Origin: Burkholderiaceae bacterium
GTDB lineage: Bacteria > Pseudomonadota > Gammaproteobacteria > Burkholderiales > Burkholderiaceae
Direction of reading: 5' to 3'
Assembly (NCBI GenBank): GCA_947448625.1
Contig: CANFOT010000003.1
Span: 1-64,000, forward strand
DNA: 64,000 bases
The translations under genes were made by a program, and so were the position numbers. This document shows positions 1-64,000 of the stretch, piece by piece (position 1 is the stretch's first letter; every line of letters begins with the position of its first letter). The notes below the pieces were generated by a model. It was not told the origin of the DNA. It worked only from the letters and a program-made list of their open reading frames with translations, and did no database searches.

Positions 1-127
1 ACCTAGCTAACTTCCCCGTAAGCTGGGTCGAACAGAATTTCACTTTTTGAGAGTTCAGGCGTCAATTTGGCATCTTTGCTGGTGCTCGGGATGCTTCATT
101 AGCGCGCGAAGATCCCCGTCCGCAAAA

Positions 128-295
128 TTCCACCTGTCTTGGCCGGTATCCGGGCTAGTAAATCTCAGAATCTGGCCTTCCCATGCAATTGACGCGCACA
201 GTGGCTCATTCAGACTCCTGACACCTTTACCTTAAGTTAGGGTGCATTTACTTACCGTTGCGGGGGCAGCACACGTTTAGTGTTTCCCGTTTAAC
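128..295 (-). ncRNA. Cobalamin (B12) riboswitch aptamer; the regulated gene lies beyond the left window edge
   Basis: Reverse complement contains GCTGCCCCCGCAACGGTAAG (B12 box region), GAGCCACTGTGCG, ATGGGAAGGCC and AGCCCGGATACCGGCCAAGACAGG in the canonical order. Confidence 0.92.
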
Positions 296-407
296 TTTAT
301 TGCATTGCAACAAAGCACCACGACATCCCAATTCTAGCTCAGGCCCGCCCCTAGTCGGCCTAAAAGCCCAAAAAAGCCTACAATATGCACTCTAGGACTA
401 AGGATTC

Positions 408-1025
408 ATGACAGCATTAGATAAGCACCCCGAAAAAAACCTGATTCGTTTACAGCTTAGCCAAAACTCGGTATTAAAAAGCTTGGATCCTGAAGCAATG
501 GCCGATTTGGAGCGCCATTTAGTGATCTCCGACCTCAAAAAATCAGAAATTCTGCTTCATCAAGGTGATCACCAGATGGAGCAGTACTTTGTGCTGGATG
601 GAATCTTGAAGCGCATTGTCTCTAGCGCGGATGCAAAAGAGATGATTCTGCGATTTGCTATCGAAAAAGACATCGAAACCAGTTATGCGGCTTGGCGCCT
701 TAAGACGGCCGCCCCATATAGCATTGCGTCGGTTACAAAGGCTCGCGTAGCCCGCATGCCCCTCAAAAAATGGGCTGAATTCTTAGATAGCCACAAGCCA
801 CTTAAAGAGAGTTTTGAGTTTGAAGTGATGCGCTTAATGAGTGAGATCATGGCCCACACCATTACTTTGCATATGCTAGATGCCCCAGGTCGGGTAGAGC
901 GTTTCTTACGCAAATACGAAGACTTATTTGAGTTGCTCCCCAAAAAGGAGCTGGCAGCTTACCTCAACCTCTCCCCAGAGACTTTAAGTCGCCTAAAAAC
1001 AAAGCATAAAGAGCTATTTGTCTAA
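408..1025 (+). CDS. Crp/Fnr-family transcriptional regulator, cysteine-free
   Basis: cNMP-like N-terminal domain; C-terminal HTH LPKKELAAYLNLSPETLSRLKTK with the FNR-like E..SR recognition helix; adjacent to oxc. Confidence 0.88.
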   Translation: MTALDKHPEKNLIRLQLSQNSVLKSLDPEAMADLERHLVISDLKKSEILLHQGDHQMEQYFVLDGILKRIVSSADAKEMILRFAIEKDIETSYAAWRLKTAAPYSIASVTKARVARMPLKKWAEFLDSHKPLKESFEFEVMRLMSEIMAHTITLHMLDAPGRVERFLRKYEDLFELLPKKELAAYLNLSPETLSRLKTKHKELFV

Positions 1026-1061
1026 TTAGACACCCTGGTTAATTCTAGATTTCAGGGGAAA

Positions 1062-1075
1062 TTGACCGAAGTCAA
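1062..1075. promoter_or_regulatory. FNR-like inverted repeat TTGAC-CGAA-GTCAA upstream of oxc
   Basis: Perfect 5-bp arms with 4-bp spacer; centre is 41.5 bp from a predicted TSS near 1110 placed by a -10-like TAAGAT at 1098-1103. Confidence 0.7.
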
Positions 1076-1121
1076 TGATGATCTGCACCCCCAGGCCTAA
1101 GATTCACCTCAGCCTCAACCG

Positions 1122-1223
1122 GGGTGACTTATGGTTACCCGTGGCACCACTAATAACTTAATTGGAGACAGTTAGCGAAAGCTAAATTGCACTGAACATG
1201 TTGTTCGTTCGGGCAGTGTAATT
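1122..1223 (+). other. Putative structured 5' leader of oxc with three consecutive hairpins
   Basis: GGGTGAC-TTATG-GTTACCC (1122-1140), TTAGC-GAAA-GCTAA (1172-1185), AATTGCACTG-N19-CAGTGTAATT (1185-1223). Confidence 0.45.
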
Positions 1224-1237
1224 AACTAAAAATTTCT

Positions 1238-2947
1238 ATGACAACAGACAATCAAAATACACCAGTCACCGATGGCTTTCATCTCGTTATTGATGCTTTA
1301 AAAGCAAACGATCTAGACACGATTTTTGGCCTCGTTGGTATTCCAATTACCGACCTGTGCCGTTTGGCTCAAGCAGAAGGAATGCGTTTTATCGGTTTCC
1401 GTCACGAGCAGCATGCTGGTAACGCAGCAGCGATTGCTGGTTACATGACTCAAAAACCTGGTATCTGCATGACTGTGTCAGCGCCAGGATTCTTGAATGG
1501 TTTAACAGCACTGGCGAATGCTACAGTGAACTGTTTCCCAATGATTTTGATTTCCGGTTCAAGTGAGCGCGAGATCGTTGACTTGCAACAGGGCGATTAC
1601 GAAGAGATGGATCAGCTCAATGCGGCTAAGCCGTATTGCAAAGCTGCATACCGTATTAACCACATTGAAGACATCGGCATTGGTTTTGCTCGCGCAATTC
1701 GTGCAGCGGTTTCTGGTCGTCCAGGTGGTGTGTACTTGGATCTGCCTGCGCAACTTTTGGCTCAAACAATGCCAGTGGAAGAAGCTAAGAAATCCATCTT
1801 CAAAGTAATCGATCCAATTCCACGTCAAATCCCTGCGGCTGATGCTGTAGAGCGTGCCTTGAATGTATTGAAGGGCGCTAAGCGTCCATTGATCCTCCTG
1901 GGCAAGGGCGCCGCTTACGCTCAAGCTGATGCTGACATTCGTGCATTGATTGAAAAGTCCGGTATCCCTTATTTGCCAATGTCAATGGCTAAAGGTTTAT
2001 TGCCAGACAATCATCCGCAATCAGCATCTGCAGCGCGTTCCTTTGTATTGGCTGAGGCTGATGCGGTGATGTTGGTTGGTGCACGTTTGAATTGGTTGCT
2101 TGCGCACGGTAAAGGTAAGACATGGGGCAAAGAGCCTAAGAAATTTATCCAAATCGACATTCAATCAAACGAAGTGGATAGCAACGTACAAATCGATGCT
2201 CCATTGATTGGTGATATCGGCTCTGTTGTTGGTGAACTCCTTAAGGGAATTGCTGCCGTTCCAAAACCATCCGCAGAGTGGATCAGCGCGATCAACGAGA
2301 AAAAAGATAAGAACATGGCGAAGATGGCTGAAACATTGGCCAAAGAAGCTTCACCAATGAACTTCCATGGCGCTTTGCGCGCTATCCGCGATGTAATCAA
2401 GAAGAATCCAGACGTTAACTTAGTTAACGAAGGTGCAAATACTCTGGACTATTGCCGCGCAATTGTGGACATGTACAAGCCACGTAAGCGTTTTGACTCA
2501 GGCACTTGGGGCATCATGGGTATTGGTATGGGCTATGCGATTGGTGCAGCCGTTACTAGTGGCTTGCCAACTGTTGCAGTTGAGGGCGATAGCGCCTTCG
2601 GCTTTAGCGGCATGGAATTGGAAACTATTTGCCGTTATAACTTGCCAATTACTACCGTTGTGTTCAACAACAATGGTGTTTACCGCGGTACTGACGTGAA
2701 TCCAACTGGCGGTGCTGACGTTGCTCCAACGGTGTTTGTTAAGGATGCACGTTACGACAAGATGATTGAGGCATTTGGCGGTGTTGGTTATTACGTAACT
2801 ACCCCGGCCGAGTTGGAAGCAGCTTTGACTAAGGCAATCGCCGAAGGTAAACCTGCCTTGATTAATGCGGTGATTGACGAGACAGCTGGTACAGAGAGTG
2901 GACGTTTAACTAACTTAAACCCATCAACTGCTGCTGGGAAGAAGTAA
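1238..2947 (+). CDS. oxc: Oxalyl-CoA decarboxylase (TPP-dependent)
   Basis: Full-length TPP enzyme, 569 aa; [16 protein letters not shown]...[17 protein letters not shown] and [21 protein letters not shown] motifs; adjacent to frc. Confidence 0.95.
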
Positions 2948-3009
2948 TTCATCAGCATTTTTAAAATATATTTAGTAACGCATAAGTAATACTTTAAGGA
3001 GAAGTAAAC

Positions 3010-4260
3010 ATGACTAAACCATTAGACGGTATTCGTATCATCGATTTCACACACGTACAGGCTGGTCCTGCATGTACTCAATTGTTGGCTTGGTATGGTG
3101 CTGACGTGATCAAGGTAGAGCGCCCAGGTTCTGGTGACGTTACTCGCAGCCAGTTGCGCGATATTCCAGGTGCGGATGCTTTGTATTTCACAATGTTGAA
3201 CGGCAATAAGCGCTCTTTAACTTTGGATACTAAAACTCAAGAAGGTAAAGAAGTTTTAGAGAAGATGATCAAGACATCTGATGTAATGGTTGAGAACTTT
3301 GGCCCAGGCGCTTTGGATCGCATGGGTTTTAGCTGGGCGCGTATTCAAGAATTGAATCCAAAAATGATCATGGCTTCTGTAAAAGGATTTAGCGATGGCC
3401 ATTCATACGAAGACTTAAAAGTGTATGAGAACGTTGCTCAGTGCGCTGGTGGTGCTGCCTCAACTACTGGTTTCTGGGATGGTCCTCCTACAGTTTCTGC
3501 TGCTGCTTTGGGTGACAGCAATACTGGTATGCATTTGGCGATTGGTATTTTGACTGCATTGATGCAGCGTCAAAAGACTGGCAAAGGCCAAAAAGTATCA
3601 TGCTCAATGCAAGATGCCGTATTGAACTTGTGCCGCGTTAAATTGCGCGACCAACAACGTTTGGACAAAATTGGTTACCTCGAAGAGTACCCACAGTACC
3701 CACATGGCACATTCTCTGATGTAGTTCCACGCGGCGGTAACGCTGGTGGTGGCGGTCAGCCAGGTTGGGTATTGAAGTGTAAGGGTTGGGAAACAGATCC
3801 AAACGCTTACATCTATTTCACTATTCAAGGTCACGCTTGGGAGCCAATCACACGTGCGATTGGCAAGCCAGAGTGGGCAACAGATCCAGCCTACATGACT
3901 GCTGAAGCTCGTCAAGACAAGATTTTTGACATCTTCGCAACTATTGAAGAGTGGCTCAAGGACAAGACTAAGTACGAAGCTGTGGACATTCTCCGCAAGT
4001 TCGACATTCCTTGTGCGCCGGTTCTCTCAATGAAGGAATTGGCTGCATCACCAGACTTGCGTAAGAGTGGTTCTATTGTTGAAGTTGACCACAAGGTTCG
4101 TGGTAAGTACTTAACAATTGGTAGCCCAATCAAGTTCTCTGACTTAGAAATTGAAGTTGGTCCATCACCAGTATTGGGTGAGCACACTAATGAAGTGTTG
4201 ACTGACCTTGGTTATAGTGCTGATGACATCGCTAAGTTACATGCAGCGAAAGCAGTTTAA
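3010..4260 (+). CDS. frc: Formyl-CoA:oxalate CoA-transferase
   Basis: CoA-transferase family III; closely resembles remembered YfdW/Frc sequences; [10 protein letters not shown] glycine loop and [10 protein letters not shown] catalytic Asp region. Confidence 0.95.
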
Positions 4261-4290
4261 TAATAAGCAGTAGTATTTGTTTTAGATTGA

Positions 4291-4319
4291 AAGGCGCTCC
4301 TGGTGGGCGCCTTTTTTTA
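4291..4319 (+). terminator. Rho-independent terminator after frc
   Basis: AGGCGC...GCGCCT stem followed by a run of T. Confidence 0.85.
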
Positions 4320-4355
4320 TTCGCCAATATTTAGAAAAGTCTATAGACTAGCCCT

Positions 4356-4778
4356 ATGAAAACAAATGTCGATTTATTGCAATTAGTGGACTGCTTTGGT
4401 GATGCAGTGATCGTTGCCGATGCGAGCGAAAAGATTGTTCTTTGGAATGCAGCGGCGACTAGAATTTTTGGCTACTCCGAAGAGGAGGCGCTCGGCAATA
4501 CTTTGGACCTCATTGTCCCTGAGCGTCAGCGCCAAAGGCATAACGAGGGTTACAGCAAGTCCATGGAGACAGGTACTACACGGTATGGCACTTCCTTGCT
4601 AAGGGTGCCTGCTAAGCATAAGGATGGACGTACCCTGTCGATAGCTTTTACGGTGGGAATGCTGTTTGACGAAAAGCATCAGGCCAATGGTGTGGCAGCA
4701 GTGATTCGTGATGAGACTGAGCGTTTCGCCGAAGAAAGGGCTTTGAAAAAAAGACTCTCTGATCTTGAAAACCCCTGA
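4356..4778 (+). CDS. Stand-alone PAS (S-box) domain protein
   Basis: 140 aa; VIVADASEKIVLWNAAATRIFGYSEEEALGNTLDLIVPERQRQRHNEGY; no kinase or output domain. Confidence 0.85.
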   Translation: MKTNVDLLQLVDCFGDAVIVADASEKIVLWNAAATRIFGYSEEEALGNTLDLIVPERQRQRHNEGYSKSMETGTTRYGTSLLRVPAKHKDGRTLSIAFTVGMLFDEKHQANGVAAVIRDETERFAEERALKKRLSDLENP

Positions 4779-4912
4779 AATTGCAGTCATATAGCTAATG
4801 TAGGGCACTTCAGTTATGAGTGCCCAAAAAATAGGCATCCATTCTTGCGCCGCAATCTGTCGCTGGTAAAATTGGATTAATTCAAAATTTCAATCTTATT
4901 AGGACTTTAATC

Positions 4913-6160
4913 ATGGCAAAAGCATTAGAGGGGGTGAAAGTCCTCGACTTTACGCACGTTCAATCGGGCCCAACCTGTACGCAGTTGCTCGCTTGGTTTG
5001 GGGCGGACGTAATTAAGGTGGAGAAATCTGGCGAGGGTGATGCAACTCGCGGTCAGTTGCGAGATATTCCGGATGCGGATAGCTTGTATTTCACAATGCT
5101 TAACCATAATAAACGCTCCATTACTGTCAATACCAAAACCCAGAAGGGTAAGGAAATTCTTGAGCGCCTCATTAAAGAGTGCGATGTCTTAGTTGAGAAC
5201 TTTGCACCAGGCGCATTGGATCGCATGGGTTTCTCTTGGGAGCGTATTCAAGAACTTAACCCCATGATGATCATGGCCTCGGTAAAAGGTTTCGGACCTG
5301 GTCCTTACGAGGATTGCAAGGTCTATGAAAACGTTGCTCAGTGTGCGGGTGGTTCTGCATCTACCACTGGTTTTGATGATGGCCCTCCGATGGTGACAGG
5401 CGCACAAATTGGTGACAGTGGTACGGGCTTGCATTTGGCATTAGGAATTGTGACAGCCTTGTATCAACGTACACATTCTGGTCGCGGTCAAAAAGTATTG
5501 GCAGCAATGCAAGATGCCGTATTGAATTTATGTCGTGTGAAGTTGCGCGATCAACAGCGTTTGGAGCGTAACGGCACAATGCAAGAGTACCCGCAGTTCC
5601 CAAATGGTGAATTTGGAGACTCTGTACCCCGCGCTGGCAATGCTTCAGGTGGTGGCCAACCTGGTTGGATTCTGAAGTGCAAGGGCTGGGAGACAGATCC
5701 CAACTCCTATATTTATGTCGTTGTTCAGGCTCCAGTGTGGGAGGCAATTTGTAAAGTGATTGGTCGTGAAGATTGGATTACGGATTCTAACTTTGCCTCC
5801 CCAATGGCACGCTTGCCACGCTTGATGGAAATCTTCGCTGAGATTGAAAAGTGGACCATGACTTTAACGAAGTTTGAAGTAATGGATATTTTGAATAAGT
5901 ATGACGTTCCTTGCGGCCCTATTTTGTCGATGAAGGAGATTTCTGAAGAGCAGTCATTGCGCGATACTGGTACGGTAGTCGAAGTTGATCATCCTATCCG
6001 CGGCAAGTATTTGACAGTAGGCAATCCGATCAAAATGTCTGACAGCCCAACCGATGTCACTCGTTCACCATTGTTGGGTGAGCATACTGATGAGATTCTC
6101 AGTGAGCTGGGCTTCACTACGGATGAATTGATTTCCTTGCGTCACGATAAGGTGATCTAA
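4913..6160 (+). CDS. Second family III CoA-transferase, formyl-CoA transferase paralogue
   Basis: Strongly similar to the 3010-4260 product along its length; glycine loop is ASGGGQPG instead of AGGGGQPG. Confidence 0.88.
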
Positions 6161-6161
6161 G

Positions 6162-7094
6162 ATGCGGGTTGCGTTAATCGGGAGTGCAGATTTTGGCAGG
6201 GCGGCCTTAGAGGCTTTTTTAGATCGCGGCGATGAAGTCGTTGCTGTCTTTTGCCCGCCTGATAATCCTAAATCCACCAAGCCTGAGGCGCTGAAAGAGG
6301 CAGCTATTGCTAGGGGTTTAACGCCCTTGCAGTTCTCCTCTCTAAAAGGCCCTGAGGCAGCCCAAGCCATGATTGATAGCAGGGCTGATATCTGTGTCAT
6401 GGCCTATGTACTTCAATTTGTTCCCCAGGAGTTGGCTAAGTTACCACTCCATGGCACGATTCAATATCATCCGTCTTTGTTGCCTAAGTACCGCGGGCCG
6501 AGCGCTATTAATTGGGCAATCGCATTAGGCGAGGAAAAAACAGGCTTAACAATCTTCCGCCCATCCGATGGTTTGGATGAGGGCGAAATCATCTTGCAAA
6601 AAGAAGTGGTGATTGCACCTGACGATACTTTGGGTACGGTTTACTTCGACCGCTTATTTCCATTGGGCGTTCAAGCCCTGCTAGAGGCGGCTGATCTGGT
6701 GCTTGCAAATCAGTATCAAGAAGTCACTCAAGATGAGTCTCAAGCTAATTACGAGGGGTGGTTTGGTGTTGATGCCGCTCAAATCCACTGGGCAACACAC
6801 ATCACTCAAATTTATAACTTGATTCGCGCCAGCAATCCTGCGCCTGGCGCTTGGACTAGGCTTGGGGAGCAAAAAGTGCAGATCTACGACTGCCATAAGC
6901 ATGTAGCAGCGACTTTCGGATCCGTGAAAGGCAAGCCTGGCGAGATCACCCAGATTACTTTGAATTCTTTTTTCATCACCTGTCATGGCGGGCAAATTGA
7001 AGTTCTCAAGGCAAAGGGCGCTGGTGGAAAAGTAACTGGCGCTGAATTGGCTAAAGAGTTGAATTTGGAAGTAGGCCAGATCTTCGCGCTCTAG
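6162..7094 (+). CDS. Formyltransferase/hydrolase-fold protein, Fmt / 10-formyl-THF dehydrogenase N-terminal-domain like
   Basis: HGTIQYHPSLLPKYRGPSAINWAI motif and DDTLGTVYFDRLFPLGV; starts 1 nt after the upstream stop codon. Confidence 0.85.
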   Translation: MRVALIGSADFGRAALEAFLDRGDEVVAVFCPPDNPKSTKPEALKEAAIARGLTPLQFSSLKGPEAAQAMIDSRADICVMAYVLQFVPQELAKLPLHGTIQYHPSLLPKYRGPSAINWAIALGEEKTGLTIFRPSDGLDEGEIILQKEVVIAPDDTLGTVYFDRLFPLGVQALLEAADLVLANQYQEVTQDESQANYEGWFGVDAAQIHWATHITQIYNLIRASNPAPGAWTRLGEQKVQIYDCHKHVAATFGSVKGKPGEITQITLNSFFITCHGGQIEVLKAKGAGGKVTGAELAKELNLEVGQIFAL

Positions 7095-7147
7095 AATTTT
7101 ATTTTTAAGGAGCTGATGGCGGCTATCTAGTTAGGGCCATCAAAAAA

Positions 7148-7179
7148 TCAAAACAGCTGCCAAGAGGCAGCTGTTTTGA
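7148..7179. terminator. Bidirectional hairpin terminator between convergent genes
   Basis: TCAAAACAGCTGCC-AAGA-GGCAGCTGTTTTGA, perfect 14-bp stem. Confidence 0.8.
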
Positions 7180-7236
7180 TGACGCATTAATGCAGTCTCT
7201 TAATCAGACTCCAAGAGCCATGCTGCTGGTTGCTCT

Positions 7237-9471
7237 TTATGCCAGACTGAGATTTTCTTTATAAAGCGGGAAGTTGCGAACGGGTCTGCCAATTGCGGCA
7301 GAAATAGCATTTGCTACAGCTGGACCAACTACGCAAATCGTAGGTTCACCAACCCCACCCCAAAAGTCATACGTAGGCACCAGGACTACCTCTACGCGAG
7401 GAGTTGAAGATAGTTTCAGCAGAGGATAAGAGTCTAAATTCTGCTGCTTGATGCGGCCATTTTCAACGGTGATTTCTGGATTAAAAATTGCCCCTAGCGC
7501 CATCACCACTGAACCTTCGATCTGTTCGCGGGTTAAATAGGGGTTTACAACGTGTCCAGAATTCAAAGCAAATACCAAACGTTCGATGGTAACGATATTC
7601 CCCTTCACTGATACCTCAGCGACTGCAGCAGAGTAGCTTGCATAACCCATGAACTGAGCAAGTCCACGATGTACGCCGGGTGCTGTAGGTTTCCCCCAGT
7701 TACCAGCCTTAGCAGCAGCATTTAAGACGCCAAGATGCTTTGGATGATTCTGCATCAAAACTTGTCGGAACTGTAATGGATCCTTGTTCGCGGCTTTGGC
7801 GCACTCATCCATAAAACATTCCATGAAGATGCCATTTTGATTTGTATTGACGCCACGCCATGGCCCTACAGGAACATGCGAGTTTTTCATCACATACTCG
7901 GTCAATAGTGTTGGGAACTTATACCCTAATTGCGCATCGGGACCGTTCTCATAAAACCCTTGTAGTTGGCGATCATCCTTACCGTTTTTAATCGCCATTG
8001 GTGCAAGTGTTGCATTGATTGATTGACCAGCAACCTTGATATGCATGCCAGTCAAGTTGCCGGCCGCATCTAAGCCGGCCGTCATCTTGGCCATAGCGAT
8101 CGGATGATAGTAGTCATGGGTCATGTCCTCTTCTCGGCTCCAGATAACCTTGACTGGGACTCCAGGATATTTTTGTGCGACCTTAGCTGCATAACTCACA
8201 AAATCCTGGGTTGATCCACGGCGACCTAAGCCAGTGCCGGAGTCTAACTTGTAGACCTCGCACTTATCTAGTGGGATGCCAGTTGCTTCTGATAGTGCCG
8301 CATGAGAGCCTTCACCATTTTGTGTTGGGACCCAAGCCTCTGCACGATCGCCAGTAATTTTGACCGTGGCATTCATGGGTTCCATATTGACGTGCGCACG
8401 AAACGGTGTGAAATAAATAGCCTCTACTTTTTTGTTGGAGGACGCAATGACGCCTACAGCATCACCTTCTTTGCGCTGCCAAAAATCCCCTTGCTCGTCC
8501 AACCCATCTCGTAGTGCCTTATTAATGTCGGATGAGGAGGTATTTGCGCCCGCTCCTTCATCCCACTCAATCGGCAAAACATTTAATGCGGTATTTGCGC
8601 GCCACCAAGTGTCGGCCACTACCGCAACTGTACTGTCATCAATTTTGACAACGCCTTTGACGCCGCGTAAGTTCTTTATCTTGGATTCGTCGTATCGGAC
8701 TAGCTTGCCGCCAAATACAGGGCAAGATTTAACGGAAGCGCAGAGCATGCCTGGGAGCTGTAAATCAAGTCCAAAGACTTTTGTGCCATTGACTTTGTTT
8801 GTGGTATCAATACGCGCATATGGTTGACCAGCAACCTTCCAGGTTCTTGGATCTTTTAGGGTGATGGATTTCGGATCGGGAGGTGTCAGCGTTGCGGCGC
8901 GATCCGCCACTTTGCCATAAGTTGTCTTACGGCCTGTTGGTACATGAGTGATGACTCCCTTATCGACCCTTAATTCGCTAACAGGAACATTCCAGATATC
9001 TGCTGCTGCCTGCACTAGCATTATGCGTGCGGCGGCGGCGCCACGACGAACATAATCTTCGGAGATCCGAATGCCTCGGCTACCGCCAGTGCCGTGCTCT
9101 CCCCAGGCGCGCTTACGCGCCAAACTTTGTCCTGGAGTTGGAGATTCGGTTGTTACCTTCTTCCAGTTGCACTCCAATTCTTCTGCAACTAATTGCGCTA
9201 AACCGGTGCGGGTACCTTGACCCATTTCCGAGCGGGCGATTCGTATGACTACGGTATCGTCAGGTTTTATGGATACCCAGGCATTCACTTCGGGTTCCCC
9301 GGCCTTCATGGGCGTGTTTTGATCGTACTTGCTATTTGATTGCGCCATCGCAAAATCAGGCAAGGCGCCCAATCCAAGCATCAGTCCACCACCGGCAAGA
9401 GATCCCTTGATGATGAAATCGCGGCGGGAAGTGCTTGCTAAACCATTGATATTTTCTTTGCTGATAGTCAT
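7237..9471 (-). CDS. Xanthine-dehydrogenase-family molybdopterin-binding subunit (IorB-like), Tat signal
   Basis: TSRRDFIIKGSLAGGGLMLG Tat-type leader; molybdopterin-binding aldehyde oxidoreductase motifs. Start moved to 9471 so that it does not overlap the upstream gene; the listed ORF begins at 9519. Confidence 0.88.
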   Translation of the reverse strand: MTISKENINGLASTSRRDFIIKGSLAGGGLMLGLGALPDFAMAQSNSKYDQNTPMKAGEPEVNAWVSIKPDDTVVIRIARSEMGQGTRTGLAQLVAEELECNWKKVTTESPTPGQSLARKRAWGEHGTGGSRGIRISEDYVRRGAAAARIMLVQAAADIWNVPVSELRVDKGVITHVPTGRKTTYGKVADRAATLTPPDPKSITLKDPRTWKVAGQPYARIDTTNKVNGTKVFGLDLQLPGMLCASVKSCPVFGGKLVRYDESKIKNLRGVKGVVKIDDSTVAVVADTWWRANTALNVLPIEWDEGAGANTSSSDINKALRDGLDEQGDFWQRKEGDAVGVIASSNKKVEAIYFTPFRAHVNMEPMNATVKITGDRAEAWVPTQNGEGSHAALSEATGIPLDKCEVYKLDSGTGLGRRGSTQDFVSYAAKVAQKYPGVPVKVIWSREEDMTHDYYHPIAMAKMTAGLDAAGNLTGMHIKVAGQSINATLAPMAIKNGKDDRQLQGFYENGPDAQLGYKFPTLLTEYVMKNSHVPVGPWRGVNTNQNGIFMECFMDECAKAANKDPLQFRQVLMQNHPKHLGVLNAAAKAGNWGKPTAPGVHRGLAQFMGYASYSAAVAEVSVKGNIVTIERLVFALNSGHVVNPYLTREQIEGSVVMALGAIFNPEITVENGRIKQQNLDSYPLLKLSSTPRVEVVLVPTYDFWGGVGEPTICVVGPAVANAISAAIGRPVRNFPLYKENLSLA

Positions 9472-9481
9472 CTCTCGTCCC

Positions 9482-9979
9482 TTATCCGCGTGTCTTAGTT
9501 GAGGCATCGTATTGCGCAAGGACGTCTTCTAATTTCTTTTGTCCAGAAGCTACATGAATGCCATCACGAACTTTTTGATAAGTACCGCAACGGCAAACGT
9601 TGGTCATTGCATTATCAATATCTGCATTAGTTGGCTTCGGAATTTTTTTGAGTAGGGCTGCTGCTGCCATCACCTGGCCAGACTGACAGTAACCACACTG
9701 AGGAACATCCAAAGCGATCCATGCTTTTTGCACTGGATGAGAGTTATCTTTTGAGAGTGCCTCGACTGTGGTAATTTTCATGCCGCCTACAGCGGATACT
9801 GGAATAGAGCAAGAGCGTACTGGTTCGCCGTTCATATAAACCGTGCAGGCACCACACTGTGCAACGCCACATCCATACTTGGTACCAGTGAGGCCAACCA
9901 CCTCTCGTATTGCCCACAACAATGGCATGTTTGGCTCCACATCGATGTTGTGGATTTCCCCATTAATAGTTAATTGCAT
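9482..9979 (-). CDS. (2Fe-2S)-binding protein (IorA/CoxS-like small subunit)
   Basis: GCGVAQCGACTVY and CGYCQSGQ...NVCRCGTY cysteine motifs; directly upstream of the large subunit. Confidence 0.93.
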   Translation of the reverse strand: MQLTINGEIHNIDVEPNMPLLWAIREVVGLTGTKYGCGVAQCGACTVYMNGEPVRSCSIPVSAVGGMKITTVEALSKDNSHPVQKAWIALDVPQCGYCQSGQVMAAAALLKKIPKPTNADIDNAMTNVCRCGTYQKVRDGIHVASGQKKLEDVLAQYDASTKTRG

Positions 9980-10345
9980 TACTGTCTCCTTAAATGCCTT
10001 TAGGTGTTATTTTTTATATATCTTTGAAATCACTATAAACCATTCTGTCAGCAAATTCAGGGGCTAGCGAGCGACATAGTGGAAACCCTAAATACAATAA
10101 AAATGCACTGAGGTGGCGCTATCTAGGTAAATGGCTAGGCGATTCAAGTAGGCAAGATAAGCACCTTCAGTAAGTGTGAAATCATAGGTGAGATAGGCTG
10201 AAAAGATTGCCTATGGGTGAGCGCTAAAAGTTCACACCACCATATTGGTCGGCGCAATAAACTAATGGGCATCACGACCCGGTAATGCATTAATTTGGTA
10301 AAACTTGAGCAATCAGTTTGATGGTGTTAGACATCAATAGTGAAA

Positions 10346-12055
<1,710 letters not shown>

Positions 12056-12063
<8 letters not shown>

Positions 12064-12265
12064 TCGAGTACACGTAAGGACGTTGCTTTAATTTGGCTGC
12101 CTTAGCGCGACGCTGATCTTCGGTAGTTAAAGGCTCCTTATCCCAAAGGAGTGCTCGACCAGCTTGCTGACCTGCCTCGAGATGCGGTTTCTCGGATTTG
12201 AGCTCATTTAAGAACTGGGTGAATTCCGATGTATATCTAGCCATCATATTTCCTAAAATTCTCAA
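12056..12265 (-). CDS. DUF3460 family protein
   Basis: 69 aa; YTSEFTQFLNELKSEKPHLEAGQQAGRALLWDK, small betaproteobacterial family next to scpA/panC. Confidence 0.8.
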
Positions 12266-12394
12266 TTAATTCAATAACTTGAAAAAACTATTGTGCAGTA
12301 ACAGCCTGCCTAGCCCATCATTATTAACGATTTTTCCTACAAACTTACCGACTTTTTGGCTAATTCCTAGAAATTCGTGCTTTTGACCTTGTTT

Positions 12395-14065
12395 TTAAAG
12401 GTTTGCGGCCAATAAAGCCTCAATTTGAGGCGCTTCGACACGGGTCATGAGGTGCTTATAGGCCTTAATTGGATTTTGACTGCAGAGGGGCGTTTTAACA
12501 TCATTCCAGGTCATGGCCGGAACCGAGAGGAAGTCTTCAACCCCGGCTGTGACTTGCGGCAGTACTGGTTTGAGGTAGAGACTCAACAAACGAAATGCCT
12601 CTAAGGTAACGCTACAGACTTGTTGTAAATCTGCTTCACGCTCTGGATTCTTGGCGATTTCCCAAGGCTTGTTTTCATCAACAAAGCCGTTCACCTTATC
12701 CGCCAACTCCATGATGGTACGTAATGCCTTGGCATATTCTCGGGCTTCGTACAGTTCGGCAATTTTTTCGCTAGCAGAGGCAATGTCAGCAAGTAGTGGA
12801 TTATTCATTGCTTCGTCCGAAACAATGCCGCCAAAACGCTTCACCAAGAAGCCAGCGCTACGACTCGCGATATTGATGTACTTGCCCAGCAGATCGCTGT
12901 TAACTCGCGCAACAAAGTCTTGGAGGTTTAAATCTAAATCTTCCATGCTGTCATTGAGTTTGGTCGCGAAGTAATAGCGGAACCATTCTGGGTTGAATCC
13001 GGACTCAATAACACTGTGTGCAGAAATCAAAGTTCCACGTGACTTACTCATCTTCTCACCGTCGACTGTGAGGAAGCCGTGAGCAAATACATTCGTCGGT
13101 GTGCGGTAGCCTGCAAAGTGCAGGGTCGCTGGCCAAAAGAGTGTGTGGAAGTACAGGATATCTTTGCCGATAAAGTGGTACTGTTCAGTAGTGGTATCGG
13201 GCCTGACCCATTCCTCAAAGTCCATGCCTTTGTCCTGGCAGTAATTGAGGAAGCTGGCGTAGTAGCCAATAGGCGCATCAAGCCACACATAGAAATACTT
13301 GCCCGGCGCATCGGGGATTTCAAAGCCAAAGTAGGGTGCGTCGCGGGAGATATCCCAGTCGCCAAGCTTGCTATCTCCAGGCTGTCCAACCCATTCCTTC
13401 ATCTTGTTGCGGGCCTCAGGTTGCAGAGGCGTTCTTACCTGAGTCCACTCACGCAAGAAAGTTTCGCAGCGTGGGTCAGATAGTTTGAAGAAGTAGTGAT
13501 CGGAAACTTTTTTAATGGGTGTTGCACCACTCACCACTGAAAACGGATTTTTTAAATCAGTCGGCGAGTATGTTGCCCCGCACTTTTCGCAAGAGTCACC
13601 ATACTGGTCTTTAGCACCGCATTTAGGGCACTCACCTTTAATGAAGCGATCCGGCAAAAACATTTCTTTAACAGGATCGTAAGCTTGCTCAATGGCGCGC
13701 TTTTCAATTAAGCCAGCTTCGCGTAATTTGAGATAGATACTTTGAGAGAGCGCCTCATTCTCAGGGCTGTCAGTAGTGTAGTAATTGTCGAAAGAAATTA
13801 AGAAGTCATCAAAGTCTCGCTTATGTTCTTTCCAAACATTAGCGATGAGCTCTTTGGGGGTGAGCCCCTCTTTTTCGGCCCGCAACATAATGGGGGTGCC
13901 GTGGGTGTCGTCAGCGCCAACATAGTGCACTTCATGGCCACGCATTCTTTGAAAGCGAACCCAAATATCAGTCTGGACATATTCCACCAGGTGCCCAATG
14001 TGAATCTGACCATTGGCGTAAGGCAAGGCGGAGGTAACTAGCAGGCGACGTTTGGGCTTACTCAT
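12395..14065 (-). CDS. metG: Methionyl-tRNA synthetase, ends after the catalytic/anticodon-binding core
   Basis: [31 protein letters not shown]; zinc knuckle [18 protein letters not shown]; 556 aa. Confidence 0.96.
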
Positions 14066-14175
14066 GAAAAGCGGACTTAAATAGAAATAAATTCAACAAA
14101 TGGGAATACAAGATTATGAGGCTTGAACCTCGACTTGAGCGCCAATTTTAGTCTGCGGTTAAAGTTAGTACCGAT

Positions 14176-15048
14176 TTGAACCTATTTAAGAGGCGTTTTA
14201 TGGCTTTGCCCCACAACATTCAGATGTCTAACGCTTCCGTGCCATTGGTGCATGAGGTGCAGATCATGGATGAGGCAGGGCGCCTAAAGACCACCCATAT
14301 TCCCGGAGAGCGCCCTCTAACCATCTATTTGGATAAGCGTGAGGTCGTTACTTTGATGACTCTGGGGAGTGCCCCTGAGGCCTTAGTGCTAGGCTACTTA
14401 CGTAATCAGCGCCTGGTAGAGTCCCCCGACGACATTGCGAGCATCCAGGTGGATTGGGAGACGGATTCAGCTGCCGTGAAGACTCACCGCAGCACTGTAG
14501 ATATTGATGCTCTCACTAGCAAGCGGGTTGTCACCACTGGATGTGGCCAGGGCACTATGTTTGGCGGATTGATTGAGGAAATGTCGGAGATTCGTCTTCC
14601 AGATGGGCCTCAGTTAAGTCAGGAGGCTATCGTTGCTCTCATCGATAGCATTCGGATTCATGACACCATCTATAAGAAATCTGGCTCTGTTCATGCCTGT
14701 GCCGTGTTTGAGCGGGATGGCAATGATGGCGTCCGTTTGTTGCATTTCATTGAGGATGTTGGGCGCCATAATGCCGTTGACTCTATCTCCGGCTTGATGT
14801 GGCTGGCTGACAAGCCGGGTAAGGACTTGATTTTCTTCACTACGGGGCGCCTCACCTCGGAGATGGTGATTAAAGGTGCTCAGATGGGCATTCCTTTTCT
14901 GCTAACCCGTTCTGGAGTTACCTTGATGGGCTTGGATCTTGCCCGCAAGACCAATCTCACCCTGTTATCTCGGTGCTCGGGTAAGCATTTTGAGATTTAT
15001 AACGCTCCTGAGAGGGTGATTTTTAGTTCCGCCCCAGCATCCTTGTAA
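14176..15048 (+). CDS. fdhD: Formate dehydrogenase accessory sulfurtransferase FdhD
   Basis: FdhD family; SVHACAVF...EDVGRHNAVD...TTGRLTSEMVIK. Confidence 0.93.
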   Translation: MNLFKRRFMALPHNIQMSNASVPLVHEVQIMDEAGRLKTTHIPGERPLTIYLDKREVVTLMTLGSAPEALVLGYLRNQRLVESPDDIASIQVDWETDSAAVKTHRSTVDIDALTSKRVVTTGCGQGTMFGGLIEEMSEIRLPDGPQLSQEAIVALIDSIRIHDTIYKKSGSVHACAVFERDGNDGVRLLHFIEDVGRHNAVDSISGLMWLADKPGKDLIFFTTGRLTSEMVIKGAQMGIPFLLTRSGVTLMGLDLARKTNLTLLSRCSGKHFEIYNAPERVIFSSAPASL

Positions 15049-15089
15049 ATTGCTGGGCGTAGGCCTGGCGATGGTTTTACAATTCGGCC

Positions 15090-15656
15090 ATGACTATTAA
15101 ATCTGACCACTGGATCCGCCGTATGGGCGAACAAGGCATGATCAGCCCGTTTGAACCTGGGCAGGTCCGCCAAGACGCCGCCGGACAAAAAATTGTGAGC
15201 TATGGCACTTCAAGCTATGGCTATGACATTCGCTGCGCTGATGAGTTCAAGATTTTCACGAATATCAACAGCACGATTGTTGATCCCAAGAATTTCGATG
15301 AACAATCTTTTGTCGATTTCAAGGGTCCAGTTTGCATCATCCCTCCAAATTCCTTCGCCTTGGCGAGAACCGTTGAGTACTTCAAGATTCCGCGCAGCGT
15401 ACTAACAGTGTGCGTTGGCAAAAGTACTTATGCGCGTTGCGGAATTATTGTGAACGTCACTCCATTCGAGCCTGAATGGGAAGGTTATGTCACGCTCGAG
15501 TTTTCTAATACAACCCCGTTGCCTGCAAAGATTTATGCCGGCGAAGGATGCGCGCAAGTTTTGTTCTTTGAAAGCGATGAAGTGTGTGGTACATCCTACA
15601 AAGACCGTGGCGGTAAGTATCAAGGCCAAGTCGGCGTAACTCTGCCGAAGACTTAA
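15090..15656 (+). CDS. dcd: dCTP deaminase
   Basis: [42 protein letters not shown]. Confidence 0.97.
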
Positions 15657-15695
15657 TCTATTTAATCGCCGTATTGGCGAATTTAAAGGGTACTC

Positions 15696-17963
15696 ATGAA
15701 ATTTCGTTTTCCAATCATCATTATTGATGAGGACTTTCGCTCTGAAAATATTTCAGGTTCGGGTATTCGCGACTTAGCTGAAGCCATTGAAAATGAGGGT
15801 ATGGAAGTTATTGGTTTAACCAGCTATGGTGACCTGACATCCTTTGCGCAGCAAGCCTCCCGTGCGTCTAGCTTCATTGTGTCAATTGATGATGAAGAGT
15901 TTGTTTCCGACTCCGAGGATCATGATTTACCTGCGCTAAATAATTTGCGCGCCTTTATCACTGAGGTGCGTAAGCGCAATGAGGATATTCCGATTTTCTT
16001 GTATGGCGAAACCCGTACCTCACGCCATATGCCGAACGACATCTTGCGCGAGTTGCATGGCTTTATTCATATGAATGAAGATACGCCAGAGTTTGTAGCG
16101 CGCCATATTATTCGTGAGGCTAAGGTATACCTGGATTCATTGGCGCCCCCATTCTTCCGTGCGCTCACCAACTACGCTTCTGAAGGATCTTACTCTTGGC
16201 ATTGCCCGGGCCACTCTGGTGGCGTGGCTTTTTTGAAGAGCCCAGTTGGTCGTATGTTCCATCAATTTTTTGGTGAGAATATGCTTCGTGCTGACGTCTG
16301 TAATGCAGTAGAGGAGTTGGGTCAGTTGTTGGATCATACCGGCCCTGTTTTGCAGAGTGAGCGCAATGCTGCGCGCATCTTCAATGCTGACCATTTGTTC
16401 TTTGTAACTAATGGCACATCCACGTCAAACAAAATTGTTTGGCACTCTACCGTTGCTCCTGGTGATGTGGTGCTGGTAGACCGTAATTGTCACAAGTCGG
16501 TGATTCACTCAATCACAATGATGGGTGCGATTCCTATCTTCTTAATGCCAACACGTAATCACCTCGGTATTATTGGCCCAATCCCCAAGGAAGAGTTTGA
16601 ATGGAAAAACATCAAGAAGAAAATTGATGCCAACCCATTCATTAAAGACAAGAACGTAGTTCCTCGTGTGATGACACTCACACAAAGTACTTATGACGGC
16701 ATCGTCTACAACGTTGAGATGATCAAAGAAATGCTTGATGGTAAAGTCGATTCACTGCACTTTGATGAAGCATGGTTGCCGCATGCCGCATTCCACCCCT
16801 TCTACAAGGATATGCACGCTATTGGGTCTGACCGCAAGCGAACTAAAAAGAGTTTGATGTTTGCTACTCAATCAACGCATAAGTTGTTGGCCGGTCTTTC
16901 ACAGGCTTCGCAAGTCCTAGTCCAGGATGCTGAAGACACGAAGCTTGATCGTGATTGCTTCAATGAAGCCTATTTGATGCATACCTCAACTAGCCCACAG
17001 TACGCCATCATCGCGTCTTGCGACGTGTCTGCTGCCATGATGGAGTCTCCGGGCGGCACAACCTTGGTTGAAGAGTCTATTGCCGAGGCGATGGACTTCC
17101 GTCGTGCGATGCGTGAGGTGGATGACAAGTTTGGCGCCGACTGGTGGTTTAAGGTTTGGGGCCCAGATCACTTAGCCGAAGAAGGTATTGGTGAGCGCTC
17201 TGACTGGATACTTGAGCCCAATGCCAATTGGCATGACTTTGGAAAGGTTGCCAAAGATTTCAACATGCTCGATCCAATTAAGGCTACTGTAGTGACGCCT
17301 GGTCTGGATATTGAAGGTAACTTTGGCTCAATGGGCATTCCGGCAAGCATTGTTACTAAGTATTTGGCTGAGCATGGTGTGATTGTGGAGAAGTGTGGTT
17401 TGTATTCCTTCTTCATCATGTTCACCATCGGCATTACTAAGGGTCGTTGGAACACCTTGGTGACGGAGCTACAACAGTTCAAAGATCACTTTGATAAGAA
17501 CGCGCCGTTATGGAAGGTATTGCCAGAGTTTGTTGCTAAACACCCCCGCTATGAACGCGTTGGCTTGAAAGATGTCTGCCAACAGATTCATGAGTTCTAT
17601 AAGAGTCGTAATGTGGCCCGGATGACTACGGAGATGTACACCTCAGATATGGTACCAGCGATGATGCCTTCAGAGGCTTGGGCCAAGATGGCGCATAAAA
17701 AAGTGGATCGCGTTCCTCTGGATCAACTTGAGGACCGTATTACCGCAATGCTAGTAACGCCATACCCTCCAGGTATTCCATTGTTGATTCCGGGTGAGCG
17801 CTTCAATAAACGCATCATTGACTACCTTTACTTTGCTCGTGACTTTAATGAGCAATTCCCAGGTTTTGAAACGGATATTCACGGACTGGTTAAAACAGTT
17901 GTTGATGGCCGTAGCGAGTATTACGTTGATTGTGTCAGGCAGGAGCCGGATATCACCCTGTGA
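15696..17963 (+). CDS. PLP-dependent Orn/Lys/Arg decarboxylase
   Basis: 755 aa; HCPGHSGGVAFLKSPVG; FATQSTHKLLAGLSQASQV PLP-lysine motif. Confidence 0.95.
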   Translation: MKFRFPIIIIDEDFRSENISGSGIRDLAEAIENEGMEVIGLTSYGDLTSFAQQASRASSFIVSIDDEEFVSDSEDHDLPALNNLRAFITEVRKRNEDIPIFLYGETRTSRHMPNDILRELHGFIHMNEDTPEFVARHIIREAKVYLDSLAPPFFRALTNYASEGSYSWHCPGHSGGVAFLKSPVGRMFHQFFGENMLRADVCNAVEELGQLLDHTGPVLQSERNAARIFNADHLFFVTNGTSTSNKIVWHSTVAPGDVVLVDRNCHKSVIHSITMMGAIPIFLMPTRNHLGIIGPIPKEEFEWKNIKKKIDANPFIKDKNVVPRVMTLTQSTYDGIVYNVEMIKEMLDGKVDSLHFDEAWLPHAAFHPFYKDMHAIGSDRKRTKKSLMFATQSTHKLLAGLSQASQVLVQDAEDTKLDRDCFNEAYLMHTSTSPQYAIIASCDVSAAMMESPGGTTLVEESIAEAMDFRRAMREVDDKFGADWWFKVWGPDHLAEEGIGERSDWILEPNANWHDFGKVAKDFNMLDPIKATVVTPGLDIEGNFGSMGIPASIVTKYLAEHGVIVEKCGLYSFFIMFTIGITKGRWNTLVTELQQFKDHFDKNAPLWKVLPEFVAKHPRYERVGLKDVCQQIHEFYKSRNVARMTTEMYTSDMVPAMMPSEAWAKMAHKKVDRVPLDQLEDRITAMLVTPYPPGIPLLIPGERFNKRIIDYLYFARDFNEQFPGFETDIHGLVKTVVDGRSEYYVDCVRQEPDITL

Positions 17964-17990
17964 TCTAGTTGGAGTAGTCAACCACATCCA

Positions 17991-18019
17991 ATACCCTGCT
18001 TTTGCAGGGTATTTTTTTT
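17991..18019 (+). terminator. Rho-independent terminator
   Basis: ATACCCTGC-N4-GCAGGGTAT followed by T8. Confidence 0.9.
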
Positions 18020-18049
18020 CTTGTGCCTAAATAGGGTTTTGACTATACT

Positions 18050-18055
18050 TGTACA
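18050..18055. promoter_or_regulatory. Candidate YefM-type operator core TGTACA in the toxin-antitoxin promoter
   Basis: TGTACA just downstream of -10-like TATACT (18044-18049), with -35-like TTGTGC 17 bp upstream. Confidence 0.55.
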
Positions 18056-18081
18056 ATAAATTGAACAAGTAAGGCTGGGCC

Positions 18082-18339
18082 ATGAGAGTCATTAATTTTT
18101 CTGATGCAAGAAACCAATTTAAACAAGTAATCGATCAAGTAGTGAGTGATTGTGATGTGGCAATCATTTCTCGTAGGGACGCTGATGATGCCGTGGTGAT
18201 GTCTTTGAATACCTATAACAGCATGATGGAAACACTACATTTATTAAAATCTCCAGCCAACGTAAAACATTTGGAGAAATCATTGGCGCAATATCGAAAA
18301 GGGCAAACTAAAGAAAAGACTCTTGTAGATGCTCAGTAG
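18082..18339 (+). CDS. Phd/YefM-family antitoxin
   Basis: MRVINFSDARNQFKQVIDQVVSDCDVAIISRRDADDAVVMSLNTYNSMMET. Confidence 0.93.
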   Translation: MRVINFSDARNQFKQVIDQVVSDCDVAIISRRDADDAVVMSLNTYNSMMETLHLLKSPANVKHLEKSLAQYRKGQTKEKTLVDAQ

Positions 18340-18589
18340 GGTTGTATGGACAAATGCGGCATGGTCTGATTACGTTTACTGGCAAGGGCAAGATAAAAGA
18401 ACTTTAAAGCGTATCAACGCACTGATAAAAGATGCCATGCGAAATCCTGAGGATGGCATTGGAAAGCCTGAGGAATTAAGGGAAAGTCTATCGGGATTTT
18501 GGTCAAGACGAATTGATGATGTTCATCGTCTTGTCTACGCCATCGAGAGAGATCAGCTTGTGATTATTGCGTGCCGATACCACTATTAA
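18329..18589 (+). CDS. Txe/YoeB-family toxin
   Basis: WTNAAWSDYVYWQGQDKRTLKRINALIKDAMRNP...GFWSRRIDDVHRLVYAI...RYHY; overlaps the antitoxin by 11 nt. Confidence 0.95.
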   Translation: MLSRVVWTNAAWSDYVYWQGQDKRTLKRINALIKDAMRNPEDGIGKPEELRESLSGFWSRRIDDVHRLVYAIERDQLVIIACRYHY

Positions 18590-18608
18590 TGATCGTGGTT
18601 TTTGAGGG

Positions 18609-20141
18609 CTATTTCACTGGCTTATCGAGTTGAAAGACTACCGGTGCATCATCATCTGCCTTGCTTGGCAATGTATCTGGCTTAGCCTCATCACCCCCGG
18701 TGAAATTAAAGTCTTGGCTTTGAACTGCTGCTGCAGGCTTGTCGAGTAGTGTCGTTACCAGGCTCGGGAATGCCGCAACGACAACAACCATGATGAGCTG
18801 CAATGCAACCCAAGGTAATGCACCCCAGTAAATATCGCTGCTTTTGACTTCTTTAGGAGCTACACCCCTCAGATAGAACAGGGCGAATCCAAAGGGCGGA
18901 TGCATAAATGATGTCTGCATATTCACGCACAGCATCACGCCAAACCACACTAGTGCGGCACTAGCTGCTGCTTGAGGATTGCCATTCATGGAGGCGAGCA
19001 GTACCGGTGAAAGCAGCTTGACTGCAACTGGTGCCAGCATAGGCACAACAATGAAAGCAATTTCAAAGAAGTCTAAGAAGAATGCCAAGAAGAAGACAAA
19101 TAGGTTCACGACAACTAAGAAGCCAACCCATCCGCCGGGAAGGTTGGAAAACAATTCTTCTACCCAGTGACCGCCATCAACACCTTGGAAGACAACCGAG
19201 AAACAGGTAGAGCCAATCAAGATGAAGACCACCATGGCCGTAATGCGCATCGTGTTTTGATATGCCTCTTGAATTAATCCTCTGAGATTGGCGATGTTGG
19301 CTCTGCGTATCCAGGCCAGCATTAAGGCACCCATAGCACCCATGGCGCCAGACTCGGTTGGAGTTGCAATGCCGGTCATGATGGTTCCCAGCACCAAGAA
19401 AATGAGTACTGCTGAAGGAATGATCCCCATGAGGCATTTCTTCCAGAGTGCCCAGCCCTTCAGGGTGAGTTCGTTTTCTGGGGCGGCGGGGAGATGGTCG
19501 GGTCTAAAGCGGGAAAGGAAAAAGGTGTAGAGCGCAAAAAGGCCGATTTGGAGGAGGGATGGTCCCCAAGCGCCGAGGTACATGCTACCGACATCAGCGC
19601 TACCACTTTGGGTTTTTAGTTGATCAGCCAGCACAATTAGCACCAAGGAAGGCGGCACTAGCTGAGTAATGGTCCCAGAAGCTGCTAAAACGCCCGTAGC
19701 GTAGCGCATGTTGTAGCCATAACGCATCATGACTGGCAGGGAGATCATCGCCATAGCGATCACCTGAGCAGCTACAGTGCCAGTAATTGCTCCCAGGATG
19801 AATCCCACAATAATCACGGAATAACCCAGGCCGCCACGAATACGTCCAAAAAGCTGACCCATGGAATCTAGCATTTCTTCGGCAAGGCCACAGCGTTCTA
19901 GGATGGCGCCCATAAAGGTAAAGAAGGGAATGGCTAGCAGGAGGTCGTTTGCGAGGACGCTACCAAAAATGCGTTGAGGGATGGCCTGTAAAAACGGCAT
20001 GCCAAAAAAGTTTTGACTAATCGCAATTCCTGCAAAGAACAATCCTGCGGCCATCAAGGAAAAGGCCACCGGGAAGCCGATCAACATAAACACAATCAAT
20101 CCGCCAAACATCAGCGGTGGCATCCATTCAATTGGGATCAT
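18609..20141 (-). CDS. TRAP transporter large permease (DctM family)
   Basis: Multiple TM segments; GAILERCGLAEEMLDSMGQLFGRIRGGLGYSVI. Confidence 0.93.
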   Translation of the reverse strand: MIPIEWMPPLMFGGLIVFMLIGFPVAFSLMAAGLFFAGIAISQNFFGMPFLQAIPQRIFGSVLANDLLLAIPFFTFMGAILERCGLAEEMLDSMGQLFGRIRGGLGYSVIIVGFILGAITGTVAAQVIAMAMISLPVMMRYGYNMRYATGVLAASGTITQLVPPSLVLIVLADQLKTQSGSADVGSMYLGAWGPSLLQIGLFALYTFFLSRFRPDHLPAAPENELTLKGWALWKKCLMGIIPSAVLIFLVLGTIMTGIATPTESGAMGAMGALMLAWIRRANIANLRGLIQEAYQNTMRITAMVVFILIGSTCFSVVFQGVDGGHWVEELFSNLPGGWVGFLVVVNLFVFFLAFFLDFFEIAFIVVPMLAPVAVKLLSPVLLASMNGNPQAAASAALVWFGVMLCVNMQTSFMHPPFGFALFYLRGVAPKEVKSSDIYWGALPWVALQLIMVVVVAAFPSLVTTLLDKPAAAVQSQDFNFTGGDEAKPDTLPSKADDDAPVVFQLDKPVK

Positions 20142-20689
20142 TGCATCGGCTTTTCATAATGGAGGTCGGCCGCGGGCAATGTTTCTTTGCCTCTGAGTGC
20201 GCCAATGCGTTTAATGATTTCGGATAAGCCTTGCAGGCTCAGCATGAAGAAACCAAGCGGCAAAACAAATTTAATAGGGTAGCGTGACAAGCCGCCCGCA
20301 TTGAGCGAATGTTCTGAGATCAGCCATGATGGATAGAACAGGGTGGTCCAAGATAGCCAGGTAAATAGTATGCAGGCTGGCATTAAGAAGGCAAACAAAC
20401 CAAAAAGATCAACGTAAAGGCGACCACGATCGGAGAGCTGTGAGTAAATTAAATCTACCCGAACATGTTCATTGCGTTTGAGGGTGTACGAGGCGCCCAG
20501 CATCACTGCAGCTGCAAACAGATACCACTGTAATTCCAGTGGCCAGTTGTTGCTCATATCTAAGCTATAGCGGAATAGGGCGTTAGCAGCTGACACTACG
20601 CATGACAGCAAGATCATGATGCTAGCAATCTTGCCTAAGAATTGATTTAGTCGGTCAATGCCTGCTGACAGTGTTCCCCAAAAACCCAT
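20138..20689 (-). CDS. TRAP transporter small permease (DctQ family)
   Basis: 4-TM protein overlapping the start of the DctM-like gene by 4 nt. Confidence 0.9.
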   Translation of the reverse strand: MGFWGTLSAGIDRLNQFLGKIASIMILLSCVVSAANALFRYSLDMSNNWPLELQWYLFAAAVMLGASYTLKRNEHVRVDLIYSQLSDRGRLYVDLFGLFAFLMPACILFTWLSWTTLFYPSWLISEHSLNAGGLSRYPIKFVLPLGFFMLSLQGLSEIIKRIGALRGKETLPAADLHYEKPMQ

Positions 20690-20694
20690 GCTGT

Positions 20695-22113
20695 TTAGAG
20701 ATCTGCGCGACCCCGTTTAATTGCTGCAAGTACTTGTGCTGGAGCGGTGCCGCCAGCATGTTGGCGTGAGTTAACGGAGCCATCCACAGTCAATAGGGCA
20801 AAGACATCATCACCCATCAACTCCGGGCGATTATCTAAGCCGCAAGCAAAGCGCAGCTCCGGCAGCGTTAAATCGGTGAGCATGCAGTTGCGACCAACGC
20901 AGGCTTTCACAGCGTGCGCCACTGCTTCATGAGCATCGCGGAAGGCCAAACCTTTTTTAACCAAGTAGTCAGCCAGATCAGTTGCAGTTGCAAAGCCTTC
21001 TTCAGCAGCAGCCTTCATGACATCTGCTTTGACTTGAATATGGGGAACCATGTCAGCGAAGATGCGTAAGGTATCTTGCACGGTATCAACCGCATCAAAC
21101 AAGGGCTCTTTGTCTTCTTGGTTATCTTTGTTGTATGCCAATGGCTGGCCCTTCATTAAAGTTAACAAAGAGATTAAATCGCCATAGACGCGACCAGTTT
21201 TGCCACGAGCGAGCTCTGGTACATCTGGGTTCTTTTTCTGCGGCATGATAGAGCTGCCAGTGCAGAAGCGATCTGGCAAATCAATAAAGCCAAAGCGTGG
21301 GCTAAGCCAAAGCACAAGCTCTTCAGAAAGGCGGGAGATGTGCATCATTAAGATGGATGCAAAGGCGCAAAACTCAATCGCAAAATCACGATCTGACACC
21401 GCATCGAGAGAGTTATTGCAGATGCCGTCGAAGCCGAGCGTCTTGGCAACTTGTTCACGGTCGATTGGATAGGTTGTTCCAGCTAGTGCGGCTGCACCGA
21501 GTGGCAGCCGATTAAAGCGGGCGCGCAAATCCGCCAAGCGACTAGCATCACGGCTAAACATTTCGTAATACGCCATCAAGTGATGGCCAAAAGTAATTGG
21601 CTGAGCTACTTGTAAGTGAGTATGTCCGGGCATGATCGTCGCCGAATGAGTCTCAGCAAGATCAAGCAGGGCGATACGTAAAGTTTTAAGAGTAGCTGCG
21701 ATTTGATCAACGCTGCCGCGCAACCAGAGACGTAAATCCGTAGCTACTTGGTCGTTACGTGAGCGACCGGTATGCAGGCGTTTGCCGGCGTCACCAACTA
21801 ATGCGGTGAGACGAGCCTCGATATTGAGGTGCACATCCTCTAGGGCGAGTTGCCAGTTAAATTCACCAGCCTCGATCTCGCCTTTGATCTGAGCCATACC
21901 CTTTTGAATATCAGCTAAATCTTGCGCACTAATAATCTTTTGGGTAGCCAGCATTTCAGCATGAGCTAGGGATCCGGCGATATCCACTAAGGCAAAGCGT
22001 TGATCAAAGCCAATAGAGGCGGTATAACGCTGAACTAGTTCGTCAACGGGTTCATTAAAACGGGCCGACCAAGCTTGGGCTTTGTTGGCGAGGGAATTTT
22101 TTGATGTGCTCAT
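20695..22113 (-). CDS. argH: Argininosuccinate lyase
   Basis: [20 protein letters not shown]; start set at MSTSKNSL (22113), listed ORF starts at 22194. Confidence 0.97.
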
Positions 22114-22156
22114 AAACGCAGTATATTGGTGTAGGTCTTTGATTATTTTAAATGTT

Positions 22157-23137
22157 ATGTCCCAAACCCCCATTTCTAGCTCTATATCCGCCATCTACAC
22201 CACCCCTAAGCGCCTGGTAATCGCCTCCCGAGAGAGTCGCCTTGCCATGTGGCAGGCGGAACATGTCCGGGATTGCCTTAAAAAGCTTTACCCGGAGTGC
22301 GATGTGCAGATCCTGGGTATGACCACCCGCGGCGACCAAATACTGGATAAAGCCCTCTCCAAAGTTGGGGGTAAGGGTTTATTTGTGAAAGAGTTGGAAA
22401 CTGCCCTGGAGGATGGCCGAGCTGATTTGGCGGTGCATTCTTTAAAAGATGTCCCCATGGTTATGCCTGAGGGCTTTGATTTGTCTTGTGTCATGGCGCG
22501 GGAAGACGCACATGATGCCTTTGTATCAAACGACTATGCCAGCCTGGAGGATTTGCCAAAGGGCGCGGTAGTCGGCACGTCTAGCTTGCGACGTGAATCG
22601 GTTCTGAGATCCAAGTTTCCACATTTAGTAATTCAGCCTTTGCGTGGCAATTTAGATACCCGGATGGGTAAGCTTGATCGTGGCGAATACCAAGCCATTA
22701 TCTTGGCTGCTGCCGGTCTCAAGCGATTGGGTCTAGAAGGTCGTATTCGAGGGCTATTGCCAATTGATCCGTATACACCAGCTGCTGGACAGGGTGCGCT
22801 CGGCATCGAAACCCTAAGCAAGCACCCCAGTATTAGAGAGTGGCTTGCGCCGCTCAATGATTTACCAACCCTCTATGCAGTTACTGCTGAGCGGATGGTG
22901 TCACGCCAATTGGGTGGCTCTTGTGAGGTGCCTTTGGCTGCTTATGCCACCTGGGATCAGGATCACATGCATATCCGATCCTTTGTTGCCAGCGTCGACG
23001 GTACTGCAAGTTGTTTGGCTAGCGCTCAAGGTTCAGTAAAAAGTTTGAAAGAGGCAGAGGCTTTAGGCCTCTCTGTTGCGCGGGATCTCATCTCTCAAGG
23101 TGCGGAGCGTTTGTTGCCCAACGGTTTGCCTAAATAA
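22157..23137 (+). CDS. hemC: Porphobilinogen deaminase
   Basis: [33 protein letters not shown]; start set at MSQTP (22157), listed ORF starts at 22082. Confidence 0.97.
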
Positions 23138-23159
23138 GAATCAATAAGGCAATCTGCTG

Positions 23160-23969
23160 ATGAGCAATAAGACCATTGTGATTACCCGTCCCGGTGGACA
23201 GGCGCGTCAATTATCAGAAGCGCTACAGTTAAGCCTGCTCAACAGTGGTTTTACGAAAGAAAACTCTCCTCGGATCATTTCTTTACCGTTACTCACTATT
23301 GTCCCGAAGAGTAATGATGGCTTGGTTCATGAGGTAACTGAAGCCCTTCAATCTGCGGATCTGGCAATTTTCGTTAGCCCGAATGCCATTGAATGTACGA
23401 TGCGCTTGTTAGAGCGATCTTGGCAAGATTTATCTGACAAATCTGTATCAATAGGGGTTATGGGTGGTAGCAGCATGGCGGCCCTTCAGCATCACGGCAT
23501 CGGGGTTGAGGGCGAACCTACGGCGGTCATTTTTCCACAAGATAATGCCCATTGGGATTCCGAAGGGCTATGGCAGGAATTGCAAAACTTAAACTGGGAT
23601 TGGCCCGCCAAGAAAGTGATTATTTTTAAGGGTGACGGTGGGCGTGACTGGCTGGCTGAAACTTTAAAAAATGCCGGCGCAGAAGTCGCAGCCTTCTCGG
23701 TCTATACACGCGTACCTTTGGACCCCAATAGTTCTGCTTGGAGCGATATCCATGAAATGGACTTTTCTAAATCACTTTGGCTGCTCACTTCATCTGAGGC
23801 GGTGCGCTATTTAGGGCAGGCTAAGCTAGCGCTGGATCTCGCTACAGCAATTTGCCCGCATCACAATATTGCTGATGCTGCTGAGCAGATTGGCTTTGGA
23901 GAGGTGTTTACGTGTGAACCTGGTGATGAGGCTTTGATTTCCGCATCGCAAGCTTGGTTGTCTATTTAA
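23160..23969 (+). CDS. hemD: Uroporphyrinogen-III synthase
   Basis: HemD-like ITRPGGQARQL; follows hemC. Confidence 0.9.
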   Translation: MSNKTIVITRPGGQARQLSEALQLSLLNSGFTKENSPRIISLPLLTIVPKSNDGLVHEVTEALQSADLAIFVSPNAIECTMRLLERSWQDLSDKSVSIGVMGGSSMAALQHHGIGVEGEPTAVIFPQDNAHWDSEGLWQELQNLNWDWPAKKVIIFKGDGGRDWLAETLKNAGAEVAAFSVYTRVPLDPNSSAWSDIHEMDFSKSLWLLTSSEAVRYLGQAKLALDLATAICPHHNIADAAEQIGFGEVFTCEPGDEALISASQAWLSI

Positions 23970-24538
23970 TGACTTGGGTGTTGGAGTAGGGGAGGCAGAA
24001 ATACTTCGCTCACCAAGAGGGTGCGCCCTTTAAGTTGATATAGCGTTCGCCTTGCCCAGCTGACTGATGGCAATTCTGGATATTGCTGAAAACACTTTTT
24101 CCATAATGCGCTTCGCTTGTCTAGGCGGGCGATTTCTCGGATCGGTTTCTTTTTAGAGTGCATGCGAGTTTTGGCAAATAGCACGGCGCCTAATGGTTTC
24201 TTGCCTAGGCGAAGAACTTCATGGTTACTGCCGCTTGAGCTAGAGCTGGGAATAATACTGCGAGCCATCACCAGTGGAATGCCATTGGCGCAGAGCAATA
24301 CTTCTCTGATGCGACAACGTTTGATCTTGAAATGAAAATAGCGACTTTCGTCGCTATTGAGGTCGTGCCGGCAATCTCGCAAAACTAATACTTCTAGTTT
24401 TTGTCCAATTGCGCGTTCAATTTTTTGGGTTAAAGAGCTGGTATCACTGAGCCAGGGCTGCCACTTCCGTGGCGCCTGATGTAATTCACCGGAATCGACT
24501 CGATTCCATGCAGAACGGAGACGACGACGGTGAATCAT
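23966..24538 (-). CDS. ubiC: Chorismate--pyruvate lyase
   Basis: VLLCANGIPLVMARSIIPS...GKKPLGAVLFAKTRM, UbiC family. Confidence 0.88.
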   Translation of the reverse strand: MIHRRRLRSAWNRVDSGELHQAPRKWQPWLSDTSSLTQKIERAIGQKLEVLVLRDCRHDLNSDESRYFHFKIKRCRIREVLLCANGIPLVMARSIIPSSSSSGSNHEVLRLGKKPLGAVLFAKTRMHSKKKPIREIARLDKRSALWKKCFQQYPELPSVSWARRTLYQLKGRTLLVSEVFLPPLLQHPSH

Positions 24539-24540
24539 TT

Positions 24541-26088
24541 TTAGTTACCGCTAAAGCTTCTACGTTGACCACCGGTTTTTGGTTTCGCAAAACGTGGACC
24601 AGCGGATGGACGTGAATCTCCAGAACGTGCTGGACGTGAGTCAGCAGAACGTGCAGGGCGTGAATCAGCAAAGCGGTTGCCACCAGCAGGGCGTGCGTCA
24701 CTAGGTGGACGGGAGTCACCAGAGCGAGACTCGAAATGATTGCCAGAGCGATTACCACCGCCTCCGCCACCAGAACGAGACTCTGAGAGAGCGCCAGAAC
24801 CATAACGACCGCCACCACCACCGCCAGAGCGATTACCACCGCCGAAGCCGCCGCCAGAGCGACCGCCACCTGGGCGACCACCGCCACCACCAAAGCTAGG
24901 CTTGGCTTGTGGCTCGAGACCAGCGATTACTGAAGCAACGATATCTTGCTGTGTAAAGCGTTCAATGTTGCGAATCTTGGCGCGATCACGATGTTCAACC
25001 AAAGTGATAGCAACACCATTGCGACCAGCGCGACCTGTACGACCAATGCGGTGCGTATAGTCTTCTGGTTTCATTGGCAAGCCAAAGTTAATCACGTGAC
25101 TAATACGTGGCACATCAATACCACGAGCCGCTACATCAGTTGCAACCAAAATCTTGGTGTGACCTTTGCGAAGAGATTCAAGGCGACGCATGCGAACCGC
25201 TTGAGGCATTGCGCCATGCAAGGCGCTAGCTTCGTAGCCATTAGCACGCAAGGTATCAGCAATTTTTTCGCTTTCAACCTGAGTGCTTGCAAACACTACT
25301 GCTTGATCCAAAGAGGCGTCAGCCAAAATGTGCTCGAGCAATTTATGTTTGTGTGACATGCTATCAGCCCAGTGCAGCTTCTGTTCAATATTCGCATGCT
25401 TTTCGCCAGCATGAGCAAGCTCAATACGTTTGGCGTTAGTAGTCAGCTCATTAGCCAAAGACATAATCTTTGGTGCAAAAGTTGCAGAGAACATTAAAGT
25501 TTGGGTGCGGGCAGCGCAACGCTTATCAATTGCCTCGAGATCATCGGCAAATCCCATGTCAAGCATGCGATCAGCTTCGTCGATAACGAGTTGTTTTACG
25601 TCATCCAAGCGAATCGCTTTGCTGTCGGTCAGATCGAGCAAGCGACCAGGGGTTGCGACAACTAACAATGCGCCTTTCAGAGCTTGGATTTGCTTGCCGT
25701 AAGGCATGCCACCCATGACAGTTGCAATGCGGATGCCTTTCATGCCACGAACTAAGTTCACAGCATCGGCGGCAACCTGTTGAGCCAATTCACGAGTAGG
25801 GCAGAGCACTAACACTTTAGGTTGTGCGCGGCCGGGTACAGGTGAGCCGTTCGGGTTATCTTCAATGAGTTGATTAATCAAAGGCAATAAAAAGGCTGCG
25901 GTTTTACCGCTACCAGTTTGGCTACTGACCAATAAGTCACCACCAGCAAGAGCCGCAGGAATAACCTGAGCTTGCACTGAAGTCGCTTGGGTATAACCCA
26001 GCTCAGCAACGTTTTTAAGGAGTGGCGCCGCGAGGGCGAAATTCTGGAACTCAGTTCCAGTAGGATTAGTTTCTTGAGAAAAAGTCAT
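24541..26088 (-). CDS. DEAD-box RNA helicase, RhlE-like, with long Gly/Arg/Ser-rich tail
   Basis: SQTGSGKTAAF, VIDEADRMLDMGF, SATFAP, HRIGRTGRAGRNG; start set at MTFSQETN (26088), listed ORF starts at 26172. Confidence 0.95.
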   Translation of the reverse strand: MTFSQETNPTGTEFQNFALAAPLLKNVAELGYTQATSVQAQVIPAALAGGDLLVSSQTGSGKTAAFLLPLINQLIEDNPNGSPVPGRAQPKVLVLCPTRELAQQVAADAVNLVRGMKGIRIATVMGGMPYGKQIQALKGALLVVATPGRLLDLTDSKAIRLDDVKQLVIDEADRMLDMGFADDLEAIDKRCAARTQTLMFSATFAPKIMSLANELTTNAKRIELAHAGEKHANIEQKLHWADSMSHKHKLLEHILADASLDQAVVFASTQVESEKIADTLRANGYEASALHGAMPQAVRMRRLESLRKGHTKILVATDVAARGIDVPRISHVINFGLPMKPEDYTHRIGRTGRAGRNGVAITLVEHRDRAKIRNIERFTQQDIVASVIAGLEPQAKPSFGGGGGRPGGGRSGGGFGGGNRSGGGGGGRYGSGALSESRSGGGGGGNRSGNHFESRSGDSRPPSDARPAGGNRFADSRPARSADSRPARSGDSRPSAGPRFAKPKTGGQRRSFSGN

Positions 26089-26329
26089 GCTATTACACAT
26101 CCCCTTTAAGGGATGTCTCCGTGTATACACTCTCTGTTTTTTTTGAGTGTGATGGTCAAAGGCATCGACCATCAGACAGGCGGCAGCGTTGTTGTGTTTA
26201 TGACTTCTAAACTAATCGCTGAAATATAGCTGGGGGGCGATGAATCAAATTGCTTTAAAAAGCCTCCTATTATGGCATTCTAAGATGGTAATTGCAAGGG
26301 TTTTCCCGAATTAATTGCGACTAAAGACA

Positions 26330-27733
26330 TTAGCGGAGCCAACGCAATAAGCGCTCAACACCTTTGCCGTAGGGTGGTCTTGCTAGCTTGGTACCACGTA
26401 AGAAATTAAGGCCAAGCAAGCCACGAACTTCTAAAACCGATTTGCGGTGGCTGAATGTATCGAAACCTGTCTTGCCATGATAGGCGCCCATGCCGCTTGC
26501 GCCGATACCTCCAAAAGGCAAACCTTCTACGGCTGCATGTAAAAGGGTGTCGTTGATTGTTACGCCACCAGAGCGAGTCTCATTAAGCATTCGCTTCATC
26601 ACCGCTTTGTTCCTGCCAAACCAATAGAGGGCCAATGGTATTGGGCGATCATTGATGTAGCGGATTGTGGAGTCTAGATCGTTTATTGCCACAATTGGTA
26701 GGATGGGTCCGAATACCTCTTCTTGCATGATGAGCGCGTCTTCGGAAATATCTAAGAGTGCTACCGGCGTGAATGGCAATGCAGCATTGCCAGAAGAAGA
26801 AATCAGTGGGACTGCTTGCGCGCCGCGATCAACGGCATCTTGTACCAGTTGATTCCAACGGGCCAGCTGTTGCTCGTCAATCGCACCAGTGAATTCTTCT
26901 GGCTGGGAGAATTGTGTTTGAGCTGCATTCTGTAACTCCCGAACAAACGCATCACAATCACTCGCATGAACGATTGCGTAATCTGGGGCAATGCAGGTTT
27001 GTCCGCCGTTGACTAGCTTGCCATAAACAATGCTGGCGGCAGCATCTTTGAGTTTGGCCGAGGGATCGACGATTGCTGGAGATTTACCGCCCAGTTCAAG
27101 GGTGATTGGTGTTAGGTGATCCGCAGCTGCGCGCATGACTTTTTTGCCAACTTCCTCTGAACCAGTAAAAAATAAATGATCAAAAGGTAGTGCCGCAAAA
27201 GATTCTGCTAATTCGGTGCCGCCAATGCTGACGCAAAACTCACTAGGGTGAAAATATTCTTGGATTAATGTTGCCAAGAATCCAGAGGTACGCGAGCTTC
27301 TTTCTGATGGTTTTAGCCAAACGCGGTTACCGGCCGCAAAGGCGGCAATGGCTGGGACAAGCGCTAGTTGGACCGGGTAATTCCAGGGGCTCATGATGCC
27401 CACGACGCCCATGGATTGCATTTGGGTCCAAGCGTGAGATGAGCCCAAGAAGCCAGGGGTTGCCACTAGTTGAGGCTTCATCCACTCTTTGAGGTGCTTG
27501 CGAATATGCTTGCAAGCCTGATAAACCATCTGAAACTCCAGTAGGCGAGTCTCAATTGGGTGACGAATCCCAAAATCAGCAGCCAAGACTTTGCAGATTT
27601 TTTCTTCATTGGCAGAAATCATTTGCTCAATGCGTCCAATTCGCTCAAGGCGAACCTCTAGCGTAGGGTTTGGTTCTGCGGCATAAGCTGCCCTGATTTC
27701 ATCTAATTGGAGAGTGAAGCGATTTATGGACAT
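26330..27733 (-). CDS. Aldehyde dehydrogenase, coniferyl-aldehyde-dehydrogenase-like
   Basis: SPWNYPVQLALVPAIAAFAAGN, TLELGGKSPAIV, GGQTCIAPDY; start set at MSINRFTLQL (27733). Confidence 0.92.
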   Translation of the reverse strand: MSINRFTLQLDEIRAAYAAEPNPTLEVRLERIGRIEQMISANEEKICKVLAADFGIRHPIETRLLEFQMVYQACKHIRKHLKEWMKPQLVATPGFLGSSHAWTQMQSMGVVGIMSPWNYPVQLALVPAIAAFAAGNRVWLKPSERSSRTSGFLATLIQEYFHPSEFCVSIGGTELAESFAALPFDHLFFTGSEEVGKKVMRAAADHLTPITLELGGKSPAIVDPSAKLKDAAASIVYGKLVNGGQTCIAPDYAIVHASDCDAFVRELQNAAQTQFSQPEEFTGAIDEQQLARWNQLVQDAVDRGAQAVPLISSSGNAALPFTPVALLDISEDALIMQEEVFGPILPIVAINDLDSTIRYINDRPIPLALYWFGRNKAVMKRMLNETRSGGVTINDTLLHAAVEGLPFGGIGASGMGAYHGKTGFDTFSHRKSVLEVRGLLGLNFLRGTKLARPPYGKGVERLLRWLR

Positions 27734-27784
27734 GGGTTTTATGTGGAGCAAGCAAGCGATTGAATAAGGCATTAGGATAAAGCC

Positions 27785-28357
27785 ATGAACGAAACTATCC
27801 TTAAAAACCACCCAAGCCTGGAGCGCGCCACTTTAGGCGGTGGCTGTTTCTGGTGTCTTGAGGCGGTGTATCAGCAAATATCAGGTGTAAGCATGGTGGT
27901 TTCAGGATATGCGGGCGGGGCAATGCCAAACCCTGACTATGAGTCAGTTTGTTCTGGTCAAACAGGGCATGCTGAAATTGTCGACGTGTATTTTGATCCT
28001 GCAGTAGTTTCTTACCGTGATTTATTGGAAATCTTTTTTGTGATTCACGACCCAACCACCTTGAACTATCAAGGTAATGACCATGGCACCCAATATCGTT
28101 CAGTGATCTTTACCCATGCTGATAGTCAAAGCGCAACTGCGCATGAGGTAGTTAGGGAGCTGGAGGAGTCGAGGATCTATGCCAATTCAGTGGTAACCCA
28201 AATTGATGAGGCGCCTGTTATCTATCCTGCCGAGGATTATCACCAGAATTATTTTCGTCAGCATCCCAGTCAGGGTTACTGTATGGCAGTTGTTGCACCC
28301 AAATTAGCAAAATTTAGAGCAAAATTTCAATCAATGATTGCTTCGGAGTTTCGTTAA
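27785..28357 (+). CDS. msrA: Peptide-methionine (S)-S-oxide reductase MsrA
   Basis: LGGGCFWCLEAVYQQ...GYAGG...YPAEDYHQNYFRQHPSQGYC. Confidence 0.96.
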   Translation: MNETILKNHPSLERATLGGGCFWCLEAVYQQISGVSMVVSGYAGGAMPNPDYESVCSGQTGHAEIVDVYFDPAVVSYRDLLEIFFVIHDPTTLNYQGNDHGTQYRSVIFTHADSQSATAHEVVRELEESRIYANSVVTQIDEAPVIYPAEDYHQNYFRQHPSQGYCMAVVAPKLAKFRAKFQSMIASEFR

Positions 28358-28389
28358 GAGACGGTAGGCGTGACTAGCTAATTTTCTAC

Positions 28390-29061
28390 TTATGGTGCTA
28401 GGCGAGCAATGCGCCATTGAGCTCCATTGAGCTGGTAGTGAATGCGGTCATGCAGGCGTGAAGGTCGACCTTGCCAGAATTCAATTTCGCTAGGGTGCAG
28501 GCGATACCCGCCCCAATGCGCTGGTCTTGGTGGTTTTTCGCCAAAGTCTGCTGAAAAACGCTTCTCAGCTTCCTCAAGAAATTCGCGATTCGGAATTTCA
28601 GCGCTTTGTGGTGAGGCCCAGGCCCCAATTCGGGAGGCGGCTGGACGGGAGTGGAAGTACTCATCGCTCTCGGCGGGGCTTACACGCTCAACTATGCCTT
28701 TGATGCGAACTTGGCGCTCTAGTTCATGCCAATGAAACAACAAGGCAGCGTGAGGACGAACAGCTAAGTCCTTGCCTTTTTGGCTTTCGTAATTGGTGAA
28801 AAATGTAAAGCCAGCCTCATCAGCGCCTTTTAGTAAGACAATACGGGCTGATGGATAGCCTGCTGAATCTGCAGTTGCCAAGGTCATGGAGTTGGGTTCA
28901 GGACACTCTGCTTTGACAGCCTGATCAAACCAAACCTGAAATAAACTCAATGGATTCTGTGGAACTTCAGTCTCTGAAAGTTGACCGAAGGTATAGTTTT
29001 TGCGGAGTTGAGCGATGGAGTCCATTTTTTCAGTATAAAGAGAAGCTATGGCAGAAGACAA
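28390..29061 (-). CDS. pdxH: Pyridoxamine 5'-phosphate oxidase
   Basis: [23 protein letters not shown]...[17 protein letters not shown]...RPAHWGGY...[12 protein letters not shown]. Confidence 0.96.
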
Positions 29062-29797
29062 GTTAGAAGATGGTGTAACCGATCGTCGTTTCGGGGGCGT
29101 AGCGCGCCTATATGGTCCAGAGTTACGCGAGCGTTTTCGTCATGCCACAGTCGTAGTTGCTGGATTGGGTGGGGTCGGTTCGTGGGCCGCTGAAGCTTTG
29201 GCGCGTACTGCAATTGGACATCTAGTCTTAATTGATTTTGATCACATTGCCGAAAGCAATACCAATCGGCAGTTGCACGCTCTTGAGGGTGAATATGGCA
29301 AGGCAAAAGTGCAAGCTATGACCGATCGCATTCGCCAAATTAATCCTGATATCACACTCACTACGCACGATGCATTTTTGGAGCCAGAAAATCTTGACAC
29401 ATTGATTCCGGACAGCGCGATTGTTTTAGATGCGACGGATTCTGTCCAAACCAAAATTGCTTTAGCGGTTTGGGCAAATACAAATCAGCGCGCTTTGGTG
29501 ATGTGCGGAGCAGCTGGCGGAAAATCAGATCCAACTTCTGTTCGTTGTGATGATCTTTCTAGGACCGAGCAAGATGCATTGCTGGCAAAGGTGCGACAAG
29601 GTCTCAGGCAGGATCACGGCTTTTCAAGAAATCTCAAGAGAAAAATCGGGATTCGAGCCATCTACTCCCATGAGCCTCGTGCAGGCGTTGCTAGTGGTGG
29701 CCTTGCTTGTTCTGGCTATGGATCAACGGTGATGGTTACTGCAGCCTGTGGTTTAGCTGCTGCTGCTGAGGTTTTAAATCTGATTGCCACTCATTAA
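29048..29797 (+). CDS. tcdA: ThiF/MoeB-family tRNA cyclic t6A synthase (TcdA/CsdL-like)
   Basis: [40 protein letters not shown]. Confidence 0.93.
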
Positions 29798-30047
29798 AAG
29801 AAACTATTTCAAAATCAACAATAAATCCTTAAGGGGAATCCCTGTAGGAAATTACGGATTCTGATGTCATCCCAAATTTATTAATTGCACTCCAGGCCTA
29901 GACCCATCTAGCCTTCTAAATTTTTGCGCATCATATTTATCTGTTTAAGCACTTTGCGCATTTATATACCCTAGTGTAGAAGTGCAGTCCTCCCTAGACT
30001 TTGCCTCGTTGGTGATTTACCAATGACAAATCGAAAGGAGGTCTCTT

Positions 30048-31430
30048 TTGCAGACTGAACAAACTGGTTTACAGCGCCACCTCAAAGTGCGACACATTCG
30101 CCTCATGGCTTTGGGGTCCACTATTGGCGTTGGATTATTTCTAGGCTCAGCAAGCGCGATTCAAATCGCGGGACCTTCAATCTTGTTGGGATATCTATTA
30201 GCTGGAATTGTTGCCTTCATCGTGCTTCGCACTTTAGGTGAGATGGCAGTGCATGAGCCGGTAGCGGGCTCATTTGCGGCTTATGCCAATACCTATGTGG
30301 GGCCGCTAGCGGGGTATATGGTTGGTTGGGGCTACTGGACCTATTGGATCGTTGTTGGGATAGCTGAAGTAACTGCTGTTGGCATCTACATGACTATTTG
30401 GTTTCCTGATACGCCTCAGTGGATATGGGCTTTGTCCTCTATCTTGATGATGGGTCTGATTAATCTCATTGCCGTAAAAGTATTTGGTGAGTTTGAGTTT
30501 TGGTTTGCTCTGATTAAAGTGGTTGCGATTGTTGCGATGATTGCATTGGGTGGCTCAGTCATTTTCTTTGGCTTTACTAATGACTGGAATCCCATTGGTT
30601 TTGCAAACTTATGGCAACACGGCGGCTTCTTTCCAAATGGCATTAGTGGGATGCTACTTTCCTTGCAGATGGTCTTATTTGCTTATGTTGGCATTGAGAT
30701 GATTGGTTTGTCGGCCGGAGAGGCAGAGAACCCACGTAAAACTATTCCAATGGCAATTGACTCATTGGCATGGCGCATCTTGATTTTTTACATGGGTGCC
30801 ATTCTTGTCATCTTGGCGATTTTTCCTTGGAATGAAGTTGGCCAACAAGGTAGTCCCTTCGTAGTCATGTTTGAGCGGATTGGTTTGCGTGAAGCTGCCG
30901 GCATCATTAACTTTGTGGTAATTACTGCTGCCTTGTCATCATGCAATGCTGGTCTCTTTAGTGGTGGACGACTCTTATACGCACTCTCGGTTAATGGATA
31001 CGCGCCTTCGCCATTCGCCAAGTTGTCTAAGTATGGTGTTCCTCATCGTGCAGTGACGGCGACTGTAGCGGTATGTATGACTGGCGTTATTTTGAATTAC
31101 TTTGTCCCGGACAAGGCATTTCAATACATCATGGCTGCGGTCACTTTCGTTGGTTTGATGGTGTGGATTGCAATTTTGTTTACCCAAATTCAGTTTCGAC
31201 GCTCACTTACAAAAACCCAGGTTGCCGAGTTGGCATATCGCACGCCTTGGTGGCCCTATTCCTCGTGGTTCGCATTGGCATTTATTGCCTTGGTGGTTGT
31301 GTTGATGGGCTTTCATGAGGATGCGCGGATTGCTTTGGTTCTGGGTCCGTGTTTATTAGGTGTGTATCTAGCTATGTTCTACATCGTTGGTTTACATCGC
31401 AAAACAAAACTGAGTCGTGAATTTAAATAA
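30048..31430 (+). CDS. Amino-acid permease (APC family), TTG start
   Basis: HLKVRHIRLMALGSTIGVGLFLGSASAIQIAGPSILLGYLLAG; strong SD AAAGGAGGT before TTG. Confidence 0.93.
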   Translation: MQTEQTGLQRHLKVRHIRLMALGSTIGVGLFLGSASAIQIAGPSILLGYLLAGIVAFIVLRTLGEMAVHEPVAGSFAAYANTYVGPLAGYMVGWGYWTYWIVVGIAEVTAVGIYMTIWFPDTPQWIWALSSILMMGLINLIAVKVFGEFEFWFALIKVVAIVAMIALGGSVIFFGFTNDWNPIGFANLWQHGGFFPNGISGMLLSLQMVLFAYVGIEMIGLSAGEAENPRKTIPMAIDSLAWRILIFYMGAILVILAIFPWNEVGQQGSPFVVMFERIGLREAAGIINFVVITAALSSCNAGLFSGGRLLYALSVNGYAPSPFAKLSKYGVPHRAVTATVAVCMTGVILNYFVPDKAFQYIMAAVTFVGLMVWIAILFTQIQFRRSLTKTQVAELAYRTPWWPYSSWFALAFIALVVVLMGFHEDARIALVLGPCLLGVYLAMFYIVGLHRKTKLSREFK

Positions 31431-31440
31431 GGAGACATAA

Positions 31441-32559
31441 ATGATTGTTGGCGTACCTCAAGAAGTAAAAAATAATGAATTTCGTGTGGGCTTAACCCCA
31501 GGCAACGTGCGGGGTTTGTGCAAGCAAGGTCATTCTGTTTTGGTGCAGCGTGGAGCGGGTGAGCAAATTGGCTTGAGTGATGAGTCGTATCGCTTATCTG
31601 GCGCAACTTTAATTAATAGTGCTGCCGAGGTGTTTGCAAAAGCAGAGATGGTGGTTAAGGTCAAGGAGCCCCAAGCGCAAGAGTGTGCAATGTTGCGTGA
31701 AGACCAAATTCTCTTTACTTATTTACATTTGGCACCAGATCCTCAGCAGACAAAAGCGCTAATAGCTTCCGGGGCAACATGCATTGCGTATGAGACAGTG
31801 ACTTCATGTACTGGTTCTTTGCCACTCTTGGCACCCATGAGTGAAGTTGCGGGCAGGATGTCCATTCAGGCTGCTGCCACCCATCTCGAAAAAACGCATG
31901 GCGGCTTGGGAATGCTGATGGCAGGTGTACCAGGCGTAGCACCAGCAAAGGTGGTTATATTGGGCGCTGGAGTTGTGGGGCGCAATGCCTTGCAAATGGC
32001 AGTTGGGATGGGCGCGGATGTGTGTATCTTCGATCGGAATATTGATTGCTTGAGACAGATCGATATGTTCTACGGCAATCGCGTGAAAACCTTTTATGCC
32101 GACCCACTCTTGGTGGAGTTAGAGGTTTGCGAAGCGGATGTCGTGATTGGCGCCGTGTTGTTGCCTGGTGCCGCAGCGCCAAAGCTGGTGACCAGGGAGA
32201 TGGTACGCAAAATGAAGGCGGGTGCAGTAGTGGTGGACGTGGCAATTGATCAAGGTGGTTGTTTTGAAACCTCAAAACCAACTACACATGCTGATCCCAC
32301 CTTTATAGTTGATGGTGTGCTTCACTACTGTGTCGCCAATATGCCTGGTGCTGTCGCTCGGACATCTACTTTTGCTTTAACTAATGCAACTTATCCCTTT
32401 ATTGAGTCTTTGGCTAATCGTGGTGTGATGATGGCTTTATCTCATGATCGACACTTACGTAATGGTTTGAGTGTTCACCGAGGCAACTTAACCTCAGAGC
32501 CTGTAGCCAAAGCACAATCACTGAGCTTCGTATCTACCGATGAGCTGATGGCAGCTTAA
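31441..32559 (+). CDS. ald: Alanine dehydrogenase
   Basis: MIVGVPQEVKNNEFRVGLTPGNVRGL...YLHLAPD...GAGVVGRNALQMAVGMGADV. Confidence 0.96.
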   Translation: MIVGVPQEVKNNEFRVGLTPGNVRGLCKQGHSVLVQRGAGEQIGLSDESYRLSGATLINSAAEVFAKAEMVVKVKEPQAQECAMLREDQILFTYLHLAPDPQQTKALIASGATCIAYETVTSCTGSLPLLAPMSEVAGRMSIQAAATHLEKTHGGLGMLMAGVPGVAPAKVVILGAGVVGRNALQMAVGMGADVCIFDRNIDCLRQIDMFYGNRVKTFYADPLLVELEVCEADVVIGAVLLPGAAAPKLVTREMVRKMKAGAVVVDVAIDQGGCFETSKPTTHADPTFIVDGVLHYCVANMPGAVARTSTFALTNATYPFIESLANRGVMMALSHDRHLRNGLSVHRGNLTSEPVAKAQSLSFVSTDELMAA

Positions 32560-32571
32560 GTTTGTTTGGAT

Positions 32572-32602
32572 AAAGCTGGCATCTTTCGGGATGCTAGCTT
32601 TT
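32572..32602 (+). terminator. Rho-independent terminator of ald
   Basis: AAAGCTGGCATC-TTTCGG-GATGCTAGCTTT 12-bp stem with one G:U, followed by T. Confidence 0.85.
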
Positions 32603-32686
32603 GAAGCGAAGTCACAAGTTGTCATATTGATCCGCTATGATTCCAGTAGATTTAAACTTTTTGTAAAAATGAAGACTGCTGATTTT

Positions 32687-33262
32687 ATGGATCTATCTGC
32701 ATTAACACTATCTACCGGTGTAGTCGCTCTGGCTGAGATGGGTGATAAAACTCAATTACTCTCCCTGATGCTGGCTGCACGCTATCCAAAGCAGGCTTTG
32801 GCCATTATTGGCGGGATATTGATAGCGACGATTGCTAATCATGCCTGCGCAGCATTGCTGGGGCATTGGCTTACCACTTTTATGAGTCCAGATCTTCTCA
32901 AGTGGATTTTGGGGCTGAGTTTCCTGGGTATCGGTCTTTGGCTTTTGGTTCCCGACCATATTGATGATGCCGCTGGGTCAAAAGTAGCTGATAGAGCCTT
33001 TCAGGTATTTATCCTCACTATTGGACTCTTTTTCCTAGCCGAGATGGGGGATAAAACTCAAATTGCTACGATCGCCTTGGGCGCAAAATATTCCGACGTC
33101 TTTTCGGTAACGGTTGGCACCACTTTGGGGATGATGCTGGCTAATGCTCCAGCCGTTTGGATTGGGCAAAAATTTACCAAACGCATGCCTATTAAGTGGG
33201 TGCATGCTGTAGCTGCGGTTACCTTTATTGCTATCGGTATTGCCACCCTTATTTGGGGCTAG
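32687..33262 (+). CDS. TMEM165/GDT1 (UPF0016) family cation transporter
   Basis: Two AEMGDKTQ motifs (ALAEMGDKTQLLSL, LAEMGDKTQIATI); start set at MDLSAL (32687) because the listed ORF start (32591) lies in the ald terminator. Confidence 0.92.
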   Translation: MDLSALTLSTGVVALAEMGDKTQLLSLMLAARYPKQALAIIGGILIATIANHACAALLGHWLTTFMSPDLLKWILGLSFLGIGLWLLVPDHIDDAAGSKVADRAFQVFILTIGLFFLAEMGDKTQIATIALGAKYSDVFSVTVGTTLGMMLANAPAVWIGQKFTKRMPIKWVHAVAAVTFIAIGIATLIWG

Positions 33263-33295
33263 AGCAGATTTATCTGTGGGGCTTAAAATTGCCCT

Positions 33296-35905
33296 ATGAA
33301 AACTGATCTGCTACAGAGCTTTCGTAGGCTCGAATACCGTGCCCCCAATTACACCTTTGCACAGGTGGAACTCGATATTGCTTTAGATCCTTCTAGGACG
33401 ATTGTGAAGAGTCGCTTAGAAGTTCTGCCTGGTGCAGGTCATGAAGCGGGCTCGCCTTTGGTGTTACAGGGCCACGAACTCGAATTTGTGAGTTTGCGTA
33501 TTAATGGTGAAGCCCATCGTCAATTTGAGCTGACCCCTGAAACACTGACTATTCATGCATTGCCAAATGAGGGTAAGCAAACTTTCATTGTTGAAATTAT
33601 CTGTGTCTGCGTACCCGAGAAAAATACCTCGCTCATGGGCCTGTATGTTTCTAATGGCAACTTCTTTACTCAGTGTGAGGCCGAGGGATTCAGAAAGATT
33701 ACATACTTCCTCGATAGGCCGGATGTCATGGCGCGTTATCGCGTAACTCTCCGTGCTCGTGAGGCGGAGTGCCCGGTACTGCTATCAAACGGTAATCTGA
33801 TTAACACTGAAAAATTACCGAATGGTTGGCATAGCGCCGTTTGGGAGGACCCGTTTCCAAAGCCGTCCTACCTGTTTGCTTTAGTTGCTGGTAAGTTGGA
33901 ATGTATCGAAGAAACCATTACCACAGGCAGTGGTGCGAAAAAGTTATTACAGATTTGGGTTGAGCCACACGATTTGAAAAAAACCCGTCATGCAATGGAT
34001 TCCTTAATTGCATCGATTCATTGGGATGAAAAACGCTACGGCCTTGAGCTAGATCTCGAGCGCTTCATGATTGTGGCGGTAGGTGATTTCAATATGGGGG
34101 CGATGGAAAATAAGGGCTTGAATGTTTTTAATACTAAGTATGTTCTCGCTCAACCTGAAACCGCAACGGATGCCGACTTTGCTAATATCGAAAGCGTAGT
34201 AGCCCACGAGTACTTTCATAATTGGACTGGTAATCGTGTCACTTGTCGAGATTGGTTTCAGCTCTCACTGAAAGAGGGTCTGACTGTATTCCGCGATCAA
34301 GAGTTCTCTGCTGATCAGATGGGTAGCGAGTCGGGGCGGGCAGTAAAGCGTATTGAGGATGTGCGTCTATTGCGCCAACTGCAGTTTCCAGAAGATGCGG
34401 GCCCGATGTCCCATCCAATTCGCCCGGATGAATATCAAGAGATTAATAACTTCTATACCGTGACCGTGTATGAGAAGGGCGCAGAAGTCGTGCGCATGTA
34501 TCAAACCTTGTTAGGTGTTGAGGGTTTCCGCAAAGGGATGGATCTTTACTTCAAGCGTCATGATGGTCAAGCGGTTACTTGTGATGATTTCTTGGCTGCC
34601 ATGGCTGATGCTAATGGTCGCGATCTTTCGCAATTCAAGAGCTGGTATAGCCAGGCTGGTACCCCTAAAGTCAAAGTAGAAGAATCCTACGATGCGGATA
34701 AAAAACAATATCAAGTTACCTTGACGCAAAGCCCTGCCGTCAATGCGGCGCAAAAAGATAGTAAACCTTTTCATATTCCACTGAAGGTGCGCCTACTAAC
34801 TCCTGCACACGATCAGGTGGAGACTTTGATTGAGCTCACTCAAGAGCAGAAAACCTGGGTCTTTGATGGCGTAGGTAGTCGTCCTGTGCTGTCCATTAAT
34901 CGCAGCTTCTCAGCCCCTATTAATTTAGACTTCGATCAAAGTGAAGCTGACCTGCTCACCATGTTCTCGAGTGACGACGACGCCTTTAATCGCTGGGAAG
35001 CTGGTCAGAAACTCGCCATGCAAATGATTCTGTCTAATCGTTTACCTGATGCAGCACTGATTGAGGCGTATCGTAATCTCTTGGTTGATCCGGAATTGGA
35101 TCCCGCATTTAAAGATCTAGCGCTGACTTTACCTGCAGAAACTTATTTGTATGAGCAGTGCATGAGCGTTGACCCTCAGCAGATTTATGCTGCTCGTCGC
35201 GCTTTCCGTCATGCTATTGCAACGAAGTTGCGGATCGAGTGGGCCGCCCTTTATCAGCAGATGCAAACGCCAGGACCGTTTAATCCTGATGCGGTGAGTG
35301 CTGGTAAACGCGCCTTAAAGAATCTAGCGTTAAGCATGTTGCTTGAGGCGGATCCGCTCATCTGGGCGCCAATGGCAGTTAATCAATATCAGAATGCAGA
35401 CAACATGACCGACCGTTACGCTGCTTTAGCTGGCCTAGTCATTCATGGATCGAAATCGGCAGCAGCTTGTCTGGAAGATTTCTATTCTCGCTTTGCGGAT
35501 GATGCTTTAGTGATTGATAAGTGGTTTGCATTGCAATCTAGTAGGCCGCCTATCGCAAATGCCGAGCCCACCTTAAATGTGGTGAAGCGTTTGCGTGAGC
35601 ATGAGGCATTCAAAATGAATAATCCCAACCGTGTGCGCAGTGTTATTCATGCTTTTTGTATGAATAACCCCGCCAGCTTTCACCAAGCGGATGGTAGCGG
35701 TTATGCATTTTGGGCGGAATCCGTCCTTGCCTTGGATCCAATTAATCCACAAGTTGCTGCTCGTTTGGCTAGGGGGTTGGATCGCTGGCGTCAGTTTGCA
35801 CCCACATATCAGGAACAGATGCTGACAGCCCTGAGGCAGGTTGCAGCTTGCGAAACCCTCTCTGCAGATGTAAAAGAGGTGATTTCAAAAGCCTTGGAAA
35901 GTTAA
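33296..35905 (+). CDS. pepN: Aminopeptidase N
   Basis: GAMENKGLNVFN, VAHEYFHNWTGNRVTCRDWFQLSLKEGLTVFRDQEFS. Confidence 0.97.
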   Translation: MKTDLLQSFRRLEYRAPNYTFAQVELDIALDPSRTIVKSRLEVLPGAGHEAGSPLVLQGHELEFVSLRINGEAHRQFELTPETLTIHALPNEGKQTFIVEIICVCVPEKNTSLMGLYVSNGNFFTQCEAEGFRKITYFLDRPDVMARYRVTLRAREAECPVLLSNGNLINTEKLPNGWHSAVWEDPFPKPSYLFALVAGKLECIEETITTGSGAKKLLQIWVEPHDLKKTRHAMDSLIASIHWDEKRYGLELDLERFMIVAVGDFNMGAMENKGLNVFNTKYVLAQPETATDADFANIESVVAHEYFHNWTGNRVTCRDWFQLSLKEGLTVFRDQEFSADQMGSESGRAVKRIEDVRLLRQLQFPEDAGPMSHPIRPDEYQEINNFYTVTVYEKGAEVVRMYQTLLGVEGFRKGMDLYFKRHDGQAVTCDDFLAAMADANGRDLSQFKSWYSQAGTPKVKVEESYDADKKQYQVTLTQSPAVNAAQKDSKPFHIPLKVRLLTPAHDQVETLIELTQEQKTWVFDGVGSRPVLSINRSFSAPINLDFDQSEADLLTMFSSDDDAFNRWEAGQKLAMQMILSNRLPDAALIEAYRNLLVDPELDPAFKDLALTLPAETYLYEQCMSVDPQQIYAARRAFRHAIATKLRIEWAALYQQMQTPGPFNPDAVSAGKRALKNLALSMLLEADPLIWAPMAVNQYQNADNMTDRYAALAGLVIHGSKSAAACLEDFYSRFADDALVIDKWFALQSSRPPIANAEPTLNVVKRLREHEAFKMNNPNRVRSVIHAFCMNNPASFHQADGSGYAFWAESVLALDPINPQVAARLARGLDRWRQFAPTYQEQMLTALRQVAACETLSADVKEVISKALES

Positions 35906-35932
35906 GTTGCCCCCAGATTTGATGGTTTTATT

Positions 35933-36316
35933 TCAGTGAAAGCTTTCTTTGAAAGCAACACCAAGCTGGGTGGCCAAAGTTTCTAAATTTTTATCGAATG
36001 TCCAGAGCAGAGCATTTTTTGATAGCAGCGTTGAGGCAAGCAGTGAAATATCAACTGCTCCGCAGCCTAAATCGTAGAACTTATTTTTCTCAATAAAATC
36101 TATCGTCTCTTCTGTTGTTGCTATTGTCGCTTGACGCAAAATTTTTAGTTGGCTCAAAGTTTTTAGCCTTGGGGCTGGAGGGGATCCGCAAGCAAGCTCT
36201 AAAAGCACTAATGGATGACATAGGATTTGGTCTTTCATTAGGAGGGACTCTAATGATGGATTGCCCTTTTTGAAGTGAGACACCCAAACAGAGGTGTCGG
36301 CTAGAACCATTGTCAC
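35933..36316 (-). CDS. PIN-domain VapC-like toxin
   Basis: VLADTSVWVSHFKKGN...LGCGAVDISLLAS...LWTFDKNLETLA acidic PIN residues. Confidence 0.92.
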   Translation of the reverse strand: MTMVLADTSVWVSHFKKGNPSLESLLMKDQILCHPLVLLELACGSPPAPRLKTLSQLKILRQATIATTEETIDFIEKNKFYDLGCGAVDISLLASTLLSKNALLWTFDKNLETLATQLGVAFKESFH

Positions 36317-36318
36317 AA

Positions 36319-36537
36319 TTATTGACCGTCCCTTGGCTTGCGTCGGGGGATATTCTTCATTTCGGGTGCCTTTCCACCCAATGCTGCCAACCGTTTGCCG
36401 ATTTGAACTCTCACAAATACACTCATTGCTTCGCGGAAAAGGTCGGCCTTATCCATTTCGGGATCTGCAAGCTCCAATCCGCGCTGATAAAGCTCATCAT
36501 CAATAGTTACGGTTGTTCTCATGGTTTTTCTCATCAA
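36319..36537 (-). CDS. VapB-like antitoxin
   Basis: [33 protein letters not shown] ribbon-helix-helix; directly upstream of the PIN gene. Confidence 0.9.
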
Positions 36538-36558
36538 TAATGATGCATATTAACATCA
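36532..36558. promoter_or_regulatory. Overlapping inverted repeats upstream of vapBC, candidate operator
   Basis: CATCA-ATAA-TGATG (36532-36545) overlaps TGATG-N8-CATCA (36541-36558). Confidence 0.55.
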
Positions 36559-36717
36559 GATTAATCATCAATCTAGAGGAAATCGCTGATTAATGTGTGC
36601 CAAATCCCTTTAATGGGGTTCTCCAAAGTTCACATTTGAGAATATGTTGGCTGAACAGGGCAAAATAGACCTTATGTGAAAAATGTCGTTTAGACAGCAT
36701 CTACGGAGAAACTCCTT

Positions 36718-37728
36718 TTGACCGCCTCAAGTACTTTTAATACCAATTTCAAGCAATATTTAACTTCCACTAAGGTAAAGGGTGCAGGCATCCCGGCCGG
36801 TCTACAGGAGCTGTTATTGGCAGTTGCCGACACTTGCTCGACCTTGAGTCATGAAGTGGCGCAGGGTGCCTTGATTGGCCTATTAGGCTCTGCTGGCACT
36901 GGCAATGTCCAGGGTGAAGTTCAGCAAAAGCTGGATGTGATTGCCAACGACCTATTAATCGATGGCGTACAGGGCTGCAAATCTTTGGCTGGTTTAGCTT
37001 CTGAGGAAATGGAATTGCCGCTTCCAGTTCAGGGTACTGGCGACTACTTATTGCTGTTTGACCCATTGGACGGTTCTTCAAACATTGATGTGAATGTGTC
37101 CATTGGCACTATTTTTTCAGTGCTGAAGAAACAAGACCCTGCAGCACCATTACAAACAGCGGATTTTTTATTGTCAGGCCGTCACCAAGTGGCTGCGGGT
37201 TATGTTGTGTACGGCCCGCAAACGACAATGGCCTTAACCCTGGGTGATGGCGTAGTGATGTTTACCTTGAACAAAGTCACTGGTGAGTTTGTATTGATTA
37301 AGCATGCGGTGGAGATTTCTCATTCAACTAAAGAGTTCGCCATCAATATGTCTAATATGCGTCACTGGGCTGAGCCTGTGCGCCGCTACGTAGATGAGTG
37401 CTTGGCTGGTGTGAGTGGCGAACGTGATAAAGATTTCAACATGCGCTGGATTGCATCCATGGTCGCCGATGTTCACCGCGTTCTATCGCGTGGCGGCATC
37501 TTTATGTATCCCTGGGATCAGCGTGAGCCACACAAGCCAGGAAAGCTACGCCTGATGTATGAAGCAAACCCAATGAGTTTTTTGGTGGAGCAGGCTGGTG
37601 GTGCATCAACCAATGGTGATCAACTAATTATGGATATGATTCCTACAGAGTTACATGAGCGTGTCTCCGTTATGCTCGGCTCTAAGGAAGAGATCGAACG
37701 CTTGCAACATTACCATTCTCAGGCGTAA
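36718..37728 (+). CDS. fbp: Class I fructose-1,6-bisphosphatase, TTG start
   Basis: [25 protein letters not shown]. Confidence 0.97.
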
Positions 37729-37779
37729 TACATCAACAGTAAATGCCAGCGGTGGGATTTATTGGCAACCTAAGTTATA

Positions 37780-37808
37780 AAAAAGCCCAATCAGTGATTG
37801 GGCTTTTT
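37780..37808. terminator. Bidirectional terminator between fbp and cphA
   Basis: AAAAAGCCCAATCAGTGATTGGGCTTTTT. Confidence 0.9.
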
Positions 37809-37835
37809 GTTAGGGGATTAAGCTCAAACAAATAA

Positions 37836-40406
37836 TTAAGACTGAACCTTCTCTTTAAGGTATGCGAGTGATTCTTCCACTTGGTCAATGAGAATCAAGC
37901 AGATATCGCCAGCAGATAAATCATTGAGAGCGGTATCAATTGCTAAAAACTCACCTGTGACTTCTTTCACCTGCTTAGCCTTACTTGTGCCTACCAAGCC
38001 TTCCTGTAAAAGTTTTAGCACTTCCCCGTCTTCGCGACCCCGTTGACATTGGTCCTGATAAAGGATGACGTTGTCAAAGCTATTGCCAAGGATGCGCGTG
38101 AGATCGCGAATATCTTCATCGCGACGATCACCAGCGCCACTAATCACCACGTGACTCCTCTTGGGTTTCATGGCCCCAATTGCACTTGCTAGGGCACGCA
38201 TAGCATCTGGATTGTGGCCGTAGTCGGCAATCACGGTAGCGCCTTTATGTTGAAACTGATTAAAGCGTCCAGGCACTGCATTAGCAGAACTTTCAAAGGA
38301 GTTTAGGCCGCGCGCAATCTTTTCCGCATCCAACCCTAAAGCCCAGGCAGCACCGATAGAGGCCATGGCATTTTCCACCTGGAACCCTAAAACACCATTC
38401 TGTGTCAGTGGAATCTCACTAACAGGGAAGCGGAAGAGTACGCGCGACCCTTTGGAGCAGACGATATAGGTGCCATCAAAATAAATTACTTTTTTATTCT
38501 TGGCGCGATGGGCTGCAATAACAGGGTGGTGTTGGTTTTGGGCAAAGAAAATCACCCGCCCAGTACAGACGTCACCCATTTTGACGACTATCGGGTCTGT
38601 AGCATTCAGAACTGCGGCACCAGTCGGCGCCACGTTTTGAACAATTACTCTTTTCAGGATAGCTAAATCCTCAACACTCGTGATGTAGTTGAGGCCTAGG
38701 TGGTCGCCTTCGCCAATGTTGGTGACGACGGCAACCTCACAGCGGTCAAACCCTAAGCCTTCGCGTAGCATTCCGCCGCGGGCTGTTTCTAGAACGGCGG
38801 CGTCTACGTCGGGATGCATGAGGACGTTACGGGCGCTCTTGGGCCCGCTGCAGTCACCTGAATCAATTAAGCGATGGTTGATATACACGCCATCAGTGGT
38901 GGTCATCCCGACGCGTAAGCCAGTTTCATTAAGTAAATGAGAGATGAGTCTTACGGTGGTTGTTTTTCCATTGGTTCCAGTCACCGCTACGACCGGAATG
39001 CGACCATCTTCACCCAACGGGTACATCATGTTGACAATATCTTCACCAACAGGGCGACTCTTGCCGTAGGAGGGCTTAAGATGCATGCGAAGGCCAGGTG
39101 CGGCATTTACTTCAACAATGCCGCCGCCTTGAGTTTCTAGGGGCTTATAAATAGCCTCACACAGAATATCGACGCCAGCAATATCCAATCCAATCATTTG
39201 TGCGGCAGCAATTGCGCTTGCAGCAACATCAGGATGAACATCATCAGTCACATCGGTAGCAGTACCACCTGTGCTCAGATTGGCATTGTTACGCAACAGA
39301 ACGCGTTCACCAGTTTTTGGAATGTATTGTGGGCTTAAGCCATTGCTCGCCAAATGCGCAAGAGCAATATCGTCAAAACGAATCTTCGTTAATGCAGTCG
39401 CATGACCATCGCCGCGCAATGGATTTTTGTTTTCCATTTCCACAAGATCGGCAACGCTATGCTTACCATCACCGACAACTTGAGCGGGTTCGCGACGCGC
39501 AGCAGCAGAAAGGCGATTGCCCACGACCAGCAGGCGATAGTCAGCGCCAGGTAGGTAACGCTCAACAATCGTTTCGCGACCAAAGGCCTGGGTAACTACA
39601 AAGCCAGTACGAACTTCTGACTCAGTTTGAATATTTGCAACAACGCCTTTTCCCTGGTTGCCATCCTTGGGTTTGAGAACGATTGGCCCACCAATTTTTT
39701 GGGCAGCGCGCCAGGCATCATCAGCAGTGGTGACTACTTCGCCGATTGGAACGGATACCCCTGCAGCCGCCAATAAGTTCTTAGTGAGCTCTTTGTCTTG
39801 AGCAATCGCTTCAGCAATTGCGCTAGTGTCACTGGTTTCAGCCGCTTGAATACGTTTTTGCTTGCTACCCCAACCAAATTGCACCATGCTGCCTTCGGTC
39901 ATGCGGCGATAGGGGATGTTTCGTTGAGCAGCGGCATCGACAATCGAGCCAGTACTGGGCCCTAGTCGCACATCTTCATACAAGGCCTCTAATTCTGAGA
40001 GGGCAGCCGCTAAGTCAAATGGCACATCATTGAGTGTGGCCTGTATCAGTCCGAAAGCAAAGTCAAAGGCCATTCGTCCAACTACCTCTTCAGTGTATTC
40101 AACAACAACTTGATATACGCCGACTTCAATTGTTTGCACTGTGCGGCTGAACGTGACTGGGCAGCCAGCTTGAGACTGGAGGCCTAAGGCAGCATGTTCT
40201 AGTGCGTGCGCTAAGGATAGGATTTCATTATGACCACCGCGACGCATGCTACCCAATTGAGGGAAGCGCTCACGAATCTTAATTTCAAATTGCGGGATCG
40301 AATCGATTGAACGTTCGGATTCATCGCAGGAAACAATTGCCTCTAGGGCGGTATGGCGGCTCCATAAATTTGGGCCGCGCAACATGCGAATACGGGTGAT
40401 TTCCAA
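37836..40406 (-). CDS. cphA: Cyanophycin synthetase, TTG start
   Basis: ATP-grasp domain plus Mur-ligase domain with VTGTNGKTTTVRLI; 856 aa. Confidence 0.95.
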   Translation of the reverse strand: MEITRIRMLRGPNLWSRHTALEAIVSCDESERSIDSIPQFEIKIRERFPQLGSMRRGGHNEILSLAHALEHAALGLQSQAGCPVTFSRTVQTIEVGVYQVVVEYTEEVVGRMAFDFAFGLIQATLNDVPFDLAAALSELEALYEDVRLGPSTGSIVDAAAQRNIPYRRMTEGSMVQFGWGSKQKRIQAAETSDTSAIAEAIAQDKELTKNLLAAAGVSVPIGEVVTTADDAWRAAQKIGGPIVLKPKDGNQGKGVVANIQTESEVRTGFVVTQAFGRETIVERYLPGADYRLLVVGNRLSAAARREPAQVVGDGKHSVADLVEMENKNPLRGDGHATALTKIRFDDIALAHLASNGLSPQYIPKTGERVLLRNNANLSTGGTATDVTDDVHPDVAASAIAAAQMIGLDIAGVDILCEAIYKPLETQGGGIVEVNAAPGLRMHLKPSYGKSRPVGEDIVNMMYPLGEDGRIPVVAVTGTNGKTTTVRLISHLLNETGLRVGMTTTDGVYINHRLIDSGDCSGPKSARNVLMHPDVDAAVLETARGGMLREGLGFDRCEVAVVTNIGEGDHLGLNYITSVEDLAILKRVIVQNVAPTGAAVLNATDPIVVKMGDVCTGRVIFFAQNQHHPVIAAHRAKNKKVIYFDGTYIVCSKGSRVLFRFPVSEIPLTQNGVLGFQVENAMASIGAAWALGLDAEKIARGLNSFESSANAVPGRFNQFQHKGATVIADYGHNPDAMRALASAIGAMKPKRSHVVISGAGDRRDEDIRDLTRILGNSFDNVILYQDQCQRGREDGEVLKLLQEGLVGTSKAKQVKEVTGEFLAIDTALNDLSAGDICLILIDQVEESLAYLKEKVQS

Positions 40407-42599
40407 TTAAGCCCCTGCTGGTACGCTGGTATCAGAAACAAAAGTTTCGGCACCAGCTTCGATAACGTTGAACGGAATGTCTAAAGCCCAGGCTGCAGCA
40501 ATAGCGGCACCCAGATTCATGGGCTTCCATGGCGCACTAGAATTTGGTTCTGAGTGACGCGGTACCGGTATGCTCTTTTGATCGTGCTTGGCAGATTTCA
40601 AAGTAATTTGTTGATTGCCAATCAGCACAACACGACCACCATTTTTTAAGTGTTCTTGTGTAATCGAAGATGTTGCATGTTGGGTAAAGAAAATCACTTC
40701 GCCATCACATAACTCAGCCATGCTTGCTACCATCGGGTCGTCTGCATTCAGAACGGCAACGCCAGTTGGTAACACCACATCTACTTGAGTTCTTACGATG
40801 CTAAACACTTGGTCTTCATCGTAGATGGCGTATTGAGGAAAGTTGGCGGTTGGGTCCACATTCAGAACAACGCCAACCTGACAACGATCATAGGCAAGAC
40901 CCTCTATCAACATGGATAGATTATTGTTTTCAATGACAGCCGCTTCAACCGCACGATTTAATAAGGTGCGACGAGCATTTTCCCAATTAGCAGCATTGCT
41001 CTTTTGGATTGCGCGATGACCAAAAAATAATCCCTTGCTGCATGAAAGACCAACATACAAATTGGTTAGCCTCAAGAAGTGGGCAATCATTTCGGCGACA
41101 GGGGTTTTACCGCGAGCACCGCAGATGCCTACAACCGGGATACGGAAATCAGTTCCAGCCGGGAAAAGGTGATTAGCAATTTCTTTACCTACAGGTTGAG
41201 GTTTTCCACTGGCAGGCTTCAAATGCATCAATAAACCAGGGCCAGCATTGACTTCAACGATGGCTGCATTTTGCTCTTCCAGTGGCCTGCTGATATCTTG
41301 TGCAACAAGGTCAACCCCAGCAATTTCCAATCCCACTACACGGGCGGCCAGAGCGACTTGACTCGCTACCTCGGGATGAACTAAATCAGTGACATCAAAA
41401 GCTACATTGCCATTGCTTTGAATAAGCACCTTTTGATCAATGCCCGGGATGCTAGTGCCCGTTAATTTCTGACGCGCAAGCTCCAACTCCACTGCAGAAT
41501 CAATACGAACTGGATTGAGTGGGCATTCTTCAGTTTTGCCACGACGTGGATCGGAATTAATCTGAATTTGGATTAGCTCTAGAACAGTATTCTTACCATC
41601 GCCTGTAACCCAAACGGTTTCACCCTTGGCGGCTGCAACCACTTTATTGCCAACTACAAGCAGGCGATGCTCGTCGCCAATGATATGGCGCTCTACTAAA
41701 ACTTCACTGCCTTCATCGATGGCGACAGCATAGGCCGCTTCAATTTCTTGCTGGGTATATAGGTTGATGAACACACCGCGCCCATGATTGCCATCAATTG
41801 GCTTCACAACCACTGGTAAGCCTATATCTTGTGCGGCTTCCCATGCGTCATCAGGACTAGTGACGGTACGCCCTTCAGGAGTTGGCACTCCCGCGCTAGA
41901 TAGCAGGCTCTTAGTGAGATCTTTATCTCGAGAAATTGTTTCAGCGATAGCGCTAGTTTGATCGGTTTCTGCTGTCCAGATACGACGTTGGTTTGCGCCG
42001 TAACCAAGTTGAACTAGGTTACCTTCAGATAGTCGGATGGAGGGAATGCCGCGCTCTTCAGCCGCATTAACGATACAAGCGGTGCTGGGCCCAAGCAATA
42101 AGTCGTCACCAAGCTCTCGCAGTTCTTCGATAATGGTGGCAACTAGGGCGACTGGGTCTTTGGTATCTTGGGCTAGCGCAAGATACAGGTCGCGCGCGTA
42201 TTTCAGCGCAGTAAGGGTGACCTCTTCATTAATGGCGCTCACCATCACCTTGTAAACACCGCGACGATCCCCGTCACGTGCTTTGCCAAATCCACCGGGG
42301 ATACCGGCTAAATTTTGTAATTCAAGGGTGAGGTGCTCAAGGATGTGAGCGGGCCAAGTGCCTTCCTCGACTCTTTTGAGGAATCCACCGGCTTCGCCAT
42401 AGCTACAGCGGTGTTCTTGAAGGCTGGGGAGTGCCTTGACCAAGCGGTCATAAAAACCAGGAATGAGGTTGGAGGGGTAGTCCTCCAAATCACCAATATC
42501 AAGCCAAACCTCAATCACGGGATGATAAGTCCACATATTGGGTCCGCGGAGATGCTTGACGCTCAAGATCTCGATGGTTTTATCTAATAATTGGGGCAT
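40407..42599 (-). CDS. Cyanophycin synthetase-like paralogue (CphA'), shorter and with altered Mur P-loop
   Basis: Same architecture as CphA; Mur P-loop reads VVGICGARGKTPV; 730 aa. Confidence 0.9.
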   Translation of the reverse strand: MPQLLDKTIEILSVKHLRGPNMWTYHPVIEVWLDIGDLEDYPSNLIPGFYDRLVKALPSLQEHRCSYGEAGGFLKRVEEGTWPAHILEHLTLELQNLAGIPGGFGKARDGDRRGVYKVMVSAINEEVTLTALKYARDLYLALAQDTKDPVALVATIIEELRELGDDLLLGPSTACIVNAAEERGIPSIRLSEGNLVQLGYGANQRRIWTAETDQTSAIAETISRDKDLTKSLLSSAGVPTPEGRTVTSPDDAWEAAQDIGLPVVVKPIDGNHGRGVFINLYTQQEIEAAYAVAIDEGSEVLVERHIIGDEHRLLVVGNKVVAAAKGETVWVTGDGKNTVLELIQIQINSDPRRGKTEECPLNPVRIDSAVELELARQKLTGTSIPGIDQKVLIQSNGNVAFDVTDLVHPEVASQVALAARVVGLEIAGVDLVAQDISRPLEEQNAAIVEVNAGPGLLMHLKPASGKPQPVGKEIANHLFPAGTDFRIPVVGICGARGKTPVAEMIAHFLRLTNLYVGLSCSKGLFFGHRAIQKSNAANWENARRTLLNRAVEAAVIENNNLSMLIEGLAYDRCQVGVVLNVDPTANFPQYAIYDEDQVFSIVRTQVDVVLPTGVAVLNADDPMVASMAELCDGEVIFFTQHATSSITQEHLKNGGRVVLIGNQQITLKSAKHDQKSIPVPRHSEPNSSAPWKPMNLGAAIAAAWALDIPFNVIEAGAETFVSDTSVPAGA

Positions 42600-42761
42600 A
42601 TGTGGAATGGGGGTCTTGGCGCCGCCTCAGGAGGTGATGGCGGGAATGGCTCAGACTGTCTCTCTGGTTTTAGTAATTATTCAAAATCCACAAAATTAGC
42701 AAAAATACACAAAAAAGCTTACTTCGATAATTTAACGGCTTTCTGTCCACTAAAGTTGACA

Positions 42762-42789
42762 GAGCTAGTAAATCTAAAAAATCTAGCTC
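42762..42789. promoter_or_regulatory. Inverted repeat in the cphA'/ABC divergent intergenic region
   Basis: GAGCTAG-N14-CTAGCTC, perfect 7-bp arms, just upstream of the ABC gene start. Confidence 0.4.
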
Positions 42790-42808
42790 CACTATACTTT
42801 TAGGACTA

Positions 42809-45151
42809 ATGAAGCTAGATATTTCCCCATCCGCACCACCTCCGCCAAGTCAGTGGGCTAGCGTTCTGGGCGCCCCTCAATCCCCGGTAAAAGACCTCAA
42901 CTCCATACTGGCATGGGTTGAGCTCGACCTGAATGGTGAAATGCGCTTTGACAAAAGCCTCCTTTGTTTGGCACCTACGGGCCTATTTTGGACTGATGGC
43001 AATCACTCAGAATTCTGGCCCATCAGCTCGGAGATGAGTCTTTCGCATGGTGATCATGCCGGCGTTGGCCATCTTAAGCTTGAGTCTGAGGCCGCTCTAC
43101 TCAGGCTTTGGTACTTCACCTTGGCCGTGAATCCTCAGGTACTGCGCCTTCAAAGTGGCTTTAGGCAGTTGGTGAGAGGCGATCGGGTGGGTGATGAGTC
43201 TGAGGCTTCTGAATACGATAAGCAGGTTTGCCCGGCTTGCTTGAGTCCTAAACCTGCAAACTCTGATGCTTGCCCTACTTGTGATCCAGAGGAGGATGCT
43301 CCCCCATCTACCTGGACTTTATTTAAGTTGTGGCGTTTTGCGCGTCCGTACAAAAAAGAACTGCTACTGGGTTTCGTCCTGACTTTGCTGTCAACGGGCG
43401 CCACGCTAATCCCGCCTTACTTGACAATGCCTTTGATGGATCATGTGTTGATTCCATATGAAAAAGGGAGTCCGATTGATTTTGATTTAGCCAGTAAATA
43501 CCTGCTGGCGCTCTTTGCGGCAGCAATTGTTGCTTGGGGTTTGGGTTGGTGGAAAACTTACCTCCTTGCGTTAGTCAGTGAGCGCATTGGCGCTGATTTA
43601 CGCAATACGACGTTTGAGCACTTACTCAAACTGTCTTTGGAGTACTTTGGTGGCAAAAGAACAGGTGACTTAATTGCACGCATTGGTGCGGAGACCGATC
43701 GTATTTGTGTATTTCTATCTCTCTACGCCCTAGACTTTGCAACTGATGTTTTGATGATTACGATGACTGCAGCAATCCTGGTATCGATTGATCCCTTGCT
43801 TGCTTTGGTCACTCTTGCACCATTGCCATTTATTGTGTGGATGATTCACGTAGTGCGTGACAAACTCCGTTTTGGTTTTGAAAAGATTGATCGTATTTGG
43901 TCTGAGGTGACCAATATCCTGGCGGACACTATTCCAGGCATTCGAGTGGTCAAAGCATTTGCTCAAGAGGACCGTGAGCTCAAGCGTTTTGTTGATTCCA
44001 ACAAACACAATTTACAGATTAATGATCGCGTGAATCGCGTGTGGGGACTATTCTCCCCAACAGTCACGCTCCTCACGGAAACGGGTCTCTTGGTGGTGTG
44101 GGGTTTTGGCATTTGGCAGGTTGCCCACCAGAAAGTCACTGTTGGTGTGTTGATAGCATTCTTAGCCTACATTGGACGCTTCTATATTCGACTGGACTCA
44201 ATGAGTCGTATTGTTTCGCATACCCAAAAAGCAGCGGCTGGCGCCAAGCGAATTTTTGATATCTTGGATCATGTTTCGAGTGTTCCTGAGCCAATAAATC
44301 CAGCGCCCTTAGGTGAAGTTAAGGGGCGAATCTCCTTACGGGGCGTGGGTTTCCGCTATGGTAATCGTGCAGTATCTAAGGGCATTGATCTGGATATTGC
44401 CCCTGGGGAAATGATTGGTTTAGTTGGGCATAGCGGTTCTGGCAAGAGCACCTTGGTGAACTTAATTTGTCGCTTCTATGATGTGAGTGCCGGTTCAATT
44501 GCATTGGATGGGCGTGATATTCGTAGTATCGGAATTGCTGACTATCGCAAGCGCATTGGCTTGGTTCTGCAGGAGCCATTTTTATTCTTTGGCACCATCG
44601 CTGAAAATATTGCATATGGCAAACCCGATGCATCTCGCGAAGAAATTATCGAAGCGGCGCGCGCTGCTCATGCCCATGAATTTATTCTCCGTCTTCCGCT
44701 AGGGTATGACTCTTTGGTGGGTGAGCGCGGTCAGTCTCTTTCGGGTGGTGAGCGTCAGCGTATTTCTATTGCTCGTGCACTGCTGATTAATCCAAGTATT
44801 CTGATTTTGGATGAGGCAACATCTTCAGTCGACACAACAACTGAAAAAGAAATTCAACGCGCTTTAGATAATTTAGTTAAAGGCCGCACAACGATTGCTA
44901 TTGCGCATCGCCTCTCGACCTTAAGAAAAGCGGATCGCTTGGTAGTGCTTGATAAGGGTGAGATTGTAGAGATTGGCTCGCATGATCAGTTAATGGACGC
45001 GCAAGGCGCGTACTTTGCCTTGTACCAGGCGCAGCTTCGTCATGCTGCCGAGCTTGTCGAGGGTGGCGCTATTGGTGAGGCCGCAGATGAAAATGAGGGC
45101 GAGCAAGAGCGCTTGCAGGTGATGGCTAAAGAAATCGGAGGCGGGGTATGA
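42809..45151 (+). CDS. ABC transporter, fused permease/ATPase, cyanophycin-associated type, with N-terminal zinc-ribbon-like motif
   Basis: Walker A GLVGHSGSGKSTLVNL, signature LSGGERQRISIARALL, Walker B ILILDEATSSVD; CPAC-X10-CPTC before the TM domain. Confidence 0.94.
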   Translation: MKLDISPSAPPPPSQWASVLGAPQSPVKDLNSILAWVELDLNGEMRFDKSLLCLAPTGLFWTDGNHSEFWPISSEMSLSHGDHAGVGHLKLESEAALLRLWYFTLAVNPQVLRLQSGFRQLVRGDRVGDESEASEYDKQVCPACLSPKPANSDACPTCDPEEDAPPSTWTLFKLWRFARPYKKELLLGFVLTLLSTGATLIPPYLTMPLMDHVLIPYEKGSPIDFDLASKYLLALFAAAIVAWGLGWWKTYLLALVSERIGADLRNTTFEHLLKLSLEYFGGKRTGDLIARIGAETDRICVFLSLYALDFATDVLMITMTAAILVSIDPLLALVTLAPLPFIVWMIHVVRDKLRFGFEKIDRIWSEVTNILADTIPGIRVVKAFAQEDRELKRFVDSNKHNLQINDRVNRVWGLFSPTVTLLTETGLLVVWGFGIWQVAHQKVTVGVLIAFLAYIGRFYIRLDSMSRIVSHTQKAAAGAKRIFDILDHVSSVPEPINPAPLGEVKGRISLRGVGFRYGNRAVSKGIDLDIAPGEMIGLVGHSGSGKSTLVNLICRFYDVSAGSIALDGRDIRSIGIADYRKRIGLVLQEPFLFFGTIAENIAYGKPDASREEIIEAARAAHAHEFILRLPLGYDSLVGERGQSLSGGERQRISIARALLINPSILILDEATSSVDTTTEKEIQRALDNLVKGRTTIAIAHRLSTLRKADRLVVLDKGEIVEIGSHDQLMDAQGAYFALYQAQLRHAAELVEGGAIGEAADENEGEQERLQVMAKEIGGGV

Positions 45152-45624
45152 GTCTGTATCAGAAGCCACATTCGCTTGAGCGTGATGCCTTGGGTCGTCT
45201 AGTCTTGATTGATACCGCCGGTGCGCGGCATATTGGTGCCTATCCCGTTAGAGCCTTTCCAATTACCGCTCCAGGCGCTGGAATTTCCATCATGGATCAG
45301 TCTGGCAAAGAGCTGTGTTGGTTTGATGGGGTTAAATCCATCCCAGCTGCTGAATTGGGTTTGATTGAGGAAGAGTTGGCTGCCCGTGAGTTCATGCCGG
45401 TGATTGAAAAAATCACCAAGGTATCGACTTTTGCTACCCCGAGCATTTGGGATATTGAAACCGATCGGGGTCCAACCAGAATTCGCCTTAAGGGCGAGGA
45501 AGATATTCGTCGAATTGCTGGCAATACGCTGCTCATTGCAGATTCCAACGGCCTGCAATTTTTAATCAAAGACTCCACTCAATTGGATAAAGTCAGCAAG
45601 AAATTGTTGGACCGATTCCGATAG
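45148..45624 (+). CDS. DUF1854 family protein
   Basis: LERDALGRLVLIDTAGARHIGAYPVRAFPITAPGAGISIMD; overlaps the ABC gene by 4 nt. Confidence 0.88.
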   Translation: MSLYQKPHSLERDALGRLVLIDTAGARHIGAYPVRAFPITAPGAGISIMDQSGKELCWFDGVKSIPAAELGLIEEELAAREFMPVIEKITKVSTFATPSIWDIETDRGPTRIRLKGEEDIRRIAGNTLLIADSNGLQFLIKDSTQLDKVSKKLLDRFR

Positions 45625-45653
45625 AATAAAGATGCGTTTTTGCATCTTGTGAG

Positions 45654-45729
45654 GCCGCTTTAGCTCAGTTGGTAGAGCAGTTCATTCGTAATGAAAAGGT
45701 CGCCAGTTCGATTCCGGCAAGCGGCACCA
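45654..45729 (+). tRNA. tRNA-Thr (anticodon CGT), CCA encoded
   Basis: GCCGCTT TA GCTCAGTTGGTAGAGC A GTTCA TTCGTAA TGAAA AGGTC GCCAGTTCGATTCCGGC AAGCGGC ACCA cloverleaf. Confidence 0.96.
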
Positions 45730-45855
45730 AACACCGCCCTCATTCAGATTTCTCACTCAAAAATACCTCGATTCATCATATTTATCCCTATAAATCAATG
45801 GTTTGTAATTTTATTTTCACCAAGTCTAGGGCTTGACGCCTGATTTCTTGAATTG

Positions 45856-45884
45856 TTGCACTGCGATAATATTAGGGTTATACT
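45856..45884 (+). promoter_or_regulatory. Putative sigma70 promoter for the 35-aa ORF
   Basis: -35-like TTGCAC (45856-45861), 17-bp spacer, -10-like TATACT (45879-45884). Confidence 0.5.
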
Positions 45885-45912
45885 CTAGGTATTAACCCTT
45901 AAGGAGATTCAA

Positions 45913-46020
45913 ATGACTCAGCTATTGAATATGTTTAACCAGCTTTTTTCCGAAAGCAAACCCGTTGCTCAGCAACCTGCCCGTCACTATGATTTTGATG
46001 GCGCATATCGCGGCATGTAA
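45913..46020 (+). CDS. Putative 35-aa microprotein MTQLLNMFNQLFSESKPVAQQPARHYDFDGAYRGM
   Basis: SD AAGGAG 7 nt before ATG; upstream promoter-like elements; strong terminator 24 nt after the stop. Confidence 0.7.
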   Translation: MTQLLNMFNQLFSESKPVAQQPARHYDFDGAYRGM

Positions 46021-46043
46021 TCAGAAATTCGAAGATTTAAAAG

Positions 46044-46074
46044 AAGCCACCCTAGGGTGGCTTTTCTTTTTTTT
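46044..46074 (+). terminator. Strong Rho-independent terminator after the 35-aa ORF
   Basis: AAGCCACCCTAGGGTGGCTT perfect 20-bp palindrome followed by a T-rich tract. Confidence 0.9.
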
Positions 46075-46247
46075 ACTCTCCTTTTTTTGCCATGAAATTG
46101 CTTGCATCAGATCTGTAGTCGAGGGTTATTCCTCAACCCTAGCAACTCAAAAAATAAAAACACTGAAGTAAGATAAGTTCGAGCTCTGATCCACATGGTG
46201 TGGGGCTTTTTGACGAGGGTAATCACTAGTGCGGAAAAGATTGAATC

Positions 46248-46261
46248 TTGACGGTAGTCAA
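46248..46261. promoter_or_regulatory. FNR-like inverted repeat TTGAC-GGTA-GTCAA upstream of the oxlT-like gene
   Basis: Same arms and spacer as the oxc-upstream site at 1062-1075. Confidence 0.7.
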
Positions 46262-46360
46262 GAGATTGATAGCGTATATGCTGAAAAATCAAGTACCGCA
46301 TTTATGGCGGAATTCGTATGCAGTAAAGAGATTTAATAAAAGATAAACAGGAGATTACAG

Positions 46361-47623
46361 ATGAGCAGCGAGAAAACTACAGGACCTTTAGGGGGTCGTT
46401 GGTTTCAGCTACTAATCGGCATTGTATGTATGTCGATGATTGCAAACTTGCAATATGGTTGGACTTTATTTGTAAATCCAATTGATGCTAAGTTTGGATG
46501 GGGCAGAGCAGCTATTCAAGTTGCATTCACAATTTTTGTATTAACCGAAACTTGGTTGGTGCCAATTGAAGGCTACTTAGTTGATAAATTTGGCCCACGC
46601 CCAGTGGTGTTCTTCGGTGGTTTATTGTGCGGCCTTGGCTGGATGATGAATGCCCATGCAGACACATTAACTATGCTCTATACGGCTGCTGCAGTTAGCG
46701 GTGTAGGTGCAGGCGCTGTTTATGGTACTTGCGTTGGTAACGCCCTCAAATGGTTCCCGGATCGCCGTGGTTTGGCTGCAGGTATGACTGCTGCTGGATT
46801 TGGCGCTGGTTCTGCATTGACTGTGATTCCAATCGCAAACATGATTGCAAATCAAGGCTACCAAGATGCTTTCTGGTACTTTGGTATTTGGCAGGGAGCA
46901 ATCGTTGTTGTCTTGAGTTTGTTGCTTTCCAAGCCAATTAAGAGCGCTATTACTTCTGTAAAAGCTTCTGTAGCCCAGACCCGTAAAGACTTCCGTCCAA
47001 TGGAAATGGTCAAGCAGCCTGTTTTCTGGATCATGTACCTCATGTTTGTCATGGTTGCTGCTGGTGGTTTGATGGCTACTGCACAATTGGGCCCAATTGC
47101 TAAAGACTTCCAGATTGCTGGTGTAACAGTGAGTTTGATGGGCTTGGCATTGCCAGCATTGACTTTTGCCTTGACTGTGGACCGCGTACTGAATGGCTTA
47201 ACTCGTCCATTCTTTGGCTGGGTTTCAGACAAGATTGGCCGCGAACAAACAATGACACTTTGCTTTTCATTTGAGTGCTTAGGTATTCTTGGTTTGTATT
47301 ACCTCGGTCGTGATCCAGTGATGTTTGTTTTGTTAACTGGACTCGTGTTCTTTGCTTGGGGTGAGATTTATAGTCTTTTCCCATCAACCAACGCAGATAC
47401 ATTTGGTTCAACCTATGCTGCTGGTAATGCAGGCCTCCTCTACACAGCGAAAGGTACAGCTTCATTGTTAGTTCCTTTGTCTAGCGTTTTGGTTGCTACT
47501 ACTGGTGGTTGGGAGGTGGTTTTCTGGGTTGCTAGTTTCTTGAATGGAACTGCTGCGATCTTGGCTTGGTTTGTATTGCGCCCAATGCGTCGCAAACTTA
47601 TCGAACGCTCAGCTTCGATGTAA
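46361..47623 (+). CDS. MFS transporter, oxalate/formate antiporter (OxlT) family
   Basis: NLQYGWTLFVNPIDAKFGWGRAAIQVAFTIFVLTETWLVPIEGYLVDKFGPR. Confidence 0.92.
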   Translation: MSSEKTTGPLGGRWFQLLIGIVCMSMIANLQYGWTLFVNPIDAKFGWGRAAIQVAFTIFVLTETWLVPIEGYLVDKFGPRPVVFFGGLLCGLGWMMNAHADTLTMLYTAAAVSGVGAGAVYGTCVGNALKWFPDRRGLAAGMTAAGFGAGSALTVIPIANMIANQGYQDAFWYFGIWQGAIVVVLSLLLSKPIKSAITSVKASVAQTRKDFRPMEMVKQPVFWIMYLMFVMVAAGGLMATAQLGPIAKDFQIAGVTVSLMGLALPALTFALTVDRVLNGLTRPFFGWVSDKIGREQTMTLCFSFECLGILGLYYLGRDPVMFVLLTGLVFFAWGEIYSLFPSTNADTFGSTYAAGNAGLLYTAKGTASLLVPLSSVLVATTGGWEVVFWVASFLNGTAAILAWFVLRPMRRKLIERSASM

Positions 47624-47641
47624 TTCAGTTTTATGCGTCAT

Positions 47642-47667
47642 AAAAGGGGTCCTTCGGGACCCCTTTT
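47642..47667 (+). terminator. Rho-independent terminator with UUCG tetraloop
   Basis: AAAAGGGGTCC-TTCG-GGACCCCTTTT. Confidence 0.9.
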
Positions 47668-47713
47668 GCATTTGTAATGCCTGCAATCGTATTGGGATAA
47701 AATCTCCCTCATC

Positions 47714-48085
47714 ATGAATTTCCGCAAAAACCACCTCATTCACTGGATTGCTGCTCTAGCAGTTGCAATGAGTGCGCTTGCACCAGCGGTTTCTCAGGCG
47801 GTATCACTGGCAGAGTATGGTCAAGGTTTTGCAATGGAGATTTGCTCTGTGGATGGCAGCAAGATGCAGATTCAGGTGCAGAGTGATGATCAGGCTGATC
47901 GTACGCAAGCTCAACCTTGTCCGTATTGCTTGGCCCATAGCGCCATTACTCCATCATTTAAGACCAGCCTCACATTTCAGGCGCCGCAAACACTCGCTTT
48001 GCTGCCGCAGCTTTTCTATCAATCACCCAAGCCGCTTGCTGTTTGGGTAACCCCTCCCTCAGGAGCGCCTCCTACACAAGCCTAA
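47714..48085 (+). CDS. DUF2946 family protein
   Basis: Signal-like N-terminus; MEICSVDG...CPYCLAH motif. Confidence 0.8.
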   Translation: MNFRKNHLIHWIAALAVAMSALAPAVSQAVSLAEYGQGFAMEICSVDGSKMQIQVQSDDQADRTQAQPCPYCLAHSAITPSFKTSLTFQAPQTLALLPQLFYQSPKPLAVWVTPPSGAPPTQA

Positions 48086-48158
48086 ATCTTTTTAGGGCAT
48101 AGCTTAGCTATGTAGTTGACAGCTAATTATGCTGTCGTCATGTTGCGAGGGGCTGTAA

Positions 48159-50315
48159 ATGTTGTTTAAACAAAAGAAAATTAGTGTGTGCGTTGGCATG
48201 CTATTTGGATTAATACTATTGTCTGCTGGTGCTCAAGCTCAAATTGCGCCACCTCCTGACTATGATCAGAAATTAAAGAGTGTTACCGTCTCGGCAACTC
48301 GTTCGGGTACGCCGCTAGATGAGATTCCGTTGAATACAACGGTTTTGACCAAAGAGGCATTGGAGGTAGCGCCGGATCAAACGATTGATCAAGTCTTGAA
48401 AAATGTACCAGGGGTTATTCTGAATGACACTCCTTATTATCAAAAAGATCCAACTGGTCAAAGTATTAATGTGCGTGGCCTTGGCAATGCAAGAACTTTA
48501 GTTTTGATCGATGGCGTTCCCGCCAATGATGCTTTCTATGGAACCGTGCAATGGAACTTAGTTCCCATGTCCGCAATTGATTCTGTTGAGTTCATTCGTG
48601 GTGGTGTTTCTAGCTTATGGGGAAACTATGGCATGGGTGGAGTTATTAACATTAAGACCAAAACGCCCGTAAATAGCCAACAAGAAGTATCGGCGAGCTA
48701 TGGTGCGTTTGGTACTGGCAATGTATCTGCATCTAAGGATTTGATTGCCTCTGAAAACCTTCAACTCAGATTTTCTGCAGATTACTTTAATACTGATGGT
48801 TACCAAAATATAGCCACAATTTCTCCGGCATCCCCAACAAGCATTAAAAATGGGCAGGGCGGTGCAGCCTCCCACAACTCCAACTTAAGAATGCAGGGAT
48901 ATTTCAAGGCTACCCAAGACACGAGTGGATTCTTCCGTGTGGGTTATCACACTATGTCTGACCTCTCTTCAGGCTATGCATTTGCAACAAATATTATGCA
49001 AGAGACTGATTTGGCTGGTGGTACAACAACTCGCTTAGATGAAAAGTCAAAAGTAGATGTGAATTTCTTTTACGAGAATACTGGGTTTAATAAGCAAAAT
49101 GGCTCAACTACTTCGGCCACAGGATCCAATCCTAAAAACTTTCCTTATATCAATGCAAACTATAAAGATCCGTATAGTACGGTAGGAGCATCTGCTCAAT
49201 ATACTCAAGAGGTAACTGGTGTAATTGATCAGTATGTTGTTGGTATTGATGCTCGTAATATCGGGGGGTCAAACCAAACGAATAACCTTGGCACAAATGG
49301 AGCTGTAACCGCCGTTAACTACGGACAGGGCCAGCAAACCTTTTATGGATTACTAGGTCAGATTAAGTCTAAGGCTAATTCCTTTCCATTGGAAACCACC
49401 TTAGCGGCGCGTTTAGATCAGTGGAATAGTCAGACCCCAACCTCCTACAATGCGGGTCTTAGTGGTGCCCCCATATATCAAAGTGTTTCTAATCAAAGCA
49501 AGACTCAACTCAGCCCCACATTGGGCTTGTTGTACAAGCTGAATAAAGATTGGGACCTACGTTCTGCTGCCTATCAAGCATTTCATGCGCCTGGCATGAA
49601 CAACACGCTGCGTAGTTATGGATCTGGTAATGGGTATTCATTTGCAAACCCAAATCTCACTCCTGAGACGATGACTGGTTATGAGGTGGGTACAGACTAT
49701 CGCTGGAGAGGTGGTTTTGCTCAACTTACTGCATTTAATAACTACATTCAGAATGCAATTGTGAGTTATAAAATTCAACCTAGTCAGCAGGCTCTAGCAA
49801 ACTCTCTCTGTGCTACGGTAGGCAACCCTAGCGGGTGCTCCACTAACTCTAGCTACTATACAAATAATCAGAGTCTACTAAGTCAAGGTATCGAGTTTCA
49901 GTTTCATCACGATATCAATTCTCAGTGGGAAACAGATGCCAACTATGCATTTACGAGTACCAAGCTGACATGGACGGCCACTACTGATCCTGTCGGCAAG
50001 CAGGTTGCTGGCGTGCCGCAAAATATTTTAGGTGGAGGGATAACCTATTACCCAGTTCCTCAAGCAAGCTTGACTGCGACTGTTAGATACGTGGGGAGCT
50101 CTTGGTTAGATAACAGTAATACTTTGCCAGTAGCCTCTTATGCGGTAGTCGGGCTTCGTGCCAACTATGAGCTAACTAAAAGTGCAGCGGTTTATGCGTC
50201 TGCAGTCAACTTGTTTAATCGTCAGTACATTACCTTCGGCACTGGTAGTAATAGCTCTAGCTATGTATTGGGTATGCCACAGGCAATATCTGTGGGCGCA
50301 CGTATCATCTTCTAA
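48159..50315 (+). CDS. TonB-dependent receptor
   Basis: Signal peptide; TonB-box-like KSVTVSATRSGTPLDEIP; plug INVRGLGNARTLVLIDGVP; C-terminal ISVGARIIF. Confidence 0.95.
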   Translation: MLFKQKKISVCVGMLFGLILLSAGAQAQIAPPPDYDQKLKSVTVSATRSGTPLDEIPLNTTVLTKEALEVAPDQTIDQVLKNVPGVILNDTPYYQKDPTGQSINVRGLGNARTLVLIDGVPANDAFYGTVQWNLVPMSAIDSVEFIRGGVSSLWGNYGMGGVINIKTKTPVNSQQEVSASYGAFGTGNVSASKDLIASENLQLRFSADYFNTDGYQNIATISPASPTSIKNGQGGAASHNSNLRMQGYFKATQDTSGFFRVGYHTMSDLSSGYAFATNIMQETDLAGGTTTRLDEKSKVDVNFFYENTGFNKQNGSTTSATGSNPKNFPYINANYKDPYSTVGASAQYTQEVTGVIDQYVVGIDARNIGGSNQTNNLGTNGAVTAVNYGQGQQTFYGLLGQIKSKANSFPLETTLAARLDQWNSQTPTSYNAGLSGAPIYQSVSNQSKTQLSPTLGLLYKLNKDWDLRSAAYQAFHAPGMNNTLRSYGSGNGYSFANPNLTPETMTGYEVGTDYRWRGGFAQLTAFNNYIQNAIVSYKIQPSQQALANSLCATVGNPSGCSTNSSYYTNNQSLLSQGIEFQFHHDINSQWETDANYAFTSTKLTWTATTDPVGKQVAGVPQNILGGGITYYPVPQASLTATVRYVGSSWLDNSNTLPVASYAVVGLRANYELTKSAAVYASAVNLFNRQYITFGTGSNSSSYVLGMPQAISVGARIIF

Positions 50316-51565
50316 TGGCATACAAACTCTTCTCCTCTTTTAGTCGTAATTTTTTGGGCGCACTTCTTGTTGGTGTGTTTGGCCTTGCAGGGCTCACTCA
50401 AGCCCAGATGAATCATTCTTCGATGACAAGCTCTGCATCGTCCAAGCCCTTGATTTGCGAGGGCTTTGGATTGGATTGCGCTAATGCGGCGACCCCATTT
50501 CTAACTAAAGACGGAAGCTTATTCCTCGCTTGGACTTCTGGCGGCAAGGTATCTGTTGCCCAGTCATCAAATTTAGGAAAGACGTTTACATCCCCTATAG
50601 TTATTGCGGAACATGGAAAATCTCTGGACGCTGGAAGTGATGCTCGCCCACAAATCGTTTCTGACTCTAAGGGCAATATATTTCTGGCTTATGCATTTTT
50701 CAAAGATGGCAATTGGAATGCACAGATCAATACTGCCCGCTCTTCTGATGGGGGTCTCAGTTTTACAACCCCCACACCACTGATAAAAAATGGTTCTAGC
50801 GAGCGCTTTCCTTCGATGGTGATTGGTAAAGATGACTCCATATTTTTGACTTGGATTGATAAGCGTTTAGTTGCTGATGCAAAGAAGTCAGGCAATGCAC
50901 GTCTTGGCGGATCAATTGCTTACTCATTTTCGAATGACGCTGGAAAAACATTTCAGCCTGAGAAAATTGCCAATCAGCAGAGTTGTGAGTGTTGTCGCAT
51001 AGGTTCCACCATTGATCCAAAGGGTGGTGTAGCCATTGTTTATCGAGCTATTTTTCCTGGCGGCATTCGTGATCACGCAACCCAGTTAATTAATGAATTC
51101 TCGGCCGGAAAAGTTCACAGGGTCTCTAAAGATGAGTGGCGAACTGATGCTTGCCCTCACCATGGTCCTGCAATTGCAGTTTCTAGTGCTGGAAAAATGC
51201 ATGTGGCTTGGTTTACTCAGGGAGCCGCTCGATCTGGAGTGTTCTATGCCAACTCTAGCAATCAGGGCGAAACCTACTCTAATCCAATCAGAGTTGGAGG
51301 CGAGCATGAGAATGTTTCCCGTCCCTATCTGCTCGCTCAGGATGAGTCCATTTGGTTGGTTTGGAAGGGTTTTGATGGAGTAAAGACATCTGTGTACCTT
51401 AAGCAATCTGCAGATGACGGCGTAACCTGGTCTCAGCCCAGCCTTGTTGCACAGACAGGCGCTTATTCAGACCATCCTTTGTTAATCAGCAATGGGGGCG
51501 ATGTCTTTTTATCTTGGCTAACTCGCGCTGATGGGTATCAACTCATTAAACTAGGTGGCAAATAA
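50315..51565 (+). CDS. Secreted sialidase-like beta-propeller (BNR-type repeats) with SCECCR motif
   Basis: Repeated S-x-D-x-G-x-T/S-[FW] (SSNLGKTF, SSDGGLSF, SNDAGKTF, SADDGVTW); signal peptide; SCECCR and DACPHHGP. Confidence 0.88.
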   Translation: MAYKLFSSFSRNFLGALLVGVFGLAGLTQAQMNHSSMTSSASSKPLICEGFGLDCANAATPFLTKDGSLFLAWTSGGKVSVAQSSNLGKTFTSPIVIAEHGKSLDAGSDARPQIVSDSKGNIFLAYAFFKDGNWNAQINTARSSDGGLSFTTPTPLIKNGSSERFPSMVIGKDDSIFLTWIDKRLVADAKKSGNARLGGSIAYSFSNDAGKTFQPEKIANQQSCECCRIGSTIDPKGGVAIVYRAIFPGGIRDHATQLINEFSAGKVHRVSKDEWRTDACPHHGPAIAVSSAGKMHVAWFTQGAARSGVFYANSSNQGETYSNPIRVGGEHENVSRPYLLAQDESIWLVWKGFDGVKTSVYLKQSADDGVTWSQPSLVAQTGAYSDHPLLISNGGDVFLSWLTRADGYQLIKLGGK

Positions 51566-52044
51566 TGAAAAAACTACTTCTGACCCTCTCTCTATTGTTA
51601 CTGACGATGAATTATGTCTTTGCAGGTGCGGCAAATATTCAGGCATATCAAAAGGGAGAGTGGAGCTCTTTATTAAAGAAAAATTCTGGCCAAGCAGTTG
51701 CCGTTCATTTTTGGGGCGTCACCTGCGCACCTTGTGCACGAGAAATGCCTCAATGGGGTAAGTTTCTCTCCGCAGATAGAAATGCTAAGGTGATATTCAT
51801 TCAGGTTGATGAAGTACCTGTTGAAGCAACAAAAAAAATGTTATCCCAAGCCCATCTAGATGCTGCTAATAACTACTATCTGAATATCCCTTTTGACGAT
51901 TATTTTCGACATGAAATTGATCCTCAGTGGCGTGGTGAAACGCCCATGACTTTGTTGATTGATAAAGATGGAAAGTTGACTCGGAAAACGGGCCCGATTA
52001 ATTTTGTGGAGTTAAAGAAGTGGTTTGCTAAAGGCGTTTATTAA
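51565..52044 (+). CDS. Thioredoxin-like (TlpA-type) periplasmic protein
   Basis: Signal peptide; VHFWGVTCAPCAREMPQW (CAPC active site). Confidence 0.9.
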   Translation: MKKLLLTLSLLLLTMNYVFAGAANIQAYQKGEWSSLLKKNSGQAVAVHFWGVTCAPCAREMPQWGKFLSADRNAKVIFIQVDEVPVEATKKMLSQAHLDAANNYYLNIPFDDYFRHEIDPQWRGETPMTLLIDKDGKLTRKTGPINFVELKKWFAKGVY

Positions 52045-52059
52045 TTTAAGGAGAGTAAG

Positions 52060-52524
52060 TTGAAAAATATTATGATTGTTCTAATTTCTTTGTCTACGGC
52101 AGTTTTTTCTGCCGGTGCCGTTGCTCAAAATGCCAAAGTAGGCAGCGTCCAAATTGAAAATGCCTACACTCGTGCAACTGTTCCGGGCCAAATGGCTGCC
52201 GGAGGTTTTATGAAGATTGAAAACAAAGGTGCTGCAGATCAATTGATCTCTGCTAACTCGCCCATTGCTGGTGAAGTGCAGTTGCATGAAATGTCCATGG
52301 ATGGGCAGGTCATGAAAATGCGTCAAGTGAAAGATATCCCCGTGCCAGCCGGTGGCGCAGTTGAATTAAAGCCAGGCGGTATGCATTTGATGTTCATGAA
52401 CATCAAGGCGCCATTAACTGCCGGCGATACTGTTCCAGTTAAGCTGAAGTTTGCTAAAGCGGGTGAAGTGGAAGTGAAGATGCCTGTGAATGCTATGGGT
52501 AATCCTGGAGCTATGAAGCACTAA
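52060..52524 (+). CDS. PCu(A)C copper chaperone, TTG start
   Basis: Exact H-X10-M-X21-H-X-M motif: HEMSMDGQVMKM-RQVKDIPVPAGGAVELKPGGM-HLM; signal peptide. Confidence 0.95.
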   Translation: MKNIMIVLISLSTAVFSAGAVAQNAKVGSVQIENAYTRATVPGQMAAGGFMKIENKGAADQLISANSPIAGEVQLHEMSMDGQVMKMRQVKDIPVPAGGAVELKPGGMHLMFMNIKAPLTAGDTVPVKLKFAKAGEVEVKMPVNAMGNPGAMKH

Positions 52525-52555
52525 GTATGTAGTTTTTACATTCAGCTTCGGCATT

Positions 52556-52588
52556 AAAAAAGCCCCTAGTTTTACTTAGGGGCTTTTT
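52556..52588. terminator. Bidirectional terminator between the PCu(A)C gene and ilvD
   Basis: AAAAAAGCCCCTAGTTTTACTTAGGGGCTTTTT. Confidence 0.9.
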
Positions 52589-52618
52589 ACTTTGATCCTT
52601 TGGATTTATTGCTAATAC

Positions 52619-54307
52619 TTAATCCAAATTGAGATCAGTTACAGCACCTTTACTTGCAGTGCTTGCTAGGTGAGCGTATTTAGCAAGTAAGCCACGGGTA
52701 TAGCGTGGTTTAGGTTGCACCCAGGCAGCACGGCGCTTAGCAATCTCTTCATCACTCACATTGAGTTGAATGAGAAGCTTATGCGCATCGATCGTGACAG
52801 AGTCACCTTCATGAATGAGGGCAATCACGCCGCCCACAAACGCCTCAGGAGCTACGTGACCCACAACCATGCCCCATGTACCACCTGAGAAGCGTCCGTC
52901 AGTGATGAGGCCTACAGTTTCACCCAAGCCCTGACCCACTAGTGCGGAAGTAGGGGCGAGCATTTCACGCATTCCGGGGCCACCTTTGGGGCCTTCGTAA
53001 CGAATGACCATGACATCGCCATCTTTGATCTTTTGCGCCATGATGGCAGCCATTGCATCATCCTCGGAATCAAATACACGGGCGGGACCAGTGATGGATG
53101 GGTTCTTGAGGCCAGTAATCTTGGCAACGCAACCCTCAGGGGAGATGTTGCCCTTCAGAATGGCTAGGTGGCCTTGTTTGTAAAGCGGATTATCTAAAGT
53201 GCGAATAACCTTTTGATCGGCGCGCGGAACGGAAGGAACATCTTTCAATGTTTCCGCAATAGTTTTTCCGGTAATGGTCATGCAATCACCATGCAAGAGT
53301 CCGCCGTCCAGTAAGATCTTCATCACCTGTGGAATGCCGCCGGCTTGATGAAGATCAGTAGCCAAGTATTGGCCTGATGGTTTCATATCCACAATCACAG
53401 GAACACGCTTACGAATGCGCTCAAAGTCATCAATTGTCCAGTCAATCTCAGCGGCACTTGTAATAGCTAAGTAATGCAGAACAGCATTCGTAGAACCGCC
53501 AACAGCCATGATCACGCTGACTGCGTTCTCAATCGATTTTTTGGTAATGATGTCGCGTGGGCGTAAATTATTTTTGATTGCCTCGACTAAAACCAAGGCA
53601 GATTCATGTGCGCTAGCTACTTTCTCGGCATCTTCATTGGCCATGGTGGATGAGTAGGGCAAGCTCATGCCTAAGGCTTCAAACGAAGAGCTCATGGTGT
53701 TTGCGGTGTACATGCCGCCGCAAGAACCGCTACCTGGGCAGGCGTGCTGTTCCACTCCCTTGAGATCTGACTCACTCATGCGGCCTGAGGTAAATTCGCC
53801 AACAGCCTCAAATGCAGAAACGATATTGAGATCTTTGCCTTTAAAGTGACCCGGTTTAATAGTTCCACCGTATACATAGATGCTAGGCACATTCGTACGC
53901 GCCATCGCCATCATGCCGCCAGGCATGTTTTTGTCGCAACCGCCAATGACCACGACGCCGTCTTGCCACAAACCGTTGACGCAAGTTTCAATGCTATCGG
54001 CAATGACTTCACGAGAGATGAGGGAGTACTTCATTCCTTCAGTACCCATACCGATGCCGTCTGAGACTGTGGGGGTGCCAAACATTTGCGCTTTTGCGCC
54101 AGCTTCTTCTAGGGCCGTAACCGCAGCATCTGCTAGTTTTTGCAAACCACTATTGCATGGGGTAATAGTTGAGTGACCATTTGCCACTCCGACCATTGGC
54201 TTAACGAAATCCTTCTCTTGGTAGCCCATCGCGTAATACATTGAGCGATTGGGAGCGCGAGCAACCCCTTCGGTGACATTGCGCGAGCGTTCATTAAGGC
54301 GTTTCAT
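52619..54307 (-). CDS. ilvD: Dihydroxy-acid dehydratase
   Basis: [38 protein letters not shown]; start set at [14 protein letters not shown] (54307). Confidence 0.97.
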
Positions 54308-54536
54308 GCTGATATTGACTCCAGAAAAGAATTTGTCGAAAAGCTCTATTGTGCCGTGAGACAACAGAGAGCGCAGGGGTTTATGCGGCATTGCATGCAT
54401 TTCTGTCATGGGCTGCAATAAGCATATTTTCCTATTGTATTTCCTGATTAGCTCCTATTATTAGCTTGAGGGCTAATATCCTTCGCAAAAAACCTGCAGT
54501 ACATTGGCCTATCTATTACTTTTTCTTTTAAATTCA

Positions 54537-55163
54537 ATGACTAAAGTTGGCCATATCTACCTAATTGATGATGATGAATCAATGCGCACCTCATTGAGTA
54601 GGATGTTGAAGGATGTCGGTTATATCGTTGAGGATTTTTCTTCGGCAGTGGCATTTTTGGAGCATTCCCTGCCAGTGGCGCCTGCCGTTATCTTGCTTGA
54701 TATGCAAATGCCGGATATGACAGGGCTGGATTTACAGGAAAAATTACTACAACTGGGTCGCAAAACGCCTATTGTGTTTGTGAGCGGGCAGAGCCACCCC
54801 CATCAGATTGTGAAAAGTCTTAAGCGCGGTGCAGTTGATTTCCTATTTAAACCCTTCAATTTGGAGGATTTGTTAAAGGCTGTTGCTGACGCTGTGGAGT
54901 TTGATAGACGGCAGCTCAAGCGCGTCTCTAAGGAGGTCGAGACCAAGAGAGACTTTGCTACCCTCACCCCTAGGGAGAAGGAGGTTTGCTTTTGGCTCGT
55001 AAAGGGATTGCTTAATAAAGATATTGCCGTCAAACTAGGGACAACAGATGCCACGATCAAGGTCCATAAGGCCAGAGTCATGGACAAAATGCATGTCGAA
55101 TCAGTTCAAATTTTAGTTGCAAAGTACCTTGAATCCGACCTTGAAAATCTCCAAAATAACTAG
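54537..55163 (+). CDS. FixJ/NarL-type response regulator, no adjacent kinase
   Basis: YLIDDDESMRTSLSRML...LLDMQMPDMTG...LTPREKEVCFWLVKGLLNKDIAVKLGTTDATIKVHKARV; start set at MTKVGHI (54537). Confidence 0.92.
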   Translation: MTKVGHIYLIDDDESMRTSLSRMLKDVGYIVEDFSSAVAFLEHSLPVAPAVILLDMQMPDMTGLDLQEKLLQLGRKTPIVFVSGQSHPHQIVKSLKRGAVDFLFKPFNLEDLLKAVADAVEFDRRQLKRVSKEVETKRDFATLTPREKEVCFWLVKGLLNKDIAVKLGTTDATIKVHKARVMDKMHVESVQILVAKYLESDLENLQNN

Positions 55164-55243
55164 CTATTGGGCTAATTTCCCTCATAGAGCAATCGCACTA
55201 TGATCAGGCATTACTTTGATAAATCGATTGCTTAAATATTTTC

Positions 55244-56281
55244 GTGACCACTAACGCCAGGCTCCCCGAGATCTCTAAAGAGGCTTTTTCAAAAGCCAGA
55301 GAAGCTCGTGGTTTGACTACAAAAGACCTCGGTGGAATGGCATGCTTATCCCATCGTCAAATAGAGCAAATCGAGAATGGCGAGTCCAGCTCTTTCTACG
55401 GTGCTCAGAATAAATTTACTGCCGCTAAAAAAGTAGCAAAACTGCTCAATTTAAGCGATGAAGAGGCATTTGACTATGGCACCCAAACCCCGGCAAAAAT
55501 AATTGAATCGCCAAAGGCTGAGGAGACTAAAAAAGTCTCCTCTAAAAAAGCGCAGGTAAAAAATGAAACTGCAGCGGTGAAGCAGGCGATTGAAGAGACT
55601 CCAACTCCAGAATTGGCGACTGAAGAAGAAAAAAAAGAGCCAGCAAAAAAATTAGAAGCCATCAAGGCTACATCAAAAGAAGTTCCTTTTTCTGCGACTT
55701 CGGTGACTTCAAAGCCTGCTTCGTCAAAGAAGCTATTTCTTTGGTTCAGTGTATTGGCAGCGCTGGCATTTTCAGTAATTAATCTACGCCCACTCTTTTT
55801 TGCAGATAAGCCAGAAGAAATCGTCCTTGTAAAAGAGGAGATTGTTGAACCGACGCCAGCATCAAGTCCAGTGGATCCTGCGTCGGCACCTCCCGCAGCT
55901 GTTGCGCCAGCACTTGCAGTTCCTGCTGTAGTTGCAGAGGCGTCAGCGGTCTGCCCTGCTGAGGAGGGCATTATTAGCTACAAGCCGGATGCACCGCGTA
56001 AGGTAGCCGATATGGTTTATGTGCAGGTGAAATCAAAGCAAGTCATTTGTGTAAGCGACGCCTCTGGAAAGATGCAAAATAAACTGGTTGAGCCTGGTGT
56101 AGGCGCATCCTTTTATGGCAAGCCGCCATTTAAAGTGCTGACTGGTGGTCTTACTCAGGCAGATGTATTTTTTCAGGGTGCAAAAGTTCGCCTGACAAAT
56201 TTAAATCACAAAACATTGGTGTTGGAGGCTGCTGAAGTGGTGGCTCCATCCGTAGACCGGACAGACTCTCAGCAGCGCTAA
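55244..56281 (+). CDS. HTH plus single-TM protein (RodZ-like architecture), GTG start
   Basis: N-terminal HTH (AREARGLTTKDLGGMACLSHRQIEQIENG), low-complexity linker, TM, C-terminal globular domain. Confidence 0.75.
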   Translation: MTTNARLPEISKEAFSKAREARGLTTKDLGGMACLSHRQIEQIENGESSSFYGAQNKFTAAKKVAKLLNLSDEEAFDYGTQTPAKIIESPKAEETKKVSSKKAQVKNETAAVKQAIEETPTPELATEEEKKEPAKKLEAIKATSKEVPFSATSVTSKPASSKKLFLWFSVLAALAFSVINLRPLFFADKPEEIVLVKEEIVEPTPASSPVDPASAPPAAVAPALAVPAVVAEASAVCPAEEGIISYKPDAPRKVADMVYVQVKSKQVICVSDASGKMQNKLVEPGVGASFYGKPPFKVLTGGLTQADVFFQGAKVRLTNLNHKTLVLEAAEVVAPSVDRTDSQQR

Positions 56282-56314
56282 CCCTCAGTGGAGTTAGCGC
56301 ATTTATGCGGACCC

Positions 56315-56662
<348 letters not shown>

Positions 56663-56704
56663 TTAATATAGTAATCATACCTAGAACTGAAACCGAATGC
56701 CTGG

Positions 56705-58375
56705 TTAAGCCCTAAATTGGGAGGTGATAGGGTAGCGCCAGTCGCGACCAAAGGCTCGTGTAGTCACGCGGACACCAGGAGGTGCTTGGCGACGTTTGTA
56801 CTCATTGAGCTTAATGAGGCGAGTCACTTTTTCTACGCTTTCAGGATCAAATCCGGCGGCAATCATTTGGGCGATGGATTGATTCTGCTCCATGTAGCGC
56901 TCTACGATGCCATCTAATACCTCGTAGGATGGCAGGCTATCTTGATCGGTTTGATCGGGGCGCAATTCGGCGGAAGGCGCTCGAGTCAAAATTCGCTCCG
57001 GAATGATAGGGGCGATGCTATTGCGATAAGCACATAAGCGATAGACCAAGGTTTTGGCGATGTCCTTAATTACTGCAAAGCCACCAGCCATGTCGCCATA
57101 CAAGGTGCAGTAGCCAACAGCCATTTCACTCTTGTTACCTGTTGTCAAAACAAGGCGACCTGTTTTATTGGATAGTGCCATTAGGAGGGTGCCGCGCACC
57201 CGTGCCTGAATATTCTCTTCCGTAGCGTCTAGTTTCAGACCTTTAAATTGTTCGGCTAATGCGTGCTCTAAAGCGTCAACAGGTTCGCTAATGGGAATCT
57301 CATCGTATTGAACGCCAAGATTCTGAGCCATTTCTCTAGCGTCAATCCAGGAGATATCGGCGGTGTAGCGCGAGGCCATCATGACGGTGCGAACTTTGTC
57401 GGCGCCCAAGGCGTCTACCGCAATCGCCAGCACTAAGGCGGAGTCAACGCCCCCAGAGAGGCCAATGATGACTCCCGGAAAGCGATTCTTCTGAACATAG
57501 TCGCGTACACCTAAAACGAGTGCTTGGTATGCCTGGGCTTCTACGCTGGAGGGGGCAACCAGGGTGCCTGGTTCTATCTCAGCGGATGTATTGACATTTA
57601 CATAACCAAGAGCGTTTTCAAACTGCGGCATTGTCATTACCACTTCACCTGCACTGTTTAATGCAAAGGATCCACCATCAAAAACCAATTCATCTTGACC
57701 GCCTACCGCATTTACGTAGACCAGCGGCATCTTGCTTAAGGCAATCTGTTTGCGCAATACATCAATGCGTAAAGATTCTTTTTGCAGGTGATAGGGCGAG
57801 GCATTGAGAACTAGCAGTACTTGAGCACCAGCAGCATGAGCTTGTTTAGCAGGGCCAGCATGCCAAGCATCTTCGCAAAGAATTAGCCCAAACTGAATGC
57901 CTGCATTTTCAAATACACAGGATTGATTTCCTGGTGTGAAATAACGTACCTCATCAAATACTTCATGATTGGGTAACTCTTGTTTGGCGTAACCAGTAAT
58001 CACTTTGCCATCTCGAATGACCGAGGCGTAGTTTTGTAAACCAGTAGCAGTCTTTTTGGGGTGACCAATAATGACGATTAAACCTGGAAATTTCTGGAGC
58101 TCCAGCATTAAGGAGTTGAGCTCACGGTCTGCAGCTTCTATAAAAGCAGGGCGCAAGAGCAAATCTTCTGGAGGGTAGCCAGTGAGAGAGAGCTCTGGCG
58201 TGAGTACTACTGCTGCACCTTGCGCATAAGCATCAGAGGCAGCCTGAAAGATGAGCCGGGCGTTGCCAGGCAAATCACCCAGAAGAGGGTTGATTTGCGC
58301 TAGGGCGATTTTTTGCGAGCTCACTCCAATGGCAACTAAATTATTTCTGTGACTTGGCGTAACCTTCGATGCCAT
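56705..58375 (-). CDS. nadE: Glutamine-dependent NAD+ synthetase
   Basis: N-terminal amidohydrolase plus GLSGGVDSALVLAIAVDALG; start uncertain (58375 ATG used, ORF extends to 58405). Confidence 0.95.
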   Translation of the reverse strand: MASKVTPSHRNNLVAIGVSSQKIALAQINPLLGDLPGNARLIFQAASDAYAQGAAVVLTPELSLTGYPPEDLLLRPAFIEAADRELNSLMLELQKFPGLIVIIGHPKKTATGLQNYASVIRDGKVITGYAKQELPNHEVFDEVRYFTPGNQSCVFENAGIQFGLILCEDAWHAGPAKQAHAAGAQVLLVLNASPYHLQKESLRIDVLRKQIALSKMPLVYVNAVGGQDELVFDGGSFALNSAGEVVMTMPQFENALGYVNVNTSAEIEPGTLVAPSSVEAQAYQALVLGVRDYVQKNRFPGVIIGLSGGVDSALVLAIAVDALGADKVRTVMMASRYTADISWIDAREMAQNLGVQYDEIPISEPVDALEHALAEQFKGLKLDATEENIQARVRGTLLMALSNKTGRLVLTTGNKSEMAVGYCTLYGDMAGGFAVIKDIAKTLVYRLCAYRNSIAPIIPERILTRAPSAELRPDQTDQDSLPSYEVLDGIVERYMEQNQSIAQMIAAGFDPESVEKVTRLIKLNEYKRRQAPPGVRVTTRAFGRDWRYPITSQFRA

Positions 58376-58877
58376 CCAGAATTTCTTTATGAGCACCAGC
58401 AACACCAGTCCAGCCCTTCACTTTTACCCACTTACCTTTTTCGAGATCTTTGTAGTGCTCGAAGAAGTGTTGGATTTGGGCGAGGAGTAATTCGTTTACA
58501 TCTTCAGGCTTTTGCAAATGCTTGTAGATCGGTAAAATCTTGTCTTCTGGAACGGCCAACAACTTCGCATCTTGTCCGCCTTCATCTTCCATCTCCAACA
58601 TGCCAATGGCACGGCAGCTCACTACTGAGCCTGGAACCAGTGCAAATGGAGTAATGACGAGAACGTCCACAGGATCGCCGTCACCAGCAACCGTCTTAGG
58701 GATGTAACCGTAGTTGCATGGGTAGTGCATTGCCGTGCCCATGAAGCGATCTACGAAGAGGCAGCCAGTTTCCTTATCGACTTCATACTTCACTGGATCC
58801 GCATTCATTGGGATCTCAATAATGACGTTGAACGTTTCTGGAATTTTCTTACCTGGGCTGACCTTGTCGTAACTCAT
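58341..58877 (-). CDS. ppa: Inorganic pyrophosphatase
   Basis: MHYPCNYGYIPKTVAGDGDPVDVLV. Confidence 0.98.
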   Translation of the reverse strand: MSYDKVSPGKKIPETFNVIIEIPMNADPVKYEVDKETGCLFVDRFMGTAMHYPCNYGYIPKTVAGDGDPVDVLVITPFALVPGSVVSCRAIGMLEMEDEGGQDAKLLAVPEDKILPIYKHLQKPEDVNELLLAQIQHFFEHYKDLEKGKWVKVKGWTGVAGAHKEILDGIEGYAKSQK

Positions 58878-59070
58878 AAATACTCCGGTTAGTGATTAAT
58901 GGATACCTCGATATTAGCAAAGAGGTGTCATAGCGATTATTTTAAAGCTTTCCAGGCCCACTTAAAGGCCTGTAATTAGTTAATTTGGTCGGGTAAACCT
59001 CTACTGGGCTGGGCTGAAATGAAAAACGCCCAGCAGAGCCAGGCGTCATCTTGCGTTAGTGAAGCAGCTA

Positions 59071-62350
<3,280 letters not shown>

Positions 62351-62379
<29 letters not shown>

Positions 62380-63082
62380 GGCGATCATCTTGCAAAGATT
62401 GTTATCTGTAGCAGTAACGGCATTCTTGGTTCTTACGCCTCTTGCATTTTCAAGCCCTGTATTTGCAGATGGCGAAAGTGGGGCGGAGCAGTTGCGTCAG
62501 TTTGTTCGTAACTCCAAAACTGCTGAAGGTGAATTTGTGCAACAGCAGTTACGCGCACCCAAAGCCAATGAGCCGCAAGACAAAGGCTTAAAGGTGGTAC
62601 GTCAAACCCAGGGGCGCTTTGTATTTCAGCGCCCAGGTCGATTTATCTGGGATACCCAAAAGCCGTATGAGCAAAAATTGATTGCCGATGGCAAACAGCT
62701 CATCATGTGGGATAAGGATTTAAATCAAGCGACATTTAGACCTGCCGGCCAAGCTTTGGCCACTACTCCTGCCGCAATCTTATTTGGCGAGGCTTCCCTG
62801 GATCAGCATTTTGATTTGTTTGAGGGTGAGGATCGCCTTGGCATGAAATGGGTTGCTCTTGTGCCCAAGAAAAATCCCAATGCAAAAAATGGCAGCGATC
62901 TACCGTATACGAAGATCTCCGTCGGCATGATCAATGGTCTACCTAAAGCTCTAGAGCTTATTGACGGCTTGGGAAGTGTTGTCTTGGTCACGCTAGACAA
63001 GATCCAGCTCAATGTGAATCTCCCCGCCAATCGCTTTACCTTTGCGCCACCTGCCGGCGCGGAAGTCTTACGCTTAAACTAG
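62351..63082 (+). CDS. lolA: Outer-membrane lipoprotein carrier protein LolA
   Basis: [41 protein letters not shown]; between ftsK and serS. Confidence 0.93.
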
Positions 63083-63121
63083 AGCTAAATTAGTAAAAAA
63101 TTCGTACTCACCGCACCCTAA

Positions 63122-64000
<879 letters not shown>

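Follow-up and report, generated by a model that had tools for sequence, protein, structure and literature searches.

Putative Control of an Oxalate Regulon by a Wingless Crp/Fnr-Type Activator in Polynucleobacter and Other Burkholderiales

Introduction

FNR of Escherichia coli is a Crp/Fnr dimer that recognizes the 14-bp palindrome TTGAT-N4-ATCAA, carries an E-x-x-S-R helix and activates class II promoters from a position centered at -41.5. A published comparative study assigned the operator TTGACnnnnGTCAA to those HcpR proteins in which Glu181 follows a Ser or Pro at position 180 (PMC1274295).

The oxalate pathway is relevant to carbon in soil and freshwater, to plant colonization and to kidney-stone probiotics. 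In open-licence PMC papers, where the lack of a report is not proof of absence, we came across no account of a transcriptional regulator for the oxc/frc route, and nothing on point for an oxalate tripartite transporter or for oxalate control in Polynucleobacter. Bacteria of the Polynucleobacter F10 lineage are reported not to have assimilated oxalate (PMC3308952).

Here, we analyze a 64-kb stretch of DNA (64,000 nucleotides; the window) from the assembly of a freshwater bacterium (1.76 Mb in 60 contigs, 82% complete), which its relatives place in the genus Polynucleobacter, and compare it with over a hundred related genomes. The Crp/Fnr kind of regulator is already known and the operator has been assigned to HcpR; the oxalate regulon described below appears to be new.

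Results

The proposed regulator, the oxalate cluster and the distant oxlT gene are arranged in the window as follows.

408..1025, + strand: Crp/Fnr-type regulator, 205 aa, proposed oxalate regulator (PF00027, 31.2 bits)
1062..1075, no strand assigned: operator TTGACCGAAGTCAA, upstream of oxc
1098..1103, + strand: -10 box TAAGAT, 22 bp after the oxc operator (consensus TAAKAT, fixed spacing across the genus)
1238..2947, + strand: oxc, oxalyl-CoA decarboxylase (NF006721, 1015 bits; TIGR03254, 986 bits)
3010..4260, + strand: frc copy 1, formyl-CoA transferase (TIGR03253, 726 bits, cut-off 504)
4356..4778, + strand: small PAS-domain protein within the oxalate cluster (PF00989, TIGR00229)
4913..6160, + strand: frc copy 2 (TIGR03253, 736 bits)
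6162..7094, + strand: formyltransferase-family gene, under the fmt cut-off (PF00551/PF02911; synteny)
46248..46261, no strand assigned: operator TTGACGGTAGTCAA, upstream of oxlT
46284..46289, + strand: -10-like AAAAAT, 22 bp after the oxlT operator (nearly all orthologues keep the spacing seen at oxc)
46361..47623, + strand: oxlT, oxalate/formate MFS antiporter (TIGR04259 equivalog, 642 bits, cut-off 335)

Formyltransferase-family genes of this type are linked to frc or oxc in many families, as judged by synteny, and the PAS-protein gene is retained in the oxalate cluster of loci L065 and L318. The oxc leader RNA (1110-1237) was considered and rejected: its conservation within Polynucleobacter is poor, several species have a shortened version, and no Rfam family was found within it. 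A cobalamin riboswitch (124-337, minus strand; RF00174, 77.9 bits) points beyond the contig start, its target gene lying outside this piece of the assembly.

The preliminary description of this DNA reported two TTGAC-N4-GTCAA palindromes whose arms are perfect and whose spacer is 4 bp long, one upstream of oxc and one upstream of oxlT, and both were found exactly there. These are the 2 exact sites in the window, for which dinucleotide shuffles give an expectation of 0.05, with 0 shuffles reaching 2. In the whole assembly the exact motif occurs at 4 places, versus 2 for a reversed control. The third (C14:21139) is intragenic, lying in the reading frame of a CoA-transferase family III gene; the fourth (C4:60084) is followed by no oxalate gene, and both look unrelated to the oxalate operators. 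The exact motif is thus rare in the genome. A scan at up to one mismatch, proposed in order to see whether hits gather at oxalate genes, gave 83 sites versus 45 in the reversed control and by itself fails to single out the oxalate genes. Given so common a motif, the core alone is insufficient to define a regulon without promoter context, and the scan was dropped for that purpose; a one-mismatch site within the second frc gene (6011-6024) was taken as chance. When the pattern was extended to operator-N22/23-NANNAT, the window's genome held exactly 2 matches, at oxc and oxlT, and the reversed control 0. When 91 Polynucleobacter genomes were scanned, the reversed control produced 1 match in total, and some of these genomes also have non-oxc matches to the true pattern.

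At oxc, the operator stands out as a footprint. Across the intergenic regions between regulator and oxc of 53 Polynucleobacter sequences, not one of the 10 arm columns varies, whereas only 7 of 192 other columns are invariant; the first two columns of the spacer vary. Among 80 named Polynucleobacter loci, a set that partly overlaps the 53 regions, the operator is exact in 79 and has one mismatch in the remaining 1. Across the genus, a TANNAT/TAAKAT -10 box begins 22 bp past the operator, which puts the operator center at -41.5 if the -10 box occupies -12 to -7; no recognizable -35 box was seen at the oxc promoters of this footprint. The possibility that TTGAC is itself an ordinary -35 box was rejected, since the conserved -10 box follows it by about 30 bp and not by 16 to 18. 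With start sites predicted, the spacing is that of a class II Crp/Fnr promoter, in which the operator lies near -41.5 upstream of the -10 box, and this placement points to activation. Alternatively, the adjacent regulator may bind these sites as a repressor that is released by oxalate, given that the operator overlaps the would-be -35 position and a repressor could block there. We consider this unlikely, since an operator at -41.5, held at an almost fixed distance from the -10 box in the different families and combined with the lack of a recognizable -35 box, is the layout of a class II activator.

The site upstream of oxlT is kept as CTTGAY-N4-RTCAA in 15 of 15 Polynucleobacter orthologues, mostly in the form TTGAT-N4-GTCAA (the left half is TTGAT in 13 of the 15), and perfect TTGAC-N4-GTCAA arms are restricted to the window's genome and one other. 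Here 8 of the 10 arm columns are invariant, versus 18 of 210 elsewhere, and the spacer is freely variable. In a genome of another family (G097), an oxlT gene that is 73% identical has the exact motif upstream. Alignment of orthologous upstream regions thus bore out the expectation that the motif would be conserved ahead of both oxc and oxlT. A second conserved block (window 46216-46230, around GGGTAATCACTAG) lies upstream of the oxlT operator in nearly all orthologues.

The regulator itself has no cysteine, and its chain stops a few residues past the recognition helix. Its sensory domain, of the cNMP-binding type typical of the Crp/Fnr superfamily, scores above the PF00027 cut-off of 27.5 bits, and residues 173-196 match the C-terminal Crp-type domain PF13545 at 19.6 bits, under the cut-off of 27, the helix-turn-helix being present and the wing missing. 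The protein falls far below the CRP equivalog (NF008732, 26.2 bits versus a cut-off of 266), and the four cysteines for the 4Fe-4S cluster of FNR are absent, with 0 Cys in the window protein and 0 to 3 in its orthologues. That E..SR is kept in the recognition helix, as had been claimed from the window alone, proved correct: P190-E191-T192-L193-S194-R195 align with FNR positions E209, S212 and R213, and E191, S194 and R195 conform to the E-x-x-S/G-R type of helix that reads TTGA/TGTGA half-sites. In 65 orthologues, drawn from several families, the E191-T192-L193-S194-R195 stretch does not vary. R82, T91, W96 and R113 are likewise invariant across families and may surround a ligand pocket. P190-E191 also matches the Ser/Pro180-Glu181 code of those HcpR proteins whose operator type is found here, and the recognition code thus agrees with published comparative work (PMC1274295). 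The nearest solved structure by sequence is 3dn7 (residues 32-200, E 2e-8); an AlphaFold model with 14 close homologues was discarded (mean pLDDT, 44.5). A second wingless Crp/Fnr protein, 24% identical, is encoded in genome G018 (L169:577-1185, minus strand) beside an MFS-transporter-like gene, which suggests that this wingless type is paired with MFS-like transporters more widely.

An FNR-like protein (L167), which has a cluster of cysteines near its N terminus and shares the E-T-x-S-R helix, is also encoded in the window's genome, and, at 82% completeness, further Crp/Fnr proteins may be absent from the assembly. With the same recognition residues, L167 could bind the same sites, in which case these would be FNR sites through which an Fe-S protein, its gene lying at another place in the genome, controls the oxalate genes in response to oxygen; the oxlT half-sites, often TTGAT, are nearer to canonical FNR. 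The distribution of the genes makes this explanation very improbable. Regulator and oxc are both present in 69 of the 91 genus genomes and both missing from 17; 1 genome has the regulator only, with a contig end within the expected oxc position, and 4 have oxc only. In three of these four (G003, G015 and G025) oxc is intact with no operator upstream, and the fourth holds pseudogene remnants of both regulator and oxc. The presence of FNR shows no association with that of oxc (p = 0.51), whereas the regulator tracks oxc. Moreover, 15 Polynucleobacter genomes with regulator and oxc, several of them complete (e.g., G010, G016 and G063), lack FNR and yet keep the operator, while the three oxc genes that lack an operator belong to genomes that have an FNR homologue and no regulator. 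G018, which has no FNR, retains oxlT with a two-mismatch operator. From this co-inheritance, taken with the recognition helix, we infer that the adjacent regulator binds the operator. The earlier proposal that it controls both oxalate uptake and oxalate degradation is therefore supported in silico, the motif being conserved and traveling with the regulator and not with FNR. As for loss, G023 lacks oxc and frc and has both regulator and oxlT as pseudogenes (L049, L104), and in G017 (L174) regulator and oxc are pseudogenes together, a picture of oxalate-system decay.

Outside the genus, 56 regulator loci from other Burkholderiales were compared. In 50 of them an operator with no more than one mismatch (34 exact) lies within 450 bp of the regulator, and in the remaining 6 the operator precedes frc, oxc or fhs. 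In these 56 loci the operator density is 1.19 per kb near the regulator versus 0.07 per kb elsewhere, and the regulator adjoins oxalate genes in nearly all. TANNNT is found at offset 36/37 for 70 of the 93 sites of other families, against a background mean of 1.4 per offset; 64 of the 70 spaced promoters aim directly at oxc, frc, fhs, fmt or a TPP enzyme in the oxc slot, while the regulator itself is the target of 3. Further operators lie upstream of frc, of TctC-type tripartite transporter genes and of fhs (formate-THF ligase); the 22/23-bp TANNNT spacing was not seen at the tripartite-transporter sites. The genomes compared here, in the genus and beyond it, are related, and the counts are therefore not independent events; because the arrangement is spread over many genera and in different gene orders, however, shared ancestry of flanking DNA is insufficient as an explanation. 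As for the idea that the two palindromes of the window arose by chance and regulate nothing, the genome does contain many copies of the motif at one mismatch, but the conservation of the footprint, the fixed -10 spacing and the association with the regulator over many families contradict chance, which we regard as hardly conceivable.

Tripartite tricarboxylate transporter genes with operators of their own adjoin the regulator in L067, L068, L074, L080, L297, L301, L310, L313, L316 and L318, and this transporter is a candidate for oxalate import where a lineage has no oxlT close by. In L065 (10103-11869), L066, L068, L296, L297 and L311, the place of oxc next to regulator and frc, still under the operator, is taken by another TPP enzyme that shares about 26% identity with oxc; the L065 copy is under every NCBIfam cut-off shown. 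This enzyme may likewise act on oxalyl-CoA or formyl-CoA.

In some Polynucleobacter, similar sites precede unrelated genes (an AAA ATPase pair and sucCD), and the motif alone is thus not oxalate specific. The AAA ATPase and a hydrolase-like gene stand under TTGACTGCAGTCAA-N22-TATGAT in about 10 Polynucleobacter loci (L146-L155; e.g., L149:3027-4682 and 2324-3097, both on the minus strand). The ATPase has a weak match to the anti-phage ATPase IteA, and the pair sits in different neighbourhoods, as if mobile. TTGAC-N4-GTCAA precedes sucCD in one Polynucleobacter subgroup (L156-L159).

Discussion

The operators, their conservation, their placement and their co-inheritance with the regulator are apparent from the genome sequences, and the best account of them, which we hold to be highly probable, is class II activation of an oxalate regulon by the wingless Crp/Fnr protein. 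The 205-aa protein encoded at 408-1025 would be a dedicated regulator of oxalate metabolism, the dimer of which binds TTGAC-N4-GTCAA, with TTGAY-N4-RTCAA tolerated, and E191, S194 and R195 would read the TTGA half-sites as in FNR. From operators centered at -41.5 it would most likely contact RNA polymerase in the class II manner, activating promoters that have a -10 box but no evident -35 box, and oxlT, although distant, would be switched on jointly with the oxc-frc-PAS-frc-formyltransferase cluster. The cNMP-type domain presumably senses oxalate or an intermediate such as oxalyl-CoA or formyl-CoA, effectors that we guess from the pathway.

A broader possibility, on which we are evenly divided, is that a dedicated and undescribed oxalate regulator spans the Burkholderiales. 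Such a wingless Crp/Fnr protein would sense oxalyl-CoA, formyl-CoA or oxalate and, through one operator, activate uptake (by OxlT in certain lineages and by a tripartite TctABC-type transporter in others), decarboxylation by oxc/frc and one-carbon entry by fhs. If this is true, it predicts that the tripartite transporter is an oxalate importer. The regulon also proposes functions for neighbouring genes, namely the tripartite transporter, the PAS protein, the formyltransferase-like gene and the alternative TPP enzyme in the oxc slot. With a defined operator and regulator, oxalate control becomes directly testable, and the pair is a candidate oxalate-responsive switch.

Among known systems, the wingless cyclic-nucleotide-binding regulatory protein 3dn7 (PDB) also ends just past its recognition helix, but its sequence identity to the regulator is low. 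With E. coli FNR the regulator shares its Crp/Fnr membership, the 14-bp palindrome, the E-x-x-S-R helix and a -41.5 placement, the last deduced here from sequence. Unlike FNR, it lacks cysteines and therefore an Fe-S oxygen sensor, its half-site ends in C, its chain stops before the wing and its targets are oxalate genes. The HcpR proteins of Geobacter and Desulfuromonas resemble it in their predicted operator, wyTTGACnnnnGTCAArw, and in the Ser/Pro180 and Glu181 pair, but these proteins target hcp, frdX and nitrogen-oxide genes and differ in both lineage and role (PMC1274295).
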